A stretch of 60,103 bases of DNA, from positions 1 through 60,103 of the forward strand of contig JAAYOH010000024.1 of the NCBI GenBank assembly GCA_012520375.1. Reading direction: 5' to 3'. This document shows, in pieces, positions 1 through 60,103 of this stretch; position 1 is the stretch's first letter; each line of letters starts with the position of its first letter. Under the pieces are notes generated by a model that saw only the letters and a program-made list of their open reading frames with translations, had not been told where the DNA came from and did not search any database. Made by a program: the position numbers and the translations under genes. Origin of the DNA: Clostridiales bacterium (lineage in GTDB: Bacteria; Bacillota; Clostridia; Christensenellales; Aristaeellaceae).

Positions 1-684
1 CTGAACGGCGAGGACGAGGCGGCCCGGGAGGCCACCCGCGCCGTGCTGTACCACGTGCTGCTGGGCATCCTGAAGCTGCTGCATCCCTTCATGCCCTTCC
101 TCACCGACGAGGTGTACCGCCACCTGCCCAGGGCACAGGGTGACCCGGGATCCATCATGATCGCCCCCTGGCCCGAACAGCCCGAAAGGATGTACCCCGA
201 GGACGCGGCCCGCATGGAGGGGGTCATGGAGGTCATCCGGGCCATCCGCAACCTGCGGGCGGAGATGAACGTGCAGGCGGGCAAACGGGCCTCCCTGATC
301 CTGCGGCCCCGGGAGGGCTGGAAGGACGTGCTTGCCGCCTCGGAGCAGTACTTCAAGCGCCTGGCCTATACCACCCAGCTGGAGCTGATCGGGCCGGAAA
401 GCCCCAATCCGGACAAGGCGGCCTCCGCCGTCACCGTCCCCTGCGAGTTGTTCATCCCCCTGGGGGAATTGGTGGATATCGACCGGGAACTGGCGCGGCT
501 GGGCAAGGACAAGAAAACGATGGAGGCCGAGATCGCCCGGGGAGAGGGAAAACTAAAAAACGAGGGCTTCCTGAAAAAGGCCCCCCAGGCCCTGGTGCAG
601 GCCGAGCAGGAAAAACTGGCCACCAATCGCCAGGTACTGCTGGCCCTTGAGGAGCGCATCCGGGAGCTGAGCGCCCTCGCCTGA
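1..684 (+). CDS. valS: Valine--tRNA ligase, C-terminal part (5' end outside window)
   Basis: The frame is open from the first base, so this is the 3' end of a gene beginning upstream; about 227 residues are visible of a protein normally near 880. ValRS charges tRNA-Val with valine in the cytoplasm. The visible part holds the end of the anticodon-binding domain (HPFMPFLTDEVY, then IRNLRAEMNVQAGK, both typical of ValRS) and ends in the charged coiled-coil arm that contacts tRNA (LVDIDRELARLGKDKK, then repeated Lys/Glu heptads). The gene ends in TGA followed by a terminator-like palindrome. The catalytic HIGH and KMSKS motifs lie off the edge and cannot be checked. Confidence 0.95.
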   Translation: MNGEDEAAREATRAVLYHVLLGILKLLHPFMPFLTDEVYRHLPRAQGDPGSIMIAPWPEQPERMYPEDAARMEGVMEVIRAIRNLRAEMNVQAGKRASLILRPREGWKDVLAASEQYFKRLAYTTQLELIGPESPNPDKAASAVTVPCELFIPLGELVDIDRELARLGKDKKTMEAEIARGEGKLKNEGFLKKAPQALVQAEQEKLATNRQVLLALEERIRELSALA

Positions 685-740
685 AGGATTGGAAAGTATT
701 TCGATCCCATAAACTTTTGCGATTTTTGTTCATATTATGC

Positions 741-771
741 ATCTGCCCGGTCCGCGGACCGGGCAGATTTC
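741..771 (+). terminator. Probable terminator after valS
   Basis: A perfect 28-nt palindrome (741-768; arm ATCTGCCCGGTCCG) followed by only three T residues, 57 nt after the valS stop. The stem is very stable but the T tract is short, so this is a likely rather than certain intrinsic terminator. Confidence 0.65.
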
Positions 772-844
772 ACGTCAAACTCCTTTTTGGGCGCGCGCCA
801 CGGGGCTCAAATGTTACAATTCTGTTTCATTTCTCTCTTAGATA

Positions 845-873
845 TTGCATTTTGTGCGAAAGGTGTTTATAAT
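845..873 (+). promoter_or_regulatory. Candidate vegetative promoter for the NlpC/P60 gene
   Basis: TTGCAT (845-850), a 17-nt spacer and a perfect TATAAT (868-873), in an AT-rich patch between GC-rich genes. It lies 59 nt upstream of the chosen start of the NlpC/P60 protein. The -35 is a weak match. Confidence 0.6.
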
Positions 874-932
874 ATGGAAATGTAAGAACAAACAAACGGC
901 GTGGAATACTGCCATGAAAGGGGATGCCCTGC

Positions 933-2627
933 ATGCGTACACGGCGTACTGCTATAGTATTCGTTTTGATTGTCGGCCTTCTGCTCAGCGCCCAGGCCGC
1001 CCTTGCCGGGATCCTGCTGAAGGTGGGGAGCACGGGCGAGGCGGTAAAGCTGGTGCAGATGAAACTGAAAGATCTGGGATACCAGAGCGAAGCGCCCCTC
1101 CCCCCCTACAGGTACACCATATCGACGAAGACCGCGGTGCGAAAGTTCCAGCTGGCCAACAGCCTGCAGACCACGGGCGTCGTGGACGACGCGACCCACG
1201 CGGCGCTGTTTGGAAACCAGCCGGTCACCTACACCCAGTACCTGGACGACATCCACAGGCCCGGCCGCATGGGCAGGGAGATCAAAGCCACCGAATATCG
1301 CCTGAAAAGGCTGGGCTACTTTACCGGCGCGCCCAACACCCGCTACGACGAAAACACCGCCCGGGCCGTGGGCATTTTCCAGCAGGCCCATGGCCTGGAG
1401 CAAAGCGGCAACGCCGACAGCGCCACCCGAAACCTGCTCTTCGGGCCCAAGGAGAACCTCGTCACCTTCGCCGAATATATCAAGCGCAGCCATCTGAGTA
1501 CCCTGCGGAAGGGCAACAGGGGCGACGAGGTCGCCATGCTACAGGGCCAACTGAAAGAACTGGGATACTTTACCGGTTCCGCGGACGGGCTGTACAAAAA
1601 TTCCACGGTGCTGGCGGTGAAACTGTTCCAGCACGCCAACGGCCTCAGGGTCACCGGCATCGCCGAAATGGAGACCCGTGCCCTGCTGAACGACGGCCTG
1701 GGCAAGGGCTATCCCGTCTACCTGGGCGAGCAGGCCAACGTCCAGGTCGAGCTGGGGGACAGAGGCCTTACCGTTCTGCTGCTCCAGCGGCAGCTGACCG
1801 AACTGGGTTTCTACAAGGGGCCCCTGAGCGGCATCTTCACCCCGGCGGTGGAAAATTCGGTTAAGCGCTTCCAGACGGCCAACAACATCAAAGCCGGGCG
1901 CCTCTACGGCGTCGCAACCCCGGAGACCCGGCAGCGCATGGGCAGCGACGCGGTCGTCAGCCGCTACGATTCCGAAGGCTATATGCTGGGGGACGACGAT
2001 CCCAAGGTGCAGGAGATCACCGCCCGCCTGAAGGCGCTGGGCTATCTGGCCCAGACGTTTACAAAGTACACCACCCCGGTGAGGGCGGCGGTGGTCCACT
2101 TCCAGGTCGCCAACGAACTCGCAGGAGAGGCGGAGGGCGTTGTCACCCCCGCCACCCTGGTGAAGCTGAAAAGCGAAGACGCAGTTTCTTATGAGGACTA
2201 CCTCAGCCAGTTGGGTAAACCGCGCATCGAAAAGGTGATCAAGCTGGCCATGAGCCTGAAAGGCAGGCCCTACAAGTCCCACTGTCGCCCCCCTAGGAGC
2301 TTCGACTGCTCGCGCTTCGTCAAGTACTGCATGGGCAGGGCGGTGGGTATTCAACTGTCCGGGGAGATTCGCACCCAGGGCAATGAGTGCAAAAGGTACT
2401 TTACCGTGATCGAGAACATGAGCGATCTTGAGCGGGGCGACCTGCTGTACTTCGACACCAAGCCGGAGAAGACGAGAATTAGGCATGCCGCCATCTATCT
2501 GGGCAAAGTGGATGGTGCCCGCAGATTCATCCACGCCTCCTCCGCCAAGGACAAGGTCGTGGTGACCCCCTTCCACGATTGGTACCAGGAACGCTTCCTC
2601 TTCGGCGCCCGGTGGGTCCCGTCGTGA
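933..2627 (+). CDS. Secreted NlpC/P60 peptidoglycan hydrolase with five peptidoglycan-binding repeats
   Basis: About 564 residues. An N-terminal signal peptide (MRTRRTA then a hydrophobic run ending AQAALAG) is followed by five peptidoglycan-binding-1 type repeats of the pattern GxxGxxVxxLQxxLxxLGY (roughly residues 29-95, 107-167, 189-252, 272-332, 354-417) and a C-terminal NlpC/P60 domain. The catalytic triad is visible: Cys459 in SFDCSRF, His518 in RHAAIYLG and His534 in FIHASS. Such enzymes cut D-Glu-diaminopimelate bonds in peptide stems outside the membrane. ATG 933 is preferred over ATG 924 because AAAGGGG sits about 9 nt before 933 but touches 924. The repeat layout matches the nearby L,D-transpeptidase. 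Confidence 0.9.
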   Translation: MRTRRTAIVFVLIVGLLLSAQAALAGILLKVGSTGEAVKLVQMKLKDLGYQSEAPLPPYRYTISTKTAVRKFQLANSLQTTGVVDDATHAALFGNQPVTYTQYLDDIHRPGRMGREIKATEYRLKRLGYFTGAPNTRYDENTARAVGIFQQAHGLEQSGNADSATRNLLFGPKENLVTFAEYIKRSHLSTLRKGNRGDEVAMLQGQLKELGYFTGSADGLYKNSTVLAVKLFQHANGLRVTGIAEMETRALLNDGLGKGYPVYLGEQANVQVELGDRGLTVLLLQRQLTELGFYKGPLSGIFTPAVENSVKRFQTANNIKAGRLYGVATPETRQRMGSDAVVSRYDSEGYMLGDDDPKVQEITARLKALGYLAQTFTKYTTPVRAAVVHFQVANELAGEAEGVVTPATLVKLKSEDAVSYEDYLSQLGKPRIEKVIKLAMSLKGRPYKSHCRPPRSFDCSRFVKYCMGRAVGIQLSGEIRTQGNECKRYFTVIENMSDLERGDLLYFDTKPEKTRIRHAAIYLGKVDGARRFIHASSAKDKVVVTPFHDWYQERFLFGARWVPS

Positions 2628-3409
2628 TCCATCCTCTTTCAGAAAACCATGCGGAGCCGAAAGCCGGCTCCGCTTTTGTGCGGGAAGGGGAGCGCGTCGA
2701 CCCATTGCAGCGGGGGGACTTGCGCATCCTGCAAAGGCCCGGCGCCTTTTGCTTCGGCACCGACGCGGTGCTGCTGGCAGATTTCGCGGCGCCCCGGGGC
2801 GGGGAAAAGGTGGCGGACCTGGGCACGGGCACGGGGATCCTGCCCCTGCTCATGAGCGCCTCCGCCCCAACCGCCCGTTTTGACGGGGTGGAGATCCAGC
2901 CCGACATGGCAGACATGGCGGCCCGCAGCGTGAAGATGAACGGCCTGGAAGGGCGCATCCGGATACACTGCCTGGACATGCGGGAAGCGGCGGAAACCCT
3001 GGGGCGGGAAGCCTACGACCTCGTGGTGTGCAACCCCCCTTACAGCCGCCCCGACCGAGCCCTCACCTCCCCCAGGGAGGAAAAGGCCCTGGCCCGGCAA
3101 CTGTGCGGCCTCAGCCTGGAGGAGGTGGCGGCCAGCGGCGCCGCCTTGCTGAAGAACGGGGGACGCATGGCCCTGGTCTACCCCGCCGCCTGGCTCTTCG
3201 ACCTGATGTGCGCCCTGCGGGGGGCCCGGCTGGAGCCCAAGCGCCTGCGCATCGTGCAGGCCAGCCCGGGGGCCGCCCCCAAGCTGGTGCTGCTGGACGC
3301 GGTGAAAAACGGGGGCTCCCAGCTGCACTGGCAAAAACCCTTGGTCCTTCGGGGGGAGGACGGCAGGGAAACCGAGGAATACCGCCGAATCTATCATCTG
3401 GAGCAATGA
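2624..3409 (+). CDS. TrmN6-like tRNA (adenine-N6)-methyltransferase
   Basis: SAM-dependent methyltransferase of the TrmN6/YfiC type, expected to N6-methylate A37 of tRNA-Val. The Rossmann SAM motif is VADLGTGTG (near residue 65) and the amino-N methylase motif is NPPY (137-140). The start is uncertain. GTG 2624 overlaps the upstream stop as GTGA and has GGTGGG 7 nt before it. But family members usually begin at the segment REGERVDPLQRG, which starts at GTG 2678, directly after a terminator-like hairpin (2651-2677). If 2678 is right the protein is 243 residues. Function is well supported; the exact tRNA target is inferred from family. Confidence 0.85.
   Translation: MIHPLSENHAEPKAGSAFVREGERVDPLQRGDLRILQRPGAFCFGTDAVLLADFAAPRGGEKVADLGTGTGILPLLMSASAPTARFDGVEIQPDMADMAARSVKMNGLEGRIRIHCLDMREAAETLGREAYDLVVCNPPYSRPDRALTSPREEKALARQLCGLSLEEVAASGAALLKNGGRMALVYPAAWLFDLMCALRGARLEPKRLRIVQASPGAAPKLVLLDAVKNGGSQLHWQKPLVLRGEDGRETEEYRRIYHLEQ
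2651..2677 (+). terminator. Terminator-like hairpin at the 5' edge of the methyltransferase gene
   Basis: Nine-base perfect stem (GCGGAGCCG at 2651-2659 with CGGCTCCGC at 2665-2673), five-base loop, then TTTT. It lies 23 nt after the NlpC/P60 stop and just before the alternative methyltransferase start at 2678. It could terminate the NlpC/P60 transcript or hide the start of the next gene. Confidence 0.5.
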
Positions 3410-3428
3410 CAAAGGGGAGGAACACGGC

Positions 3429-4844
3429 ATGGACCTGGCAAAAATGGACGCCCTTATCGGATCCTGGAAGCCGGAGATCTTTGAAAAGCTGAACGGCTGG
3501 ATCGCCATCAACAGCATCAAGGGAGAGCCCTCCGGGGACGATGCCCCCTTCGGCCCGGAGGTGCGCCGGATGCTGGACCTCTTCCTCCGGGACGCGGAAG
3601 ACATGGGTTTTGTCGTGGACGACGTGGACGGATACGCCGGCGCCGCCGAGATGGGCGCCGGGGACAAGACCATGGGCATTCTGGTCCACCTGGACATCGT
3701 GCCCGCCGGGGACGGCTGGACCCAGGACCCCTTTACCGGGACCCTCCGGGAGGGCAAATACTACGGCCGGGGCGCCCAGGACGACAAGGGCCCCGCCATC
3801 GCCGCCCTGTACGCCATGCGGGCGGTGAAGGAGGCGGGCATCCCCCTGAAACACAAGGTGCGGCTGATCGCGGGCTGCGACGAGGAGACCGGCATGAGCG
3901 ATATGGCTTACTACCGCAAGGTTCGCCCGCCCGTGGACTACGGCTTTTCCCCCGACGCGGAATACCCCCTCATCAACATCGAAAAGGGGGGCCTGGGCCT
4001 TCTTCTTTCCAAAGCCTGCGGGGGGGAGGAGGGGGCGCAGATCCCCGTCTATTCCCTGAACGCCGGTACCCGCCCCAACATCGTGCCCGGGACCGCCACC
4101 GCGGAGCTGGGCACCGGGGGTATGGGCTTTTCTTCCCTGGAAAAGGCCGTCCAGGCCATCGAAAAGGCCCACCCGGGCTACGACCTGAAATTGACGGACC
4201 TGGGCAATGGCAGGGCGCAGCTGCTGGCCACGGGCAAGCAGTCCCACGCGGCCATGCCCGAACTGGGGCTGAACGCCGCCGGCATGCTGCTCACCGCCCT
4301 GAAGGAGCTGAATGCCGGGGGCGGCGTAGGGGAGGCGATCCGGGGCCTGGCAAAGCTGTTGGGCACCGACTACACCGGGGCGGGGCTGGGCATCGCCCAG
4401 GCGGACGAATTGTCCGGGCCCCTCACCTGCAACCTGGGCATCCTGCGCTTTGACGGCCGTTTTCTTTCCGCCCAGCTGGACATCCGCTATCCCCTCTGCG
4501 CCGACGAGGCGGACATGTGCGGCAGGGCGGCCATGGCCCTCTCCCCCTGGCAGCTGGCCCTCACCCGGCTCAGCGGCCATCCCCCCCTCCACGTCCCGGC
4601 GGAGAGCGAGGTCGTTCGGGGCCTGCTCCAGGTGTACGGCGAATTGACCGGCCTCCCCGCCTACGCCATGGCCATCGGGGGCGGCACCTACGCCCGCACC
4701 ATGCCCAACACCGTGGCCTTTGGCATTTGCTTCCCCGGGGACACGGACACCTGCCATATGCCCGACGAGTACATCGAGGTGGACAAGTTCATGCTCAGCA
4801 TCCGCATCATGGCCCATGCCATCGTGCGCCTGGCCGGCGCCTGA
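3429..4844 (+). CDS. pepV: M20 family dipeptidase, PepV/Sapep type
   Basis: 471 residues, full length for the Sapep/PepV group of Zn/Mn-dependent dipeptidases, which hydrolyse dipeptides in the cytoplasm. Metal and catalytic motifs are in order: VHLDIVP (His87, Asp89), GAQDDKGP (bridging Asp118/119), CDEETG (Glu152, Glu153), PDAEYP, and a C-terminal CHMPDE histidine. The start ATG is preceded by GGGGAGG at good spacing. It lies 19 nt after the methyltransferase and may be cotranscribed. A strong terminator follows. Confidence 0.92.
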   Translation: MDLAKMDALIGSWKPEIFEKLNGWIAINSIKGEPSGDDAPFGPEVRRMLDLFLRDAEDMGFVVDDVDGYAGAAEMGAGDKTMGILVHLDIVPAGDGWTQDPFTGTLREGKYYGRGAQDDKGPAIAALYAMRAVKEAGIPLKHKVRLIAGCDEETGMSDMAYYRKVRPPVDYGFSPDAEYPLINIEKGGLGLLLSKACGGEEGAQIPVYSLNAGTRPNIVPGTATAELGTGGMGFSSLEKAVQAIEKAHPGYDLKLTDLGNGRAQLLATGKQSHAAMPELGLNAAGMLLTALKELNAGGGVGEAIRGLAKLLGTDYTGAGLGIAQADELSGPLTCNLGILRFDGRFLSAQLDIRYPLCADEADMCGRAAMALSPWQLALTRLSGHPPLHVPAESEVVRGLLQVYGELTGLPAYAMAIGGGTYARTMPNTVAFGICFPGDTDTCHMPDEYIEVDKFMLSIRIMAHAIVRLAGA

Positions 4845-4857
4845 GGAGATCTCGAAA

Positions 4858-4892
4858 GGGGGCTGTCCCGCGCGGGACAGCCCCCTTTTTTT
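4858..4892 (+). terminator. Strong intrinsic terminator after pepV
   Basis: Thirteen-base perfect stem (GGGGGCTGTCCCG at 4858-4870, loop CG, CGGGACAGCCCCC at 4873-4885) followed by seven T. It separates convergent pepV and the L,D-transpeptidase. On the minus strand it is followed by three T only, so it may work partly in both directions. Confidence 0.92.
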
Positions 4893-4955
4893 CTTCCCCC
4901 GGTATGTCGCCGGGAACGGCGATGACGGGGAAAGATGAAAGAAAATGAGAAAACC

Positions 4956-6554
4956 CTACCCCGGAAAAGATTCTGCGATCACCACGATGGTGCCCGGCTT
5001 GCAGTTGTCGAAGATCCAGCGGGCGTCCTCCACCATCAGCCGGATACAGCCGTGGGATGCCTTGCGCCCCAGGTTGTTCAGGGAGGTCCGGTTCATCGAA
5101 GATTCGCTCCTGGACCAGAAGAGCACCGAATGGAACATGATGTTGCCCTGGATGATGTAGGTGCACTGGGCCCAGCAGGTAAAATCCTTGAAGTAGTGCC
5201 AGTTGTGCTGGGGCATGGTGCGCCGGAAAATCCCGGTGGGGGTAGAATTCCCCAGGCCGGTGGAGCAGATCATGGTTTTCAGCAAGGTCTCGCTGCCGTC
5301 CGCCCCGGTCTGGTACGCGTACACCCGCTGGTCCGCAATGGACACCATGAGCCGATAATCGGTATGGTCCCTGGGGGCGTCGCCGGAGAACAGCAGCTTC
5401 TGGGTCCCCTCCTCCGCGATGCCCGTGGGTTCAAGGCCCGCCAGTTCCTGGAAGCGGGTGATGGCAGCCACGGTCTTCTTGCCGATCTTTCCGTCTATGT
5501 CCGCCGTGCCCAGGTAGTACAGGCCGCACAGCCGCCGCTGCAGCCGGTAGACCTGGCTGCCCTTGTCCCCGGACCTCAGGTCCTGGACGTACAGGGGTCC
5601 CAGTTCCGCGAGCTTTTGCTGCTCCTCCACCGTGAGGGATCGGCTGTCTTCCAGGAAGTCGGCCTCCCCCAGCTGATCCCGGAGCCGGTCCAGGCCGCTC
5701 TTGAGCCCCTCGTCGAAGGTGTCGTGCGGGACGCCGTTCAAAAAGCCCAGCCGCCCGAGCTCGTCCCGGACCCAACGCACGGTATGCCCTTCGTCCCCGT
5801 ATCCGATGTCCCGGGGGACCGGCGCCGGGGCCCGGGGCGCCTCTCGCCCCACCAGCAGGTCATAGGTCTCCCTGTCCATTTCCCCGCCTTCGGGAAGCCC
5901 CGCCTGTGCCCGGAAGGCCTTCACGCAGGCTTTTGTATATTCGTCAAATGCCCCGCCGGGCTCCATATCGTAGTAACCCAGGACGGACAACCGCTTTTGC
6001 AGCAGGAGCACCGCGTCCCCTTCATCCCCCGTTTTCAGGGGGCCGGCATACAGGGAACCGCCCTTTCCCTTCAGAAGCAATTGCAGGGCGTGGTCCGCCT
6101 CTCCTTCTTTGCCCACGGAGAGCCCCGCGGCTTTCGCCGCGCCCTGCAGCGCCAGCACCGCTTTTTTTGTCTGCTCCCCGAAATGGCCGTCCGCCCTGCC
6201 GTCGAGAAAGCCGTAGTGGATCAGCCCCTCCTGCAGGACGGTGACGCCCTCTCCCTTGTCCCCCTTTTTCAGGGTGTCATGGAAGGCCTCGGCCTCCGCC
6301 AGCCGGCCCATGGTGGCTTCGTCCGCCTCCCCGGTCCGGGGCAGATCGTTCAGCCCCTGAAAATTTTTCAGGGCTGTCTGGGTCTTTCCCCCGAATATGC
6401 CGTCGTCCTGCCCGGCTTCCAGGTAGTCCAACTCGATAAGCCGCCGCTGCAGCGCCGCAACTTCGTCTCCCCGGTCCCCGGTTTTCAGCACGTCCGCCCG
6501 GGCCGTCAACCCGGTCAACAGGAGGAAGAGGAGCACCCACGTATACTTGCGCAT
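4956..6554 (-). CDS. L,D-transpeptidase (YkuD) with peptidoglycan-binding repeats
   Basis: 532 residues from the ATG at 6554, where a signal peptide begins (MRKYTW, hydrophobic core, ending ARAD); longer readings upstream lack secretion features. Five PG_binding_1 type repeats follow (about 22-80, 92-150, 168-228, 245-300, 325-385) and then a YkuD domain. The catalytic motif is SHGCIRL, with Cys503 and His501; the upstream conserved histidine is in IMFHSVLF. YkuD enzymes make 3-3 cross-links in peptidoglycan outside the membrane and give resistance to many beta-lactams. It is convergent with pepV and has its own promoter. Its number and style of repeats match the NlpC/P60 protein 2.3 kb away. 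Confidence 0.92.
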   Translation of the reverse strand: MRKYTWVLLFLLLTGLTARADVLKTGDRGDEVAALQRRLIELDYLEAGQDDGIFGGKTQTALKNFQGLNDLPRTGEADEATMGRLAEAEAFHDTLKKGDKGEGVTVLQEGLIHYGFLDGRADGHFGEQTKKAVLALQGAAKAAGLSVGKEGEADHALQLLLKGKGGSLYAGPLKTGDEGDAVLLLQKRLSVLGYYDMEPGGAFDEYTKACVKAFRAQAGLPEGGEMDRETYDLLVGREAPRAPAPVPRDIGYGDEGHTVRWVRDELGRLGFLNGVPHDTFDEGLKSGLDRLRDQLGEADFLEDSRSLTVEEQQKLAELGPLYVQDLRSGDKGSQVYRLQRRLCGLYYLGTADIDGKIGKKTVAAITRFQELAGLEPTGIAEEGTQKLLFSGDAPRDHTDYRLMVSIADQRVYAYQTGADGSETLLKTMICSTGLGNSTPTGIFRRTMPQHNWHYFKDFTCWAQCTYIIQGNIMFHSVLFWSRSESSMNRTSLNNLGRKASHGCIRLMVEDARWIFDNCKPGTIVVIAESFPG

Positions 6555-6590
6555 TCCCGTATCCCGCTTTCCGCACAATGATCGGGCGTG

Positions 6591-6619
6591 AGCATACCAC
6601 ACAATGTCGTTGGGTTCAA
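6591..6619 (-). promoter_or_regulatory. Candidate promoter for the L,D-transpeptidase
   Basis: Read on the minus strand: TTGAAC (6614-6619), 17-nt spacer, TATGCT (6591-6596) with a TGG extended -10. It lies 36 nt before the start codon. The rest of the gap 6555-6825 shows no gene. Confidence 0.6.
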
Positions 6620-6742
6620 GGCTTTTTTGTTGTGCTTTCGTGAGAAGTGAGGTCGTTGCGCAACCAATCCTTGTTCTCCCATCATAAACGATGCGCGCGA
6701 AACCCGTCCTCGCACAGGCTTTGCCGGTACTGCGGAGCAAAG

Positions 6743-6763
6743 GGAGGGGCTCAAAACCCCTCC
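6743..6763 (-). terminator. Weak terminator-like hairpin after the FecB-like gene
   Basis: Seven-base stem GGAGGGG/CCCCTCC with a seven-base loop, 62 nt past the binding-protein stop on the minus strand, followed by CTTTG. The T tract is poor, so the call is tentative. Confidence 0.4.
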
Positions 6764-6825
6764 GCATGGCCCAAAATATCATATTTTCGGAAATTCGCCG
6801 TTTTGGGGTCGCACATCCATGCGAT

Positions 6826-7842
6826 TCAGGCTGCGGTGCAGCCCACCAGCTCTTCAAAGGTCTCCCGGGACAACTCACAGTGCCAGAACAGCCGGAAGAA
6901 GGCCGCAATCTCCTCGTACAGGTCGTAGGCCTCCTGGCCGGGATACAGCACCTCCCCCATCCACAGCATGCCCATCAGGCGCTGCACCGAGGGGGGCTGC
7001 CCCATCCAGTTGTAGGGGCCGATGGGGGCGCGGTAGTACCGGCCCGCCCGGATGGCCGAGAGGGGCTGCCATTCGGCCAGTTCGCCCACCTCCTCATACA
7101 CGCTCGGAGCGAAGAGGATCACTTCCGGATCCCACCGATACAGCATCTCCAGGTCGATGGGATCCCCCGTGCCCTTGCCGCTCGGGTCCGGGAGCACGGC
7201 GGCATTTTCGAACATGACGTCCAGCAATCCGGCGTGGTAACTGCCCCTGGCCAGGGTGTTCAGCCCCTTGTCCCCCAGGAGGTACACCGCCCTGGGCCTC
7301 TCGGAGGAGGCCGCCAGCCCGGCGCACAGCCCGTAGACCCTTTGGCAGTGGGCAGCGAGTTTCCCCCCTTCTTCTTCCAGGCCCAGCAGCGTCCCCAGTT
7401 CGACAAAGGCGTTCCCCATATCCTGTTCAGACAGGTCGATGTGCACGAAGGGGATGCCGGTCCGGGCCTGCAGGTCGTCCATATCCTCCCGGATGCCCTC
7501 CTTGGGTTCCCCCACGTCGATGACCAGGTCCGGGTCCGCCAGCAGCAGCTGTTCCAGGTTCAGGTCTCCCTTGCCCCCGTACAGCTGTCCCAGGAGGGGG
7601 AGTTCCAGGTACTTGTCCTCCAACAGGCCCCCGGCACTGTCGTCCCACCGGGTCGCCAGCCCCACCATCCTGTCCGGAGCGATGGCGAACACCAGCATTT
7701 GCGCCATGGCTCCGGTCACCGCCACCCGCTCCACCTTTTCCCCCAGTTCCACCGGTCGGCCGGCAGAGTCGGTATACACCCGCGCCATGCCGCACAGGGG
7801 CACCAGCGCCAGCACCAGGACAAAGGCCAGAATCCGTTTCAT
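6826..7842 (-). CDS. FecB/BtuF-type ABC substrate-binding protein
   Basis: About 338 residues from ATG 7842, which has AGGAAG upstream and begins a signal peptide (MKRILAFVLVLALVPLC). The body fits class III periplasmic binding proteins for iron-siderophore, haem, cobalamin or oxoanion (VERVAVTGAMAQMLVFA, then DPDLVIDVGEP; a long central helix; DPEVILFAPS in the second lobe). The sequence does not show which ligand is bound. No canonical lipobox is present: residue -1 to the only candidate Cys is Leu. It is the last gene of an importer operon, 22 nt after the ATPase gene. Confidence 0.85.
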   Translation of the reverse strand: MKRILAFVLVLALVPLCGMARVYTDSAGRPVELGEKVERVAVTGAMAQMLVFAIAPDRMVGLATRWDDSAGGLLEDKYLELPLLGQLYGGKGDLNLEQLLLADPDLVIDVGEPKEGIREDMDDLQARTGIPFVHIDLSEQDMGNAFVELGTLLGLEEEGGKLAAHCQRVYGLCAGLAASSERPRAVYLLGDKGLNTLARGSYHAGLLDVMFENAAVLPDPSGKGTGDPIDLEMLYRWDPEVILFAPSVYEEVGELAEWQPLSAIRAGRYYRAPIGPYNWMGQPPSVQRLMGMLWMGEVLYPGQEAYDLYEEIAAFFRLFWHCELSRETFEELVGCTAA

Positions 7843-7864
7843 GATGGTCCACTTCCTTTTTCGT

Positions 7865-8644
7865 TTATCTTTCGGGGCCATGCCCCGTGGGATCGATGAG
7901 GGGGCCGGATGCGCCCGGCACAAAGCGGCAGTCCACCCCGTACAGGGCCCGGAGCAGCCGGGGGGTCACCACCGCCCCGGGCCGCCCCAGGGCCAGGACC
8001 AGGCCATCCTTCAGGGCCAGGACCCTGTTTCCAAAGCGCAGGGCGCTCTGGGGATCGTGGGTCGTAATCAGCACGGTATAGCCTTCCTCCGCCAGGCTTT
8101 TTGCCGTGGACAGCACCCGGTGGGCGTTGCCGTAGTCCAGGGAGGCGGTGGGCTCGTCCATGAGCAGGATCCTGGCCCGTTGGGCCAGGGCCCGGGCCAC
8201 CAGGGCCAGCTGCTGTTCCCCCCCGGACAGGCGGGTGAACAGGCGCCCCGCCAGGTGGTTGATGCCCACCCGCTCCATGGCCTCGTGGGCACAAGCGCGC
8301 TGGGCAGGGCCGGGCCGGGCGAACAGGGACAGTTGCCGGGTGGTTCCCATCAGCACGGTGTCCTCCACCGTATAACCCAGATCCATGCGCCCGTTTTGGG
8401 GGATGTACGCGACGTGCTCCGCCCGCTCCCGGGGATTCAGATCCCGTACATCCCTCCCCTCCAGCAACACCCTTCCTTCATTTTGACGGCACAAGCCCAG
8501 GATGCAGCGAAGCAGGGTGCTCTTGCCCACTCCGTTGGGCCCCAGGACGCACAGCAGATCTCCGGCCTCTGCGGTGAAGGAGACCTCCTGCAGCACCGGC
8601 AGCTTGCGGTAGCCGAACCGCAGCTTTTCTACCTGCAGCCTCAT
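7865..8644 (-). CDS. FecE/BtuD-type ABC transporter ATP-binding protein
   Basis: 259 residues. It energises uptake through the adjacent permease. All nucleotide-binding motifs are present: Walker A GPNGVGKSTL, Q-loop in YIPQNG, signature LSGGEQQLALVARALA, Walker B ILLMDEPTASLD and H-loop TTHD. The start ATG 8644 overlaps the permease stop (ATGA), which implies translational coupling. Family: metal-chelate and cobalamin importers; the exact substrate is unknown. Confidence 0.93.
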   Translation of the reverse strand: MRLQVEKLRFGYRKLPVLQEVSFTAEAGDLLCVLGPNGVGKSTLLRCILGLCRQNEGRVLLEGRDVRDLNPRERAEHVAYIPQNGRMDLGYTVEDTVLMGTTRQLSLFARPGPAQRACAHEAMERVGINHLAGRLFTRLSGGEQQLALVARALAQRARILLMDEPTASLDYGNAHRVLSTAKSLAEEGYTVLITTHDPQSALRFGNRVLALKDGLVLALGRPGAVVTPRLLRALYGVDCRFVPGASGPLIDPTGHGPER

Positions 8645-9696
8645 GACGCGCAGTCCTTGCCCGCCATGATGAGGAGGAAGAAGGGCACCCCCACAAAGGC
8701 GGTGAGGATCCCGATGGGGATCTCGGTAGCCATCAGGTTCCTGGAGAGGTCGTCGGTCAGGAGCAGGAACAGGGCGCCCAGCACCAGCACGGTGGGAAAC
8801 AGGTCCCGGCAGTTGTTCCCCGACAGTTTGCGGCTCAAATTGGGCACCACCAGCCCCACCCATCCGATCATGCCGCTCACCGACACGGAAGCGGCGGTGA
8901 GCAGGGTGGCGCACAGGATCACCGCCAGCCGCAGTCGCCCGGTATGCACCCCCATGCTCCGGGCCTCCTCCTCCCGAAGGGTGAGCAGGTTGATGCGCCA
9001 GCCCAGGAGCAGCAGGGGCAGGGCCCCCGGCGCCATGGCGGCCGCGGCAAAACCCAGTTCGGACGTCCGCGCCCCCGCCAGGCTGCCCATCAACCAATAG
9101 GTGATGGCGGGCAGCTTTTCCCCCGGATCCGCCAGCAGCTTGATCCAGGACGTGCCCGCGGAAAAAAGCGAGGATACCATGACCCCCGCCAGCAGGATGC
9201 CGATCACCCGGCTGCCCCGGCAGCGGCTGCCCGCCAGGTACACCAGGGCCACGGACAGCAGGCTGAAGGCAAAGGCCGTCAGCACGGTGCCGCTGCGGCC
9301 CAGCTCCAGCAGGATGGCCAGGGCCGCCCCGAAGCAGGCGCCGGAGGAGGCGCCCAGGATGTCCGGAGCCGCCATGGGATTGTGAAACACGCTTTGGTAT
9401 GCCGCCCCCGCCAGGGACAAGGCGCCCCCCACCAGGCAAGCCAGCAGGATCCGGGGCAGGCGGATGTGCAGCACGGAAGCCTCCATGGCGCTTGTCCAGG
9501 TGCAGGGTATGGGCAGCAGGCGGCTCAGCAGGATCCGGGGCACCTGGGCCAGGGGCACGTCGTAGCGCCCCCAGGCAAAGGAAAAGAGAAGGAGCAAGAG
9601 CAGCAGGAAAAACAGCACGGGCAGTACACCCCTGCGTCCCCGGACCCTATGACAGGTTGCAGCGTGGGAAGAATCCAAAAAAGCGGACAAAAGCAT
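8641..9696 (-). CDS. FecCD-type ABC transporter permease
   Basis: 351 residues from ATG 9696; a GTG six codons upstream (9714) is also open, but GAGAAGG lies about 5 nt before the ATG. The protein is hydrophobic throughout with about ten membrane segments and FecCD signatures such as LPRILLACLVGGALSLAGAA near the N-terminus and GMIGWVGLVVPNLSR near the ATPase-contact loop. It is the first gene of the operon permease-ATPase-binding protein, an order differing from the common binding-protein-first layout, and is preceded by a long leader that may be regulatory. Confidence 0.92.
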   Translation of the reverse strand: MLLSAFLDSSHAATCHRVRGRRGVLPVLFFLLLLLLLFSFAWGRYDVPLAQVPRILLSRLLPIPCTWTSAMEASVLHIRLPRILLACLVGGALSLAGAAYQSVFHNPMAAPDILGASSGACFGAALAILLELGRSGTVLTAFAFSLLSVALVYLAGSRCRGSRVIGILLAGVMVSSLFSAGTSWIKLLADPGEKLPAITYWLMGSLAGARTSELGFAAAAMAPGALPLLLLGWRINLLTLREEEARSMGVHTGRLRLAVILCATLLTAASVSVSGMIGWVGLVVPNLSRKLSGNNCRDLFPTVLVLGALFLLLTDDLSRNLMATEIPIGILTAFVGVPFFLLIMAGKDCAS

Positions 9697-9811
9697 CGTT
9701 CCCTTCTCAAACACGGAAAGCTGCGTCGTTTCCCCCGCAACTCTTGGGGCGGTATCCCGCCCGGTGGCGCAGTGTCCATGGATCTCTCTTTAGGACAAGG
9801 CGCTCGGAAAC
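9697..9811 (-). promoter_or_regulatory. Possible structured 5' leader of the FecCD operon
   Basis: About 115 nt between the predicted transcription start and the permease start. On the minus strand it can form an outer helix CTGCG/CGCAG enclosing a hairpin GGGCGG-GATA-CCGCCC, followed by a purine-rich strand GCGGGGGAAACGA. This is more structure than a plain leader needs. I could not match it to the cobalamin, molybdenum cofactor, TPP or other riboswitch consensus, so a ligand-binding role is only a possibility. Confidence 0.35.
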
Positions 9812-9817
9812 GTGACC

Positions 9818-9846
9818 ATTATACCATGGGTTTGGAGCAATTGCAG
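9818..9846 (-). promoter_or_regulatory. Candidate promoter for the FecCD operon
   Basis: Minus strand TATAAT (9818-9823) with an extended -10 TGG. The -35 at the right distance is CTGCAA (9841-9846), a weak match. It overlaps the region just after the carbohydrate permease stop at 9865. Confidence 0.6.
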
Positions 9847-9864
9847 CCCCTTTGATGCGTTTTT

Positions 9865-10695
9865 TTATTCTTTAACCGCGCCGAAGGCCAGGCCCCGGAC
9901 CAGGTACTTTTTGATGGAATAGAAAAGCACCGCCAGGGGCACGATCAACGAGGTGCCCGCCGCGGACATGGGTCCCCACTCGATGCCTCGGTCGTTGATG
10001 AAAGCGGCGATGGCTACCGGCAGGGTCTTGGTGTTGGTGCCGGTCAGCAAGAGAGCCATCAAAAATTCCGACCAGGTCAGTACGAAGATGAAAATGCCCG
10101 TGGACAGGATGCCCGGGCTGGCCAGGGGCATGACGATGTGCCACAGGGCCTGGGGTTTGCTGCAGCCATCCACCGTTGCCGCCTCGTCCAGGGCGATGGG
10201 GATGTCGTCAAAGAAGGACATCAGCATCCACACCGCATAGGGAACGTTGGCCGCAGTATACACCAGCATCATGCCCGCAAAGGTGTCCAGCAGTTTCACC
10301 TTGGTCATCATCAGGTAGATGGGGATGACGACGGCAATGGGGGGGAACATCTTGTTGGACAGCACCCAGGAGGACAGGTTGGCGGTGAAACGGTTTTTCT
10401 TCCGGGTAAATCCGAAGGCGGCGAGAGAACCCAGGAGCACCACCAGCAGGGTACTGGAAAAACAGATGATGGCGCTGTTTTTGAAGAATACCAGGTAGTT
10501 CATCTTGCCGAACACGTTGATGTAGTTTTCGAAGGTGGGGGTAAAATCGAAGGTCAAGCCCCCCGACCGGGCCACGTCCGGGGGCTGGATGGAGACCATC
10601 ATGAACCAGACCACCGGCGCGATGGTAAACAACATCAGGACCAGGGTCAGGATGAACCACAGGACGGTATTGCGCTTTCTAATTCTTGTATTCAT
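9865..10695 (-). CDS. Carbohydrate ABC transporter permease, MalG type
   Basis: 276 residues, six predicted membrane segments, with the EAA loop that docks the ATPase (DEAATVDGCSKPQALWHIVM). It belongs to the CUT1 family of oligosaccharide and sugar-derivative importers. The start ATG 10695 lies inside the last codons of the preceding permease (17-nt overlap). No ATPase is encoded in this operon, so a shared MsmX-like ATPase elsewhere is expected, as is common in Bacillota. It ends 19 nt from the FecCD promoter. Confidence 0.92.
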   Translation of the reverse strand: MNTRIRKRNTVLWFILTLVLMLFTIAPVVWFMMVSIQPPDVARSGGLTFDFTPTFENYINVFGKMNYLVFFKNSAIICFSSTLLVVLLGSLAAFGFTRKKNRFTANLSSWVLSNKMFPPIAVVIPIYLMMTKVKLLDTFAGMMLVYTAANVPYAVWMLMSFFDDIPIALDEAATVDGCSKPQALWHIVMPLASPGILSTGIFIFVLTWSEFLMALLLTGTNTKTLPVAIAAFINDRGIEWGPMSAAGTSLIVPLAVLFYSIKKYLVRGLAFGAVKE

Positions 10696-11581
10696 TCTTC
10701 CGCATCCTCTTTATGAATATGTTCGATATGATGATCGTGATGATCAGCAGGATGATCGAGGCGGCTGCAGCGCTTCCCGTCTTGAAGAACTTGAACGCCT
10801 GACGATAGATGTAGAAGCTTGCCGTCTCGGTGGCGTTGCCGGGCCCACCCATGGTCATGGTGTATACCTTATCATATTCCCGGATGGCGTCCATGATGCG
10901 CACCAGGGTGCAGATCCACAGGGTAGAGGACAGAAAGGGCAGGGTGATGTGGTAGAATACCCGAAAGACGCCCGCTCCGTCGATGTTCGCCGACTCCACC
11001 TGATCCCGGGGCAGGGACTGCAGGGAGCCGTAGGTAAGCAGGGTTACATAGGGGGACCACTGCCACAGATCCACAAAACAAAGATAGAATATGGCCTTGC
11101 TGCTGTCCGAGAGGAAGGCGACCCGCTCTATGCCCAGTTTGCTCAGGAAGAAGTTGATCATGCCGAAGTCGTAGTTGTACATAAAACGCCACATGATGCC
11201 TACGATGACCGGCGTGAGCATCATGGGCAACAGGAAGAAGGAGAGCATGGTGTTGCCCAAGGGGCCCAGTCGATACAGCAGCAGGGCCAGTGCCAGGCCC
11301 ACCACCAACTCGGAGCTGACCGCACACACCACAAAGATTAAGGTGTTTCGCATGGAAGTGAGAAAGTCCACATTGCCAAACAAGTCGATGTAGTTTTTCA
11401 GGCCGACAAATTTCAGGTTCTTGACCCCTGTCAGTTTGTAGTTGGTCAGGGACACATAGACGGAGTACAGCAAAGGGTAGATATTGATCAACAGCAGAAT
11501 GACGATGGTGGGGGCGATCAACCCATAGTACCAGCGGTTCTTCCGAAGATCATCGGCGATTGCACTTGGTCCTCTTTTCAT
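10679..11581 (-). CDS. Carbohydrate ABC transporter permease, MalF/UgpA type
   Basis: 300 residues from ATG 11581 (AAGGA upstream; a longer reading adds 12 residues without signals). Six membrane segments and an EAA loop ESANIDGAGVFRVFYHITLP. It forms a heterodimeric channel with the MalG-type partner whose gene overlaps its 3' end. It follows the binding-protein gene after an 88-nt gap that contains a GC-rich hairpin, a usual arrangement for making more binding protein than permease. Confidence 0.92.
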   Translation of the reverse strand: MKRGPSAIADDLRKNRWYYGLIAPTIVILLLINIYPLLYSVYVSLTNYKLTGVKNLKFVGLKNYIDLFGNVDFLTSMRNTLIFVVCAVSSELVVGLALALLLYRLGPLGNTMLSFFLLPMMLTPVIVGIMWRFMYNYDFGMINFFLSKLGIERVAFLSDSSKAIFYLCFVDLWQWSPYVTLLTYGSLQSLPRDQVESANIDGAGVFRVFYHITLPFLSSTLWICTLVRIMDAIREYDKVYTMTMGGPGNATETASFYIYRQAFKFFKTGSAAAASIILLIITIIISNIFIKRMRKNEYKN

Positions 11582-11600
11582 TTCAGCACATCCTTTTTCG

Positions 11601-11628
11601 AAAGGGAGCGCACACAAGGCGCGCTCCC
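11601..11628 (-). terminator. Attenuating hairpin between binding-protein and permease genes
   Basis: On the minus strand GGGAGCGC (11621-11628), nine-base loop, GCGCTCCC (11604-11611), then TTT. A partial terminator or 3' stabiliser fits its place between the binding-protein stop and the permease start. Confidence 0.55.
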
Positions 11629-11669
11629 CCGCTCCGTTTGGTCAGTCGGCACTTGGCTCAGGTATATTT

Positions 11670-12944
11670 TTATGCATTCTCCTCCAGATAGGCGAGGACT
11701 TCGGCCTCTGCGTCGGCCAGCGCCTGTTCCGGCGTCACCTCTTCACAGACGGCCTTGTTGATGTGTACCAACACGATCTCGCCCAGTGCGGCGCCTTCGC
11801 TGCCTTCGAACCACAGCTTGGAGCCCTCCAGCACATCGATGATGCCAGGCACGTGGGGGTTGGCAGTGAGCAGACGCTCATTTTCGCCCTGGGAGATGCG
11901 GGCGGCATGGGCGCGGCCCTGGATCTCCATCTCGGTGGAGTTCTCTTTGTTGGTGATAAACATGCAGGCATAGGCCGCAGCGTCCTTGTTCTTGGAGTAC
12001 TGGGAGACGCCCAGGGCCCAGCCGCCCATGGCAGCGGTGTACTTCACATCGGTGTCGGCGGCCTTCACCGGGAAGGTGCCGGACTTGATCAGGCCGGCCA
12101 CAGAGGAAGCAGCAGACTCGATCTCAGCACAAATGGAGGTGGCGGATACGCCCATGGCGCAGGAGCCGTTCTGGGTAGCCGCGATGACTTCATACTCGCC
12201 GTATGCTTCCACATCGGGCGGGCAGTACTGCTTCATCTCGATGAGCAGGTTGATGGCGTCCAGCGCCTCCTGGCTGTTGAAGACAGGGGTCCTGCCGTCA
12301 AAAATCATGCCGCCGGCGGAATATGTGAAGGGCACCCAGGTCAAGAGCTCGTTCCAGCCGCGGGCACCGGAGAATACGAAGCCGTACTGATCAATCTGGC
12401 CGTCACCGTCGGTGTCCTTGGTCAGCTTGGCAGCAGCCTCCTTCATTTCGTCCCAGGTGGTGGGCACAGACAGGCCCTCGGCTTCCAACAAGTCCTCGCG
12501 CCAGAAGAAGACGCGGGTATCGGGCTGGTAAGGCAGGAAGTAGATGTCTTCCGTCCAGTTGAAGCCGTTCCAGACGAAGGGGATGATGTCATCCAAATCC
12601 ATCTCGGGATAGCCTTCCGCGCCGATGAACTCGGTGATGGGGGTAGCAAAATCAAAATACTCGTACACCCATTCGGTGCAGGGGTTGATGATGTCGTATT
12701 GCTGGGCGCCAAAGGCGTCGGCCAACATGGTGGAGCGGACTTCCTCGTAGGGTACCTGGTTGATTACCAGGTTTATGTTGGCCTCCTCCTTCAGACGGGG
12801 CGCCAGCACTTCGATCATGTAGTCGGTATCGGTGCTCTTAAAGATCAGAGCGTTGACGGTTACGCCGCCGAAATCCACCGCAGCAGCCATCATGGGTACT
12901 GCAAGGATAACGAGGGCTACGATTAGCGAAAGAACCTTCTTCAT
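11670..12944 (-). CDS. Extracellular sugar-binding protein (family 1)
   Basis: 424 residues from ATG 12944, preceded by AGGAGG at ideal distance. A signal peptide (MKKVLSLIVALVILAVP...AAA) leads into a family-1 solute-binding fold with the typical segments ADAFGAQQYDIINP, WTEDIYFLPYQPDTRVFFWR and DKDTDGDGQIDQYG-like loop (seen as TKDTDGDGQIDQYG), then a C-terminal ENSTEMEIQGRAH. The signal peptide has no lipobox cysteine, unusual for a Gram-positive binding protein. It is first in an operon with two CUT1 permeases and has a near-consensus promoter. The ligand is unknown; the neighbouring nagA-like gene is divergent. Confidence 0.9.
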   Translation of the reverse strand: MKKVLSLIVALVILAVPMMAAAVDFGGVTVNALIFKSTDTDYMIEVLAPRLKEEANINLVINQVPYEEVRSTMLADAFGAQQYDIINPCTEWVYEYFDFATPITEFIGAEGYPEMDLDDIIPFVWNGFNWTEDIYFLPYQPDTRVFFWREDLLEAEGLSVPTTWDEMKEAAAKLTKDTDGDGQIDQYGFVFSGARGWNELLTWVPFTYSAGGMIFDGRTPVFNSQEALDAINLLIEMKQYCPPDVEAYGEYEVIAATQNGSCAMGVSATSICAEIESAASSVAGLIKSGTFPVKAADTDVKYTAAMGGWALGVSQYSKNKDAAAYACMFITNKENSTEMEIQGRAHAARISQGENERLLTANPHVPGIIDVLEGSKLWFEGSEGAALGEIVLVHINKAVCEEVTPEQALADAEAEVLAYLEENA

Positions 12945-13010
12945 GGGGTTTACCTCCTCTTCCCTTGTTCCTTTGTGAACCATGAATCAACCAACCAACG
13001 GACTATTATA

Positions 13011-13039
13011 ATTATACGAAAAGGGCAGGTGTCTGTCAA
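13011..13039 (-). promoter_or_regulatory. Consensus sigma-A promoter for the sugar ABC operon
   Basis: Minus strand TTGACA (13034-13039), exactly 17 nt, TATAAT (13011-13016): a perfect match to the housekeeping consensus. It lies 66 nt upstream of the binding-protein start and back to back with the nagA promoter. A promoter this strong normally needs a repressor or serves high basal expression. Confidence 0.88.
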
Positions 13040-13090
13040 GCCATTTTTCCTCTTCCCGAAAACAATCAGTCAAATGCTCCAGTTTTCCCC

Positions 13091-13119
13091 TTGCTCTATT
13101 CAAATTTTCGTGTTATACT
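13091..13119 (+). promoter_or_regulatory. Candidate promoter for the nagA-rbs type operon
   Basis: TTGCTC (13091-13096), 17-nt spacer, TATACT (13114-13119), 44 nt before the nagA-like start. Divergent from the consensus promoter at 13011-13039; the -35 boxes are about 51 nt apart. Confidence 0.65.
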
Positions 13120-13163
13120 GCAGAGAGTATTAATAATATATTCGCACCTGCGGGAGGTCCTCC

Positions 13164-14312
13164 ATGATGACCCTGTTCACCAATGCCCGCCTCGTCACCC
13201 CGGAGCGCGTCGTTTCCGGGGGCATCGCGGTGGAGGGCGGGTATATAACCCGCGTCTTCACCGGAGCGCCGGACCAGAAAGCCGACCAGGTGGTCGACTG
13301 CGACGGCGCCTACCTGTCCCCGGGTTTTGTAGACATCCACGTCCACGGCTGCTTCGGCGCCATGTTCGATGAGGACCCCGACGCCCTGGAGCGGGCGGTG
13401 CGCTACCACAGCCGCCACGGCACCACCTCCATCCTGCCCACCACAGCCTCCGCCCCGCCCGAGAGCGTGCTGGCCACGGCCCGCAACATCGCCCGCGCCG
13501 TAGGAAAGGACACCGGGGGCGCCCGGGTGCTGGGGATCCATTTGGAAGGTTGTTATTTCAATCCGGTATGCGCCGGGGCCCAGAACCCCGCCTTCCTCTT
13601 TCCCGCCCATCCTGACAACTACATGCCCCTCATCGAAACCGGGGCGGTGCGCCGGGTCTCCGCCTCCCCCGAGGTGGAGGGGGTGCCGGAGATGGCCCGG
13701 CGCCTGAGCAAAGAGGGCATCCTGATGTCCGTGGCCCACTCCAACGCAGACTACGACGGCATGATGGCCGCTCTCGATTCGGGCTTCACCCACGTCACCC
13801 ACATTTACAACGCCCTGTCCATGCTCTCCAATTGTTACTACTATCCCCAGGTGGGGGTGTGCGAGGCCGCGCTGCTCCACGACGAGTTCACGGTGGAAGC
13901 CATCTGCGACGGGCGGCACGTGCCGGCGCCCCTGCTTCGGCTCATCCACAAGATCAAGGGACCGGACCGTTTCCACGCGGTGACCGACGCCGTCTTCTCC
14001 GGCGCTCCGGACGGGCCCTGCAGCGAGTACGGCATGGACTGCCTGGTGGAAGATGAGGTATGCATGCTGGCAGACCGCAGCGCTTTCGCGGGCAGCGTGG
14101 CCACGACGGACCGATTGCTTCGGACCTTGGTCTTCGATGCCCATATCCCCGTATGCGACGCGGTCAAGATGCTGACCCTGACCCCGGCGCGGCAGATCCG
14201 GCAGCCGGATATCGGGCGGCTGGCTCCGGGCATGCGGGCAGACCTGAACATCTTCCAAGACGACTTGGCGCTTCTTGGGACCTGGATCAACGGAAAACGG
14301 ATCACCGAATAA
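13164..14312 (+). CDS. nagA: N-acetylglucosamine-6-phosphate deacetylase (NagA-like)
   Basis: 382 residues, full length for NagA, an amidohydrolase-fold enzyme that removes acetyl from GlcNAc-6-phosphate. Motifs: DIHVHG at the first metal pair, HLEG (metal-ligand Glu), VAHSNA and THIYNA (metal-ligand histidines), and catalytic Asp in AVTDAV. The segment after HLEG reads CYFNPVCAGAQNP instead of the usual PFISPEKKGAH style, so specificity may differ. The start has GGGAGG at good spacing. It heads an operon with a ribose-type ABC importer. No nagB or amino-sugar kinase is in the window. Confidence 0.85.
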   Translation: MMTLFTNARLVTPERVVSGGIAVEGGYITRVFTGAPDQKADQVVDCDGAYLSPGFVDIHVHGCFGAMFDEDPDALERAVRYHSRHGTTSILPTTASAPPESVLATARNIARAVGKDTGGARVLGIHLEGCYFNPVCAGAQNPAFLFPAHPDNYMPLIETGAVRRVSASPEVEGVPEMARRLSKEGILMSVAHSNADYDGMMAALDSGFTHVTHIYNALSMLSNCYYYPQVGVCEAALLHDEFTVEAICDGRHVPAPLLRLIHKIKGPDRFHAVTDAVFSGAPDGPCSEYGMDCLVEDEVCMLADRSAFAGSVATTDRLLRTLVFDAHIPVCDAVKMLTLTPARQIRQPDIGRLAPGMRADLNIFQDDLALLGTWINGKRITE

Positions 14313-14334
14313 GCAAAGCGGGGGGAACAGCTAA

Positions 14335-15822
14335 TTGGCAAACGACAAACCCTATCTGAGCATGCAGGGCGTCTCCAAACGCTTTCACGGCGTCCAGGCG
14401 CTGTGCAAGGTGGACTTTGACGCCTGTCTGGGTCAGGTGACCGCCCTGGTGGGGGAGAACGGCGCAGGCAAATCCACCCTGATAAAGATCCTTGCGGGCA
14501 TCCACAAGCGGGACGAGGGGGAGATCCTTCTGGGCGGCAAGCCCGTGCGCATCGACAATCCCCTGGCCGCCATGCAAAACGGCATCGCCGTCATCCACCA
14601 GGAACTCAACGTGCTGCCCAACCTGTCCATCGCGGACAACATCTTCGTGGGCCGGGAAAGAAAGAAGGGCCTCTTCGTGGACCGGGACTACTACCGCAGC
14701 CGCACGACGGAATTGTTGCAGCATGTGGGGCTGAACGTGGACCCGGAGACCCAGGCCCGCTACCTGTCCACCGCCCAAAAGCAAATGGTAGAGATCCTGC
14801 GCTCCATCTCCAGCGAAGCCCGGATCGTGGTCATGGACGAGCCCACCTCCTCCCTCACCAAGCGGGAGACCGACGTGCTCTTCGATATCATCCGCTCTCT
14901 GCGGGACCAAAACATCGGCATCATCTACATTTCCCACCGCTTGGACGAGATCATGGAGCTGGCGGACCGGGTGGTGGTCTTCCGGGACGGCTGCCGGGTG
15001 GGCGCCCTGGACCGGGAAGAGATGAGCGTGGGCAAGATCATCAACATGATGGTGGGCCGGGATCTGGACGAGATCTTCGCCAAGCGCCCCGCCCCCATCG
15101 GGAACGTGGTGCTGGAGGCGAAAAACCTGGGCATGGGCTACGTCCGGGATGTGAACTTCAGCGTCCGGGCCGGGGAGATCCTGGGCTTTGCGGGGCTTGT
15201 GGGGGCAGGCCGCTCCGAGGTCATGCAAATGATCTTCGGGGTGGACAAAAAGGAAACCGGCGAGGTGTTTCTGGAGGGCAAAAAGGTAGACATCCGCTGT
15301 TCCGGGGACGCCATCGCGGCGGGCATCGCCCTGGTCCCCGAGGACAGAAAAGAGCAGGCCCTGATCCTTGGGCTGGATATAAAAGAGAACATCTCCCTGG
15401 CCATCCTCCGCTCCCTCAAAGCCGGGCTCTTCGTGGACGACCAAAACCAAGCAAAGCTGGCGGAGCGCTATGTGAAGGAACTTCGGGTGGTGACCCCCTC
15501 CATCCGCCAGAAGGTGCGCAACCTGTCCGGGGGCAACCAACAGAAGGTGGTCATCGCCAAGTGGCTGGCAGCCAAACCCAAGGTGCTGATCCTGGACGAG
15601 CCTACCCGGGGCATCGACGTGGGCGCCAAGCAGGAGATCTACTCCCTGATGAGCGAACTGGCGGCCCAGGGCATTGCCATCATCATGATCTCCTCCGAAC
15701 TGCCGGAGATCCTGGGCATGTCGGACCGGATCATCGTCATGCACGAAGGCCGGGTAAAGGGAGAACTAAGCCGTAAAGACGCCACCCAGGAGCGCATCAT
15801 GCAGCTGGCGATCGGAAGATAG
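14335..15822 (+). CDS. Ribose-type sugar ABC transporter, double ATPase subunit
   Basis: 495 residues, RbsA/MglA family with two nucleotide-binding domains. Domain 1 has Walker A GENGAGKSTL and Walker B VVMDEPTSSL; its signature is the degenerate LSTAQKQMVEI. Domain 2 has a degenerate Walker A GLVGAGRSE, the signature LSGGNQQKVVIAKWLA and Walker B LILDEPTRGID, the normal asymmetry of this family. The start is TTG 14335 with GGGGGA 8 nt upstream. It lies 22 nt after nagA and 11 nt before the permease. Confidence 0.93.
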   Translation: MANDKPYLSMQGVSKRFHGVQALCKVDFDACLGQVTALVGENGAGKSTLIKILAGIHKRDEGEILLGGKPVRIDNPLAAMQNGIAVIHQELNVLPNLSIADNIFVGRERKKGLFVDRDYYRSRTTELLQHVGLNVDPETQARYLSTAQKQMVEILRSISSEARIVVMDEPTSSLTKRETDVLFDIIRSLRDQNIGIIYISHRLDEIMELADRVVVFRDGCRVGALDREEMSVGKIINMMVGRDLDEIFAKRPAPIGNVVLEAKNLGMGYVRDVNFSVRAGEILGFAGLVGAGRSEVMQMIFGVDKKETGEVFLEGKKVDIRCSGDAIAAGIALVPEDRKEQALILGLDIKENISLAILRSLKAGLFVDDQNQAKLAERYVKELRVVTPSIRQKVRNLSGGNQQKVVIAKWLAAKPKVLILDEPTRGIDVGAKQEIYSLMSELAAQGIAIIMISSELPEILGMSDRIIVMHEGRVKGELSRKDATQERIMQLAIGR

Positions 15823-15833
15823 GAGAGAGAGAT

Positions 15834-16847
15834 ATGCAGCGCGTACAGAAGGATTCGTTCATCCGCAGGTTCCTGAAAAAGAAGACCACCACCATTTTTC
15901 TGGTGCTGGCGGGCATGTGCCTGGTGCTGGGCATCGCCAACAAGAGTTTTTTCAACTATGAAAACCTGGCCAGCGTGGCCCGGGCCACCGCCTATACCGC
16001 CATCCTGTCCATCGGCGAACTGTTGGTCATCCTGATCTGCGGCATCGACCTGTCCGTGGGCTCTATCTGCGGCCTGAGCGCCGTGGTCACCGCCATGATG
16101 CTGGCGCAATTTGGCTGGGCCCTTTTCCCCGCCATCCTGCTGGGGCTCATCGCCGGGTTGGTGGTGGGCGTCATCAACGGCGCCCTCATCGTCACCATGA
16201 AACTTCCCCCCTTCATCGCCACCATGGGCACCACCCAGATCATCAACTCGGTGGCTCTGCTGCTCACCAACGGCAAGCCGGTGCTGGGCCTGGGGGACAA
16301 GTTCCTGTTCATCGGCCAGGGCAAGGTGCTGTACCTTCCCGTGGCGGTATGGATCCTGATCGCAGTGGCGGTGATCGCCTCTCTCTTCCTGAACAAAACG
16401 GTGACGGGGCGCAAACTGTACGCCCTGGGGGGCGGCGAGGAAGCCGCCCGCTTCTCCGGGGTGCGCACCAACCTGTTGAAATTCGTCACCTATGTCATCT
16501 CCGGCTTCACCGCAGCCATGTGCGGCATCATCCTGTGCGCCCGCATGGGCTCCGCCCAGGGCTCCACCGGGGCGGGCTACCAGATGGACGCCATCGCCTC
16601 CTGCGTCATCGGCGGCGCCTCCATGGCGGGGGGCGAGGGCAATGTGTCCGGCACCATCATCGGCGCGGGCATCATGTGCGTCATCCGCAACGCCCTGGTG
16701 ATGCTCAGCGTATCCACCTACCTGCAATCCATGATCATCGGCTTCATCATCATCGCCGCCGTCATGATCGACCAGTTCCGCCGCGCCTCCGCAAACCGCA
16801 TCCAGAAAGCGGTCATCGCCGAGGCCACTGCGGAGCGAAACGCTTGA
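15834..16847 (+). CDS. Ribose-type sugar ABC transporter permease
   Basis: 337 residues, RbsC family (CUT2), strongly hydrophobic with about eight to ten membrane segments. Family hallmarks include CGIDLSVGSI near the N-terminus, LPPFIATMGTT in the middle and GGASMAGGEGNVSGT near the ATPase-contact region. AGGAGAG precedes the start. It is the membrane channel for the sugar delivered by the downstream-encoded binding protein. Confidence 0.93.
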   Translation: MQRVQKDSFIRRFLKKKTTTIFLVLAGMCLVLGIANKSFFNYENLASVARATAYTAILSIGELLVILICGIDLSVGSICGLSAVVTAMMLAQFGWALFPAILLGLIAGLVVGVINGALIVTMKLPPFIATMGTTQIINSVALLLTNGKPVLGLGDKFLFIGQGKVLYLPVAVWILIAVAVIASLFLNKTVTGRKLYALGGGEEAARFSGVRTNLLKFVTYVISGFTAAMCGIILCARMGSAQGSTGAGYQMDAIASCVIGGASMAGGEGNVSGTIIGAGIMCVIRNALVMLSVSTYLQSMIIGFIIIAAVMIDQFRRASANRIQKAVIAEATAERNA

Positions 16848-16889
16848 ATCGAATTGGCACCAGCCAATCGAAAATAAGGAGGGACAACC

Positions 16890-17873
16890 ATGAAGAAACT
16901 GTTCGTATGTCTGTTGGCCCTGACGCTGGCCCTGGGCTGCTGTTCTGCCTTCGCGGAGGACATCACCATCGCCATCGTCTCCCAGAACCAGGGCAATCCC
17001 GTGTTCTTCGACCTGGAGGTGGGCGCCCGGGAGACCGCCGAGAAGCTGGGTGTGAACTTCAAGTGGTACGCACCCGAGACCCCTGACTCCATCAAGGAAG
17101 CCGAGCTCATCGAGGCCGCCGCCAATGCGGGGGCAGACGGCATCGGCGTCGTGCCCCTGGACGTCACCCTGACCACCACCATGAAGGCCGTGGCGGATCG
17201 CGGCGTCAAGGTCTCCGTGGTCAACAGCGACACCATCGAGTTCGAAGGCATGGCGTTTGCCAACGGCACGCCCCAGTTCGACGGCGGCTACTCCTGCGGC
17301 AAGCTGGCCCTGGAGTTCCTGAACGATCCCGAAAAGACCTACACCATCGCCATGATCGAAGGCCAGCCGGGCACCGAAGCCTTCACCCTGCGCATGGAGG
17401 GCTTCGAGCAATGCCTCATCGACAATGGCGTGAAGTATGAAATCCTGGCCAAACTGCCCTGCGACGACGACTTCAACAAAGCCGTGGAGCAGGTGGAGAC
17501 CTTCACCATCGCCAACCCCGACCTGGATATGTGGTTCTTCTCCGGCGGCTGGCCGTTGATGGTGGAAGTGGATTCCCTGCCCGAGTTTGCCAAGTGGCAC
17601 GCGGTGGACGGCCACTACTGCATCTCCTTCGACGCCTTCCCGCCCATGGAAGCCTTCTTTGATGCGGGCCTGTGCGACGGCTGCTGCGGCCAGTACTACT
17701 ACAAGATGGGCGAGCAGACCGTGACCTACCTGTACAACCTGATCAAGGGCGAAGAGCTTCCGCCCCCCGATCTGGAGCTGGGCGAATCCAAGACTCCCTG
17801 GTACTCCACCGGCACCCTGGCCATCAAGCCCGCCGAATACAAAGAAATCTTCAGCGCCATGACGCCCTGGTAA
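16890..17873 (+). CDS. Ribose-type sugar-binding protein
   Basis: 327 residues, periplasmic-binding-protein type I fold (RbsB-like): DITIAIVSQNQGNPVFF, then ADGIGVVPLDVT and TYTIAMIEGQPGTEA. Signal peptide MKKLFVCLLALTLALGCC with a passable lipobox (LALGC), so this one may be a lipoprotein; AFA|ED is an alternative cleavage site. AAGGAGGG precedes the start. It closes the nagA-importer operon and is followed by a clear terminator. The ligand cannot be read from sequence; pairing with NagA hints at an acetylated amino sugar. Confidence 0.9.
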   Translation: MKKLFVCLLALTLALGCCSAFAEDITIAIVSQNQGNPVFFDLEVGARETAEKLGVNFKWYAPETPDSIKEAELIEAAANAGADGIGVVPLDVTLTTTMKAVADRGVKVSVVNSDTIEFEGMAFANGTPQFDGGYSCGKLALEFLNDPEKTYTIAMIEGQPGTEAFTLRMEGFEQCLIDNGVKYEILAKLPCDDDFNKAVEQVETFTIANPDLDMWFFSGGWPLMVEVDSLPEFAKWHAVDGHYCISFDAFPPMEAFFDAGLCDGCCGQYYYKMGEQTVTYLYNLIKGEELPPPDLELGESKTPWYSTGTLAIKPAEYKEIFSAMTPW

Positions 17874-17895
17874 TCCCCCTGTTTCCCCCCCTCTA

Positions 17896-17926
17896 GGGCT
17901 GCAGCGCAGGCTGCAGCCCCCTTTTT
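17896..17926 (+). terminator. Terminator of the nagA-importer operon
   Basis: Ten-base perfect stem GGGCTGCAGC (17896-17905) / GCTGCAGCCC (17910-17919), GCAG loop, then CC and five T. Confidence 0.9.
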
Positions 17927-17959
17927 GTGCCCTTGAACTCTTAAGTTTTTGGTTTTCAC

Positions 17960-17988
17960 TTGCCAAGCAAGGCAAAAGCAACTATACT
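17960..17988 (+). promoter_or_regulatory. Promoter and possible operator of the XRE-cupin gene
   Basis: TTGCCA (17960-17965), 17-nt spacer, TATACT (17983-17988). The inverted repeat TTGCC-AAGCAA-GGCAA (17960-17975) covers the -35 box and is a plausible autoregulatory operator for the XRE protein encoded next. Confidence 0.65.
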
Positions 17989-18013
17989 GGACCCTATCAG
18001 CATTCAAGGGGAG

Positions 18014-18595
18014 ATGATAGCATTGACCGATCAGGTTAAGCAGGTTGGCAAACGCATACGGGAACTGCGTGAGGTTTACGACAAGACGCCGGAAGCCGTT
18101 GCCAAGGAGACCGGCGTGGAGCTCCACGATTACCTGTCCTACGAAAGGGGCGAGGAGGACATCCCCATCAGTCTGCTCATCAAACTGGCCAAGCTGTACG
18201 ATGTGGATACCACCACCATCCTGACCGGTGAGGCCCCCAGGCTGTCCGTCTGCGCCCTCACCCGGAAAGACATGGGGGTGGAGATCCTCCGGGAGCATCA
18301 CTATATCTACAAAAATCTCGCCTACAACTTCACCGGCCGCAAGATCGAGCCTTTGCTGGTGACCGTGAACCCGGGCGTCAACCCCGAGATGAAGACCGAC
18401 CGCCATCCAGGCCACGAGTTCGACTATGTGCTGGAAGGGGTGCTGCACCTGAAGGTGGGCAGCCATGACATGCTGCTGGAGCCCGGGGACAGCGCCTACT
18501 ACGACTCCATCTATCCCCATGCCATGGAGTCGGGCAGCGACAAGCCCTGCAAGTTCCTGGCCATGGTGATCCCTGTAGGTGCAAACAAGGAGTAA
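18014..18595 (+). CDS. XRE-family regulator with C-terminal cupin sensor
   Basis: About 193 residues. An XRE helix-turn-helix occupies roughly residues 10-65 (VGKRIRELREVYDKTPEAVA, then DYLSYERGEEDIPIS) and a cupin_2 barrel the C-terminal half (HPGHEFDYVLEGVLHLKVG, GDSAYYDSIYPHAME). It probably binds a small molecule in the cupin and controls the adjacent operon. ATG 18014 has its AAGGGG only 2 nt away, so TTG 18023 (9 nt from GGAG) may be the true start. It lies 5 nt before an acyl-CoA synthetase gene, a pairing seen in many Clostridia. Confidence 0.88.
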   Translation: MIALTDQVKQVGKRIRELREVYDKTPEAVAKETGVELHDYLSYERGEEDIPISLLIKLAKLYDVDTTTILTGEAPRLSVCALTRKDMGVEILREHHYIYKNLAYNFTGRKIEPLLVTVNPGVNPEMKTDRHPGHEFDYVLEGVLHLKVGSHDMLLEPGDSAYYDSIYPHAMESGSDKPCKFLAMVIPVGANKE

Positions 18596-18600
18596 GATTT

Positions 18601-20259
18601 ATGCGTCTGATCGAACGCTATACTTATGCGGATTATGCCTCTCTATCGGATTTTCAGGAAAACTATCAGGTAAACGTGCCCAGTTCCTTCAACTTCGCCT
18701 ACGACGTGGTGGACGAGTACGCCCGCTACGCCCCGGGACAGCGGGCCATGATCTGGGTAAACGAAACCGGGGAGAGCCGCATGTTCACCTTCGGCGACAT
18801 GAAGCGCTATTCCGACAAAGCGGCCAACGTGCTGCTGGAGTGGGGCCTGCGCAAGGGGGACCCGGTGCTGCTGCTTTTGAAGCGGCGCTACGAGTACTGG
18901 TTCCTGTCCCTGGCCCTGATGAAACTGGGCTGCATCCAGATTCCCGCCACCGTCCAATTGCAGAGCAAGGACATCGTGTACCGGCTCAACGCCGCCGAGG
19001 CCAAGGCGGTCATTTGCGTGGGGGAGGACGAGGTGGTGAACAACGTGCTGGAAGCCCTGCCCAAGTGCCCCACGGTGCGCATCGCCGCCAGGCTGGGGGG
19101 CGCTTCCCCCGGCATGACCGACTTCTCCGCCTGCCTGGAAGGGGCCTCCGACGTGTTCCTGCCGGTGCAGGGCCGGCCAGCCAACGGAGACATCATGCTG
19201 ATGTACTTCACTTCCGGCACCACCGGGATGCCCAAGATGGCGGCCCATAACTTCACCTATCCCCTGGGGCACCTGATCACCGGCCGCTTCTGGCACAACC
19301 TGAACGAGCGCTCCATCCACCTTACCTGCGCGGACACGGGCTGGGCCAAATGCGGCTGGGGCAAGATCTACGGACAGTGGCTGGCGGGAGCGACCATCTT
19401 CGTGTACGACTTCGACCGTTTCAACGCCCGGGAGATGCTGGAGATCCTGGAAAAGTACCGCATCAGCTCTTTCTGTGCGCCCCCCACCATCTACCGCTTC
19501 CTCGTTAAAGAGGATCTGAAAGCCTATGATTTAAAAGCCCTGAAGTGGGGCACCGTGGCGGGGGAGCCGTTAAACCCCGAGGTTTTCCACCAGTTCCTGA
19601 AGGCCACCGGCGTGGAGCTGAGGGAAGGCTTTGGCCAGAGCGAGACCACCCCCCTGCTGCTGACCAGCAGTTTCCTGCGGGCAAAGCCCGGCTCCGTGGG
19701 CGTCCCCTCCCCCCACTACCACATCCGGCTTTTGAACTACGAGGGAGAAGAGGTGGAGGTGGGAGAAGAGGGAGAGATCTGTGTGGACCTGTCCGAAGGC
19801 TATCCCACCGGGCTGTTCATGGGCTATTACAAGGACGAGGAAGCCACAGCCGCCGCCTTCGCCGGGGGCGTGTACCACACCGGGGACATGGCCTGGCGGG
19901 ATGAGGACGGCTACTACTGGTTCATCGGCCGGGCAGACGACGTGATCAAGTCCAGCGGCTACCGCATCGGCCCCTTCGAGGTGGAGAGCGCCCTGGTATC
20001 CCACCCGGCCGTGGTGGAGTGCGCCGTCACCGGCGTGCCCGACCCGGACCGGGGCCAGGCCGTCAAGGCCACCGTGGTGCTGTCCAAGGGCTTTGCGCCT
20101 TCCGACGCCCTGAAAAAAGAGCTGCAGCAGCACGTGAAGCGGGTGACCGCCCCCTACAAATACCCCCGAATCGTGGAATTCGTGGAGGAACTGCCCAAGA
20201 CGGTGTCTGGCAAAATCCAGCGCAAGTTCATCCGGCAGCAGGACGGCGCCAATGCATAA
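18601..20259 (+). CDS. AMP-forming acyl-CoA synthetase
   Basis: 552 residues, ANL superfamily, medium-chain/acetyl-type acyl-CoA ligase. It activates a carboxylic acid with ATP and joins it to CoA. Motifs: P-loop YFTSGTTGMPKM, GFGQSETT, hinge HTGDMAWRDEDGYYWFIGR, and the C-terminal catalytic lysine in KTVSGKIQRK. AAGGAG lies before the start. The gene sits between the XRE-cupin regulator and a MATE exporter, overlapping the latter by 8 nt, so regulator, ligase and exporter are likely one operon. Which acid is activated is not visible. Confidence 0.92.
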   Translation: MRLIERYTYADYASLSDFQENYQVNVPSSFNFAYDVVDEYARYAPGQRAMIWVNETGESRMFTFGDMKRYSDKAANVLLEWGLRKGDPVLLLLKRRYEYWFLSLALMKLGCIQIPATVQLQSKDIVYRLNAAEAKAVICVGEDEVVNNVLEALPKCPTVRIAARLGGASPGMTDFSACLEGASDVFLPVQGRPANGDIMLMYFTSGTTGMPKMAAHNFTYPLGHLITGRFWHNLNERSIHLTCADTGWAKCGWGKIYGQWLAGATIFVYDFDRFNAREMLEILEKYRISSFCAPPTIYRFLVKEDLKAYDLKALKWGTVAGEPLNPEVFHQFLKATGVELREGFGQSETTPLLLTSSFLRAKPGSVGVPSPHYHIRLLNYEGEEVEVGEEGEICVDLSEGYPTGLFMGYYKDEEATAAAFAGGVYHTGDMAWRDEDGYYWFIGRADDVIKSSGYRIGPFEVESALVSHPAVVECAVTGVPDPDRGQAVKATVVLSKGFAPSDALKKELQQHVKRVTAPYKYPRIVEFVEELPKTVSGKIQRKFIRQQDGANA

Positions 20260-21694
20260 TACCGGCACCGCCAGAGAGGACGCCCAAGCGCATACGTCCA
20301 GGATCCGGGCGCTGTTCGTGCCCCGGGACATGAGCCAGGGCCCCCCCTGGAAGCGCATCGCCGAATTCGCCTTTCCCATGCTGCTGGGCAATTTTGCCCA
20401 GCAGCTGTATAACACCGTGGACGCGGTGGTGGTGGGGAACAGCCGTTGGGGTTATAACGCCCTGGCCGCCGTGGGCAACGCCATGCCGGTGCTCAACCTG
20501 CTGCTGGCCCTGTTCGTGGGCATCGCCACCGGAGCGGGCGTCCTGGTCTCCCAGCACTTCGGCGCCAGGGACCGGGAAGCCCTGAGCAAATCCATCGGCA
20601 ACTGCCTCACGGTGACCGCCATCGCAAGCCTTCTGATCATGCTGGCAGGGCCCCTGCTCACGGGTCCCCTGCTAAAGGCCGTGGGCACCCTCCCCGCCAT
20701 GTACGAGGGCTGCAAGCGCTACCTGGACATCTTCTTCTACGGGATCGCCGGCTTCTTTTTCTACAACATCCTGGCCGGGGTGCTGCGGGGCCTGGGGGAC
20801 TCCTTCTCCGCCCTGCTCTTCCTGCTGATCGCCTCGCTGCTGAACATCGCACTGGACCTGGCCCTGGTAGACAGCATGGGGGTAGCCGGCGTGGCCCTGG
20901 CCACCGTCATCGCCCAGTTCATCTCCGCCATCCTGTGCCTGCTGAAGCTGCTGCGGCTGAAGGATGTCTTTGCCCTGAAAAAGAGCGATTTCCGGCCGGA
21001 CAGGGCCTGCCTGGGCCGCATCATGCAGCTGGGCGTGCCCTCGGGGGTAAACCAAGCCCTGATCTCCTGCGCGATGATGATGGTGCAGCGGCTGATCAAC
21101 GGCTTTGGCAGCGAAATGTTTGTAGCCTGCAACGTCATGGTGATGCGGGTGGACGGCTACGCCATGTTGCCCAACTTCTCCTTCGGCCAGGCCATGGGCA
21201 CCTATGCGGGGCAGAACATCGGCGCCCGCCGGCTGGACCGGCTGAGCGTCGGCGCCAAACAAGGCCTGCTGCTCTCCCTGGGCACCTCCCTGGTGCTCAC
21301 CCCCCTGGTGCTCCTGTGCGGGCCCATGCTGATGCGCCTGTTCACCCCCGAGCAGGTCCTGATCAATATGTCCATGGAAATGCTGTACATCCTGGCTGCG
21401 GGGTACGTGGCCATGGCCGTGACGCAGGTGCTCCAGGGCGTCATGCGGGGCGCCGGGGACACCATGACCCCCATGTGGATCACCCTGGGCGCCAACATCG
21501 CCCTGCGCATCCCCCTGGCCTACGGGCTGGTGGCCCTGGCCGCCCGCATGGGCGCGAGCCAATCGACCCAGCAGAAGATGGTGTTCCTGTCCCTGTTGAT
21601 CTGCTGGATCTGCGGCACCATCGTCACCACCATCCTGTACAAAAAGGGCGGCTGGAAAAAGCGCCAGGTCCATGCGATCGAGCAGGTTCCCTGA
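20252..21694 (+). CDS. MATE family efflux transporter
   Basis: 480 residues with twelve predicted membrane segments in two related halves, typical of NorM/DinF-like multidrug and toxic compound exporters driven by Na+ or H+. The N-terminal core reads FAFPMLLGNFAQQLYNTVDA; the matching element in the second half is LGVPSGVNQALISCAMMM. ATG 20252 overlaps the synthetase stop; a later ATG at 20330 (MSQGPPWK) resembles many family N-termini and may be used instead. A terminator follows. Confidence 0.9.
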   Translation: MHNTGTAREDAQAHTSRIRALFVPRDMSQGPPWKRIAEFAFPMLLGNFAQQLYNTVDAVVVGNSRWGYNALAAVGNAMPVLNLLLALFVGIATGAGVLVSQHFGARDREALSKSIGNCLTVTAIASLLIMLAGPLLTGPLLKAVGTLPAMYEGCKRYLDIFFYGIAGFFFYNILAGVLRGLGDSFSALLFLLIASLLNIALDLALVDSMGVAGVALATVIAQFISAILCLLKLLRLKDVFALKKSDFRPDRACLGRIMQLGVPSGVNQALISCAMMMVQRLINGFGSEMFVACNVMVMRVDGYAMLPNFSFGQAMGTYAGQNIGARRLDRLSVGAKQGLLLSLGTSLVLTPLVLLCGPMLMRLFTPEQVLINMSMEMLYILAAGYVAMAVTQVLQGVMRGAGDTMTPMWITLGANIALRIPLAYGLVALAARMGASQSTQQKMVFLSLLICWICGTIVTTILYKKGGWKKRQVHAIEQVP

Positions 21695-21740
21695 CGCCAG
21701 GCGCCCATCGGACACCAGGCGTCGGATGGCCAAAGAGCGA

Positions 21741-21777
21741 GAGCCGCTGCAGAGAAAATGCTGCAGCAGCTCTTTTT
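21741..21777 (+). terminator. Terminator after the MATE gene
   Basis: Twelve-base stem with one mismatch (GAGCCGCTGCAG at 21741-21752, CTGCAGCAGCTC at 21761-21772), eight-base loop, then five T. The remaining gap up to 21870 shows no gene. Confidence 0.85.
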
Positions 21778-21870
21778 GTCGAACGGGAACGAGAGCAAGG
21801 GGCAGGGGAGTGGTTGAGCAGACAAAGTGCGTTCACCGATCTTGTTGCTTTACTGTTGATCAATGCTCCT

Positions 21871-23409
21871 TTAATCTTCCAGCACAAAAGCCGCCGTGCC
21901 TCCGTCCACATGGCACCGGTCCCCTTCCATGTCCACCTTTCCGCCGATGGCGTAGAGCAGTTTCCCCCGGAACCCGGCTGCGGAGTACGGCTCCTGCCCG
22001 GGGTTGATGAGCACCAAAATGCGCTGACCCGCCCCGCTGCGCCGGTACACCAGGGGACAATCGGTTTGGAGGAACTCGATCTCCCCACGACTCTGCAGGG
22101 CCCCGTTGGCCTTTCTCAGCCGGATCAGGGCCTGCACCGTCCGCCACAGGGAAGTTGCCTCCCCCTGCTGTGCCGCCACCGTGGGGCGCATCGGGTCGGG
22201 ATCGATGGGGATATACAGTTTGTCCGGGTTTGCGGCGCTGAAGCCGGCGTTGGGCGTTCCGTCCCACTGCATGGGGGAGCGGGAACCGGTCCGGTGATAG
22301 CCCCCCTCCACGGACACCAGGCCCTCCAGATAGCGCATGCCGATCTCGTCCCCGTAGTACAGGAAGGGCACGCCGGGCATGGACAGGAGAAAGGCGAAGG
22401 CCAGCTTCATCTCTTCCGGGGACAGGGTCCGGGCCAGCCGCTCCATGTCGTGGTTGCCCGAGGGGATACAAATGAAACCCTGGTCTTTGGTAGCTTCCAG
22501 GCTGTCCCTGTAGTACCGGATAAAGGCGTCCAGGGACCCGCCGCCGCGAGCGGAAAACCAGGGCGCCTGGCAGCGGAACAGGTCGTTGTAGTGGGAGGCG
22601 CCGAAGTGGAGCAGGAAATCTATGTGGAAGCCCCCGGCAATGGCCTCCCGGGGGTTTCCCCATTCGGAGACCAGGACAGCCTGGGGATAGTATTCGTCCA
22701 GTTCGGCCCGCACTTCCCGCCACAACGCCATGACGGCCCTGTGCCCCTCGTCGTTTTTCACCAGGGAAAAGGCCATGTCCACCCGGAACCCGTCACAGCC
22801 CATGTCCAGCCAGAAGCGCATCACGTCCTTCATGGCCCGGAGGGTAGCCCTGGGCCCCGGAGCATCCACGGGCTGCTGCCAGCTCTTTTCACAGCGGGCA
22901 AAGCCGTAGTTCAGGGCAGGTTGGCTGGAAAAAAAATTCACGGCACAGGAACCGTCCCGGTCCGACAGCCCCCGAAGGGATCCCATGCCCTGGGGCTCCT
23001 CCCACACGCTGTCGGTCCACACGTACCGGTCCGTATAGGGGTTTGCCTCCGGCTTCAGGGATTCCCTGAACCAGGGATGCTCCCAGGAGGTATGGCCGGG
23101 CACCAGGTCCAGCAGTACGCGCATCCCCCGCCCGTGGGCCTCCCGGAACAGGGTCTTCAGGTCCTCGTTGGTGCCGTAGCGGGGCGCCACGCTGTAGTAG
23201 TCGGACACGTCATACCCCGCGTCCCCGAAAGGGGACGCAAAGCAGGGATTCAGCCAGAGGGCATTACAGCCCAGCTCCCGAATATAATCCAGCTTTTGGG
23301 TAATGCCCGGGATGTCCCCGATCCCGTCCCCGTTGGTGTCATGAAAGGACTGGGGATAGATCTCGTAAAACACCGCCGTATCCAGCCACCGGGGATATCT
23401 TCTGCCCAT
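21871..23409 (-). CDS. GH13 family glycoside hydrolase (alpha-glucosidase/amylase type)
   Basis: 512 residues: catalytic (beta/alpha)8 barrel, domain B and a C-terminal beta domain. The start MGRRYPRWLDTAVFYEIYPQ is a classic GH13 opening. Catalytic residues are present: nucleophile Asp in GCDGFRVDMA, acid/base Glu in VLVSEWGNP, stabiliser Asp in PSGNHDMERL. Conserved region I reads DLVPGHTS, with Gly where most members have Asn. No signal peptide, so it acts inside the cell, probably on imported oligosaccharide. GGAGGAG precedes the start. It is 27 nt downstream of a small membrane-protein gene and convergent to the MATE gene. Confidence 0.9.
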   Translation of the reverse strand: MGRRYPRWLDTAVFYEIYPQSFHDTNGDGIGDIPGITQKLDYIRELGCNALWLNPCFASPFGDAGYDVSDYYSVAPRYGTNEDLKTLFREAHGRGMRVLLDLVPGHTSWEHPWFRESLKPEANPYTDRYVWTDSVWEEPQGMGSLRGLSDRDGSCAVNFFSSQPALNYGFARCEKSWQQPVDAPGPRATLRAMKDVMRFWLDMGCDGFRVDMAFSLVKNDEGHRAVMALWREVRAELDEYYPQAVLVSEWGNPREAIAGGFHIDFLLHFGASHYNDLFRCQAPWFSARGGGSLDAFIRYYRDSLEATKDQGFICIPSGNHDMERLARTLSPEEMKLAFAFLLSMPGVPFLYYGDEIGMRYLEGLVSVEGGYHRTGSRSPMQWDGTPNAGFSAANPDKLYIPIDPDPMRPTVAAQQGEATSLWRTVQALIRLRKANGALQSRGEIEFLQTDCPLVYRRSGAGQRILVLINPGQEPYSAAGFRGKLLYAIGGKVDMEGDRCHVDGGTAAFVLED

Positions 23410-23436
23410 GGAGACTCCTCCTTTTCCCGATAACGC

Positions 23437-24003
23437 TTATGCCGATTTCTTCCCTGTGGGCTCCAGCCCGGTCGCTTGCCTGATCATGTCGACCATTTGC
23501 TCCACCTGGGCCTTCTTGAAAATGGCAGCGTTCAGGTGATACCGCTTGCCGTCATTCGTCACGAAGGCCATCTCGTGGACCGGAAACAATTTGCTGTCCG
23601 GTTTGCCATTGGTCTGGTCCAGCTTGCTGCAGCCCAGGTCCTCCACATAACCGTACTGGGTAAGATCCGCCAGTTTAAAGCGCTTGTCCACCAGCCGCAT
23701 GTCCAGTTCCCCGGTTCGAAACAGGATGGAGGCCCGTTTGGCGTCTTTGGGAGGCCTGATGGTGAACGGGCACACGATGTGCATGGTCTTGTCGTCGATC
23801 TCAACCCGCACCTTCAGATAGGTGAGGGCGTACACGATGGCAAAGGCAGCGATGAGATAGGTAAACAGGGAAAAACTCTGGAGGTAGGTATCGGTCTTGC
23901 CCATCATTTGCCTGATTATGGTGTACAGGGCATCCCCCAGGGAGAGAGCCACCAAGCCGTACAGCAAGTAATAGCCCGCACAGCGGGGGCGAAAGCGTTT
24001 CAT
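23437..24003 (-). CDS. Hypothetical membrane protein with two N-terminal helices
   Basis: 188 residues from ATG 24003; a TTG three codons upstream is too close to GGAGGG. I do not recognise the family. Two hydrophobic segments (about residues 9-30 and 42-62) form a hairpin in the membrane, and the remaining 120 residues are soluble, beta-rich with a final amphipathic helix (AAIFKKAQVEQMVDMIRQAT), resembling the general layout of PH-like membrane proteins. It has its own promoter, and the GH13 gene follows closely and may be cotranscribed. Confidence 0.75.
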   Translation of the reverse strand: MKRFRPRCAGYYLLYGLVALSLGDALYTIIRQMMGKTDTYLQSFSLFTYLIAAFAIVYALTYLKVRVEIDDKTMHIVCPFTIRPPKDAKRASILFRTGELDMRLVDKRFKLADLTQYGYVEDLGCSKLDQTNGKPDSKLFPVHEMAFVTNDGKRYHLNAAIFKKAQVEQMVDMIRQATGLEPTGKKSA

Positions 24004-24032
24004 ATGTATCAATTCCCTCCGTTTTTTTGTGG

Positions 24033-24061
24033 ATTATACCACATCCTCATCCGTCATACAA
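24033..24061 (-). promoter_or_regulatory. Candidate promoter for the membrane protein and GH13 genes
   Basis: Minus strand TTGTAT (24056-24061), 17-nt spacer, TATAAT (24033-24038) with extended -10 TGG. The -35 abuts the ribosomal operon terminator. Confidence 0.7.
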
Positions 24062-24063
24062 GC

Positions 24064-24090
24064 AAAAACCCCTCCCGTCTCGGGGAGGGG
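24064..24090 (-). terminator. Terminator of the ribosomal protein operon
   Basis: Minus strand stem CCCCTCCC (24083-24090) with GGGAGGGG (24069-24076), six-base loop, then five T (24064-24068), 14 nt after the rplQ stop. Confidence 0.92.
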
Positions 24091-24103
24091 CAGGAAGCTA
24101 TGA

Positions 24104-24613
24104 TCAGACCAGCTCCAGGATCACCATCTCGGCGCCGTCGCCGCGGCGGGGACCCTTCTTGATGATGCGGGTGTAGCCGCCGCCGATGCCCTTTTCGGCT
24201 GCGCGGGCCTTGTACTTGGGGCCGATTTCCCGCATCAGCTTTTCCACCACGGGGTGCTTGACCTCGCGGGTGCGGGCCTTGTACTCTTTGCGGGTCTCGT
24301 CGGCTTCCCGGGTCACGGGGATTTCGTACAGATAGGCCATCATGCGGCGGCGGGCGGCGAGCTTGGAGGGCGCGTCGTTCACCAGGTTGAGCACAACGGT
24401 CTGTCCCTTTTCGTTGTTGGTATTCTTGGTCACTTCGACGGTATTGTCGCACTCCCGGGCGGCCAGGGTGATCAGCTTCTCAGCCATAGAGCTGACTTCC
24501 TTGGCGCGGGCCAGGGTGGTTTCTATTTTGCCGTGCCAGATCAGGTTGGTCACCTGATTGCGCAGAAGCGCTTTCCGCTGGTCGGTCGGCCTTCCCAATT
24601 TGCGATTGGCCAT
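24104..24613 (-). CDS. rplQ: 50S ribosomal protein L17 (long form)
   Basis: 169 residues, against about 115-130 in most bacteria. The N-terminal part is standard ([20 protein letters not shown], then [15 protein letters not shown]). The extra length is a charged Lys/Arg/Glu-rich insertion at about residues 95-140, placed before the usual C-terminal ending [21 protein letters not shown]17 sits near the peptide exit tunnel. It is the last gene of the alpha operon, 23 nt after rpoA. The insertion is in frame and retains the downstream ending, so it is not a frameshift. Confidence 0.95.
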
Positions 24614-24636
24614 GGTGGTATGTCCTCCTTATTCCA

Positions 24637-25605
24637 CTACTCTTCGCTGCTCCTGAGCGCCAGTCCCAGGCTCACGAGCTTCTGTTCCACTTCCTCCAGC
24701 GACTTCTTGCCGAGGTTGCGGACCTTCATCATCTCCTCCTGGTTGCGCTGCACCAGTTCGCCTACCGTGTTGATGCCGGCGCGCTTGAGGCAGTTGAAGG
24801 CACGAACCGAGAAATCCAGCTCTTCAATGGTCATTTCCAGCACTTTTTCCTTGCTGTTGTCTTCCGGTTCGTTGAAGTCGACGTTCACTACATTGACCGT
24901 CAGGTCGATGAACAGGCGCATGTTGTTGGTGATGATCTGCGCCGCAGAGGCCAGGGCCTCCTTGGGCAGGATGCTGCCGTTTGTCCACACTTCGATGGTC
25001 AGCTTGTCGTAGTCGGTGATCTGACCGCGGCGGGTATCCTCTACGGAATAGCTCACCTTGCGGATGGGCGTGTAGATGGAGTCGATGGGGATGACCCCAA
25101 TGGGTACTCCAATGCCCTTGCTGCGTTCCGCCGCCAGCTGCTTGTTGCGCTCTGCGGAGATGTAGCCCCGGCCCTTGTCCAGGGTGATTTGCATCTGCAG
25201 GTGCGCGCCTTCCGCCAGGGAGGCGATGTGCAGGTCGGGGTTGACGATCTCCACCTCTTCATCCGCAATGATGTCGCCCGCCGTCACCTCGCAGGGACCG
25301 TGAGCGTCCACCGTCACGATCTTCTGCTGCTCAGAATAGAGTTTGGCCGACAGGTTCTTCAGATTCAGGATAATCTCGGTTACGTCCTCTTTCACACCGG
25401 GGATGGTGGAAAACTCGTGCAGCACGCCTTCGATTCGTACGCTGGTGACCGCCACGCCGGGCAATGAGTTCAGAAGTACCCTGCGCAGGGAATTCCCAAG
25501 GGTCTGGCCAAAGCCGCGTTCCAATGGTTCCACCACGAATTTTCCGTAACGGTTGTCATCGCCGGTCTCCACTCGCTCGATTCTGGGTTTTTCAATCTCG
25601 ATCAT
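24637..25605 (-). CDS. rpoA: DNA-directed RNA polymerase subunit alpha
   Basis: 322 residues, normal for Bacillota. The N-terminal assembly domain is recognisable by [20 protein letters not shown] and the C-terminal DNA/activator-binding domain by [19 protein letters not shown] and [12 protein letters not shown]. It dimerises to nucleate core RNA polymerase. It follows rpsD after a 65-nt gap, the longest spacing inside this operon apart from infA-map neighbours, which may hold extra control signals, though I see none clearly. Confidence 0.98.
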
Positions 25606-25670
25606 TTCTCTATCCCTCCTCTTTCGCGCGGAGTTCCTCGTACATTCCTTCTGCTCATGGAATGGCCCAC

Positions 25671-26300
25671 TTAGCGGGAGTAGAACTCGACGATCATGTT
25701 CTCCTGGATCGTCAGATCAATGTCATCCCTCTGGGGCATAGCGGTGACGGTCGCCTTCAACTCGGCGGCGTCCAGGCTGAGCCACTTGGGGATGAGGCGG
25801 CTGGCGCCGGTCTCGCGCAGGTTCTTGAAGTGATCGAGTTCGGCGGTCTTGGGCTTCACCGTGATCACGTCGTTGGCGGACACGAGATACGAAGGAATGT
25901 TGACCTTCTTGCCGTTTACCAGGATATGGTTGTGGCGAACGAGCTGGCGGGCCTGGGGACGGCTGGTGCCGAAGCCGAGGCGGTACACAACGTTGTCCAG
26001 CCGACGCTCCAGCATCACCAGCAAATTCTCTCCGGTAATGCCATGCTGCCGCTCAGCCTTCAAGAAATAACGGTGGAATTGGGTCTCCATGACGCCATAG
26101 GCGCGGCGGGCCTTCTGCTTCTCCCGCAGCTGCATGCCATATTCGGACCGCCTGCGCTGGCGGGCCTGCCCATGCTCACCCGGGGGGGTGGGGCGCTTGC
26201 CCACGGCACAATTGGGACCATAGCAGCGATCGCCCTTCAGAAAGAGCTTGGTGCCTTCACGACGGCACAAACGGCAAACGGAACCGGTATATCTAGCCAT
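25671..26300 (-). CDS. rpsD: 30S ribosomal protein S4 (zinc type)
   Basis: 209 residues. This is the zinc-binding form: the N-terminus has CRLC followed by DRCYGPNC, giving four cysteines. The S4 RNA-binding domain follows ([20 protein letters not shown], then [15 protein letters not shown]). S4 nucleates assembly of the small subunit body and in many bacteria represses its own operon. It sits between rpsK and rpoA, the usual Bacillota alpha-operon position when rpsD is not elsewhere. Confidence 0.97.
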
Positions 26301-26315
26301 GTATCAGTACCTCCA

Positions 26316-26714
26316 TTACACTCTTCTGCGCTTGGGCGGACGGCAGCCATTGTGGGGGATGGGCGTCACGTCCTTGATCATGTTGACCTCGAGACCTGCG
26401 GCCTGCAGGCTCCGGATGGCGGCTTCACGGCCGGACCCGGGACCCTTGACATATACCTCAACCGACCTGAGGCCGTATTCCATCGCGGCCCTGGCAGCGG
26501 TCTCGGCAGCGGTCTGCGCTGCGAAGGGGGTGGACTTCTTGCTGCCGCGGAAACCCAGTCCGCCGGCGCTGGCCCAGCTCAGTGCGTTGCCCGCAGTGTC
26601 GGTGATCGTCACGATCGTATTGTTGAACGAAGAGCGGATATGTGCGGCGCCCCGCTCCACGAGCTTCTTCTCGCGGCGTTTGCGCGTAACTCTCCTCAGT
26701 CTCGCCTTTGCCAT
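26316..26714 (-). CDS. rpsK: 30S ribosomal protein S11
   Basis: 132 residues from ATG 26714, which has GAGGAGG at good spacing; the reading continues upstream but without ribosome binding site. Typical blocks: [36 protein letters not shown] and C-terminal RPPKRRRV. S11 lines the platform of the small subunit at the mRNA exit. It lies 15 nt upstream of rpsD. Confidence 0.97.
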
Positions 26715-26821
26715 GGTTCTGTTCCTCCTCATCTTCACGCATGGACTCTGATCCATGCGCCCTTGTTCTCTGGCTCACCCTCCGGTACACACCGTACCAT
26801 CCAGCAGAGCCCGGCCGGCCT

Positions 26822-27202
26822 TTAGCGGCTTGCCTTCTTCTTGCCCGCGATCTGCTGCCTCTTGGGGCCCTTGCGGGTGCGCGCATTCTGCTTGGTATTC
26901 TGTCCGCGAACGGGCAGGCCCCTGCGGTGACGAAGGCCGCGGTAGCAGCCGATCTCCATCAGGCGCTTGATGTTCATCGACACCTCGCGGCGGAGGTCAC
27001 CTTCCACTTTCACGTTGTGGTCGATGTATTCGCGCAGCTTGCTCACGTCGTCCTCGGTCAAATCCTTGACGCGGGTATCCGGGTTGACCCCGGTGGCCTC
27101 GATGATTTTCTTGGCAACGTTGCGGCCGATACCATAGATGTAGGTCAGCCCAATCTCGATTCGCTTCTCACGGGGAAGGTCGACACCTGCGATGCGTGCC
27201 AT
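26822..27202 (-). CDS. rpsM: 30S ribosomal protein S13
   Basis: 126 residues, standard length. It begins [20 protein letters not shown] and ends with the basic tail [19 protein letters not shown] then KKASR, which reaches towards the P site. S13 forms bridges to the large subunit at the head. It is preceded by rpmJ and followed by rpsK after a 107-nt gap. Confidence 0.98.
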
Positions 27203-27241
27203 CTGGTTAAAGCACCTCCATAATTCTTGATCGTCCGGGCA

Positions 27242-27355
27242 TCAGCCCTGCTTCTGTTTATGTTTGGGGTTCTCACAGATCACCATGATCCGGCCCCTGC
27301 GCTTGATGATCTTGCATTTCTCGCAAATCGTCTTCACGGAAGGTCTTACTTTCAT
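27242..27355 (-). CDS. rpmJ: 50S ribosomal protein L36
   Basis: A 37-residue gene that is easily missed because of its size. Reading the minus strand gives [20 protein letters not shown], then [17 protein letters not shown]. The Cys-X2-Cys, Cys and His zinc ligands of the C+ type are all present. An AGGAGG-type site precedes it, and it lies between infA and rpsM in the universal order. Confidence 0.97.
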
Positions 27356-27385
27356 GCTTTTGCGCCTCCTATTACCAAGATTTGT

Positions 27386-27607
27386 CTATCCCTTGCTGCG
27401 CCAGGTGATGCGTCCCCTGGTCAGGTCATAAGGTGACAGCTCGATCGTGACCTTGTCGCCGGGATAGATGCGGATATAATGCATGCGCATCTTCCCCGAA
27501 ATGTGGGCCAGGACCTTGTGCCCGTTGGGCAGTTCCACTTCGAACATGGCGTTGGGATAGGATTCGGTGACAACGCCTTCCACTTCAATCACATCTGCCT
27601 TGGACAA
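27386..27607 (-). CDS. infA: Translation initiation factor IF-1
   Basis: 73 residues, a single OB fold that binds the A site of the small subunit during initiation. Sequence landmarks are [36 protein letters not shown] and [14 protein letters not shown]. It follows the KOW-domain gene by 15 nt and precedes rpmJ by 30 nt. Confidence 0.98.
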
Positions 27608-27622
27608 GTGCTCACCCCTCCT

Positions 27623-27877
27623 TTACAGATCTTCGCACAGTGCACGTCTTATCTCATGATTCATTGGCAGCCTGTCTTCCGGAAGAGACATGACGCCGGG
27701 CAATGGCTTCAAATGCTTGCGCCGCTTTTTCTTGGGCCGATCGATGCCCCGCAGCCCGCCGTCCGCGATCAACACGAAATCGCTGTCGACCTCTGCGATC
27801 ACGATAAAGCGCCTTCCCTGGTCGCGTCCCGCCATGGATAGGGCCATCCGGCCCGGTGTCAGCGGAAGCCTGTTCAT
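27623..27877 (-). CDS. KOW-domain RNA-binding protein (L14e/L6e/L27e-like)
   Basis: 84 residues from ATG 27877; ATG 27883 lies too close to AGGAGG, which is about 7 nt from 27877. A KOW-like SH3 barrel is visible (PGRMALSMAGRDQGRRFIVI, then DSDFVLIADGGLRG) followed by a basic segment RPKKKRRKH. Proteins of this type are found between map and infA in many Clostridia and are presumed to bind rRNA; the role is unproven. The start overlaps the map stop as ATGA. Confidence 0.85.
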   Translation of the reverse strand: MNRLPLTPGRMALSMAGRDQGRRFIVIAEVDSDFVLIADGGLRGIDRPKKKRRKHLKPLPGVMSLPEDRLPMNHEIRRALCEDL

Positions 27878-28635
27878 GGACATGCCTCCTCGCTCCTGGA
27901 CAGGATCTCGGGCTCGCCATCGGTGATCGCGATCGTGTGCTCGTAGTGCGCGCACAGGCTGTGATCGTTGGTGACGACGCCCCATCCGTCATGCATCGTG
28001 CTTACCTGCCAGGCGCCCGCCGCGATCATGGGTTCGATCGCCAGGGTCATTCCGGCCCGAAGCCGTAAGCCCCTGCCCGCCCTCCCGAAGTTGGGCACCG
28101 ACGGATCCTCGTGCATTTGGGTCCCGATGCCGTGTCCGGTATAGTCCCGAATGACGCCGTATCCGTGCGTTTCCGCGTGCTGCTGGACTGCCCAGGAGAT
28201 GTCCCCGATCCGGTTTCCCTCTTTCGCCTGGGCTGCTGCCAGCCAGAAGCATTCCTCGGTCACCCGGATTAATTGGGCTGCCTCTTGGCTCACCTTGCCC
28301 ACAGGAGCGGTGAAGGCGGAATCGGATTGCCAGCCGTCCAGGATCAGTCCGCAGTCCACCGACAGGATCTGTCCTTCCTTCAAAGGCTTCTCGTCCGGGA
28401 TGCCATGGATCACCATGTCATCCGGCGAGGCGCAAATCGTGCCGGGGTATCCCCGATAGCCTTGAAAGGAGGGCTGGGCACCGGCATCCCGGATGAGGCG
28501 CTCTGCGAGCTCGTCCAATGCCTTGGTGGTAATCCCTGGTTCGATCCGCCTTTTCAACTCGGCCAGGACGGCGCCAAGCAGTGCGCCTGCCCTTCTCATT
28601 TTGTCAAGCTGCCGTTCGTTCTTGAGCGTGATCAT
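27874..28635 (-). CDS. map: Methionine aminopeptidase, type I
   Basis: 253 residues. It removes the N-terminal methionine from new proteins. The pita-bread fold metal ligands are seen in order: DCGLILDGWQSDSA (Asp pair), TGHGIGTQMHEDP (His), IEPMI (Glu) and SLCAHYEHTIAIT (Glu). The start ATG overlaps the adk stop (ATGA). It has no N-terminal zinc-finger or SH3 linker. Confidence 0.97.
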   Translation of the reverse strand: MITLKNERQLDKMRRAGALLGAVLAELKRRIEPGITTKALDELAERLIRDAGAQPSFQGYRGYPGTICASPDDMVIHGIPDEKPLKEGQILSVDCGLILDGWQSDSAFTAPVGKVSQEAAQLIRVTEECFWLAAAQAKEGNRIGDISWAVQQHAETHGYGVIRDYTGHGIGTQMHEDPSVPNFGRAGRGLRLRAGMTLAIEPMIAAGAWQVSTMHDGWGVVTNDHSLCAHYEHTIAITDGEPEILSRSEEACP

Positions 28636-29264
28636 GCCCTGCTCTCCAACACAGCGATGATCTGTTCGCGCACCGCTTCCGGAGTTTGGCCGCCGTCCAC
28701 GGTGCATAGGGTCCCCTTGTCTGCGTAGTAACGGGTCAGCGGGCTGGTCTTTTGATGGTATACGGCCAGCCGCGCCTTGATGGTTTCTTCCCGGTCGTCC
28801 TCCCGCTGGATCAGCGCTGCGCCGCAGTCGGGACAGACGCCGGGATCTTTCAGCCGGGTGATGTGATAGGTCCCTTTGCAGCCGGTGCACATCCTGCGAC
28901 CGGTAAGGCGGCCTATCAGGCGCTCATCGTCCACTGTGATGTTCACCACAGCGTCGGGGGCCTTTATTATATCTTCCAGCGCTTTGGCCTGCTCCACGGT
29001 GCGGGGGAAGCCGTCCAGGAGATATCCTTTTCGGCAGTCCGCCCCTTTCAGCCGCTCTGCCACCATCTCGATGACCACTTCATCGGGCACCAGCGCCCCG
29101 GCATCCAGAAAGGCCTTGGCCTTGAGTCCGGTGGGGGTGCCCTTTCCGATGGCGTCCCGGAACATGTCGCCGGTGGAGATGTGGGGGACGCCGTAGTGGG
29201 CGGCCACTTTGCCTGCCTGGGTGCCTTTTCCGGCACCCGGAGGGCCTAAGAAAACAAGTTTCAT
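28632..29264 (-). CDS. adk: Adenylate kinase (zinc-lid type)
   Basis: 210 residues from ATG 29264 (GGAGGG upstream). It interconverts ATP+AMP and 2 ADP. P-loop LGPPGAGKGTQ, AMP-binding STGDMFRDAI, DGFPRT, and a lid with CTGCKGTYH and CPDC, the four-cysteine zinc site common in Bacillota. It lies 15 nt after secY and is translationally coupled to map. Confidence 0.97.
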   Translation of the reverse strand: MKLVFLGPPGAGKGTQAGKVAAHYGVPHISTGDMFRDAIGKGTPTGLKAKAFLDAGALVPDEVVIEMVAERLKGADCRKGYLLDGFPRTVEQAKALEDIIKAPDAVVNITVDDERLIGRLTGRRMCTGCKGTYHITRLKDPGVCPDCGAALIQREDDREETIKARLAVYHQKTSPLTRYYADKGTLCTVDGGQTPEAVREQIIAVLESRA

Positions 29265-29279
29265 CGGCATGCCCTCCAA

Positions 29280-30539
29280 TTACTTCAGGAAGCCCTTGTA
29301 ATGACGCATGGTCATCTGGCTCTCCAGCTGTCTGGTGGTCTCCAGGGCAACGCTGACGGCGATCAAAAGGGAGCTGGCTGCAAAGGGCAGGCTCAGCCCG
29401 GCAGTGGCGCCGATCAGGGTGGGAATGGTGGCCAGGACGGCAAGGAACAGGGCGCCGAAGAGGGTGATGCGCTTGGAGATCCTGGCGATGAAATCGGCGG
29501 TGGGCTTGCCCTGGCGAATGCCGGGGATCATGCCGCCGTTGCTCTGCACATTCCTTGAGATTTCACCTGGATTGAAGGTGATGGAGGAATAGAAGAACGA
29601 GAATCCAATGATCAACAGCGCGAAGATGACCTGGTAGCCCCAGCTCATGTAGCTGACGTTGGCCGTCCACCACTTGGAGGCCGCACTGCTCGGGAAAAAG
29701 GCCAGGATGGTGGAGGGGAACTGCATGATGGCCGAGGCGAAAATCAGGGGCAGCACGCCGCTGGCGTTGATGCGCAGCGGGATGTGGGTGGACTGGCCGC
29801 CGTACATCTTGCGGCCCACCATGCGCTTGGCATACTGTATGGGGATTCGGCGCTCGGCCCGGTCCACGTACACGACGGCCACGGTGAGCAGCATGGTCAA
29901 CGCGATGACGGCCAGGTACTTCCAGATGTTGGCCAGGCCGGCGCCGGCAAAGAGGGTATACACAGCGGCGGACACGTACTGGGCCAGGTTGGCGATGATG
30001 CCGGCGAAGATCAAAAGGGACACGCCGTTGCCGATGCCGTTCTCGGTGATGCATTCGCCGATCCACATGGCCAGGGCGGTGCCCGCGGCCAGGCAGAATC
30101 CGATGGTCGCGTAGCTCAGGAAAGTTGCATCCTGGGAAGCGCCCAGGCCCATGGACAGCGCCACGGCCTGTACGAAGCCCAGGCCCACGGTGACATAGCG
30201 GGTGTACTGGGCGATCTTTTTCTGTCCCTCTTCTCCGGTCTTCTGCAGCTCTTCCAGCTTCGGAATGGCCACGGTCAACAGCTGCATGATGATCGACGCG
30301 TTGATGTAGGGGGTGATGCCCATGGCCATGATGTTGAACTCTGCCAGGGAGGAGCCGGTCATCATGCTCATGAAGTTGAGCAGATCCAGGCCCGCCACCT
30401 TGGATTGCACCGTGGCGATGTCAATGCCCGGGGTAGGGACAAAGCACAACAGCCGGTACACCAGCAGCATGCCTAGGGTATAGAGCAGCTTTTTGCGCAG
30501 GTCCGGGATCTTCCATGCGTTCTTCAGCGTCGTCCACAT
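29280..30539 (-). CDS. secY: Preprotein translocase subunit SecY
   Basis: 419 residues, ten membrane segments, forming the protein-conducting channel of the Sec system. Landmarks: LGMLLVYRLLCFVPTPGID near the N-terminus, the plug region FNIMAMGITPYINASI, and NVQSNGGMIPGIRQGKPT before the C-terminal ribosome-binding loop. It follows rplO by one base and precedes adk, the standard spc-operon order. Confidence 0.98.
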   Translation of the reverse strand: MWTTLKNAWKIPDLRKKLLYTLGMLLVYRLLCFVPTPGIDIATVQSKVAGLDLLNFMSMMTGSSLAEFNIMAMGITPYINASIIMQLLTVAIPKLEELQKTGEEGQKKIAQYTRYVTVGLGFVQAVALSMGLGASQDATFLSYATIGFCLAAGTALAMWIGECITENGIGNGVSLLIFAGIIANLAQYVSAAVYTLFAGAGLANIWKYLAVIALTMLLTVAVVYVDRAERRIPIQYAKRMVGRKMYGGQSTHIPLRINASGVLPLIFASAIMQFPSTILAFFPSSAASKWWTANVSYMSWGYQVIFALLIIGFSFFYSSITFNPGEISRNVQSNGGMIPGIRQGKPTADFIARISKRITLFGALFLAVLATIPTLIGATAGLSLPFAASSLLIAVSVALETTRQLESQMTMRHYKGFLK

Positions 30540-30540
30540 G

Positions 30541-30981
30541 TCAGAGCACCTCGGCTTTCCCGCCTGCCGCCTCGATCTTTTCCTTCGCGGTAGCCGTAAA
30601 CTTGTTGGCCTGCACCGTGAGTTTTTTGGTCAGTTCTCCGTCGCCAAGGATCTTGACGCCGTCCCGGACATTCTTGATGATGCCGTACTGGATCAGTTCC
30701 ACGGGGGATACGGTCATGCCGTCCTCGAAGATTTCAAGGCGATCCACGTTGATGGCAACGTATTCGATGCGGAAGGGATTGTGGAAGCCACGCTTGGGGA
30801 CGCGCCGGGTCAGGGGCATCTGGCCGCCTTCGAAGCCGGGGCGCTTGCCGCCGCCGGAACGGGCTTTGGCGCCTTTGTGGCCCTTGCCGGAAGTCTTGCC
30901 CAACCCGGAACCGGTACCGCGGCCAAGCCGCTTGGGGGCGGTGGTCGAGCCGAATGCGGGCTTCAGTTCATGAAGTTTCAT
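30541..30981 (-). CDS. rplO: 50S ribosomal protein L15
   Basis: 146 residues. The glycine- and basic-rich N-terminus ([20 protein letters not shown], then [20 protein letters not shown]) threads into 23S rRNA; the globular C-terminal half is [20 protein letters not shown] onward. It is 16 nt downstream of rpmD. Confidence 0.98.
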
Positions 30982-30997
30982 CGCTTACCGAACCTCC

Positions 30998-31180
30998 TTA
31001 GTCCTGAATTTCCTCGACCTCGACCATGTGCCTGACCCGGAAGATCATGCCACGGATGGCGGGGTTGTCCTCATGAACGACGGTTTGGCCGATCTTTCGG
31101 AGACCCAACGCCTCGATGGTGGCAATCTGCTTCTTCAAGCAGGCGATGGTGGATTTCGTCTGGGTGATTTTCAGCTTCAT
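30998..31180 (-). CDS. rpmD: 50S ribosomal protein L30
   Basis: 60 residues, the normal short bacterial form. It reads [20 protein letters not shown], then [20 protein letters not shown]. It lies between rpsE and rplO as in other bacteria. Confidence 0.97.
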
Positions 31181-31195
31181 GTTGCATCGTCCTCC

Positions 31196-31699
31196 TTAGC
31201 CCAGCAGCTCTTCCACGGTCTTGCCGCGAAGCTTCGCAACCTCTTCCAGGGTGCGCAATTCGCTCAGACCCTTGATGGTCGCGCGAACCACGTTGATGGG
31301 GTTGTTTGTGCCGATGGACTTGGTGCGAATGTCCTTAATACCAGCCGCCTCGATCACCGCACGCACGGGCCCGCCGGCGATAACGCCGGTTCCTTCGGGA
31401 GCGGGCATCAAGAGCACCTGGCCCTTTCCGAAAATGCCGGTCATCTCATGGGGGATGGTGGTATCCTTGGTGGAAACCGTGATAAGGTGCTTCTTCGCGT
31501 CCTCGACGCCCTTGCGAATGGCCTCGGGAATCTCCGCGGCCTTGCCCATGCCGCAACCGACGCGGCCGGCGCCGTCGCCCACGACCATCAGTGCGGTGAA
31601 CCGGAAGTTCTTGCCGCCTTTGACGACCTTGGCAACGCGGTTCACATATACGAGTTTCTCGATGAACTCGTTGTCCTGTTCTCTCTCTCTGCGCTGCAT
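31196..31699 (-). CDS. rpsE: 30S ribosomal protein S5
   Basis: 167 residues from the second ATG (31699); GGAAGGAG is 8 nt before it but only 2 nt before ATG 31705. The N-terminal dsRNA-binding-like domain is [20 protein letters not shown] and the C-terminal domain carries [21 protein letters not shown]5 helps keep decoding accurate. Nine-nt gap from rplR. Confidence 0.97.
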
Positions 31700-31714
31700 G
31701 ATCATGCTCCTTCC

Positions 31715-32083
31715 TTAGAAGTCCAGTCCGCCCTCACGAGCGCCGGCTGCCAGTTCGGCCACACGGCCGGTGTAGATGTATCCGCCGCGGTCAAAGACCA
31801 CTTCCTTGATGCCCTTTTCCAGAGCACGCTGGGCGACGACTTTGCCGACGATCTTGGCGGCACCCTTCTTGTCCGCTTCGCCGATCTGGGCGGCGATCTC
31901 CTTCTCCAGGGTGGAGGCGGCGACAAGGGTGTTGCCCGCGGTGTCGTCGATGATTTGGGCATAAATGTGATTCAGGCTGCGATACACGGAAAGCCGCGGA
32001 CGAGCGGGCGTTCCGCTGATCTTTTTGCGGACACGCTCATGTCTGATCACGCGCACTGCATTGCGATCCCGCTTTTTGAACAT
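31715..32083 (-). CDS. rplR: 50S ribosomal protein L18
   Basis: 122 residues. It binds 5S rRNA. Recognisable blocks are [37 protein letters not shown] and a C-terminal [20 protein letters not shown]. It lies 21 nt after rplF. Confidence 0.97.
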
Positions 32084-32104
32084 GTACGGTTCCCCCTCTC
32101 TTTA

Positions 32105-32647
32105 CTACTTGCCTGCCTTGCCTTCCTTGCGGCGGATCTGCTCGTTCTCGTAACGAATCCCCTTGCCGAGGTAAGGTTCCGGCTTGCGCACCTTGCGGAT
32201 GTCCGCCGCAATGGCGCCAACCACCTGCTTTTCGATGCCGCGCACCACGATCCTGGTGGGCGTCGGGGTTTCAAAAGAGCAGCCTTCGGGGGCGTCGAAC
32301 ACGACGGGATGGCTGTAGCCCACAGCCAGGGTCAGTTTGTCCGGGCCTTGGACGGTGGCTCTGTAACCGACGCCTTCCATGACCAGGGCCTTGCTGAAGC
32401 CGGCGGTAACGCCGGTAACCATATTGTTGATCAGCGAGCGGTACAGCCCATGCAAAGAGCGATGGGGCTTGCTGTCGGAAGGCCGGGTGACCAGGATCTG
32501 GTCTCCTTCCTGCCGCACGGTGATATCCGCATGAACCTTCTGATTCAGCGTGCCCTTGGGCCCCTTGACGGTGACCAGGTTCTCCTTATCAATCGTCACG
32601 GTGACGCCTGCGGGAACGTTGATCGGAAGTTTTCCGATTCGAGACAT
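32105..32647 (-). CDS. rplF: 50S ribosomal protein L6
   Basis: 180 residues from ATG 32647 ([14 protein letters not shown]), with GGAGG upstream; an in-frame TTG further up overlaps that site. Two tandem L6 domains are visible, the second ending with the conserved [21 protein letters not shown]6 lies near the factor-binding stalk base. Confidence 0.98.
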
Positions 32648-32668
32648 TGTTTCTTGCACCTCCAAACG

Positions 32669-33067
32669 TTACCAGATGTACGCCAGGACCTCGCCGCCGA
32701 CACCGGCTGCACGGGCCTGCCTGTCGGACATGACGCCCTTGGACGTAGAGATGATCGCGATGCCGATGCCGCCGAGAACCGTGGGCAGCTCATTCGACTT
32801 AGCGTACACCCGCAAGCCGGGCTTGGAGATGCGCTTCAGTCCTTTGATAACAGGCTGCTTTCCCTGCACATACTTCAAGGCAACCTTGATCTGGCCTTGC
32901 ACGCCGTCCTCGATCAGGTCGAAAGACTTGATGTAACCTTCATCCAACAGGATCTTGGCGATCGCCTTCTTCATGTTGGAAGCAGGCAGATTCACGGTAT
33001 CATGCTTGGCCACCTGGGCATTGCGGATTCGGGTAAGCATATCCGCTATGGGATCGTTCATGATCAT
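32669..33067 (-). CDS. rpsH: 30S ribosomal protein S8
   Basis: 132 residues. N-terminal [20 protein letters not shown] and C-terminal [20 protein letters not shown] are typical. S8 binds helix 21 of 16S rRNA and in other bacteria represses the spc genes. GGAGG is 7 nt before ATG 33067. Confidence 0.98.
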
Positions 33068-33092
33068 TGTGGTACCTCCTTCCGTTGATGCC

Positions 33093-33278
33093 TTACCAGC
33101 TGGCCTTGCGAACGCCGGGAATCTGGCCCTTATACGCCAAATTTCGGAAACAAATACGGCACAGCCCGTATTTGCGCAACACCGAGCGAGGCCGGCCGCA
33201 GATGCGGCAGCGGGTGTAGGCGCGGGTGGAGAACTTGGGTGTTCTCGACTGCTTTACCTTCATGCTTGTCTTGGCCAC
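33093..33278 (-). CDS. rpsZ: 30S ribosomal protein S14, zinc type
   Basis: 61 residues, the short zinc-binding S14 (type Z): CRICGRP and CRIC supply two CXXC pairs. It begins [20 protein letters not shown] and ends [12 protein letters not shown]. It belongs to the small-subunit head and lies between rplE and rpsH. Confidence 0.98.
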
Positions 33279-33295
33279 TTACGCTTCCTCCTTCA

Positions 33296-33838
33296 TTACG
33301 CGTAGCGGAACGGCATTCCGAGCTGGCGGAGCAGTTCCTTCGCTTCCTCGTCGGTCTTGGCCGTGGTGACGAAAATCATTTCCATGCCGCGGATCTTTTC
33401 GACCTTGTCGTACTCGATCTCGGGGAAAATGAGCTGCTCGCGCACGCCCAGCGCATAGTTGCCGCGGCCATCGAACGCCTTGTCGGAAACGCCGCGGAAG
33501 TCGCGGACGCGGGGCAGGACGATGGAGATCACCTTGTCGGCAAATTCGTACATACGGTCGCCCCTGAGGGTGACCTTGGCGCCCACGTTCATGCCGGCGC
33601 GCAGCTTAAAGTTTGCGATGGACTTTTTGGCCTTGATGACCAAAGGCTTCTGTCCGGTGATGGTGGCCAGCTCGTTCAGGGCCACTTCCATGGCTTTGGC
33701 GTTGTCCTTGCAGTCGCCCAGGCCCATGTTTACCACGATCTTCTCGAGGCGCGGGATTTCCATCACATTCTTGTAACCGAATTTCTGCTGGAGCCCCTTG
33801 ACGACCTCGCTCCTGTACTTATCTTTCAAACGTGCCAA
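33296..33838 (-). CDS. rplE: 50S ribosomal protein L5
   Basis: 180 residues, full length. It binds 5S rRNA and forms a bridge to S13. Landmarks: [36 protein letters not shown], and a C-terminal [20 protein letters not shown]. It lies 20 nt after rplX. Confidence 0.98.
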
Positions 33839-33858
33839 TGTGCGTTCCTCCTTCTCGA

Positions 33859-34191
33859 TCAGCTATCGAAGGCAGCGCCGCACTTTTTGCAGACGCGGAC
33901 CTTCTTCTTTCCATCCTCGAGGAACTTATGCCCGACCCGGGTCGCCTTTTTGCAGGCGGGGCACAGCAGCATAACCTTGCAGGCCGGGATGGCAGCTTCC
34001 TTGTCGACGATCCCGCCGGGCATGCCCTGCCCGCGGGGCTTCTGGTGACGCTTCACCATGGCAACTCCCTCCACAATCACCTTGCCGGTCTTGGGGAAGG
34101 CCTTTTGGATCTTGCCCGACTTCCCTTTGTCGGTACCGGAGATGACCACTACGGTGTCGCCGGATTTCACATGCAATTTCGCCAAAGACAC
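33859..34191 (-). CDS. rplX: 50S ribosomal protein L24
   Basis: 110 residues starting at GTG 34191, 8 nt after AGGAGG; an in-frame GTG three codons earlier overlaps the binding site. The KOW motif is [20 protein letters not shown]. The C-terminal [11 protein letters not shown] and VCKKCGAAF give two CXXC pairs, as in zinc-type L24 of some Clostridia. L24 starts large-subunit assembly. Confidence 0.96.
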
Positions 34192-34204
34192 TTCGTGCAC
34201 CTCC

Positions 34205-34573
34205 TTACAGTACTTCGGGAGCCAGCGAGACGATCTTCATGTAGTTCTTCTCGCGCAGCTCACGGGCGACGGGCCCAAAGATGCGGGTCCCGCGGGGCTG
34301 TTTTTGTTCGTTGATGATGACGGCGGCATTGTCATCGAAGCGGATGTAGCTGCCGTCTATGCGGCGGTACTGCTTGCGGGTACGGACGATAACGGCTTTG
34401 ACCACATCGCCCTTTTTCACGGTGCCGCCGGGGGTTGCGCTTTTCACGGAGGCGACGATGACGTCCCCTACGCCGCCCGAACGGCGGAACGAGCCGCCCA
34501 GCACGCGGAAACACATGATCTCCTTCGCGCCGGAATTGTCGGCAACCTTTAACCGGGTTTGCGGCTGAATCAT
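34205..34573 (-). CDS. rplN: 50S ribosomal protein L14
   Basis: 122 residues, the standard length. It reads [20 protein letters not shown] at the start and carries [20 protein letters not shown] near the end. L14 sits at the subunit interface. It lies 23 nt after rpsQ and 13 nt before the chosen rplX start. Confidence 0.98.
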
Positions 34574-34596
34574 GGTGCTATTTCCTCCTTTGGCTA

Positions 34597-34857
34597 CTAC
34601 TTCGCCTTCTCGATGATCTCAACCAGGCGCCAGCGCTTGTCCTTGGACAGCGGCCGGGTCTCCATCAAGCGAACGGTATCGCCGATCCCACACTGGTTCT
34701 CTTCGTCATGGGCTTTGAACTTAGTGGTACGGTTCATGATCTTTCCGTACAACGGGTGCTTTACACGGGTACGGACCGCTACGACGATGGTCTTGTCCAT
34801 CTTGTCGGATACGACGACGCCGACTTGGGTCTTGCGAATGCCTCTTTGCTCAGACAT
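34597..34857 (-). CDS. rpsQ: 30S ribosomal protein S17
   Basis: 86 residues from ATG 34857 ([20 protein letters not shown]), with GGAGG upstream; a longer reading adds 11 residues that do not resemble S17. The OB-fold continues with [21 protein letters not shown]17 contacts helix 11 of 16S rRNA. Confidence 0.97.
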
Positions 34858-34886
34858 GTTACAGGCAGCCTCCTTTCGCGTGGTAC

Positions 34887-35087
34887 TCACGCCTTCTCGC
34901 GCTGGCGGATGATGGTCTTGACACGGGCGATATCGCGCCTGCAGCTGCTGATCGCCATGGTGTTCTGAAGCTGCCCTGTGGCAAGCTGGAATCTGAGGTT
35001 GAACAGTTCGGCCTTTTTGTCTTTGAGAACGGTGTCGAGTTCAGCGGTCGTCTTTTCCTTCAGTTCGTTCAGTTCCCTGGTCTTCAC
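34887..35087 (-). CDS. rpmC: 50S ribosomal protein L29
   Basis: 66 residues, two antiparallel helices near the exit tunnel: [20 protein letters not shown], then [20 protein letters not shown]. It starts with GTG that overlaps the rplP stop (GTGA). Confidence 0.97.
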
Positions 35088-35515
35088 TGCTGCGCACCTC
35101 CCTCGGCGTTCTCGCGCTTGATAAACTTGGTTTTGATCGGCAGCTTGTGGGCTGCGAGGCGGAGCGCTTCACGGGCCACTTCTTCGGAAACGCCGTTCAT
35201 CTCGAAGAGCACGCGGCCGGGCTTGACCACGGCAACCCAGTACTCCGGGGCGCCCTTGCCGGAACCCATCCGGGTCTCGGCGGGCTTGGCGCTGACGGGC
35301 TTGTCGGGAAAGATCTTGATCCAGATCTTGCCGCCGCGCCTGGAATAACGCGTCATGGCCTGACGGGATGCTTCGATCTGATTGGAGGTAATCCAGCCGG
35401 GGGCCATCGCCACCAGGCCGTAATCTCCGTAAGCAAGGAAATTGCCGCGCAAGGCTTTGCCCTTCATGCGGCCGCGCATCACCTTGCGGCGCTTGACTCT
35501 CTTGGGCATCAGCAT
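35084..35515 (-). CDS. rplP: 50S ribosomal protein L16
   Basis: 143 residues from ATG 35515 ([20 protein letters not shown]), preceded by GGAGGG. Central blocks [20 protein letters not shown] and [19 protein letters not shown] are conserved. L16 lies by the A-site tRNA elbow. It begins 2 nt after the rpsC stop on the minus strand and is coupled to rpmC. Confidence 0.98.
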
Positions 35516-35517
35516 GA

Positions 35518-36192
35518 CTATTTCCCTCCTTCCACTCTGCGGGTCGCGGGTGCCTTCTTGGACTTGGGCAGCACCTGACCCTTGTAGATCCACACCTTGA
35601 CGCCGATGCGGCCGTAGGTGGTCTTGGCTTCGGCAAAGCCGTAATCGATGTTTGCGCGCAGGGTCTGCAGCGGGATGGAACCTTCGTGATAGCCTTCGGT
35701 GCGGGCGATATCCGCCCCGCCCAGGCGGCCGCTCACGCTGGTCTTGATCCCCTTGGCCCCCGCCTTCATGGCGCGGCCCAAAGACTGCTTCATGGCGCGG
35801 CGGAAAGACACGCGCTTCTCCAGCTGCTGTGCGATGTTCTCGGCCACCAGCTGGGCGTTGGCGTCGGGGGACTTGATCTCAAGGATGTTGAGGTTGACCT
35901 TCTTGCCGGTGAACGCTTCGATCTGCTTCTTCAGCGCCTCCACGCCGGCGCCGCCCCTGCCGATCACGATGCCGGGCTTGGCGGTATGCACGCTGACGCC
36001 CAGCCGGTCTGCCGTGCGTTCGATGTCGACGTGGGAGATCCCGGCCATGCCCAGTTTCTCCTTGAGCATCTTGCGCAGGCTGTAGTCTTCATACAAGTAG
36101 TTCGAAAAATCCTTTTTGCCAGCGTACCATTTGGTGCTCCAATCAAAGATGACACCGACGCGGGCGCCGTGGGGATTTACCTTCTGGCCCAT
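35518..36192 (-). CDS. rpsC: 30S ribosomal protein S3
   Basis: 224 residues. The KH domain with its GXXG-type loop is [17 protein letters not shown]; the C-terminal domain contains [20 protein letters not shown] and [13 protein letters not shown]3 lines the mRNA entry channel. It lies 38 nt after rplV. Confidence 0.98.
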
Positions 36193-36230
36193 TACTTTCC
36201 CTCCTGATACTCAGTCGCGTCTCGCGCTCG

Positions 36231-36617
36231 TCACTTTTTCTGGTCGAGCACGATGGTGATGTTGCTGGTGCGCTTCAAAATCTGATCGGCGCGGCCATGG
36301 GAGCGCGGCCAATACCGCTTCAGCGTGGGGCCTTCATTGGCGTACACTTCCGCGACATACAGATTCTCCCGGTCCATGGAGAGGTTGTTCTCGGCGTTGG
36401 CAATGGCCGATAGAAGCAGCTTCTCCACCACGGGGGCAGCAGACTTTGGCGTGTACATCAGGATGGCCAGCGCCTGGTCCACCTGCTTGCCGCGGATCAG
36501 GTCGATGACGACCTTCACCTTTCGCGGGGAAATGCGGATATACCTGGCAACGGCGCGCGGACGCTTGTCGGCGTTGGCTTTGCGCGCAGCGGCCTTTTCT
36601 CTGACTCGGGTTGCCAT
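36231..36617 (-). CDS. rplV: 50S ribosomal protein L22
   Basis: 128 residues. Conserved segments are [20 protein letters not shown] and [15 protein letters not shown]; the beta-hairpin that reaches into the exit tunnel follows. The N-terminus has an extra basic helix ([18 protein letters not shown]) longer than usual. It lies 20 nt after rpsS. Confidence 0.97.
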
Positions 36618-36637
36618 ACTTCATACACTCCTTTCCC

Positions 36638-36916
36638 TTACCTGCGGGAACTCGCTTTTTCTCCGGCGTGTCCCCGGAAAGTGCGGGTGGGGGCGAACTC
36701 GCCGAACTTATGTCCGACCATATCCTCGGTGACGTACACCGGAACATGCTTTCGGCCGTCATGAACGGCTACGGTATGGCCCACGAAATCCGGAAAGATG
36801 GTGGAAGCGCGGGACCAGGTCTTGATGACCCTCTTCTCGCCGCTGGCATTCATTGCCTGCACGCGCTTTAGCAGGACGGGCTGGATGAACGGGCCCTTTT
36901 TGACTGATCTGCTCAT
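36638..36916 (-). CDS. rpsS: 30S ribosomal protein S19
   Basis: 92 residues. It starts [20 protein letters not shown] and ends with the conserved [21 protein letters not shown]19 contacts S13 and the A-site finger in the small-subunit head. It lies 30 nt after rplB. Confidence 0.98.
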
Positions 36917-36946
36917 ATGCTGTAAGCAGCCTCCTTCCCCTTAGGG

Positions 36947-37780
36947 TTATTTCTTGCCGGCTTTCTTCACGATCAGCTTGTCGGAATACTTGCGGTTTTT
37001 GCGGGTCTTGACGCCCAGGGTCTTTTTGCCCCAGGGAGACATGGGGGCGGGCATGCCCACCGGAGAACGGCCTTCGCCGCCGCCATGGGGATGGTCGCAG
37101 GGATTCATGACGACGCCGCGGACGGAGGGGCGGATGCCCCGGTGGCGCTGCCGGCCGGCCTTCCCGATGCGCACGTTCATGTGATCGGTGTTCCCCACCT
37201 GGCCGATGGTGGCGCGGGCGCTTATGGGCACCTTGCGCACCTCGCCGGAGGGCAGCCGGATCTGGGCGTAGCTGCCTTCCTTGGCGAGCAGCTGGGCTGC
37301 GGTGCCGGCGGAGCGGACCATCTGGCCGCCGTGCCCGGGCTTGAACTCCACATTGTGGATCAGGGTGCCCAGGGGGATGTTGTTCAGGGGCAGGCAGTTG
37401 CCGGGCTTGATGTCGGCATCCTCGCCGCTCATGACGGTATCCCCGACCTTGAGGCCCAGAGGCGCCAGGATGTAGCGCTTCTCGCCGTCGGCATAGAACA
37501 GCAGGGCGATGAAGCAGGTGCGGTTGGGATCGTACTCAAGGGCTGCCACTTTGGCGGGTACGTTGTCCTTCTGCCGCTTGAAGTCGATGATGCGGTACTT
37601 CCGGCGGGCACGGCCGCCGTGATGGCGCACGGTAATCTTGCCGGATTTGTTGCGACCGGCTTTGTAGCGCAGATCGGTGGTCAGGCTGCGCTCGGGCTCT
37701 TTCTTGGTGAGCTCCGCGAACGAGAGAACCGACATAAACCGCCTTGCGGGCGAGGTCGGCTTGTATACTCGAATGGCCAT
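36947..37780 (-). CDS. rplB: 50S ribosomal protein L2
   Basis: 277 residues. L2 supports the peptidyl transferase centre; the key motif [17 protein letters not shown] with its conserved histidine is present. N-terminal block [20 protein letters not shown] and the central [17 protein letters not shown] are typical. It lies 21 nt after rplW. Confidence 0.98.
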
Positions 37781-37801
37781 ACTTGCTTTCCCCTCCTCTT
37801 A

Positions 37802-38095
37802 TTACGCCATGCCTTCAAAGAACTCAATGCCCTTGGAGGCTTCCGTCAGCTTGACGATGGCTTTTTTGCGTTCGGGACGACGTCCCTGGGTGCGGCCCTG
37901 GCGCTTCACTTTGCCCAGGATGCGCATGGTATTGACCGACTCCACCTTGACGCCGAAGATGGTCTCTACGGCCTGTTTGATCTCGGTTTTGCCCGCGTCG
38001 ACAGCCACTTCGAAAGTATACTTCTTGTCGGCCATCGCGTCGTAGCTCTTTTCGGTCAGTACCGGGCGAAGGATGATATCATAGGGGCTCTTCAT
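37802..38095 (-). CDS. rplW: 50S ribosomal protein L23
   Basis: 97 residues from ATG 38095 ([20 protein letters not shown]), with GGAGG upstream. It forms the docking site at the tunnel exit for SRP and trigger factor. The start codon shares one base with the rplD stop (TGATG). Confidence 0.97.
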
Positions 38096-38718
38096 CAGTT
38101 GTATACCTCCTCGCACAACTTCACGGCTTCCTGGGTCAGGATGAACTTGTCGTGGCCCAGGATGTCCAGTACATTGAGGGTGCCAACAAAGGCAGTCTTC
38201 AGGCCGGGAATGTTGGCGGAAGCACGAACCACCTTCTCGTCCTTCTCGGGGGTAACCAGGAGGGCCTTGCGGGTGGCGCCCAGATCCTTGAGCATCTTGG
38301 CGATGACCCGGGTCTTGGCTTCGGCCAGCTCCAGCTTGTCCAGCACGATCAGATCGTTGTCCTGCACCTTGCTGCTCAAGGCGCTCAACATGGCCAGGCG
38401 GCGAACCTTCTTGGGAATGCTGAAGGAGTAATCCCGGGGCTTGGGAGCAAACACCACGCCGCCATGGGCAAACTGGGGGGCCCTGCGGCCATGGTGCCGG
38501 GCTCTGCCGGTCCCCTTCTGGCGGTAGATCTTCCGGCCGCCGCCCCTGACTTCGCTGCGGGTGCGGGCGGACTGGGTGCCTTGCCTCTTGGCATTGAGCT
38601 GCTGGCGCACCACCAGGTGCATGGCAGCCTCGTGAATTTCAGCGCCGAAGGTGTTTTCGGAGAGTTCGATCTCTCCCACATTCTGGCCCTGCATATTGAG
38701 CATTGCTACTTTTGGCAT
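38095..38718 (-). CDS. rplD: 50S ribosomal protein L4
   Basis: 207 residues from ATG 38718 ([20 protein letters not shown]), with AGGAGG upstream. The tunnel-lining loop is present ([20 protein letters not shown]). In E. coli L4 also represses the S10 operon through its leader; the leader here is different in sequence. Confidence 0.98.
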
Positions 38719-38744
38719 TTTATTCGTCCTCCTTCCTGACCGGC

Positions 38745-39386
38745 TCAGGCTTTGACCGAGTCGCGGACGATTACGTAGGAACCGTTGACACCCGGGATGG
38801 CGCCCTTGATGAGCAGCAGGTTGCGCTCGGCGTCCACCCGGACGACCTCCAGGTTTTGAATGGTCACGCGCTCGTTGCCGTACTGACCGGACATGTGCCT
38901 GTTCTTGAACACGCGGGAGGGGTTGGAGTTGGCGCCCAGGGCACCCACGCCGCGATGGTACTTGGAACCGTGCGACATCGGACCTTTGCTCTGGTTCCAG
39001 CGCTGGATGACGCCGGTAAAACCGTGACCTTTGCTGGTACCGCTCACGTCCACACGATCGCCTTCGGCAAACACGTCGCACTTGATCTGGTCGCCCACCT
39101 TGTAGGCGCTGATGTCGGCCAGACGCAGCTCGCGAAGATACCTGGTGGCGGGAACCCCTGCCTTTGCGAAGTGGCCTAGCTCGGGTTTGTTCTTCAGTTT
39201 CTTCGCACGCGCCTCCGCGAGCTCATCGAAACCGACCTGAACCGCCTCGTAGCCGTCGGTCGCCATGGTCTTGACCTGCACCACGGGGCAGGGACCGGCT
39301 TCCACGACGGTGACCGGCACGAGACGACCATCCGAAAGGAAGATCTGGGTCATGCCAATCTTCTTACCGAGAATTGCCTTTTTCAT
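38745..39386 (-). CDS. rplC: 50S ribosomal protein L3
   Basis: 213 residues. It starts [20 protein letters not shown] and carries the loop that approaches the peptidyl transferase centre ([20 protein letters not shown]). L3 is one of the first proteins to bind 23S rRNA. It lies 39 nt after rpsJ. Confidence 0.98.
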
Positions 39387-39425
39387 CTATTCGTACACCT
39401 CCTAAGATTACGGGGGAACCGCTCA

Positions 39426-39734
39426 TCAAACCTTGATCTCGATCTCAACGCCCGCCGGCAAATCCAATTTGGTCAGGGCGTCGACCGTCTTGGGGGTGGG
39501 ATTGAGAATGTCAATGAGGCGTTTGTGGGTGCGCATCTCGAACTGCTCACGGGCATCCTTGTGCTTGTGGGGAGAGCGCAGGATGGTGACGATCTCCTTC
39601 TCGGTGGGCAGCGGTATGGGACCCGACACGCGGGAGCCGGTGCGCTTTGCGGTCTCCACGATGCGGGCGGCGCTCTGGTCGATGACGCCATGCTCGTAGG
39701 CCTTCAGCTTGATGCGGATCTTCTGGTTTGCCAT
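39426..39734 (-). CDS. rpsJ: 30S ribosomal protein S10
   Basis: 102 residues, first gene of the operon. It starts [20 protein letters not shown] and includes the conserved loop [20 protein letters not shown] and [19 protein letters not shown]. As NusE it also takes part in transcription antitermination with NusB. Preceded by AAGGAGGAG. A long leader with strong secondary structure lies upstream. Confidence 0.98.
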
Positions 39735-39793
39735 GTTGTCTCCTCCTTGTTAAGAACTCATGCACACGCTGCCGGGCGTGTCCTCCTTTTTTT

Positions 39794-39819
39794 GTGTACC
39801 CGCAACCTTGCGGGTACAC
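39794..39819 (-). repeat. Perfect 12-bp hairpin in the S10 leader
   Basis: Arms GTGTACCCGCAA and TTGCGGGTACAC with a two-base spacer (effectively a four-base loop). On the transcribed minus strand it is followed by seven A and AGGAGG, not by T, so it is not an intrinsic terminator in that direction. On the plus strand the T run precedes the hairpin. Confidence 0.85.
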
Positions 39820-39903
39820 CTACGACGCGGCATGAGCCCACGTCGCCCGATCGTCGGACTGGTCCACGGAAGTTACCGGTGGCGCCGCAATCTCCCGCTT
39901 CAT
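39820..39903 (-). CDS. Possible 27-residue leader peptide of the S10 operon
   Basis: Small reading frame inside the S10 leader: starts MKREIAAPPV, ends DDRATWAHAAS, and its TAG stop touches the first base of the 12-bp hairpin. A GGGGA lies 9 nt before the ATG. I recognise no homolog and the amino acid content (no run of a single residue) does not point to classic amino acid attenuation. It may simply be chance. Confidence 0.3.
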   Translation of the reverse strand: MKREIAAPPVTSVDQSDDRATWAHAAS

Positions 39904-39996
39904 CCCTTTGGTTCCCCGTCCGGCGATGATCAGCCGCCTGATGGGGCCCCAGCGAACCGGCATTCGCAAACGCGCTTTTTTTCGCGCAACAGACGG

Positions 39997-40026
39997 ATTA
40001 TACCAGAGGAACGGCAGAGAGCGCAA
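39997..40026 (-). promoter_or_regulatory. Main promoter of the S10-spc-alpha operon
   Basis: Minus strand TTGCGC (40021-40026), 18-nt spacer, TATAAT (39997-40002) with extended -10 TGG. The spot is AT-rich between GC-rich blocks. The stretch 40027-40093 up to the RraA-like stop holds no gene and no clear terminator. Confidence 0.8.
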
Positions 40027-40093
40027 GGGGGCATCCTCCCTTTGCATGTTAATTTTTCGGGAGGTTTTCCCCTTGCGCAAAATCTTAACCCAC

Positions 40094-40807
40094 TTACCGG
40101 CAGATTTCCGGGTCTTCGAAGCCGCCCAGTATGCGGATGAGGCCTTCAGCGCCGCTGCTTTCCCGCATGAGGGCCTGGCGATGGCTTTCCACAGCCAGCA
40201 GGCGTTCGCCGAGCTCGCACACCTTTTCCACTTGGTCAGCCGGAAATTTGCAGGCGCCGTTTTCATCCATGTGCACGATCTCTCCGGGCGCCACGTCCAT
40301 GCCGCAAAGGCGCACCGGCACGTTCACCGCCTTGACCGAGAAGGCGCCATGGCCGGGAGAGGTCCCCGTGATCAGATACTGCATGCCCATAGGCCGGATC
40401 TCATCCACGTCCCGGGAAGGCCCGTCGGATATTACCCCCACGGCGCCCAGAACCCTCATGGCGGTCATCATGTTGCCGCCGCACAAACCGTTCTTTCGTT
40501 TGAGCGCCTCCGGAAAATCCTGTCTGATGCACAGGATCACGGGCTTGGGGCTTTTTTCGATGGCCCGGAGCACATCCCCAAAGCCAAGCCTTGTGTAATC
40601 GTTTGGCGGGCCGTAAACGCAGGTCACGGCGTAGCCCGATCGGGCGCCCAGTTCCGGATACATGCAGCGGATGGAATCGTCGGTGTACCAGTTGATGGTC
40701 CAGGGGTCGTACAATCCCAGGCAATTCTCCTCATCCTTGTGGTAGCTGGCCACCACGTTGGTAATGGTCGGGGTATCAATCCTGTTCAGCCGCTCAAAAT
40801 CTTTCAT
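40094..40807 (-). CDS. RraA-like / 4-hydroxy-4-methyl-2-oxoglutarate aldolase family protein
   Basis: 237 residues. The family core GGNMMTAMRVLGAVGVISDG followed by PSRDVDE holds the conserved Arg and Asp that bind metal and pyruvate-like substrates. Members include HMG/CHA aldolases, oxaloacetate decarboxylases and the RNase regulator RraA; in catabolic loci they usually act as retro-aldolases or decarboxylases. AGGAG precedes the start. It is the last gene of a long minus-strand cluster, 27 nt after a GldA-like gene, and therefore more likely metabolic than regulatory. Confidence 0.82.
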   Translation of the reverse strand: MKDFERLNRIDTPTITNVVASYHKDEENCLGLYDPWTINWYTDDSIRCMYPELGARSGYAVTCVYGPPNDYTRLGFGDVLRAIEKSPKPVILCIRQDFPEALKRKNGLCGGNMMTAMRVLGAVGVISDGPSRDVDEIRPMGMQYLITGTSPGHGAFSVKAVNVPVRLCGMDVAPGEIVHMDENGACKFPADQVEKVCELGERLLAVESHRQALMRESSGAEGLIRILGGFEDPEICR

Positions 40808-40834
40808 GCTCCTTCTCCTCCCGCTCCGTCCTTT

Positions 40835-41986
40835 CTACAGGAACAAGCTGTCCATCAGTTCCTCAAAGCTCAGGGCAAAGGGCAGTCCCGCCAGGTTCCC
40901 GCTTTGCCCCAGGGTCTCTTGGCAAGCCCTGTGCCATTCCCCCCGGGATCTCCCCCCCAAACCCATTTCCTCTAGGGCGGTGGGAATGCCCACCTCCCGG
41001 CACATCCCAAGGTAAGCTGCGCAGTCCAGGCCGCAATGGCGCATCATGGGGATGGTGGCAAAACCCACCCGCAACCCGTGGGGTACGCGGTGGGCTGCGT
41101 CGAAGAACAGGAATACCTCGTCCAGCAAGTGGGCAAAACCGGTGGTGCAGATCATGCCCAAAGGTCCGCAGTTGTGCAGGATCATGGAGATCACGTTCTC
41201 AAAGGCAGGCGTGATCCGCTGCGACTGCACTGCGCGCATGGCCTCGGGAGCACGTCGAATCATAAGGTCGAAGGCCAGTTGCACTCCCTCCACCGCCAGA
41301 TCGGGCACCGCATCCCGGTTCCCCGTCATCTTCAGGTTGCACAAAGCTTCGCAGTAGGTGCTCATGATATCCCCAATGCCCGCAGCCAGCATCTGAGGCG
41401 GATTGCGTACGAGGACGCTTGTATCTACCAGCACCAGGTCAGGGGCGTTGTCCATGCGCCAGTATTCCCGGATGGTTGCGCCGTCATGAGCGTACAATAC
41501 GCTGAGGGTGGAGATGCTGGCGTTGGTGGCACACAAAGTAGGCACCAAAATCACCCGCACATCGGCAAAGCGGGTGAGGGCCCGGGCAAAATCCTGAGCC
41601 CTTCCGCCCCCCACCCCTGCCACCGTATCAAAGTGGTGGCCCCGCACATACCGGGCTACCCGCCGGATCCCTTCTTCCTCCACCACGGCCTCTCCCAGAT
41701 CCATGAATTCGAAGTGCATCTCCTTCCGCAGGGCATCCAGACGCTCGGACATGGGCACATAGCGGGCGTAACGGGGAGACACAGCAGCCAGATCCGGATC
41801 CACGCTCTCCCGGGAGGGAGTAGCGATGCCCAGACGCAGTTTCCCCTCGATCTCCTCCCGCACCGGGTCGCACATTTCCAGGATCAGCACTCGTTTCCCG
41901 ATCAGAGCGGCGAATTTGGGGAATTGCAGCAGGGCATCCTCACACTGCACGTAGCGCCGGGGGACATGAAACTCATAAAAGCTCAT
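40835..41986 (-). CDS. Iron/zinc-dependent alcohol dehydrogenase, glycerol dehydrogenase-like
   Basis: 383 residues from ATG 41986 (AGGA upstream). Family: GldA-type group III dehydrogenases. The NAD-binding GVGGGRAQDFARAL and VPTLCATNASISTLSVLY blocks match GldA, as does AAGIGDIMSTYCEA (metal Asp) and the histidines in GFAHLLDEV and HRVPHG. Where GldA has Thr-Asp-Ala in the second block this protein has Thr-Asn-Ala, so the polyol substrate may differ from glycerol. Overlaps the upstream isomerase gene by 14 nt. Confidence 0.87.
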   Translation of the reverse strand: MSFYEFHVPRRYVQCEDALLQFPKFAALIGKRVLILEMCDPVREEIEGKLRLGIATPSRESVDPDLAAVSPRYARYVPMSERLDALRKEMHFEFMDLGEAVVEEEGIRRVARYVRGHHFDTVAGVGGGRAQDFARALTRFADVRVILVPTLCATNASISTLSVLYAHDGATIREYWRMDNAPDLVLVDTSVLVRNPPQMLAAGIGDIMSTYCEALCNLKMTGNRDAVPDLAVEGVQLAFDLMIRRAPEAMRAVQSQRITPAFENVISMILHNCGPLGMICTTGFAHLLDEVFLFFDAAHRVPHGLRVGFATIPMMRHCGLDCAAYLGMCREVGIPTALEEMGLGGRSRGEWHRACQETLGQSGNLAGLPFALSFEELMDSLFL

Positions 41987-42977
41987 GGCATTCGTCCTTT
42001 CCAAAAACGGCACGTCGGATGACGCCCAAGGTCTTGGGCACATTTCCCTCCCGGATCAGGGCATCGATTCCCTCAACCCCCAGCTTGTCCACCACCCGGA
42101 CATAGTCCTTCATGCACAGGATGCTCTCTGCCACCGCATCGATGCTGTCCTCCCGGTAGGGGAAAATGTCCACCGACACATAGCCCGGATATTCGTACTT
42201 CTCTAGTAGATAAAAGGCTTCCAGCATCTCGTTCAGCCGCACTGAACCCACGATCATGTCGTCGTCCCAGGCGCCGTAGTTGTCGTTGGTGTGCAGGTTG
42301 TATAGAGCATTTTCCGAAAGAGCCAGGCTGATAGAGGTGCCAAGCCCCTGGCCCCCGGCAAGCACATGGCCGGTATCCAGGGTGATGCCCAGGTTGTCTC
42401 GGCCCGTCATATAGCGCAGCAACAACACGGTCTGCACGTTGTCAATGAGAGAACGATTCCGGGGTTCCCGGGGCTTGGGCTCCAGGGCGATGGGCATGCC
42501 CTCTGCATAGTCGCACAGTTCCTTCAGGCTGTCCACCAAAGCGTTCCACTGGGCACGGTAATCGGTTTGAAAGGCATAGTCGAAGCCGTCCTGCCCCAAC
42601 CATATCCCCACTCCCAGGGCGCCCATATACCTGGCCGTGTCGATGGTGCGTTTGCTGCGCTCCACCGCCATGCGCCGGACCTTTGGATCCGCTGCGGACA
42701 GGGCGCCGTATCGCCACATCCGTTCCCCGTAGATCCAGGTATTCAAGTAGGTGAGGGGAAGGTCCAGCTCCTCCAGCTGCCGTTTCTGTTTTTCCCAGTG
42801 CCCCTCGGGTTCGCTTCCGCCATAGTGCAGCTCTACTCCCCGGGCCAGGCCCCGAGCCGCCATTTTATCGATAGCCTCGTCCAGGGGCATGGTGCGCTCC
42901 TTGTAACCCGAGCGCAGGAAACGGCATCCGCTTTGGCACAGGGAGCCCGCGATAAAGGAAAATCGATCAAAGGCCAT
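41973..42977 (-). CDS. TIM-barrel sugar isomerase (xylose isomerase-like)
   Basis: 334 residues, AP endonuclease 2/xylose isomerase-like fold. Metal-site segments are visible: IALEPKPREPRNRS (Glu), LGITLDTGH (Asp, His), NLHTNDNYG (His) and VSVDIFP. The EPK and LDTGH pattern resembles L-rhamnose/xylose-type isomerases more than the tagatose epimerases. AAAGGGG precedes the start. It overlaps both neighbours (11 nt with the epimerase gene, 14 nt with the GldA-like gene). The substrate is unknown. Confidence 0.85.
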   Translation of the reverse strand: MAFDRFSFIAGSLCQSGCRFLRSGYKERTMPLDEAIDKMAARGLARGVELHYGGSEPEGHWEKQKRQLEELDLPLTYLNTWIYGERMWRYGALSAADPKVRRMAVERSKRTIDTARYMGALGVGIWLGQDGFDYAFQTDYRAQWNALVDSLKELCDYAEGMPIALEPKPREPRNRSLIDNVQTVLLLRYMTGRDNLGITLDTGHVLAGGQGLGTSISLALSENALYNLHTNDNYGAWDDDMIVGSVRLNEMLEAFYLLEKYEYPGYVSVDIFPYREDSIDAVAESILCMKDYVRVVDKLGVEGIDALIREGNVPKTLGVIRRAVFGKDECHELL

Positions 42978-43839
42978 ACGCGTCCCCTTTCCCTTTCAAA
43001 AAAACCACGGCTTGCGCCATCTCCCCGTCGGGATCCTCAGACAGCCTGCGCCAGATGTTCAGCCGCCCTGCCACCGTGCCGTAAGGCTTGGCCAAGGCCT
43101 CGGTGATCAGGGCGCCGGTATATCCCACATCTTTCAACGCTCCGAAAATCTCGTCCCAGTCCACCTGGGCCCTTCCGGGCATCATACGGTTGTTTTCGCA
43201 GGCGTGAAAGTGCTTCAGATGCTTTCCCGTCCGGCGAATGGCATCCCCCATGCTGACCTCTTCGATGTTCATGTGGAAGCTATCCAGCAGCACCCCCAGA
43301 TGAGGGCTGTCCACCGCCTTCGCAACCTGCACCGCCTCTTCCGCGGTATTCAGGTAGGCCGACTCAAAGCGGTTGATGGCCTCCATACACAATGCAATCC
43401 CCTGATCCCCAGCCATCTGCGCCAGCACCCTCAGGGGCCCCAGGGCGTTTTCCACCGCCCGCTCCCGCATATCCTGGACGCCGGCAGGGAAGTTCTTGCC
43501 GGTACCCACCAGCATACCCCCAATCACCCGGGCGCCGAAGAAGCGGGCTGTTTCCATTTGCTCTTTCATGAAGCGCACCCCGTTGCTTCGGATGGCAGGA
43601 TCCTCTGAAGAGAGATCCCCATGGGGAGGAAAGCCGGTAGCCATGGTGATGCCCAGCCCCAACTCCCGGGCCAAGGCCCGGATGTTTTCCCGCTCAGGCA
43701 TCGGCAGAGTCTGCAGCTTGGATATGCTCATCTCCAGGATGTCCATGTGCGCGGCTTTGGCCCGGTGCAGGCATTCGACCCAATTCACCTCGTCGGAATC
43801 GGCGAGGAAACCATAGTAGACGCCCAGTTTATTCTTCAT
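42967..43839 (-). CDS. Ketose 3-epimerase-like TIM-barrel protein
   Basis: 290 residues from ATG 43839 (MKNKLGVYYGF). The Glu-Asp-His-Glu metal set of D-tagatose/D-psicose 3-epimerases is present in order: CMEAINRFE, VLLDSFHMNIEE, FHACENNR and ALITEALA. Such enzymes invert C3 of free ketoses through a cis-enediolate. The start overlaps the stop of the MDR dehydrogenase gene (ATGA). Confidence 0.88.
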   Translation of the reverse strand: MKNKLGVYYGFLADSDEVNWVECLHRAKAAHMDILEMSISKLQTLPMPERENIRALARELGLGITMATGFPPHGDLSSEDPAIRSNGVRFMKEQMETARFFGARVIGGMLVGTGKNFPAGVQDMRERAVENALGPLRVLAQMAGDQGIALCMEAINRFESAYLNTAEEAVQVAKAVDSPHLGVLLDSFHMNIEEVSMGDAIRRTGKHLKHFHACENNRMMPGRAQVDWDEIFGALKDVGYTGALITEALAKPYGTVAGRLNIWRRLSEDPDGEMAQAVVFLKGKGDAYGL

Positions 43840-44870
43840 GCTCTTCCCTCCCACCGGGGTCCGATCAGGACTTTTCCCGTCCGGCCTCCGAAAAATGCGT
43901 CGTACGCCTCCCCCATCCGGTCAAAACCATAGCGGTGGGTAATCAAACCCATGATCTCTCCCCGTTGCGCCCGGATGAAGGCCAGGTTCTCCTGAATCTC
44001 CCGGACGGGAAAATACCAGCTGTTGATCAGGGAGAAGTCTTTGAGGATCCACTCGGACTCCCGCTGGATGTGCAGGGCTTTCTTGGGTTCTCCGATATAT
44101 ACTACTTTGCCTCCCGCCTTCACATATTTCACCGCCGCCGCCGTAGTGGCTTCCAGTCCGCACACCTCCAACACGATGTCCACCCGGGTTTCCCCCAGCA
44201 CCTTTCCGATGGAGCCGGAGGTGTCCTCGGGGTCTACCGGGATGGGCTGTGCCCCCAGTCCCTCCGCAAGTTTCAGGCGGGCGGAAGAAGGATCCGCCGC
44301 GAAGATTTGGCCGATTCCATAGAAATGCCGGAGGATGGGGATGCAACCCAGCCCGATGGGGCCGCATCCGATGATCAGGACCCGCTCCCGGGAGCCGGGC
44401 TCTGCCTGGCGCAGAGCATGGAAAGCAGTACCCAGGGTATCCAGGGCCAACACCCCAAGGTCCGTGGGCAATTCACCGATAGGATACACCATGTGCATGG
44501 GTGCCAGGACATACTCTGCAAAACCTCCGTCCATGTGCCAGCCCATGAGTCTGCCCCGCCTGGTACAGCGGTTGGTATCCCCTTCCCGGCAGGCCTCGCA
44601 GCACCGGCAGTATTCCGACAGGTAGATCACCACCCGGCTGCCCACCGGCAGCGCATTTGCGCCATCCCCGCAGGCCGCCACCGTGCCGGCGCTCTCATGG
44701 CCGGGTACCACTGCCACCCCGTTTTCCAGGGCCGCCCGCTCGGATCCGCACAGGCCACACCAGTCGATCTTCACCAGGAGCTCCCCCGTGCCCGGACTCG
44801 GGACGGGCTTCTCTGTCACGAGGATCCCTCCCTTTCCCGTAAACCGGACCACTTTCATGTATCCATCCAT
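43836..44870 (-). CDS. Zinc-dependent MDR alcohol dehydrogenase
   Basis: About 344 residues from ATG 44870; ATG 44858 (MKVVRFTGKG) is possible. Medium-chain dehydrogenase: catalytic-zinc Cys in WCGLCGSE and His in VPGHE, structural-zinc cysteines in CRCCEACREGDTNRC, and the Rossmann motif VLIIGCGPIGLG. It probably oxidises a sugar or polyol hydroxyl with NAD(P). It follows the binding-protein gene after 101 nt containing a strong hairpin and begins a tightly overlapping four-gene group. Confidence 0.9.
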   Translation of the reverse strand: MDGYMKVVRFTGKGGILVTEKPVPSPGTGELLVKIDWCGLCGSERAALENGVAVVPGHESAGTVAACGDGANALPVGSRVVIYLSEYCRCCEACREGDTNRCTRRGRLMGWHMDGGFAEYVLAPMHMVYPIGELPTDLGVLALDTLGTAFHALRQAEPGSRERVLIIGCGPIGLGCIPILRHFYGIGQIFAADPSSARLKLAEGLGAQPIPVDPEDTSGSIGKVLGETRVDIVLEVCGLEATTAAAVKYVKAGGKVVYIGEPKKALHIQRESEWILKDFSLINSWYFPVREIQENLAFIRAQRGEIMGLITHRYGFDRMGEAYDAFFGGRTGKVLIGPRWEGRA

Positions 44871-44930
44871 CTTGGTTTTGTTCCTTCTTTCCACACGGTT
44901 GTTGCGAAAATCCCTTCAGGGTAGTAGAAG

Positions 44931-44953
44931 GGGGAAGGGCTACGCCCTTCCCC
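44931..44953 (-). terminator. Hairpin after the binding-protein gene
   Basis: Ten-base perfect stem GGGGAAGGGC/GCCCTTCCCC with a three-base loop, 18 nt past the stop. No T run follows, so it is more likely an mRNA 3' stabiliser or processing element than a full terminator. Confidence 0.55.
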
Positions 44954-44971
44954 GCTGGGTACATCAATAGA

Positions 44972-46609
44972 TTACAGACCCAGTACAGTGGGCAGGATCT
45001 CCAGGTAACGGGACAGCCCGATACCTTCCAGCCCGTCCAGGTAGGCCTGCCAGTCGGCATCGTTGTCGATGTCGGTGTTGCCCAGGATGAAGGAGGCATA
45101 GCCGGCACGCACATACTCGCCGATGGTGGTGTTCAGTTCGGAGTACTCCGCCAGGATGTCCTCATCGCTGCACCAGAACACCTGGGGGATGTTGCCCTTG
45201 ACGGCGTAGGGTGCGTAGGCCTCGTGGGAACGGTACTCGTTCAGCACGCGGTTCACGGAATCGGGGTCATTGGCGGTCTTCAGGAACAGTTCGTGGCTAT
45301 AGTAGATCGGCACGCCAGTGCAGGCGGGAACCGTGGTGTTGCCCGCGTTGGACAGGGTGGAATGGATCTCGATGGAGGGTTTCTCGCCGTCCAGGCCCGG
45401 GAACTTATCGCTCCACTCCCAATCGACGCCTTCGATGCCGAAGCGGTCGGTGCGCATCAAGCCCTCTTCGCTGAGCCAGTAGTCCAGCCACTTCACGGCA
45501 ATCTCGGGGTGCTCACAGGTAGAGCAGATGAAGGTCTGGGGATAGACCATGCCGTCGGCCCGCATGTAGGTCTCCCGGACGTTCTCGTCCTTGTAGTTCT
45601 TCAGCGGGGGGATGGCCTGGAAGTCGATGTAAGCCCTGTTGTAGATGGACTGGGTGACGGCGCGCATATAGAAGGGCGCAGCCGCCAGGCCTACGACGAT
45701 ATTCTCGGGACTTGCCGCGTTGACGATGGCGCGGTAGTCGTTCAGGGTCAGGATGAAGTCCTCCTCGGAGTACAGGCCGTCCTCATAGAGCTTGTTGATC
45801 CAGCTCAGGCCGTCCCGGTACTCGGGGGTGATGGCCTCGAAAATGATTTCACCCTCGTCGGTAATGTGGTAGTAGTCGTGGCAATTCCACAGCTGGAAGG
45901 CGTTCATGATATAGCCCATGGAACTGCCGCCCTCGATGGCCGCGGTGGCGTTGCCCAGCAGCGGGATCTCGTCCGTGTTGTCGCCGTTGCCGTTCATGTC
46001 GTTGTCCCGGAAATACTCCAGCATGGCGCGGTATTCCTCCAGGGTCTCGGGGATGCCGGCGCCGGTGGCTTCGCTGTACTTCTCGAACCAGGGCATGAAC
46101 AGGAACTGCTTGTTCCAGATCATCTCGTTGGGGTTGTACTGCACACGCCAGAAAGTATAGATGTTGCCGTCGGTGGAGGTGATCATCTTGCGAAGGTATT
46201 CATCCTCCTCCAGCTGTTTCTTGGCGTTGTAGGAATACTGGTCGATGTAGTCGTTCAGGGCTACGATGGAGCCTTCGGAGCCAAAGGTCTGGATCATGGA
46301 GGTGTCGGCAAACCACCACATGAAGATGTCGGGGGTATCGCCGCTGATCAGGGTAAGGCGGGCCTGATTGGCCACGTCTCCGCCGTCTGCGATCTCGATC
46401 CAGTTGACCTTGACGCCGGTCTTTTCCTCATACCACTTCATGGTCTCGTTGTCTTTCCAGGTATCCACGTTGGCGTTGACCACCGCCATGATGGTGAGCT
46501 CGTAGGGCTCATCCACAATGGGGAACTCATTGACGCCGGATATGGTCAGTGCCAAGGATGCCGCAGGCATCATCAGCAGGACCAGCACAAGTGCGAGCAG
46601 TTTTTTCAT
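44972..46609 (-). CDS. Extracellular sugar-binding protein, LplA type
   Basis: 545 residues from ATG 46609 (GGGAGG upstream). Long LplA-like binding protein of the CUT1 group paired with LplB/LplC-type permeases. Signal peptide MKKLLALVLVLLMMPAASLA without lipobox cysteine. The body has WYEEKTGVKVNWIEI, a calcium-type loop RDNDMNGNGDNTDEIPL and EIAVKWLDYWLSEEG near the end, all typical. Ligands in this group are often plant or glycan-derived oligosaccharides; the exact one is unknown. It follows the permease gene after 114 nt. Confidence 0.9.
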   Translation of the reverse strand: MKKLLALVLVLLMMPAASLALTISGVNEFPIVDEPYELTIMAVVNANVDTWKDNETMKWYEEKTGVKVNWIEIADGGDVANQARLTLISGDTPDIFMWWFADTSMIQTFGSEGSIVALNDYIDQYSYNAKKQLEEDEYLRKMITSTDGNIYTFWRVQYNPNEMIWNKQFLFMPWFEKYSEATGAGIPETLEEYRAMLEYFRDNDMNGNGDNTDEIPLLGNATAAIEGGSSMGYIMNAFQLWNCHDYYHITDEGEIIFEAITPEYRDGLSWINKLYEDGLYSEEDFILTLNDYRAIVNAASPENIVVGLAAAPFYMRAVTQSIYNRAYIDFQAIPPLKNYKDENVRETYMRADGMVYPQTFICSTCEHPEIAVKWLDYWLSEEGLMRTDRFGIEGVDWEWSDKFPGLDGEKPSIEIHSTLSNAGNTTVPACTGVPIYYSHELFLKTANDPDSVNRVLNEYRSHEAYAPYAVKGNIPQVFWCSDEDILAEYSELNTTIGEYVRAGYASFILGNTDIDNDADWQAYLDGLEGIGLSRYLEILPTVLGL

Positions 46610-46646
46610 GCGTATCGTTCCTCCCGTTCGTCGTGTTGATGGATTG

Positions 46647-46704
46647 GCCATTGGGGGTTGATGTGACAGGCCGACCTCCTTCCCAGCGTTTTCGCCCCAA
46701 TGGC
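46647..46704 (-). repeat. Inverted repeat between permease and binding-protein genes
   Basis: Ten-base arms GCCATTGGGG (46647-46656) and CCCCAATGGC (46695-46704) separated by 38 nt, in the 114-nt gap upstream of the binding-protein gene. The loop contains AGGAGG. It may shape mRNA processing or serve as a regulator site. Confidence 0.55.
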
Positions 46705-46723
46705 AAAGGTTCTAGGTTCTTCT

Positions 46724-47632
46724 CTATCCCTTGACCGCCCCGATCATGACGCCCTTCACAAAGTACTTCTGGATGAAGGGGTAAAGCACCAGCATAGGTA
46801 CCGAAGAGACCACGATGACGCAGTATTTCATGACCTCCTGCCGTTCTTCGATCTTCTGGGCGGTAGAGGAATCCATGGTGGTCAAGCCCGCATTCTGGGC
46901 AGTGAGCAAAAGAGAGCGCAGGATGTTGGACAGGGGCAGCTTTTCCAGGTCTTGAATGTACAGCATGGCCTGGAAGTAGGAATTCCACAGGGAGGAGATG
47001 TAGTACAGGGCGATGACCGCGATGACCGCCCCGGACAGGGGCACCACCACCCGGATCAGATAGCCGATCTCCGAGGCGCCGTCCAGCTGGGCCGCCTCGT
47101 GGAGCTCGGCGGGAATGCTGTTCTCGAAATAAGTGCGCATCACCAGCATATTGTACACCGACAGCGCGCCGGGCAATACCAGGGCCCACACCGTATTATA
47201 TAGACCGAGCTTGTTGATCCACAGAAAGTTGGGGATCAGGCCGCCGTCGAAGTACATGGTAAACATGCAGATGGCCAGCATGAGGCCCCGAAGCCTGTGC
47301 TTGACGGACAGGGCATAGGCGCAGCAGATGGTGACCAGCAAGGCAATGCCCGTGCCCAGCAAAGTGTATATCACGGAGTTGCGGAAACCCGTCCAGATGT
47401 AGCGGTATTCTATGCAAGCGATATACCCCTCCAAGGTGATGCGGGTAGGGATCAGGTTCAGGGGCAAGACGCCCTTGGCGAAGGAGGAGATCACCGCATA
47501 CAGCAGGGGATACAACAGCACCACAAAGAAGAGCAACAGCACGAAGGTGGTAAGCCCCAGCACCACTTTATCCGCCAAGGTGTAGAAGCGCATGGGGTTT
47601 TCCTTGATAACGACCTCTTTCTTGCGTTTCAT
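46724..47632 (-). CDS. Carbohydrate ABC permease, LplC type
   Basis: 302 residues, six membrane segments. EAA loop HEAAQLDGASEIGYLIRVVV and the N-terminal VVLGLTTFVLLLFFVVLLYP are typical of the second CUT1 permease. Conserved C-terminal end YPFIQKYFVKGVMIGAVKG is the LplC hallmark. It lies 10 nt after the LplB-type gene. No ATPase gene is nearby. Confidence 0.93.
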   Translation of the reverse strand: MKRKKEVVIKENPMRFYTLADKVVLGLTTFVLLLFFVVLLYPLLYAVISSFAKGVLPLNLIPTRITLEGYIACIEYRYIWTGFRNSVIYTLLGTGIALLVTICCAYALSVKHRLRGLMLAICMFTMYFDGGLIPNFLWINKLGLYNTVWALVLPGALSVYNMLVMRTYFENSIPAELHEAAQLDGASEIGYLIRVVVPLSGAVIAVIALYYISSLWNSYFQAMLYIQDLEKLPLSNILRSLLLTAQNAGLTTMDSSTAQKIEERQEVMKYCVIVVSSVPMLVLYPFIQKYFVKGVMIGAVKG

Positions 47633-47642
47633 CTCACACCCC

Positions 47643-48587
47643 CTACCACAGCGAGCTGCCGCTCAGGGACTTGGTGGCCCGGTTCACGCCAAACAACAGG
47701 ATCAGGTTGACCAGGGAGGTGAACAGGCCTATGGCCGCCGCATAGGAATACTGGGGAACCTGGGACTGGAGCGCAATCTTGTAGGTGTAAGTGGAGATGA
47801 TCTCCGAAGCGCCCCGGTTCAAGTCGTTCTGGAGCATCAGCACCTTTTCGTAGCCGATGTTCATCAGGGAGCCCACCCGAAGGATCAACATGATGATGAA
47901 GGTGGGGGCGATGCCCGGGATGTCCACATGGAAGATGCGCTGCAGCAGGCTGGCACCGTCCACAACGGCCGCTTCATGAAGCTCGGAGGATACCCCGGCA
48001 AGGGCTGAGATGAAGATAACCGAATTGAAGCCCAGGTGCTGCCATACGTCGGACCAGACGTAGATGTGTTTGAAGGCGCCGGTCCTGCCCAGCCAGTTTG
48101 CAGCGGTTCCGCCAAAGAGTTCGATCACCTTGTTCACCATGCCGATGCGGCTGTTCATGAACAGGGTCACGAGGCCGCACACCACCACGGTGGAAATGAA
48201 GTGGGGGGCGTAGCTGACCATCTGCACCGTCTTGCCGAAGCGGCGCAGGGGCGCATACTTGAGCATCAGGGCAAAGATCACCCCGAGGGGGAAAGTAGCC
48301 AAGGTGTACAGGTTGAGCACCAGGGTATTGGTGATGGTGGTTTTGAAATAGGCGCTCTCAAAGAACTTGATGAAGTATTTCATGCCTACCCAGTCGCTGC
48401 CCAGCACCCCCTTTGTGGGCTTATAGTTGCGGAAGGCGATCTGTGCCCCATACATGGGGATGTACTTGAAGAGGATCAGGATAATCAGAGGTATCGCGAA
48501 AAGCAGGTACAACTCGCGATACTTCTTCCATTCCCGACCCCAGCCGCCCCGCAGTCTGGTCGCCTTTGGGTTCTTTCCGAGGCTCAT
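47643..48587 (-). CDS. Carbohydrate ABC permease, LplB type
   Basis: 314 residues from ATG 48587 (GGAGGG upstream; a longer reading adds 10 residues lacking signals). Six membrane segments, N-terminal YLLFAIPLIILILFKYIPMY and AFRNYKPTKGVLGSDWVGM are LplB hallmarks; EAA loop HEAAVVDGASLLQRIFHVDI. It lies 26 nt after the HpcH-like aldolase gene. Confidence 0.93.
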   Translation of the reverse strand: MSLGKNPKATRLRGGWGREWKKYRELYLLFAIPLIILILFKYIPMYGAQIAFRNYKPTKGVLGSDWVGMKYFIKFFESAYFKTTITNTLVLNLYTLATFPLGVIFALMLKYAPLRRFGKTVQMVSYAPHFISTVVVCGLVTLFMNSRIGMVNKVIELFGGTAANWLGRTGAFKHIYVWSDVWQHLGFNSVIFISALAGVSSELHEAAVVDGASLLQRIFHVDIPGIAPTFIIMLILRVGSLMNIGYEKVLMLQNDLNRGASEIISTYTYKIALQSQVPQYSYAAAIGLFTSLVNLILLFGVNRATKSLSGSSLW

Positions 48588-48613
48588 GGGAGCCCTCCTT
48601 TCCCTCATGATAT

Positions 48614-49408
48614 TCACAGTTCGTCGGCGACGGAGCGCATTTTGCCGCCCTCACCCTTCCAGAACATGTTGAGTATCCGGGTCTGGTCCCCCAGGCAGAA
48701 GTGGCGCACACCCAATTCGATGTAGGGCCTGGCCGCTTCCACCGTGTTGATTTCACAACGGGGCTGTACCCCATGGCGCAGGGCGGTCCCGATTACGTGA
48801 CGCTCGATCTCCTTGAGCTCTTCGGCATGCTCCCCCGCCTGCCATCCGGAGCTCATGGAGAAATCCGAGGGCCCGAACTGGATCATGTCCACCCCGGGTA
48901 CCGCGCAGATGGCTTCAATGTCTTCCACTGCAGCGCGTTTTTCGATCATGAAGCACAGCACGACTTCCCGCAAGCGCTGTGCATGGCTCATCTGGTCGAT
49001 GGAGGGGGCACAGCCGATATACCGTCGGTTGGGATAGCCGAACATGCCCCCGTCCTCGGGGGTTTCGGGTTTCATCAGCTTGATGCTCTCCCGCACCTCT
49101 TCGGCATTCCTGTGGTCCGTAAAATTGATGGCCTGAAAGCCTGCGCTGACGGCGCGCTGAGCCATATAGCCCCTGTTCTGAAAGTCCACCTTGATCATGG
49201 TGCCCATTTCATACAATTCGGCTGCCCGGGCGATGTTCTCCAGGTCTGCCTGGGAGAAAGGGGCATACTCCCCGACGAACTCGATGTAATCGAAATTTCC
49301 GGTGACCCCCACGCACTCGGTGTAGAAGGGCCAGGTGCTGGACATGCGGGTGGCGGTCGTGGGCCGGCAGCCGCTTATGAGCTTGCGAATTTTGTTATGG
49401 TTCATCAT
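48614..49408 (-). CDS. HpcH/HpaI family aldolase
   Basis: 264 residues. Class II metal-dependent pyruvate aldolase fold. The family motif is clear: MIEKRAAVEDIEAICAVPGV then DMIQFGPSDFSMSSG, giving the Glu and Asp metal ligands. Members cleave 2-keto-3-deoxy acids to pyruvate plus an aldehyde (for example 2-keto-3-deoxyglucarate to pyruvate and tartronate semialdehyde). GGGAGGA precedes the start. The first 14 nt overlap the upstream dehydrogenase gene. Confidence 0.88.
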   Translation of the reverse strand: MMNHNKIRKLISGCRPTTATRMSSTWPFYTECVGVTGNFDYIEFVGEYAPFSQADLENIARAAELYEMGTMIKVDFQNRGYMAQRAVSAGFQAINFTDHRNAEEVRESIKLMKPETPEDGGMFGYPNRRYIGCAPSIDQMSHAQRLREVVLCFMIEKRAAVEDIEAICAVPGVDMIQFGPSDFSMSSGWQAGEHAEELKEIERHVIGTALRHGVQPRCEINTVEAARPYIELGVRHFCLGDQTRILNMFWKGEGGKMRSVADEL

Positions 49409-50396
49409 GTATATCTTCCTCCCGCTGGTTTTTGTTCCGGATGTAACCGGGATTCAGGGCGAAAGCCGGAATCTGTCCCGCTTCAAATTCTTTCAGGGAC
49501 CGGATCACGCCGTCGAAGCCCGCCTGGGCACAGGCATCGGTGAAAGTAGCCACGTGGGGCGTCTTGAACACGTTGTCCAGCTTGAAGAGTTCGTTGTCCG
49601 GGTCTGCGGGTTCCCGCTCAAACACATCCATGGCGGCCCCCGCAATGGTGCCCGCTTTCAGGGCTTTGATCAGGGCGGCCTCATCCACCGTACCGCCCCG
49701 GGAGGTGTTGATCAGGTACGCCGTAGGCTTCATCATGGAGAGGAATTCCCCGTTGACCATCTTTTCGGTACCGGGCGTGAGGGGTACGTGGACGCTGACG
49801 AAGTCGGAGACCTTTGCGATCTCCTCCACCGAAGCTTTTTGCACACGGTATCGCTCCAAAGCCTCTTCGTTGTATCGTATATCGTAGGCCAGCACCCGGC
49901 TGCCGGTGAAACCGGACAAGTAACGGGCCAGGCACTGGGCAATGCTGCCAAATCCCAGGAGGCCCACGGTAGTTCCCTCGAATTGCTGGGTAGCGGCGCC
50001 TTTGTCCCAGCGCCCTTGGGAAAGCGCAGCGTTGCGCACGTATAGTTTCCGGGACAGCTCCAACATCATGATCAGTGCTGTCTCCGCCACTCCCGCAGAC
50101 ATGGCGCCCGGGGTATTGCAACAGCAGATGCCCAGTTTTTCAGCGTAGGCCACATCCACCCGGTCGTAACCGATGCCATGCCGGGCAATGATCTTCAGGC
50201 TGCCCTGCAGAGCCTCCAGCACCCTTTGGGAATAGGGCTCCATGCCCGCGATGACCGCATCGTAGCCCCTGAGCATTTCAATATTGGCATCCTCATCGTT
50301 CACCGTCATGGGGACATGATCCACCGTGAGCCCGGCTGCGGCGCAGTAGGCTTGCCAATGCGGGTTAATGATCCGGGACGCGATCTTTAGCGCCAT
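49395..50396 (-). CDS. D-2-hydroxyacid dehydrogenase (PGDH-like)
   Basis: 333 residues from ATG 50396 (AAGGGGGG upstream). NAD-binding motif VGLLGFGSIAQ, catalytic Arg in INTSRGG and His in KTPHVATF. It is related to 3-phosphoglycerate, hydroxypyruvate and glyoxylate dehydrogenases. It has no ACT domain, so a serine-biosynthetic role is less likely. As first gene of the catabolic operon next to a pyruvate aldolase, a role in reducing glyoxylate, hydroxypyruvate or tartronate semialdehyde-type products is plausible. Confidence 0.87.
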   Translation of the reverse strand: MALKIASRIINPHWQAYCAAAGLTVDHVPMTVNDEDANIEMLRGYDAVIAGMEPYSQRVLEALQGSLKIIARHGIGYDRVDVAYAEKLGICCCNTPGAMSAGVAETALIMMLELSRKLYVRNAALSQGRWDKGAATQQFEGTTVGLLGFGSIAQCLARYLSGFTGSRVLAYDIRYNEEALERYRVQKASVEEIAKVSDFVSVHVPLTPGTEKMVNGEFLSMMKPTAYLINTSRGGTVDEAALIKALKAGTIAGAAMDVFEREPADPDNELFKLDNVFKTPHVATFTDACAQAGFDGVIRSLKEFEAGQIPAFALNPGYIRNKNQREEDIHDEP

Positions 50397-50415
50397 ATGT
50401 GCCCCCCTTGCCGCC

Positions 50416-50433
50416 ATCTGTCCATAGACAGAT
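50416..50433. repeat. Inverted repeat 1 in the divergent regulatory region
   Basis: ATCTGTC (50416-50422), four-base spacer, GACAGAT (50427-50433). It overlaps the -10 region of the leftward promoter and is a candidate operator. Confidence 0.6.
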
Positions 50434-50437
50434 CATA
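50432..50437 (-). promoter_or_regulatory. Candidate -10 box for the leftward catabolic operon
   Basis: Minus strand TATGAT, 36 nt before the dehydrogenase start. No good -35 is seen at 17-18 nt (the positions are occupied by inverted repeat 2), which would fit an activator-dependent promoter. Confidence 0.45.
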
Positions 50438-50456
50438 CCCTATTTTAATAATAGGG
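50438..50456. repeat. Inverted repeat 2 in the divergent regulatory region
   Basis: CCCTATT (50438-50444), five-base spacer, AATAGGG (50450-50456). It fills the spacer and -35 zone of the leftward promoter, where an activator or repressor could bind. Confidence 0.6.
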
Positions 50457-50520
50457 GATACGGGACCGAAAAACGATACATAAACCGGTTAAAAAGATGG
50501 ACATTTCTGCTATATACACC

Positions 50521-50549
50521 TTTTCAAAGCCATGCATCCGTAGTATAAT
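50521..50549 (+). promoter_or_regulatory. Promoter of the AraC-family regulator
   Basis: TTTTCA (50521-50526), 17-nt spacer, perfect TATAAT (50544-50549). The transcription start would fall near 50556, leaving a leader of only about 14 nt before TTG 50570 and making GTG 50561 almost leaderless. Confidence 0.7.
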
Positions 50550-50569
50550 AGAGCCAGGGGGTGAGCGAT

Positions 50570-51427
50570 TTGTCGGCACTGACCGAATACAAAGACATCA
50601 CGGACTTTCCCGCCCAGCACTATTTGCAGATCAACAACTGCGGCATGCGCAGCGAGATTCGCCAGGGTATGACCATTTACCGTCCCCGGGGCAGGAGGGA
50701 TCACTACCTGCTGTACCTGCAAAGCGGCAAAGTACTGATCCAGCAGGGGGAAGACATGATCCCCCTGAAGGAAGGCAGTTGTTTGTACTATCCTCCCCAT
50801 ACGCCCCATCTGTACACCTTTGCCGACGACCGTCCCGCTTCCTACTACTATGTCCATTTCGCCGGGGAAGCCGCTGACGAATCCATGGCCATGGTGTCCC
50901 CTCGGGCGGACGGTCTGTACGAGATCCGGGACCGGGCAGTATTCGAAAATCTGTTCCATCGGTTGCGTATGGTGTACGACACCCATCACGTGTACGGGGA
51001 ACGGAAACGGCCCATGGCTTTTCCCGAGATCAACGGGGTACTGCTGGAGCTGATCGATGCCTTGATCCGCTCCAGCAAGCCGGCGGAGAAGCGCAGCCCC
51101 GGAGAGATCATGCTGGCTTCAGCCTATATCCTGGAGCACTACACCGAGGAGATTGACCTGGAACAGTGCGCCGCCAATGCCCACTTGAGCCTGAGCCGCT
51201 TTTCCCATCTATTCACCGAGCGCATGGGGGTATCGCCCCGGCGCTTCATCCTCCAGCTGCGCATCGATAACGCCAAGGAACTGCTGCTCTACTCCTCCCT
51301 GAACATCAGCCAGATCGCCGAGAGTGTGGGCTTTTCAGACCCGTCCTACTTCTCCCGGCTGTTCAGCAAGTACACCGGGATGTCCCCTCAGCGCTATCGG
51401 AAGGAGCGTAGGGAAAGGAGAGGCTAA
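50570..51427 (+). CDS. AraC family transcriptional regulator
   Basis: 285 residues from TTG 50570, which has AGGGGG 8 nt upstream; GTG 50561 touches that site and is less likely. N-terminal cupin-like ligand domain (LYLQSGKVLIQQGEDMIPLK, HTPHLYTFADD) and C-terminal double helix-turn-helix (EQCAANAHLSLSRFSHLFTE, then SQIAESVGFSDPSYFSRLFS). It is the only plus-strand gene in the 20-kb catabolic island, lying between its two operons, so it very likely senses the substrate and controls both. It ends one base from the convergent aldolase gene. Confidence 0.92.
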   Translation: MSALTEYKDITDFPAQHYLQINNCGMRSEIRQGMTIYRPRGRRDHYLLYLQSGKVLIQQGEDMIPLKEGSCLYYPPHTPHLYTFADDRPASYYYVHFAGEAADESMAMVSPRADGLYEIRDRAVFENLFHRLRMVYDTHHVYGERKRPMAFPEINGVLLELIDALIRSSKPAEKRSPGEIMLASAYILEHYTEEIDLEQCAANAHLSLSRFSHLFTERMGVSPRRFILQLRIDNAKELLLYSSLNISQIAESVGFSDPSYFSRLFSKYTGMSPQRYRKERRERRG

Positions 51428-51428
51428 G

Positions 51429-52247
51429 CTATCCCGCGCCCAGCCGACGGATCCGGTCCACCGCAAAATCTTTCACCGCCCGGGTTGGCTCCCGCATGAA
51501 CAGGTCCACAGGCAACACTTGGTCCCCCATGGCCCGGACCCCGTCCAGGAAGGCGTAATACAAGTCGGTGGCAAAGTTGACCTTGCGCACGCCCGCCTCT
51601 ATGGCCAGTCGCAACTGCTCGTCGGGCACGCCGGAACCTCCATGGAGTACGATGGGCAATCCGGTGCGTTCCCGGATTGCCCGGGTGCGGGGGATGTCCA
51701 GCACCGGAGCTTTTTTGTAGCGACCATGGGCAGTGCCCACCATGACGGCCAGTGCGCTCACTCCGGTCTCCTTGGCAAAGCGTTCGGCTTCCTCCAGGTC
51801 CGTAAAGTCGCTCATCTTTTCGTCCCGTACGCCCCCCACATGGCCCAGTTCTCCCTCCACAGGGACCCCGCAGGCTTCGCACAGTTCCACCGCCCGGCGG
51901 GTGACCCGGATGTTCTCCTCCAGAGGCAGAGCGGAGGCATCGATCATGACGCCGTTGACGCCCAGCCGCAGGGCCCGCAGTACCTGTGGGATGTCCGCGC
52001 CGTGATCCAGGTGAAAGGCGGCGGGGGTCTTCAGTTGCCGGATCGCCTCGTGGATCATGGGGGCCACGAAGGAAGCGTCGGGGTTGTCAAACAGCCGGCT
52101 GTACATCTGGAAGATCACGGGGGCGCCGGTCTCTGTGGCAGCCTGCATAACCCCCACTACCGCCTCCATGTTGCACACGTTGAAAGCAGGGATGGCAAAT
52201 CCCCCTGCATCCCCCAGCGCCAGAATCTCTTTCAGGTCGCATACCAC
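51429..52247 (-). CDS. Class II fructose-bisphosphate/ketose-bisphosphate aldolase
   Basis: 272 residues from GTG 52247, with GGAGG 8 nt upstream (the reading extends 12 codons further without signal). Zinc and catalytic residues are in place: HLDHGAD, GELGHVGG, GTAHGRYK and VLHGGSGVPD. It cleaves a ketose phosphate to DHAP plus an aldehyde. With the kinase and isomerase encoded just upstream, it likely cuts a ketose-1-phosphate or bisphosphate made from the imported sugar. It is the last gene of its operon and convergent with the AraC gene. Confidence 0.9.
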   Translation of the reverse strand: MVCDLKEILALGDAGGFAIPAFNVCNMEAVVGVMQAATETGAPVIFQMYSRLFDNPDASFVAPMIHEAIRQLKTPAAFHLDHGADIPQVLRALRLGVNGVMIDASALPLEENIRVTRRAVELCEACGVPVEGELGHVGGVRDEKMSDFTDLEEAERFAKETGVSALAVMVGTAHGRYKKAPVLDIPRTRAIRERTGLPIVLHGGSGVPDEQLRLAIEAGVRKVNFATDLYYAFLDGVRAMGDQVLPVDLFMREPTRAVKDFAVDRIRRLGAG

Positions 52248-52260
52248 ATCCTTTTCCTCC

Positions 52261-53652
52261 CTACTCCATATTGTCCGCTGCAAGTTTCGGGATGTATCGG
52301 CAGAATTCCCGGAGCTCGGCCCGATAGTCCCCCTCGATCTCCGCCATATGATGAATATAGGGGCCGTAGATCAGCTTCTTTTCCCAGGCGTCCAGGTCCT
52401 TGAAACGGGCCCACAGATAGGTGCCGTTGGTAAAGGGGCCCTCCGCCGTCTCGCAGATCCCGTTCAGCAACCTATAATTCCCATCTTCCTGGTCGAAGCG
52501 GGACACGGTATACGTGCCCTCTTTCACTTTGAACCAGGCCCGCTGCTCGTATGTCCGGGGGGCGCTTTTCGGGTCCCTGGTGGAATAGGGGAATTGGCCG
52601 CAGTGCCACAGCAGTTCCACGTTCCGATCCTCGGGATGGCGTACCGTGAATTCGCCGAAGAAGGGTGCCTTCTTGCCCCGGGCGGCACAGGACAAAAGCG
52701 CAAGGCTGATGGCGCCGTGGAGATCGCTCTCGCAGCTGACGATATAGCCCATGTCAAAGAGCACGGTATAGGCAATGCAGGGCAGGGCGCCGCAGGCCAG
52801 ACCCATGGAGGTCCAACACTCCGAGGAGATCACATTGACCCGGTACTCCTCAAAAATCTCTTTGTATAACAGCACAAAAGCCCAGATCCGGGTGAGCAGG
52901 GGCTCGGTGAGTTCGTCTACTGCGTACATCTTCCGAAGGATCCCGGCCCCTTCCGTCAACTCCGTACCCCGCTCTTCCATAATGCGTCGGAACTTCTGCT
53001 GGATGACGGCCATGTTCACCGGGACAATCTGGATGCCGAAACGCTGCATCAGCTCACCCTCGTTGAAAATGACGCTGCAGAAGGGCTTGGGCCTCATGCC
53101 GATCTCGGCGATGCGCATGCCCCGGAAATTGTTCACCATGCAGGCCACAGAGGCAAATTGCGTCAAGCCCCGGGCAAAGATCTCGTCGGTCACCCGGCAA
53201 CAGGATAGGTGGGTGAAGGGCACATTGTAGCGTTGCAACTGCCGGGCTACGCCGAACAGGCCGCACTGGCTATCGGTATGCCGCAGCCCGTCGGGCTCGA
53301 ACACGTCGTCCAGGGGCGCCCAGATCAGAGTAGGCAGATCCAGTGCCCGAGCCACCATGGCGGCAGCCTCTTCATTGCCGAAGTTGCCGTTGATGATAAA
53401 AATCCCGTCCACCTTTTCCCGGCGCATGCGTTCGATTACCGCATCCACGTCGTTTTCCGAGAACAGCACCTCCACCGGATTGATCCCCTTCAGGTCAACA
53501 AAGGAGAGGCCTTCGTCGGTGAAAGTATCTTCTATATACTTGACCAATTTCCGGCAGCGCTCCTCGGCGTATTCCCAGTTGAACATGCCGGGCCGGGGTG
53601 AGCAGTCCCGGCGAATGGGGATCAGCCCGATCTTTACCGCATATTTGAGCAT
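52261..53652 (-). CDS. L-fucose/L-arabinose isomerase-like protein
   Basis: 463 residues from ATG 53652; an in-frame GTG one codon earlier overlaps the kinase stop. It belongs to the fucose isomerase-like superfamily (two Rossmann-like N-terminal domains and a C-terminal beta domain): DGIFIINGNFGNEEAAAMVA, LIWAPLDD, MRIAEIGMRP and the metal-region NVISSECWTSMG then SCESDLHGA. These interconvert aldoses and ketoses with Mn2+. Sequence is divergent from true FucI and AraA, so a different sugar or acid is possible. One-base overlap (TGATG) with the kinase gene. Confidence 0.82.
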   Translation of the reverse strand: MLKYAVKIGLIPIRRDCSPRPGMFNWEYAEERCRKLVKYIEDTFTDEGLSFVDLKGINPVEVLFSENDVDAVIERMRREKVDGIFIINGNFGNEEAAAMVARALDLPTLIWAPLDDVFEPDGLRHTDSQCGLFGVARQLQRYNVPFTHLSCCRVTDEIFARGLTQFASVACMVNNFRGMRIAEIGMRPKPFCSVIFNEGELMQRFGIQIVPVNMAVIQQKFRRIMEERGTELTEGAGILRKMYAVDELTEPLLTRIWAFVLLYKEIFEEYRVNVISSECWTSMGLACGALPCIAYTVLFDMGYIVSCESDLHGAISLALLSCAARGKKAPFFGEFTVRHPEDRNVELLWHCGQFPYSTRDPKSAPRTYEQRAWFKVKEGTYTVSRFDQEDGNYRLLNGICETAEGPFTNGTYLWARFKDLDAWEKKLIYGPYIHHMAEIEGDYRAELREFCRYIPKLAADNME

Positions 53653-54662
53653 CACCGCTTCCCTCCCACGTCCTGGCCAAAAAAGCCATGCTTATAGTGG
53701 CTCTCCCGCCGGTCGATCTCGGCGGTGTCGATCTCCCCGGTCTCCAGGAAGCGCAGTACGTTGCCCAGGGTGGGAATGCCGGCGCGCCCCCCCTGTCGGG
53801 TGCATTTGATGGCGGAGCAAGCAGAGCAGAAACGGGCAATCTCCGGGACCGTCCAGCCCTTCAGGTAGCCGTAATTGAAAGCGCCGTGGAAAACGTCCCC
53901 CGCCCCGGTGGAATCCACCGTTTCCACCGTAAAAGCCGGAGTCTCGAAGTACTGATCCTTTCCATACACACCAAAACAGCCCTGGGTACCAAAGGTAAAA
54001 ATAACGATCTCCGGGCCCCTTTCCCGGATATACCGGCAGGTCTCCGCCCGGCTCATCTCCACTCCCATCTCCCGTTGCATGGTGTTGTAGTAGGTTTCCG
54101 AGGCGATGAATATGTCCAGTATATCGTAGTGCTGGTAGATGTCGGGGCGATAATAGGCGGCGTCGATGCTGATCTTGCCCCCCGCGGCCCGGACAATCTC
54201 ACAGGCCCGCAGCACCACGGGGTTGGTGTAGCCGATGTGCATGATTCTGGTTGCCCGCAGGAAATCCTCGTCCAGGTCCTCCAACTCGATCTCCCGGCAA
54301 GTACCCCTTTTGCTGATGAACTCCTTGCCCTCTATCGCCCGCTCCGTCACCGCAATGCAAAAGTCGGTGCGGGTACCGGGATCCATGATCACGTGGGAGG
54401 TATCCACATGGTTGTAGGCAAAATCCGCCAGGTTGGCGTAGCCAAAAATGTCGTCTCCAACGACGCCCAACATGGCCGCCTTCATGCCAAGCATGCCACA
54501 GGTCACCAAAGCGGTGGGCACATTGCCGCCCCCTTGGAAGCAGTACTCCCTCATAGCCAGATTCTGGTTGCTCCGGGGCAACCGGTCCAGTTCCACCAGC
54601 AAGTCCTGCATGGGGTTTGAGAAGCCGATGACATCGATCGTCTTTTCGACAAAACTGTTCAT
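53652..54662 (-). CDS. PfkB family sugar kinase
   Basis: 336 residues from ATG 54662 (GGAGGA upstream). Ribokinase fold: N-terminal substrate motif CFQGGGNVPTALVTCGMLG and the C-terminal PfkB signature VDSTGAGDVFHGAF with the catalytic Asp. It phosphorylates a free sugar or sugar acid with ATP. Position between aldehyde dehydrogenase and FucI-like isomerase, with the aldolase two genes on, suggests the order isomerase, kinase, aldolase. Confidence 0.92.
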   Translation of the reverse strand: MNSFVEKTIDVIGFSNPMQDLLVELDRLPRSNQNLAMREYCFQGGGNVPTALVTCGMLGMKAAMLGVVGDDIFGYANLADFAYNHVDTSHVIMDPGTRTDFCIAVTERAIEGKEFISKRGTCREIELEDLDEDFLRATRIMHIGYTNPVVLRACEIVRAAGGKISIDAAYYRPDIYQHYDILDIFIASETYYNTMQREMGVEMSRAETCRYIRERGPEIVIFTFGTQGCFGVYGKDQYFETPAFTVETVDSTGAGDVFHGAFNYGYLKGWTVPEIARFCSACSAIKCTRQGGRAGIPTLGNVLRFLETGEIDTAEIDRRESHYKHGFFGQDVGGKR

Positions 54663-54681
54663 CAAATTGTTCCTCCCTCCC

Positions 54682-56106
54682 CTACGGTATCATGGACAGG
54701 TATTTCAGGTCAAAGTACTCCGCCAGAGACCACAGGGATTTATCCACCCCGACACCCGACTGCTTGGTGCCCGAATGGGGCGAGAACTCGGTGCCGCCGG
54801 AGCCGTTGATGAAGATTTCCCCCGCCTCGAAGCCCGAAAAGGCCTTGGCGATATCCGGGGCACGATGCCCGAAGAAATAAGCAGACAAGCCGTAAATGGT
54901 GTTGTTGGCTTTGGAAATTGCCTCGTCCAGGTCCGAGAAGGGCTGTAGGGGGATGATAGGCCCAAAGATTTCCTCGGTGGACACCCGCATGTCGTCGGTC
55001 ACATCCCGGAGCAGGGCCGGAGTAATATAACAGCCCGCCTCAAAGCCCTCGGGGATCGTACCTCCCGAAAGCAGAGAAGCGCCCTTGGCCACTGCGTCCT
55101 CAATGAGGCGGAACATGCGGTCCCGGGCCTCTTTGTTGATCATGGGCCCGATGACATTGCCCGGGTCTTTCCACCTGCCTGGAACCACGTCGGCCAGGCG
55201 TTTTTTCGTGCATTCGATGACCTGTTCGTAAATCTTCTCATGCACATAAATCCGGTTGTAGTTCACGCAGGTCTGCCCCGCAAAGCCGCACTTTTTGGCA
55301 ATGAGATTGGCCACCACCGCATCGGGATCTGCATCGTCCATCACCACCACCGGTGCATTGCCCCCCAATTCGAAGGAGAACTTTTTGATGGAGGTGGCTG
55401 CCTCCCGCATGATGGCCAAGCCGGTTTCGCTGGAGCCGATCAGGGTGATCATCTTGGGGATGGTGCTGCTGTTCAGGGTGCGTCCCACCTCACCGGCGGG
55501 CCCGGAGAGGATATTGATGACGCCGGCAGGGAAGCCGATACGTTCCGCCACCTCCCCCAAATACAGGGTAGCCAGAGGGGTCTGGCTGGAGGGTTTGATG
55601 ATGCAGGTGCAGCCGGAAACAACCGAGGGAGCGATCTTCAGCCCGGCATTGCCGAGGGGATAGTTCCAGGCAAGGTGCCCCACCACCACGCCTACGGGCT
55701 GGCGCTCCACCACATGGATAGAGCCGTCGGTGCCCAGGTTGGGGATCTGGGTACCGTACACCCGCTTGACCTCGTCACAGTAGTAGGAGAAACTGATCAT
55801 GCACCAGTCGAAGTCAGCCTTGGCCAGGGAATAGGTCCTGCCGGACTCTTGGGAGATGAGCCGGATAAATTTGTCGCTCTCCGCCAGGCACGCTTCCCGA
55901 AACTTCAGCAGCCAGGCAATACGCTCCCCTATCGGGGTTTTGGACCAGGTGACGAAGGCGCGCCGGGCAGCTTCCAGGGCTTCCTGAGCCTGGCTGGCGT
56001 CTGCAGAACCCACAACCCCCACTTCTTCGCCAGTGGCAGGATCGTATACGGGAAGGGGTTTGCCCCGTCCCTCCACCGTTCTGCCGTTGATATACTGTTT
56101 GTACAT
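54682..56106 (-). CDS. NAD(P)-dependent aldehyde dehydrogenase
   Basis: 474 residues from ATG 56106 (GGAGGAG upstream). Catalytic Cys in GQTCVNYNRIYVHE, the general base Glu in FELGGNAP, the amide Asn in LAWNYPLGN. The set resembles succinate-semialdehyde and lactaldehyde/glycolaldehyde dehydrogenases (EEIFGPIIPL). In this context it probably oxidises the small aldehyde released by one of the aldolases. One base from the enolase-like gene. Confidence 0.92.
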   Translation of the reverse strand: MYKQYINGRTVEGRGKPLPVYDPATGEEVGVVGSADASQAQEALEAARRAFVTWSKTPIGERIAWLLKFREACLAESDKFIRLISQESGRTYSLAKADFDWCMISFSYYCDEVKRVYGTQIPNLGTDGSIHVVERQPVGVVVGHLAWNYPLGNAGLKIAPSVVSGCTCIIKPSSQTPLATLYLGEVAERIGFPAGVINILSGPAGEVGRTLNSSTIPKMITLIGSSETGLAIMREAATSIKKFSFELGGNAPVVVMDDADPDAVVANLIAKKCGFAGQTCVNYNRIYVHEKIYEQVIECTKKRLADVVPGRWKDPGNVIGPMINKEARDRMFRLIEDAVAKGASLLSGGTIPEGFEAGCYITPALLRDVTDDMRVSTEEIFGPIIPLQPFSDLDEAISKANNTIYGLSAYFFGHRAPDIAKAFSGFEAGEIFINGSGGTEFSPHSGTKQSGVGVDKSLWSLAEYFDLKYLSMIP

Positions 56107-56107
56107 T

Positions 56108-57427
56108 TTATGCTCCTCCTTTTTCAAGCGCCTTGGCCCGCTTTTGATTGCGCCATCCCTTAAGTCCCCGGGCACCCAGGAAGCGAGCGCCGGAGCCAAG
56201 TTCCTCTTCGATCTCCAGCAACCTGTTGCCCCGTTCGCCTATACCGCTCTCCCGGATGGAGCCCGCATTGATTCCTACGGCGTAGTCGCCGATGGCGGCG
56301 CCTTCGCCCCGGCTGTCCGAGGGCATGACCGCGTAGCCAAAGTGATAGGCGTACTGGACCATGTCCAAAGCTTCGGAAATGGTGCCGATCTGGTTGATCT
56401 TCAGCAAGATGGCATTTCCTGCTCCCTGAGAAATGCCGTGGGCAACCCGCCGGATGTCTGTGGTGAACAGGTCGTCCCCCACCACCTGGATGCCGGAATC
56501 CCGGGTGAAAGCCGCAGTGGTCTCGTAATCGTCCTCGTTGAAGGGATCCTCGATGATGCAGAAAGGGTACCGCTCAATGATCTTCAGGTAGAACTTATAG
56601 AGTTCATCCTTGGTTTTCGGTCTGCTGTCGAAGAGGCCGTAGTAGCGCCTGTCCTCCCTGTCGTAGTAGGTGTCTGTGGCCACATCCATCTGGAAACCTA
56701 CCCGCCCCTCATATCCCGTCTCGATGATGGTCTGGGTCATGGCGGCCCAGATCTCCTCGTCACTGTTGAAATAACCCGCCGGAATCGCTATGAAATCCCG
56801 TTGGTTGGGCACGCCGCCAAAGAGCTTTTTCATCTTGTGTGCCCAGCGGGTATGCACCTCCCAGCAAGCGTAGGAGGCATCAGAAAAGGTATCAAAACCG
56901 AAGGCCACGATGGACATGGTGGGTTTTCCCCCCGGGGTGGTGACACCGCCGCCGTAGCGCTCATGCCCGCCCACCATGGCTGCGCCGGGAACGGGCAGGT
57001 ACATGGCCCCCGCACCTCCGATATGCCGATACAGGGGAATGCCCAGGGCCGCCGCCCCCGCCTTGAGTACGGCGGCGGATACCGCAGCCGTGGCGTTGCC
57101 CCCCAGTTCCCGTTTTGCATCGGGCACTACGGACAGGATGGCCCGGTCCACCTCGGCTTGGCGGGAAGCATCCATGCCCACCATCGCGGGGGCAATCACG
57201 TTGTTGATGCGCTCGGCTACACAGGTGACCCCCTTGCCGCCAAACCGCGTGCCCCCGTCAAAGGCAAAACACACCTCATGTGTCCCCACCGAGACCCCCG
57301 ATGTGCATACGGCACGGCCGACCGCCCCGCTTTCGGTGGTGACCAGCGCCTCCACACCAGGCAAGCCCCGGTTGGTATAAACCTGTCTTGCGTGGATCGA
57401 TCGTATTGCTGTTCCAGCCACGTTCAT
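56108..57427 (-). CDS. Enolase-superfamily protein with altered active site
   Basis: 439 residues with enolase-subgroup architecture from end to end. Conserved with enolase: Mg ligands in QMDVATDTYY, CIIEDPF and VVGDDLF, and the catalytic lysine Lys343 in LLKINQIGT. Changed: the DEGG block that holds the general-acid Glu reads IPAGYFN; the QEFM block with the second Glu reads KPTMSI; SHRSGE with the catalytic His reads SDSRGE; and the C-terminal IKTG lysine is Arg (IRESG). This argues against ordinary phosphopyruvate hydratase and for dehydration or isomerisation of another carboxylate. It lies between glycerate 2-kinase (16 nt) and aldehyde dehydrogenase (1 nt). Function unproven. Confidence 0.8.
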   Translation of the reverse strand: MNVAGTAIRSIHARQVYTNRGLPGVEALVTTESGAVGRAVCTSGVSVGTHEVCFAFDGGTRFGGKGVTCVAERINNVIAPAMVGMDASRQAEVDRAILSVVPDAKRELGGNATAAVSAAVLKAGAAALGIPLYRHIGGAGAMYLPVPGAAMVGGHERYGGGVTTPGGKPTMSIVAFGFDTFSDASYACWEVHTRWAHKMKKLFGGVPNQRDFIAIPAGYFNSDEEIWAAMTQTIIETGYEGRVGFQMDVATDTYYDREDRRYYGLFDSRPKTKDELYKFYLKIIERYPFCIIEDPFNEDDYETTAAFTRDSGIQVVGDDLFTTDIRRVAHGISQGAGNAILLKINQIGTISEALDMVQYAYHFGYAVMPSDSRGEGAAIGDYAVGINAGSIRESGIGERGNRLLEIEEELGSGARFLGARGLKGWRNQKRAKALEKGGA

Positions 57428-57443
57428 TCCCCTTCTTCTGTCA

Positions 57444-58904
57444 TCACATGATCAAAATGATTCCAAGGTCCAGTGCCGACACGCCATGTGCAGCGTGGAC
57501 GCCGCAGTCCAGCCGCCACAGAGGCTCGGAGGTGGCATGGGTCCGCATGGCCTGCCACAGGTCGATGCCCGCCTCCCGGGCCTCTTCCAGGGTATATCCG
57601 TCCACGATGGCGCCCGCCAGGCACTCCGGAGCGCCGTGGAATCGAAAGCCCCCAGGTCCGTCGGTGCCGTCGGTATCCACCGCGCCGAATACGATGCGCC
57701 GGCTGTCCGCAATGGTGAGGGCTGCCGCCATGCAGTACTCCTGGTTGCGTCCCCCCACCCCGGTTCCGCTGCCCACGGTGACCACGTTCTCTCCCGAGGT
57801 CATCAGCACCACAGGGGGTTGAAAGGGCTCCCCCATGCGCTCCACGCATAGGGCCATTTGAGCATTGACATACCCTGCTTCCCGGGCTTCTGCCTCCATG
57901 TACTCGCTGAGCATGATGCACTGGAGCCCCAATTTTTTTGCCCGCCTGCGCACCGCGGGATACACGGTAGCGTCCTTGAAGATCAGGCCGAAAAAACGGT
58001 CCCCGGTGGCCACAAATTCCGCCACGCCCATGTTTTCGTTGTGGGGCCCTCCCGCCAGCAGATGCTGCCGGATGGAGGCGGGCGTATCCTCCCAGGCCCC
58101 CCACTTTTTGATGACCCCGATAGCGTCCCCGTAGGTAGAGGGAGAGGCGACGGTCGGAAAAAAAGTATTCTTTTCCAGCATCTCGAAATAGCTCGCCCGC
58201 AGGACCGGCGTCCCCATCTTGGCGGGATCCGCCGTGGTCAGGTGTACCTGGGCAGCCGGCCGGAACAACCGCTGCAAGCGGCCGCCCTTGAAACGGTCAA
58301 TGTGGGTGCGCACCTTGTTCAAGTCCCCGGTAGGCACTCCCTTTTCGATTTGCATCAGATGGGTGAAGCGGGCAATGTCCGAAATTTCGATGTCCCCTGC
58401 GGGATAGGTCATGAGGGAACCACAGCCGCTGCCCGAAACGGTGAACACCAGGTCCCGTTCCGTGATGCCCTTCGCCAGGGCTTCGATCTTCCGGCATCCT
58501 TCTACACAGGCCAAATCCGGCAAAGGGTGCCCCGCCAGTGTCACCCCGATGCGTTTGCAGATAACGGGCTCCCCGTGCTTGTCGATGACATGCCCCCCGG
58601 TAAGGCGGTCTCCCAGAACCTCCTCCAGGGCCAGGGCTGCCCGCTGCACACCTTTGGCAGCGCCGATGACGAAGATCCTGTCGAACTCCTTGAACGGGTA
58701 TACCATAGGCCCGGCGTGGGGATCCCCTTCCATTTCAAAATCCCGATCATCTAAAACGATCCCATCCTGCTCCAACCGGACAAGCTGTTTGACCCTGGCG
58801 TACGGGTCCAGGGCGTCCAGGCCAGCATCCAGCAGCTCCGCCACGATCTTCCGGCCCTCCCGATTGCCGTGCGCAGTGAGCGCCCCTTTGTTCAGGATAC
58901 GCAT
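57444..58904 (-). CDS. Glycerate 2-kinase, MOFRL family
   Basis: 486 residues: N-terminal DUF4147 domain and C-terminal MOFRL domain. Signatures: FVIGAAKGVQRAALALEE, VSGSGCGSLMTYP, GTGVGGRNQE and GAVDTDGTDGPGG. The enzyme makes 2-phosphoglycerate from D-glycerate. It starts one base after the aldo/keto reductase stop with no clear ribosome binding site, so it is probably translated by coupling. It provides the link from sugar-acid fragments to lower glycolysis. Some changes around the substrate loop leave room for a related hydroxy acid. Confidence 0.88.
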   Translation of the reverse strand: MRILNKGALTAHGNREGRKIVAELLDAGLDALDPYARVKQLVRLEQDGIVLDDRDFEMEGDPHAGPMVYPFKEFDRIFVIGAAKGVQRAALALEEVLGDRLTGGHVIDKHGEPVICKRIGVTLAGHPLPDLACVEGCRKIEALAKGITERDLVFTVSGSGCGSLMTYPAGDIEISDIARFTHLMQIEKGVPTGDLNKVRTHIDRFKGGRLQRLFRPAAQVHLTTADPAKMGTPVLRASYFEMLEKNTFFPTVASPSTYGDAIGVIKKWGAWEDTPASIRQHLLAGGPHNENMGVAEFVATGDRFFGLIFKDATVYPAVRRRAKKLGLQCIMLSEYMEAEAREAGYVNAQMALCVERMGEPFQPPVVLMTSGENVVTVGSGTGVGGRNQEYCMAAALTIADSRRIVFGAVDTDGTDGPGGFRFHGAPECLAGAIVDGYTLEEAREAGIDLWQAMRTHATSEPLWRLDCGVHAAHGVSALDLGIILIM

Positions 58905-58905
58905 A

Positions 58906-59754
58906 TCAGAAGGCGACAGTATCCGGATCGGGGGCCTCGCCGCAGCTTCCTTCCAGCCCTGCGATCAGCGCCATATCCTCTTCGGATAAGGTAAAGTCAA
59001 AAATTTTCGTATTCTCCAGGATGCGGGCCGGGTCCGCCGACTTGGGCAGGGGCAGATAGCCCATCTGCAGACTCCAGCGCAGGCAAATCTGGCCCACGCT
59101 CCTACCGTACTTCCGGGCCAGGGCTTTCATCACGGGATTTGCAAAGACGCTGCCCGTGCCGAAGGGGCTGTAGGCCTCCACCAGAATGTCGTGGGCGCAG
59201 CAGTAGGCCACTGTCTCCTCCTGGGTGATGCCCGGGCACAACTTCAGCTGGTTTACCATGGGGGCGATCCGGGCAGTCTCCTTCAGCGCCTCCAGGTGGT
59301 GGGGCAGGAAGTTGCTCACTCCGATGGCGCGGATGCGCCCGGCCTGGTATAATTCCTCGAAGGCGCGCCAGGTACCCGCCGTGGCTTCCTTCCAGATGGG
59401 CCGGAATTGGACCGGGTTGGGCCAATGGATCAGATACAGATCCAGGTAGTCCACCTCCAGCTTTTCCATCGTCCACTGGAAGGCTTCCAGGGTAGCGGCG
59501 TATCCGTGGGCAGCATTGCGCAGCTTGCTGGTGATGAAAATCTCCTCCCGGGGGATTCCGCTTTCCCGCACCGCCCGGCCTACGCTGCGCTCATTGCCGT
59601 AGGCAGCGGCGGTATCGATCAGCCGGTAGCCCGCCTCCAGGGCCAGGCTCACCGCACGGGTTCCGGTGTCCTCCCGGCTCTGCCAGGTGCCAAAACCCAG
59701 GCAGGGAATCTGCACCCCATTGGACAGGGTAAAACAGCTTCGTAAAGATTGCAT
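58906..59754 (-). CDS. Aldo/keto reductase
   Basis: 282 residues from ATG 59754 (GGAGGA upstream; ATG 59769 is within the binding site region). Catalytic tetrad: Asp in LIDTAAAYGNE (with Tyr), Lys in FITSKL and His in LIHWPNP. NADPH-binding C-terminal LPLPKSADPARILEN. It probably reduces a short aldehyde or keto sugar in the same route. 21 nt after the KDPG-type aldolase. Confidence 0.93.
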   Translation of the reverse strand: MQSLRSCFTLSNGVQIPCLGFGTWQSREDTGTRAVSLALEAGYRLIDTAAAYGNERSVGRAVRESGIPREEIFITSKLRNAAHGYAATLEAFQWTMEKLEVDYLDLYLIHWPNPVQFRPIWKEATAGTWRAFEELYQAGRIRAIGVSNFLPHHLEALKETARIAPMVNQLKLCPGITQEETVAYCCAHDILVEAYSPFGTGSVFANPVMKALARKYGRSVGQICLRWSLQMGYLPLPKSADPARILENTKIFDFTLSEEDMALIAGLEGSCGEAPDPDTVAF

Positions 59755-59775
59755 ATTCTCTTCCTCCATGGCCTG

Positions 59776-60103
59776 TTATCCGTTGTTGCGCATATCCACC
59801 ACGTTCATGATACTGTGGCGCATGTTGGCTGAGATCTGCCGGAAATCCCGACGGGCAAGAGCACCCTGCTCCTGGAACATCCAATCGCCCCCCGCCGCCA
59901 GTACGCCTTTATGCTGCAGCAACGGCAGGAAGTTGGAGCCGTCCAGGCCGCCGGTGACCACAAAGCGCACGCCCGGGAATGGACCGCCATTGAACTGGGC
60001 CAAGGTTTTGACGCCGCCCATCTCGTAGACCGGGAAAAACTTGACGATGTCGATGCCGTTGTGCAGAGCCATCATGATCTCCGTGGGGGTCACACAGCCG
60101 GGC
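59776..60103 (-). CDS. KDPG/KHG aldolase, C-terminal part (5' end outside window)
   Basis: The reading frame is open to the window edge; about 108 residues visible of a protein normally near 210. It matches the C-terminal half of bifunctional 2-keto-4-hydroxyglutarate / 2-keto-3-deoxy-6-phosphogluconate aldolases: PGCVTPTEIMMAL, IVKFFPVYEMGG with the last Lys-Phe-Phe-Pro strand, and VVTGGLDGSNF at the phosphate-binding loop. The Schiff-base lysine is in the VKFFP segment. It cleaves KDPG or a related acid to pyruvate plus aldehyde. The promoter and start lie beyond the edge. Confidence 0.88.
   Translation of the reverse strand, partial: PGCVTPTEIMMALHNGIDIVKFFPVYEMGGVKTLAQFNGGPFPGVRFVVTGGLDGSNFLPLLQHKGVLAAGGDWMFQEQGALARRDFRQISANMRHSIMNVVDMRNNG

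Follow-up and report, generated by a model that had tools for sequence, protein, structure and literature searches.

Within a very versatile superfamily, which also includes the acid-sugar dehydratases of the mandelate racemase/muconate branch, enolase (EC 4.2.1.11; TIGR01060, PF03952 + PF00113) is regarded as a branch almost restricted to one reaction. A homologue inside the enolase subgroup, carboxyphosphonoenolpyruvate synthase of phosphinothricin biosynthesis, reportedly catalyses another reaction and so sets a precedent for such a change. As for kinases that could supply the enolase substrate, class II (MOFRL) glycerate kinases are described in PMC2063504: characterised members yield 2-phosphoglycerate (2-PG), three measured enzymes use L-glycerate at 13-34% of the rate with D-glycerate, and the class is recognised by the motif D-X(0,2)-G-X(0,1)-D-[GP]-X(4)-[APS]-[ACDGST].

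The gene analysed here, ENOL, encodes an enolase-like protein from a gut Clostridial genome; the window, i.e. the whole stretch of DNA that was analysed, comprises 60,103 nucleotides. Members of the same clade were found at 19 loci, to which the counts of neighbouring genes refer; some of the genes missing from these counts reflect contig ends. The operon and the adjacent regulator consist of the following features:

59776..60102, minus strand: Eda, KDPG/KHG-type aldolase, truncated by the contig end (identified through a full-length relative; 15/19 loci)
58906..59769, minus strand: AKR, aldo/keto reductase (Pfam; 16/19 loci, one partial)
57444..58904, minus strand: GlyK, divergent MOFRL/DUF4147 glycerate-2-kinase-like protein, 486 aa (Pfam, above cut-off)
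56108..57427, minus strand: ENOL, enolase-like gene, 439 aa, the subject of this study (ORF, Pfam, NCBIfam, alignment, fold model)
54682..56106, minus strand: ALDH, aldehyde dehydrogenase, with an ATG start at 56106 (longer, with a TTG start, in the ORF list; PF00171, 438.8 bits; 15/19 loci)
53652..54665, minus strand: PfkB-family sugar kinase (Pfam; 14/19 loci)
52261..53655, minus strand: isomerase-like protein, 464 aa (SftI match, 102 bits; 13/19 loci, one a fragment)
51429..52283, minus strand: FBA2, class II ketose-bisphosphate-type aldolase (PF01116, 273 bits; 12/19 loci)
50561..51427, plus strand: AraC-type regulator gene, divergent to the operon (named from sequence, without a profile scan)

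The minus-strand genes are read in the order Eda, AKR, GlyK, ENOL, ALDH, PfkB, isomerase, FBA2, separated by 6, 1, 16, 1, 16, -4 and -23 bases. The name of Eda rests on its relative L030:6223-6876, which matches TIGR01182 above the cut-off (175 bits). The isomerase-like protein gave no match in Pfam or among solved structures, and its sole NCBIfam match is SftI.

The ENOL reading frame is complete, with an ATG start 16 bases past the GlyK stop codon and GAAGAAGGGG directly upstream of it. Pfam identifies both enolase domains above cut-off (Enolase_C: 163 bits; Enolase_N: 117.6 bits), while the score against the NCBIfam enolase model eno (TIGR01060) is 274 bits, under the equivalog line at the curated cut-off of 300; the clade copies score 275-299 bits, all below 300. 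The closest relatives with solved structures are enolases (252 bits and lower). The structure predicted from 30 aligned sequences is of high quality (pLDDT 90, pTM 0.90) apart from residues 157-161 (pLDDT < 50), and each of the 50 matches listed in a structure search with this model is an enolase, the top match among those listed superimposing with Z 47.8 and rmsd 2.1 over 403 residues at 34% identity. The full-length alignment with enolase reported in the first-pass annotation is thus borne out by both the Pfam domains and the fold. The mandelate racemase/muconate profile is not the best match of ENOL in the Pfam scan (MR_MLE_C: 34.2 bits, residues 283-371, versus 163 bits for Enolase_C); ENOL shares the superfamily with that branch and could likewise have a role in sugar-acid catabolism, but its catalytic lysine, N-terminal domain and fold are those of enolase proper. 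Carboxyphosphonoenolpyruvate synthase, with which ENOL is likened by description only, belongs to a natural-product pathway, whereas ENOL is encoded in a sugar operon. No account of an enzyme such as ENOL was found in a literature search whose coverage excluded most subscription journals.

For the analysis of the active site, 19 clade members (the window protein, the G002 copy and 17 loci) were aligned with 29 other enolases; enolase residues are given in yeast numbering. The codons concerned are:

56957..56959, minus strand: codon of R157, which replaces His159 and opens the clade motif RYGGGxTTP (alignment)
56918..56926, minus strand: codons of K168-P169-T170, which replace Gln167-Glu168, K168 being inserted (19/19)
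56792..56794, minus strand: codon of F212, which replaces the general acid Glu211 (19/19 F versus 29/29 E)
56684..56686, minus strand: codon of D248, metal ligand, kept (19/19 + 29/29)
56549-56551, minus strand: codon of E293, metal ligand, kept (19/19 + 29/29)
56474-56476, minus strand: codon of D318, metal ligand, kept (19/19 + 29/29)
56399..56401, minus strand: codon of K343 (yeast Lys345, general base), kept (19/19 + 29/29)
56309..56317, minus strand: codons of D371-S372-R373, which replace His373-Arg374-Ser375 (alignment)
56252..56254, minus strand: codon of R392, which replaces Lys396 (19/19 R versus 29/29 K)

Residues S46, D248, E293, D318 and K343 (yeast Ser39, Asp246, Glu295, Asp320 and Lys345) are invariant in all clade members and all other enolases, so that the metal carboxylates and the catalytic lysine are kept as the first-pass annotation had stated; in terms of yeast enolase, Asp209 is also retained. 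In contrast, H159, E168, E211, H373, R374, S375 and K396 are all substituted. His159 (H in 29/29 others) is R157 in 19/19 clade members; Glu168 (E in 28 of the others, D in one) is T170 in 19/19; Glu211 is F212; His373 (H in 28 of the others, A in one) is position 371, with D in 17 and E in two clade members; Arg374 and Ser375, unaltered in 29/29 others, are S372 and R373, each in 19/19; and Lys396 is R392. Additionally, the inserted K168 is invariant in the clade. The acid system Glu168/Glu211/His373 of enolase is therefore absent from all 19 sequences, where T170, F212 and D/E371 stand instead: on the leaving-group side two acids have been lost and two bases gained, and an acid now lies beside the old phosphate site.

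The four altered sites named in the first-pass annotation do differ from enolase, and the losses of the QEFM glutamate, the SHRSGE histidine and the IKTG lysine (now T170, D/E371 and R392) hold as described; the list was incomplete, lacking the change of His159 to R157, the Arg/Ser swap at 374/375 and the inserted K168. The pairing of the DEGG block with IPAGYFN, on the other hand, was wrong, as the alignment places DFIA opposite DEGG (D211 kept, E211 replaced by F212). It had also been considered that the general acids might be preserved elsewhere: the loop that formerly held E168 contains no new invariant Glu or His in the 19 clade members, but a conserved D/E371 occupies the His373 site. 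It is very unlikely that such an active site performs the D-2-phosphoglycerate enolase reaction in the usual manner; an altered activity is likely, and the residue pattern indicates that the substrate is probably other than D-2-phosphoglycerate, or else is held in another way than by enolase. Another variant active site is seen in L020:1501-2766, the sole enolase-family match of G044, in which Ala occupies the His373 column and the Glu168 column holds Asp.

The relatives of ENOL were collected by scanning a collection of species genomes with six peptide patterns derived from the ENOL sequence, which yielded 46 sequences; of these, 17 share 59-75% and 29 share 25-40% identity (a scan of this kind could overlook copies in the range 40-59%). 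The G002 copy was found separately, in a search of the genomes of 59 relatives. The other 18 clade members share 58-76% identity with the window protein. The first-pass annotation had proposed a tree of the enolase subgroup; in a tree of 60 rows the ENOL clade is monophyletic, with a single origin (support 100/100) and a long stem of 2.39 changes per site, compared with branches of at most 0.6 within the clade. It falls outside a 36-row group that contains the Clostridial enolases used, and a recent copy of the host enolase was accordingly dropped as an explanation; the exact branching point of the clade is unsure, since that group has a support of only 95/62 (midpoint root). Ka/Ks ratios were 0.008-0.070 in 7/8 clade pairs, the eighth having a saturated Ks and no computable ratio; as Ks exceeds 1 in 4/7 pairs, the three closest pairs (0.008, 0.024, 0.045) are the safest. 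The clade is under strong purifying selection and the replacements are not decay: their invariance in 19 copies at this level of identity, together with the low Ka/Ks, places them beyond chance. A class-wide scan found the clade motif RYGGGxTTP in 6/391 Clostridia genomes, namely the window's own genome (G000) and those of L029, L030, L035, L037 and L040, without any new member, from which we conclude that ENOL is rare and scattered.

Does ENOL serve as the enolase of its genome? In the own draft genome (95% complete, 106 contigs), a search for a canonical eno, as the first-pass annotation had advised, returned ENOL as the sole match, both with Enolase_C and with the enolase model, yet 13/19 carriers (12/17 other carriers and G002) have an ordinary enolase above cut-off; no second enolase was found in 6/19, i.e. 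the own genome and, by the cut-off, 5/17 others. ENOL is therefore an extra enzyme in most carriers, and a general housekeeping role was dropped; in the six carriers without a second enolase it may nonetheless act as a plain enolase. Of 60 genomes, the own one and those of 59 relatives, 24 have an enolase-family match of any kind and 21 have one above cut-off, whereas phosphoglycerate kinase (PGK) is present in 55. When only genomes with a completeness of 90% or more and a contamination of 5% or less are counted, the numbers are 21/44 for an enolase match (own ENOL counted) and 42/44 for PGK, so that the missing enolases are not accounted for by incompleteness. PMC6118326 describes the same enolase gap for rumen Butyrivibrio and others, and a 2024 review (PMC11187502) still calls it open for rumen bacteria. 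ENOL does not fill this gap in general, because the same-genus genome G001 has neither ENOL nor an ordinary enolase; the idea of a gap filler for enolase-less relatives was abandoned, a full-length ENOL-type match occurring only in G000 and G002 among the 60 genomes. Enolase fragments under the cut-off, of unassigned type, lie at contig ends in G007 and G030. ENOL is thus found in gut Clostridia that have many relatives without a recognisable enolase, and, with a score only just below the enolase line, it could be mistaken for the missing one. A second, weaker PGK homologue (G000:C85:27798-28928, 340.6 bits) accompanies the normal one in the own genome, and two PGK matches each were noted in G001, G018 and G020.

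The partner of ENOL is constant: GlyK is encoded directly upstream in 19/19 loci. Its DUF4147 and MOFRL domains score above the Pfam cut-offs, its solved relatives include PH0495 (174 bits) and the TM1585-type structure 2b8n (125 bits), and its predicted structure has a pLDDT of 80. Although the domains are like those of class II glycerate 2-kinases, GlyK scores only 80.5 bits against the NCBIfam glycerate 2-kinase model (cut-off 550), and the published class II motif, which fits 2/2 solved relatives, is found in 0/17 aligned GlyK sequences (19 known). Judged by these sequences, GlyK has diverged from its own family in parallel with ENOL.

Two loci carry this pair without the remainder of the operon. 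In L042, GlyK-ENOL is flanked on one side by IMP dehydrogenase/GMP synthase and on the other by restriction-modification genes; the genes upstream are the same in L041 (where the two synthase-type genes are named by clustering with those of L042), whose contig stops after ENOL. A Pfam search found no PF01081 aldolase in either genome, while two positive genomes gave aldolase matches, and the best Aldedh matches are 47.6 and 55 bits, compared with 458 and 454 bits in the two positive genomes. As L041 and L042 are close relatives, the stand-alone pair amounts to about one independent case. Ordinary glycerate kinases of class I occur in 6/19 carriers, own genome included, which neither favours nor harms the reading that we prefer.

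Starting from what is observed, namely the conservation, the fold, the gene pairing and the extra-copy status in most carriers, we consider it the best single explanation, though one held with less than even confidence, that ENOL acts directly after GlyK and converts a 2-phospho-acid to phosphoenolpyruvate (PEP) or a close analogue; the order of the steps, the chemistry and the substrate are what we infer. GlyK, by family, would phosphorylate the 2-OH of a small 2-hydroxyacid; ENOL would hold the resulting 2-phospho-acid on the retained two-metal site, Lys343 would abstract the proton at C2 and the group on C3 would depart, giving PEP or a near analogue, while turnover of D-2-PG would require the lost E168/E211. 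This is supported by the metal ligands and lysine kept in 19/19 sequences while the other substrate contacts are replaced, by the presence of GlyK in 19/19 loci including L041/L042, by the parallel divergence of GlyK, by the use of L-glycerate by class II glycerate kinases, by the ordinary enolase in 13/19 carriers, and by the single origin and purifying selection of the clade. Also in favour, the GGS motif of Eda is GGD in 14/14 sequences and ALDH is without anion-site Arg in 15/15 (Arg171 column: L/I/V; Arg289 column: G, with T in one); from these two features the aldehyde between Eda and ALDH is probably uncharged, e.g. glyceraldehyde. More specifically, and more tentatively, the two proteins may form a catabolic module in which a dedicated 2-hydroxyacid kinase is followed by a lyase derived from enolase; PEP would then arise from a phospho-acid that is not D-2-PG, and the phosphate and leaving-group pockets would be exchanged. 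Such an exchange would suit 2-phospho-L-glycerate, in which phosphate and CH2OH would swap places if the carboxylate and C2-H were bound as in enolase, and the guess of L-glycerate as the starting acid rests on the fit of a pocket swap to the loss of E168/E211, the gain of R157/K168 at that place and the position of D/E371 by the phosphate site, as seen in a ligand-free model whose R157 loop is poorly modelled (pLDDT < 50). Taken alone, 2-phospho-L-glycerate is an unlikely candidate for the substrate. The combination of variable front-end genes and a constant core fits a small common acid: beside the stand-alone pairs of L041/L042, L039 has the same core together with a PfkB protein (29%), an aldolase (37%), a xylulokinase-like gene, GH4 and a LarA-type gene. 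The pairing of GlyK and ENOL could also reflect a shared pathway instead of consecutive steps. A conserved clade that keeps the metals and the base of enolase, replaces the other contacts and is tied to one kinase shows an active site changing its job, and, as far as the residues can tell, this small pair probably catalyses a new reaction.

The first-pass annotation had foreseen a different substrate and a new activity, which agrees with the distinct clade, the sugar-catabolic operon and the altered active site, and it had named a sugar acid or a glycerate-type acid as examples of the substrate; an unphosphorylated sugar acid is less well supported. According to this second choice, possible although improbable beside the kinase-lyase pair, the substrate of ENOL is an acid sugar without phosphate, dehydration of which yields a 2-keto-3-deoxy acid; Eda splits the latter to pyruvate and an aldehyde, ALDH produces glycerate and GlyK 2-PG, as in the non-phosphorylative Entner-Doudoroff route. 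The components of that route (Eda, ALDH, GlyK) occur together in most loci, Eda and ALDH in 15/19 each, and the phosphate-site residues R374/S375 of ENOL are altered. The change of GGS to GGD in Eda (14/14) removes its phosphate-site Ser. Moreover, a TRAP transporter, of a type that often serves acids, is present in L045. However, the constant neighbour is the kinase and not Eda, the L041/L042 genomes lack both a PF01081 aldolase and any Aldedh match above 55 bits, which lowered the case for ENOL feeding Eda, and the pocket appears to have gained positive charge, which would suit phosphate or another anion.

That ENOL is, after all, a 2-phosphoglycerate enolase with an odd active site, working on the D-glycerate of the operon and in glycolysis too where it is the sole enolase, we consider improbable. 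It is the sole enolase-family gene in its own genome and, by the cut-off, in 5/17 other carriers, its partner is glycerate-kinase-like, and the metals and lysine are kept; but E211, E168, H159, R374, S375 and K396 are replaced in 19/19, 13/19 carriers have an ordinary enolase as well, and G001 has neither.

A sulfosugar route was initially attractive and is now very improbable. Here, the isomerase, PfkB and FBA2 would lead to sulfolactaldehyde, ALDH to sulfolactate and GlyK to 2-phospho-3-sulfolactate, from which ENOL would expel sulfite to give PEP, a departure that requires no general acid. The only family match of the isomerase is SftI, at just 102 of 700 bits, and sulfofructose kinase is the third-best solved relative of PfkB, yet the column of YihV Arg138, presumably the sulfonate Arg of sulfofructose kinase, is Y/L/M/F/E in 13/13 aligned PfkB sequences. 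A 12-member gene cluster located upstream of Eda proved to be Ldh_2-like in each of three scanned loci, with L-sulfolactate dehydrogenase as the best NCBIfam match in 3/3, at a score far under the cut-off and almost equal to that of ureidoglycolate dehydrogenase; NIR_SIR domains occur in 12/19 carriers, mostly in frames of ~310 aa, a count that without a background rate carries little weight. Against these, the Asp of Eda would repel an anion, the sole GH31 near a locus is nearest to alpha-xylosidase, and ALDH is without Arg171 and Arg289, the residues proposed in PMC10599462 to bind the sulfonate in sulfolactaldehyde dehydrogenase and described there as His/Asn in other enzymes. It was these site checks in ALDH, PfkB and Eda that lowered the sulfosugar pathway.

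Least probable of all, if only slightly, is that GlyK phosphorylates the 3-OH (or another OH) as a leaving group and ENOL expels phosphate to give a keto acid, which would explain the lost general acid and the constant kinase together, but would spend ATP where dehydratases need none, and the T. tenax enzyme is reported in PMC2063504 with 2-kinase activity only.

Further genes recur around these loci. An SDR gene was found near several of them (9 members, one scanned), and a DUF4867 protein (L030:16037-16684; members in L036, L037, L040 and L044) lies near FBA2 (5 members, one scanned). A family of 670-691 aa proteins is encoded near two operons (L040:2904-4916, L037:14252-16327), of which the L040 member matches nothing in Pfam or NCBIfam. 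In the window, ABC transporter genes are followed by an Fe-ADH-type gene and by two genes of the xylose-isomerase-like TIM-barrel kind (40835-43854, minus strand); Fe-ADH-type genes are found near the operon also in L043 and, judged from sequence similarity alone, in G002.
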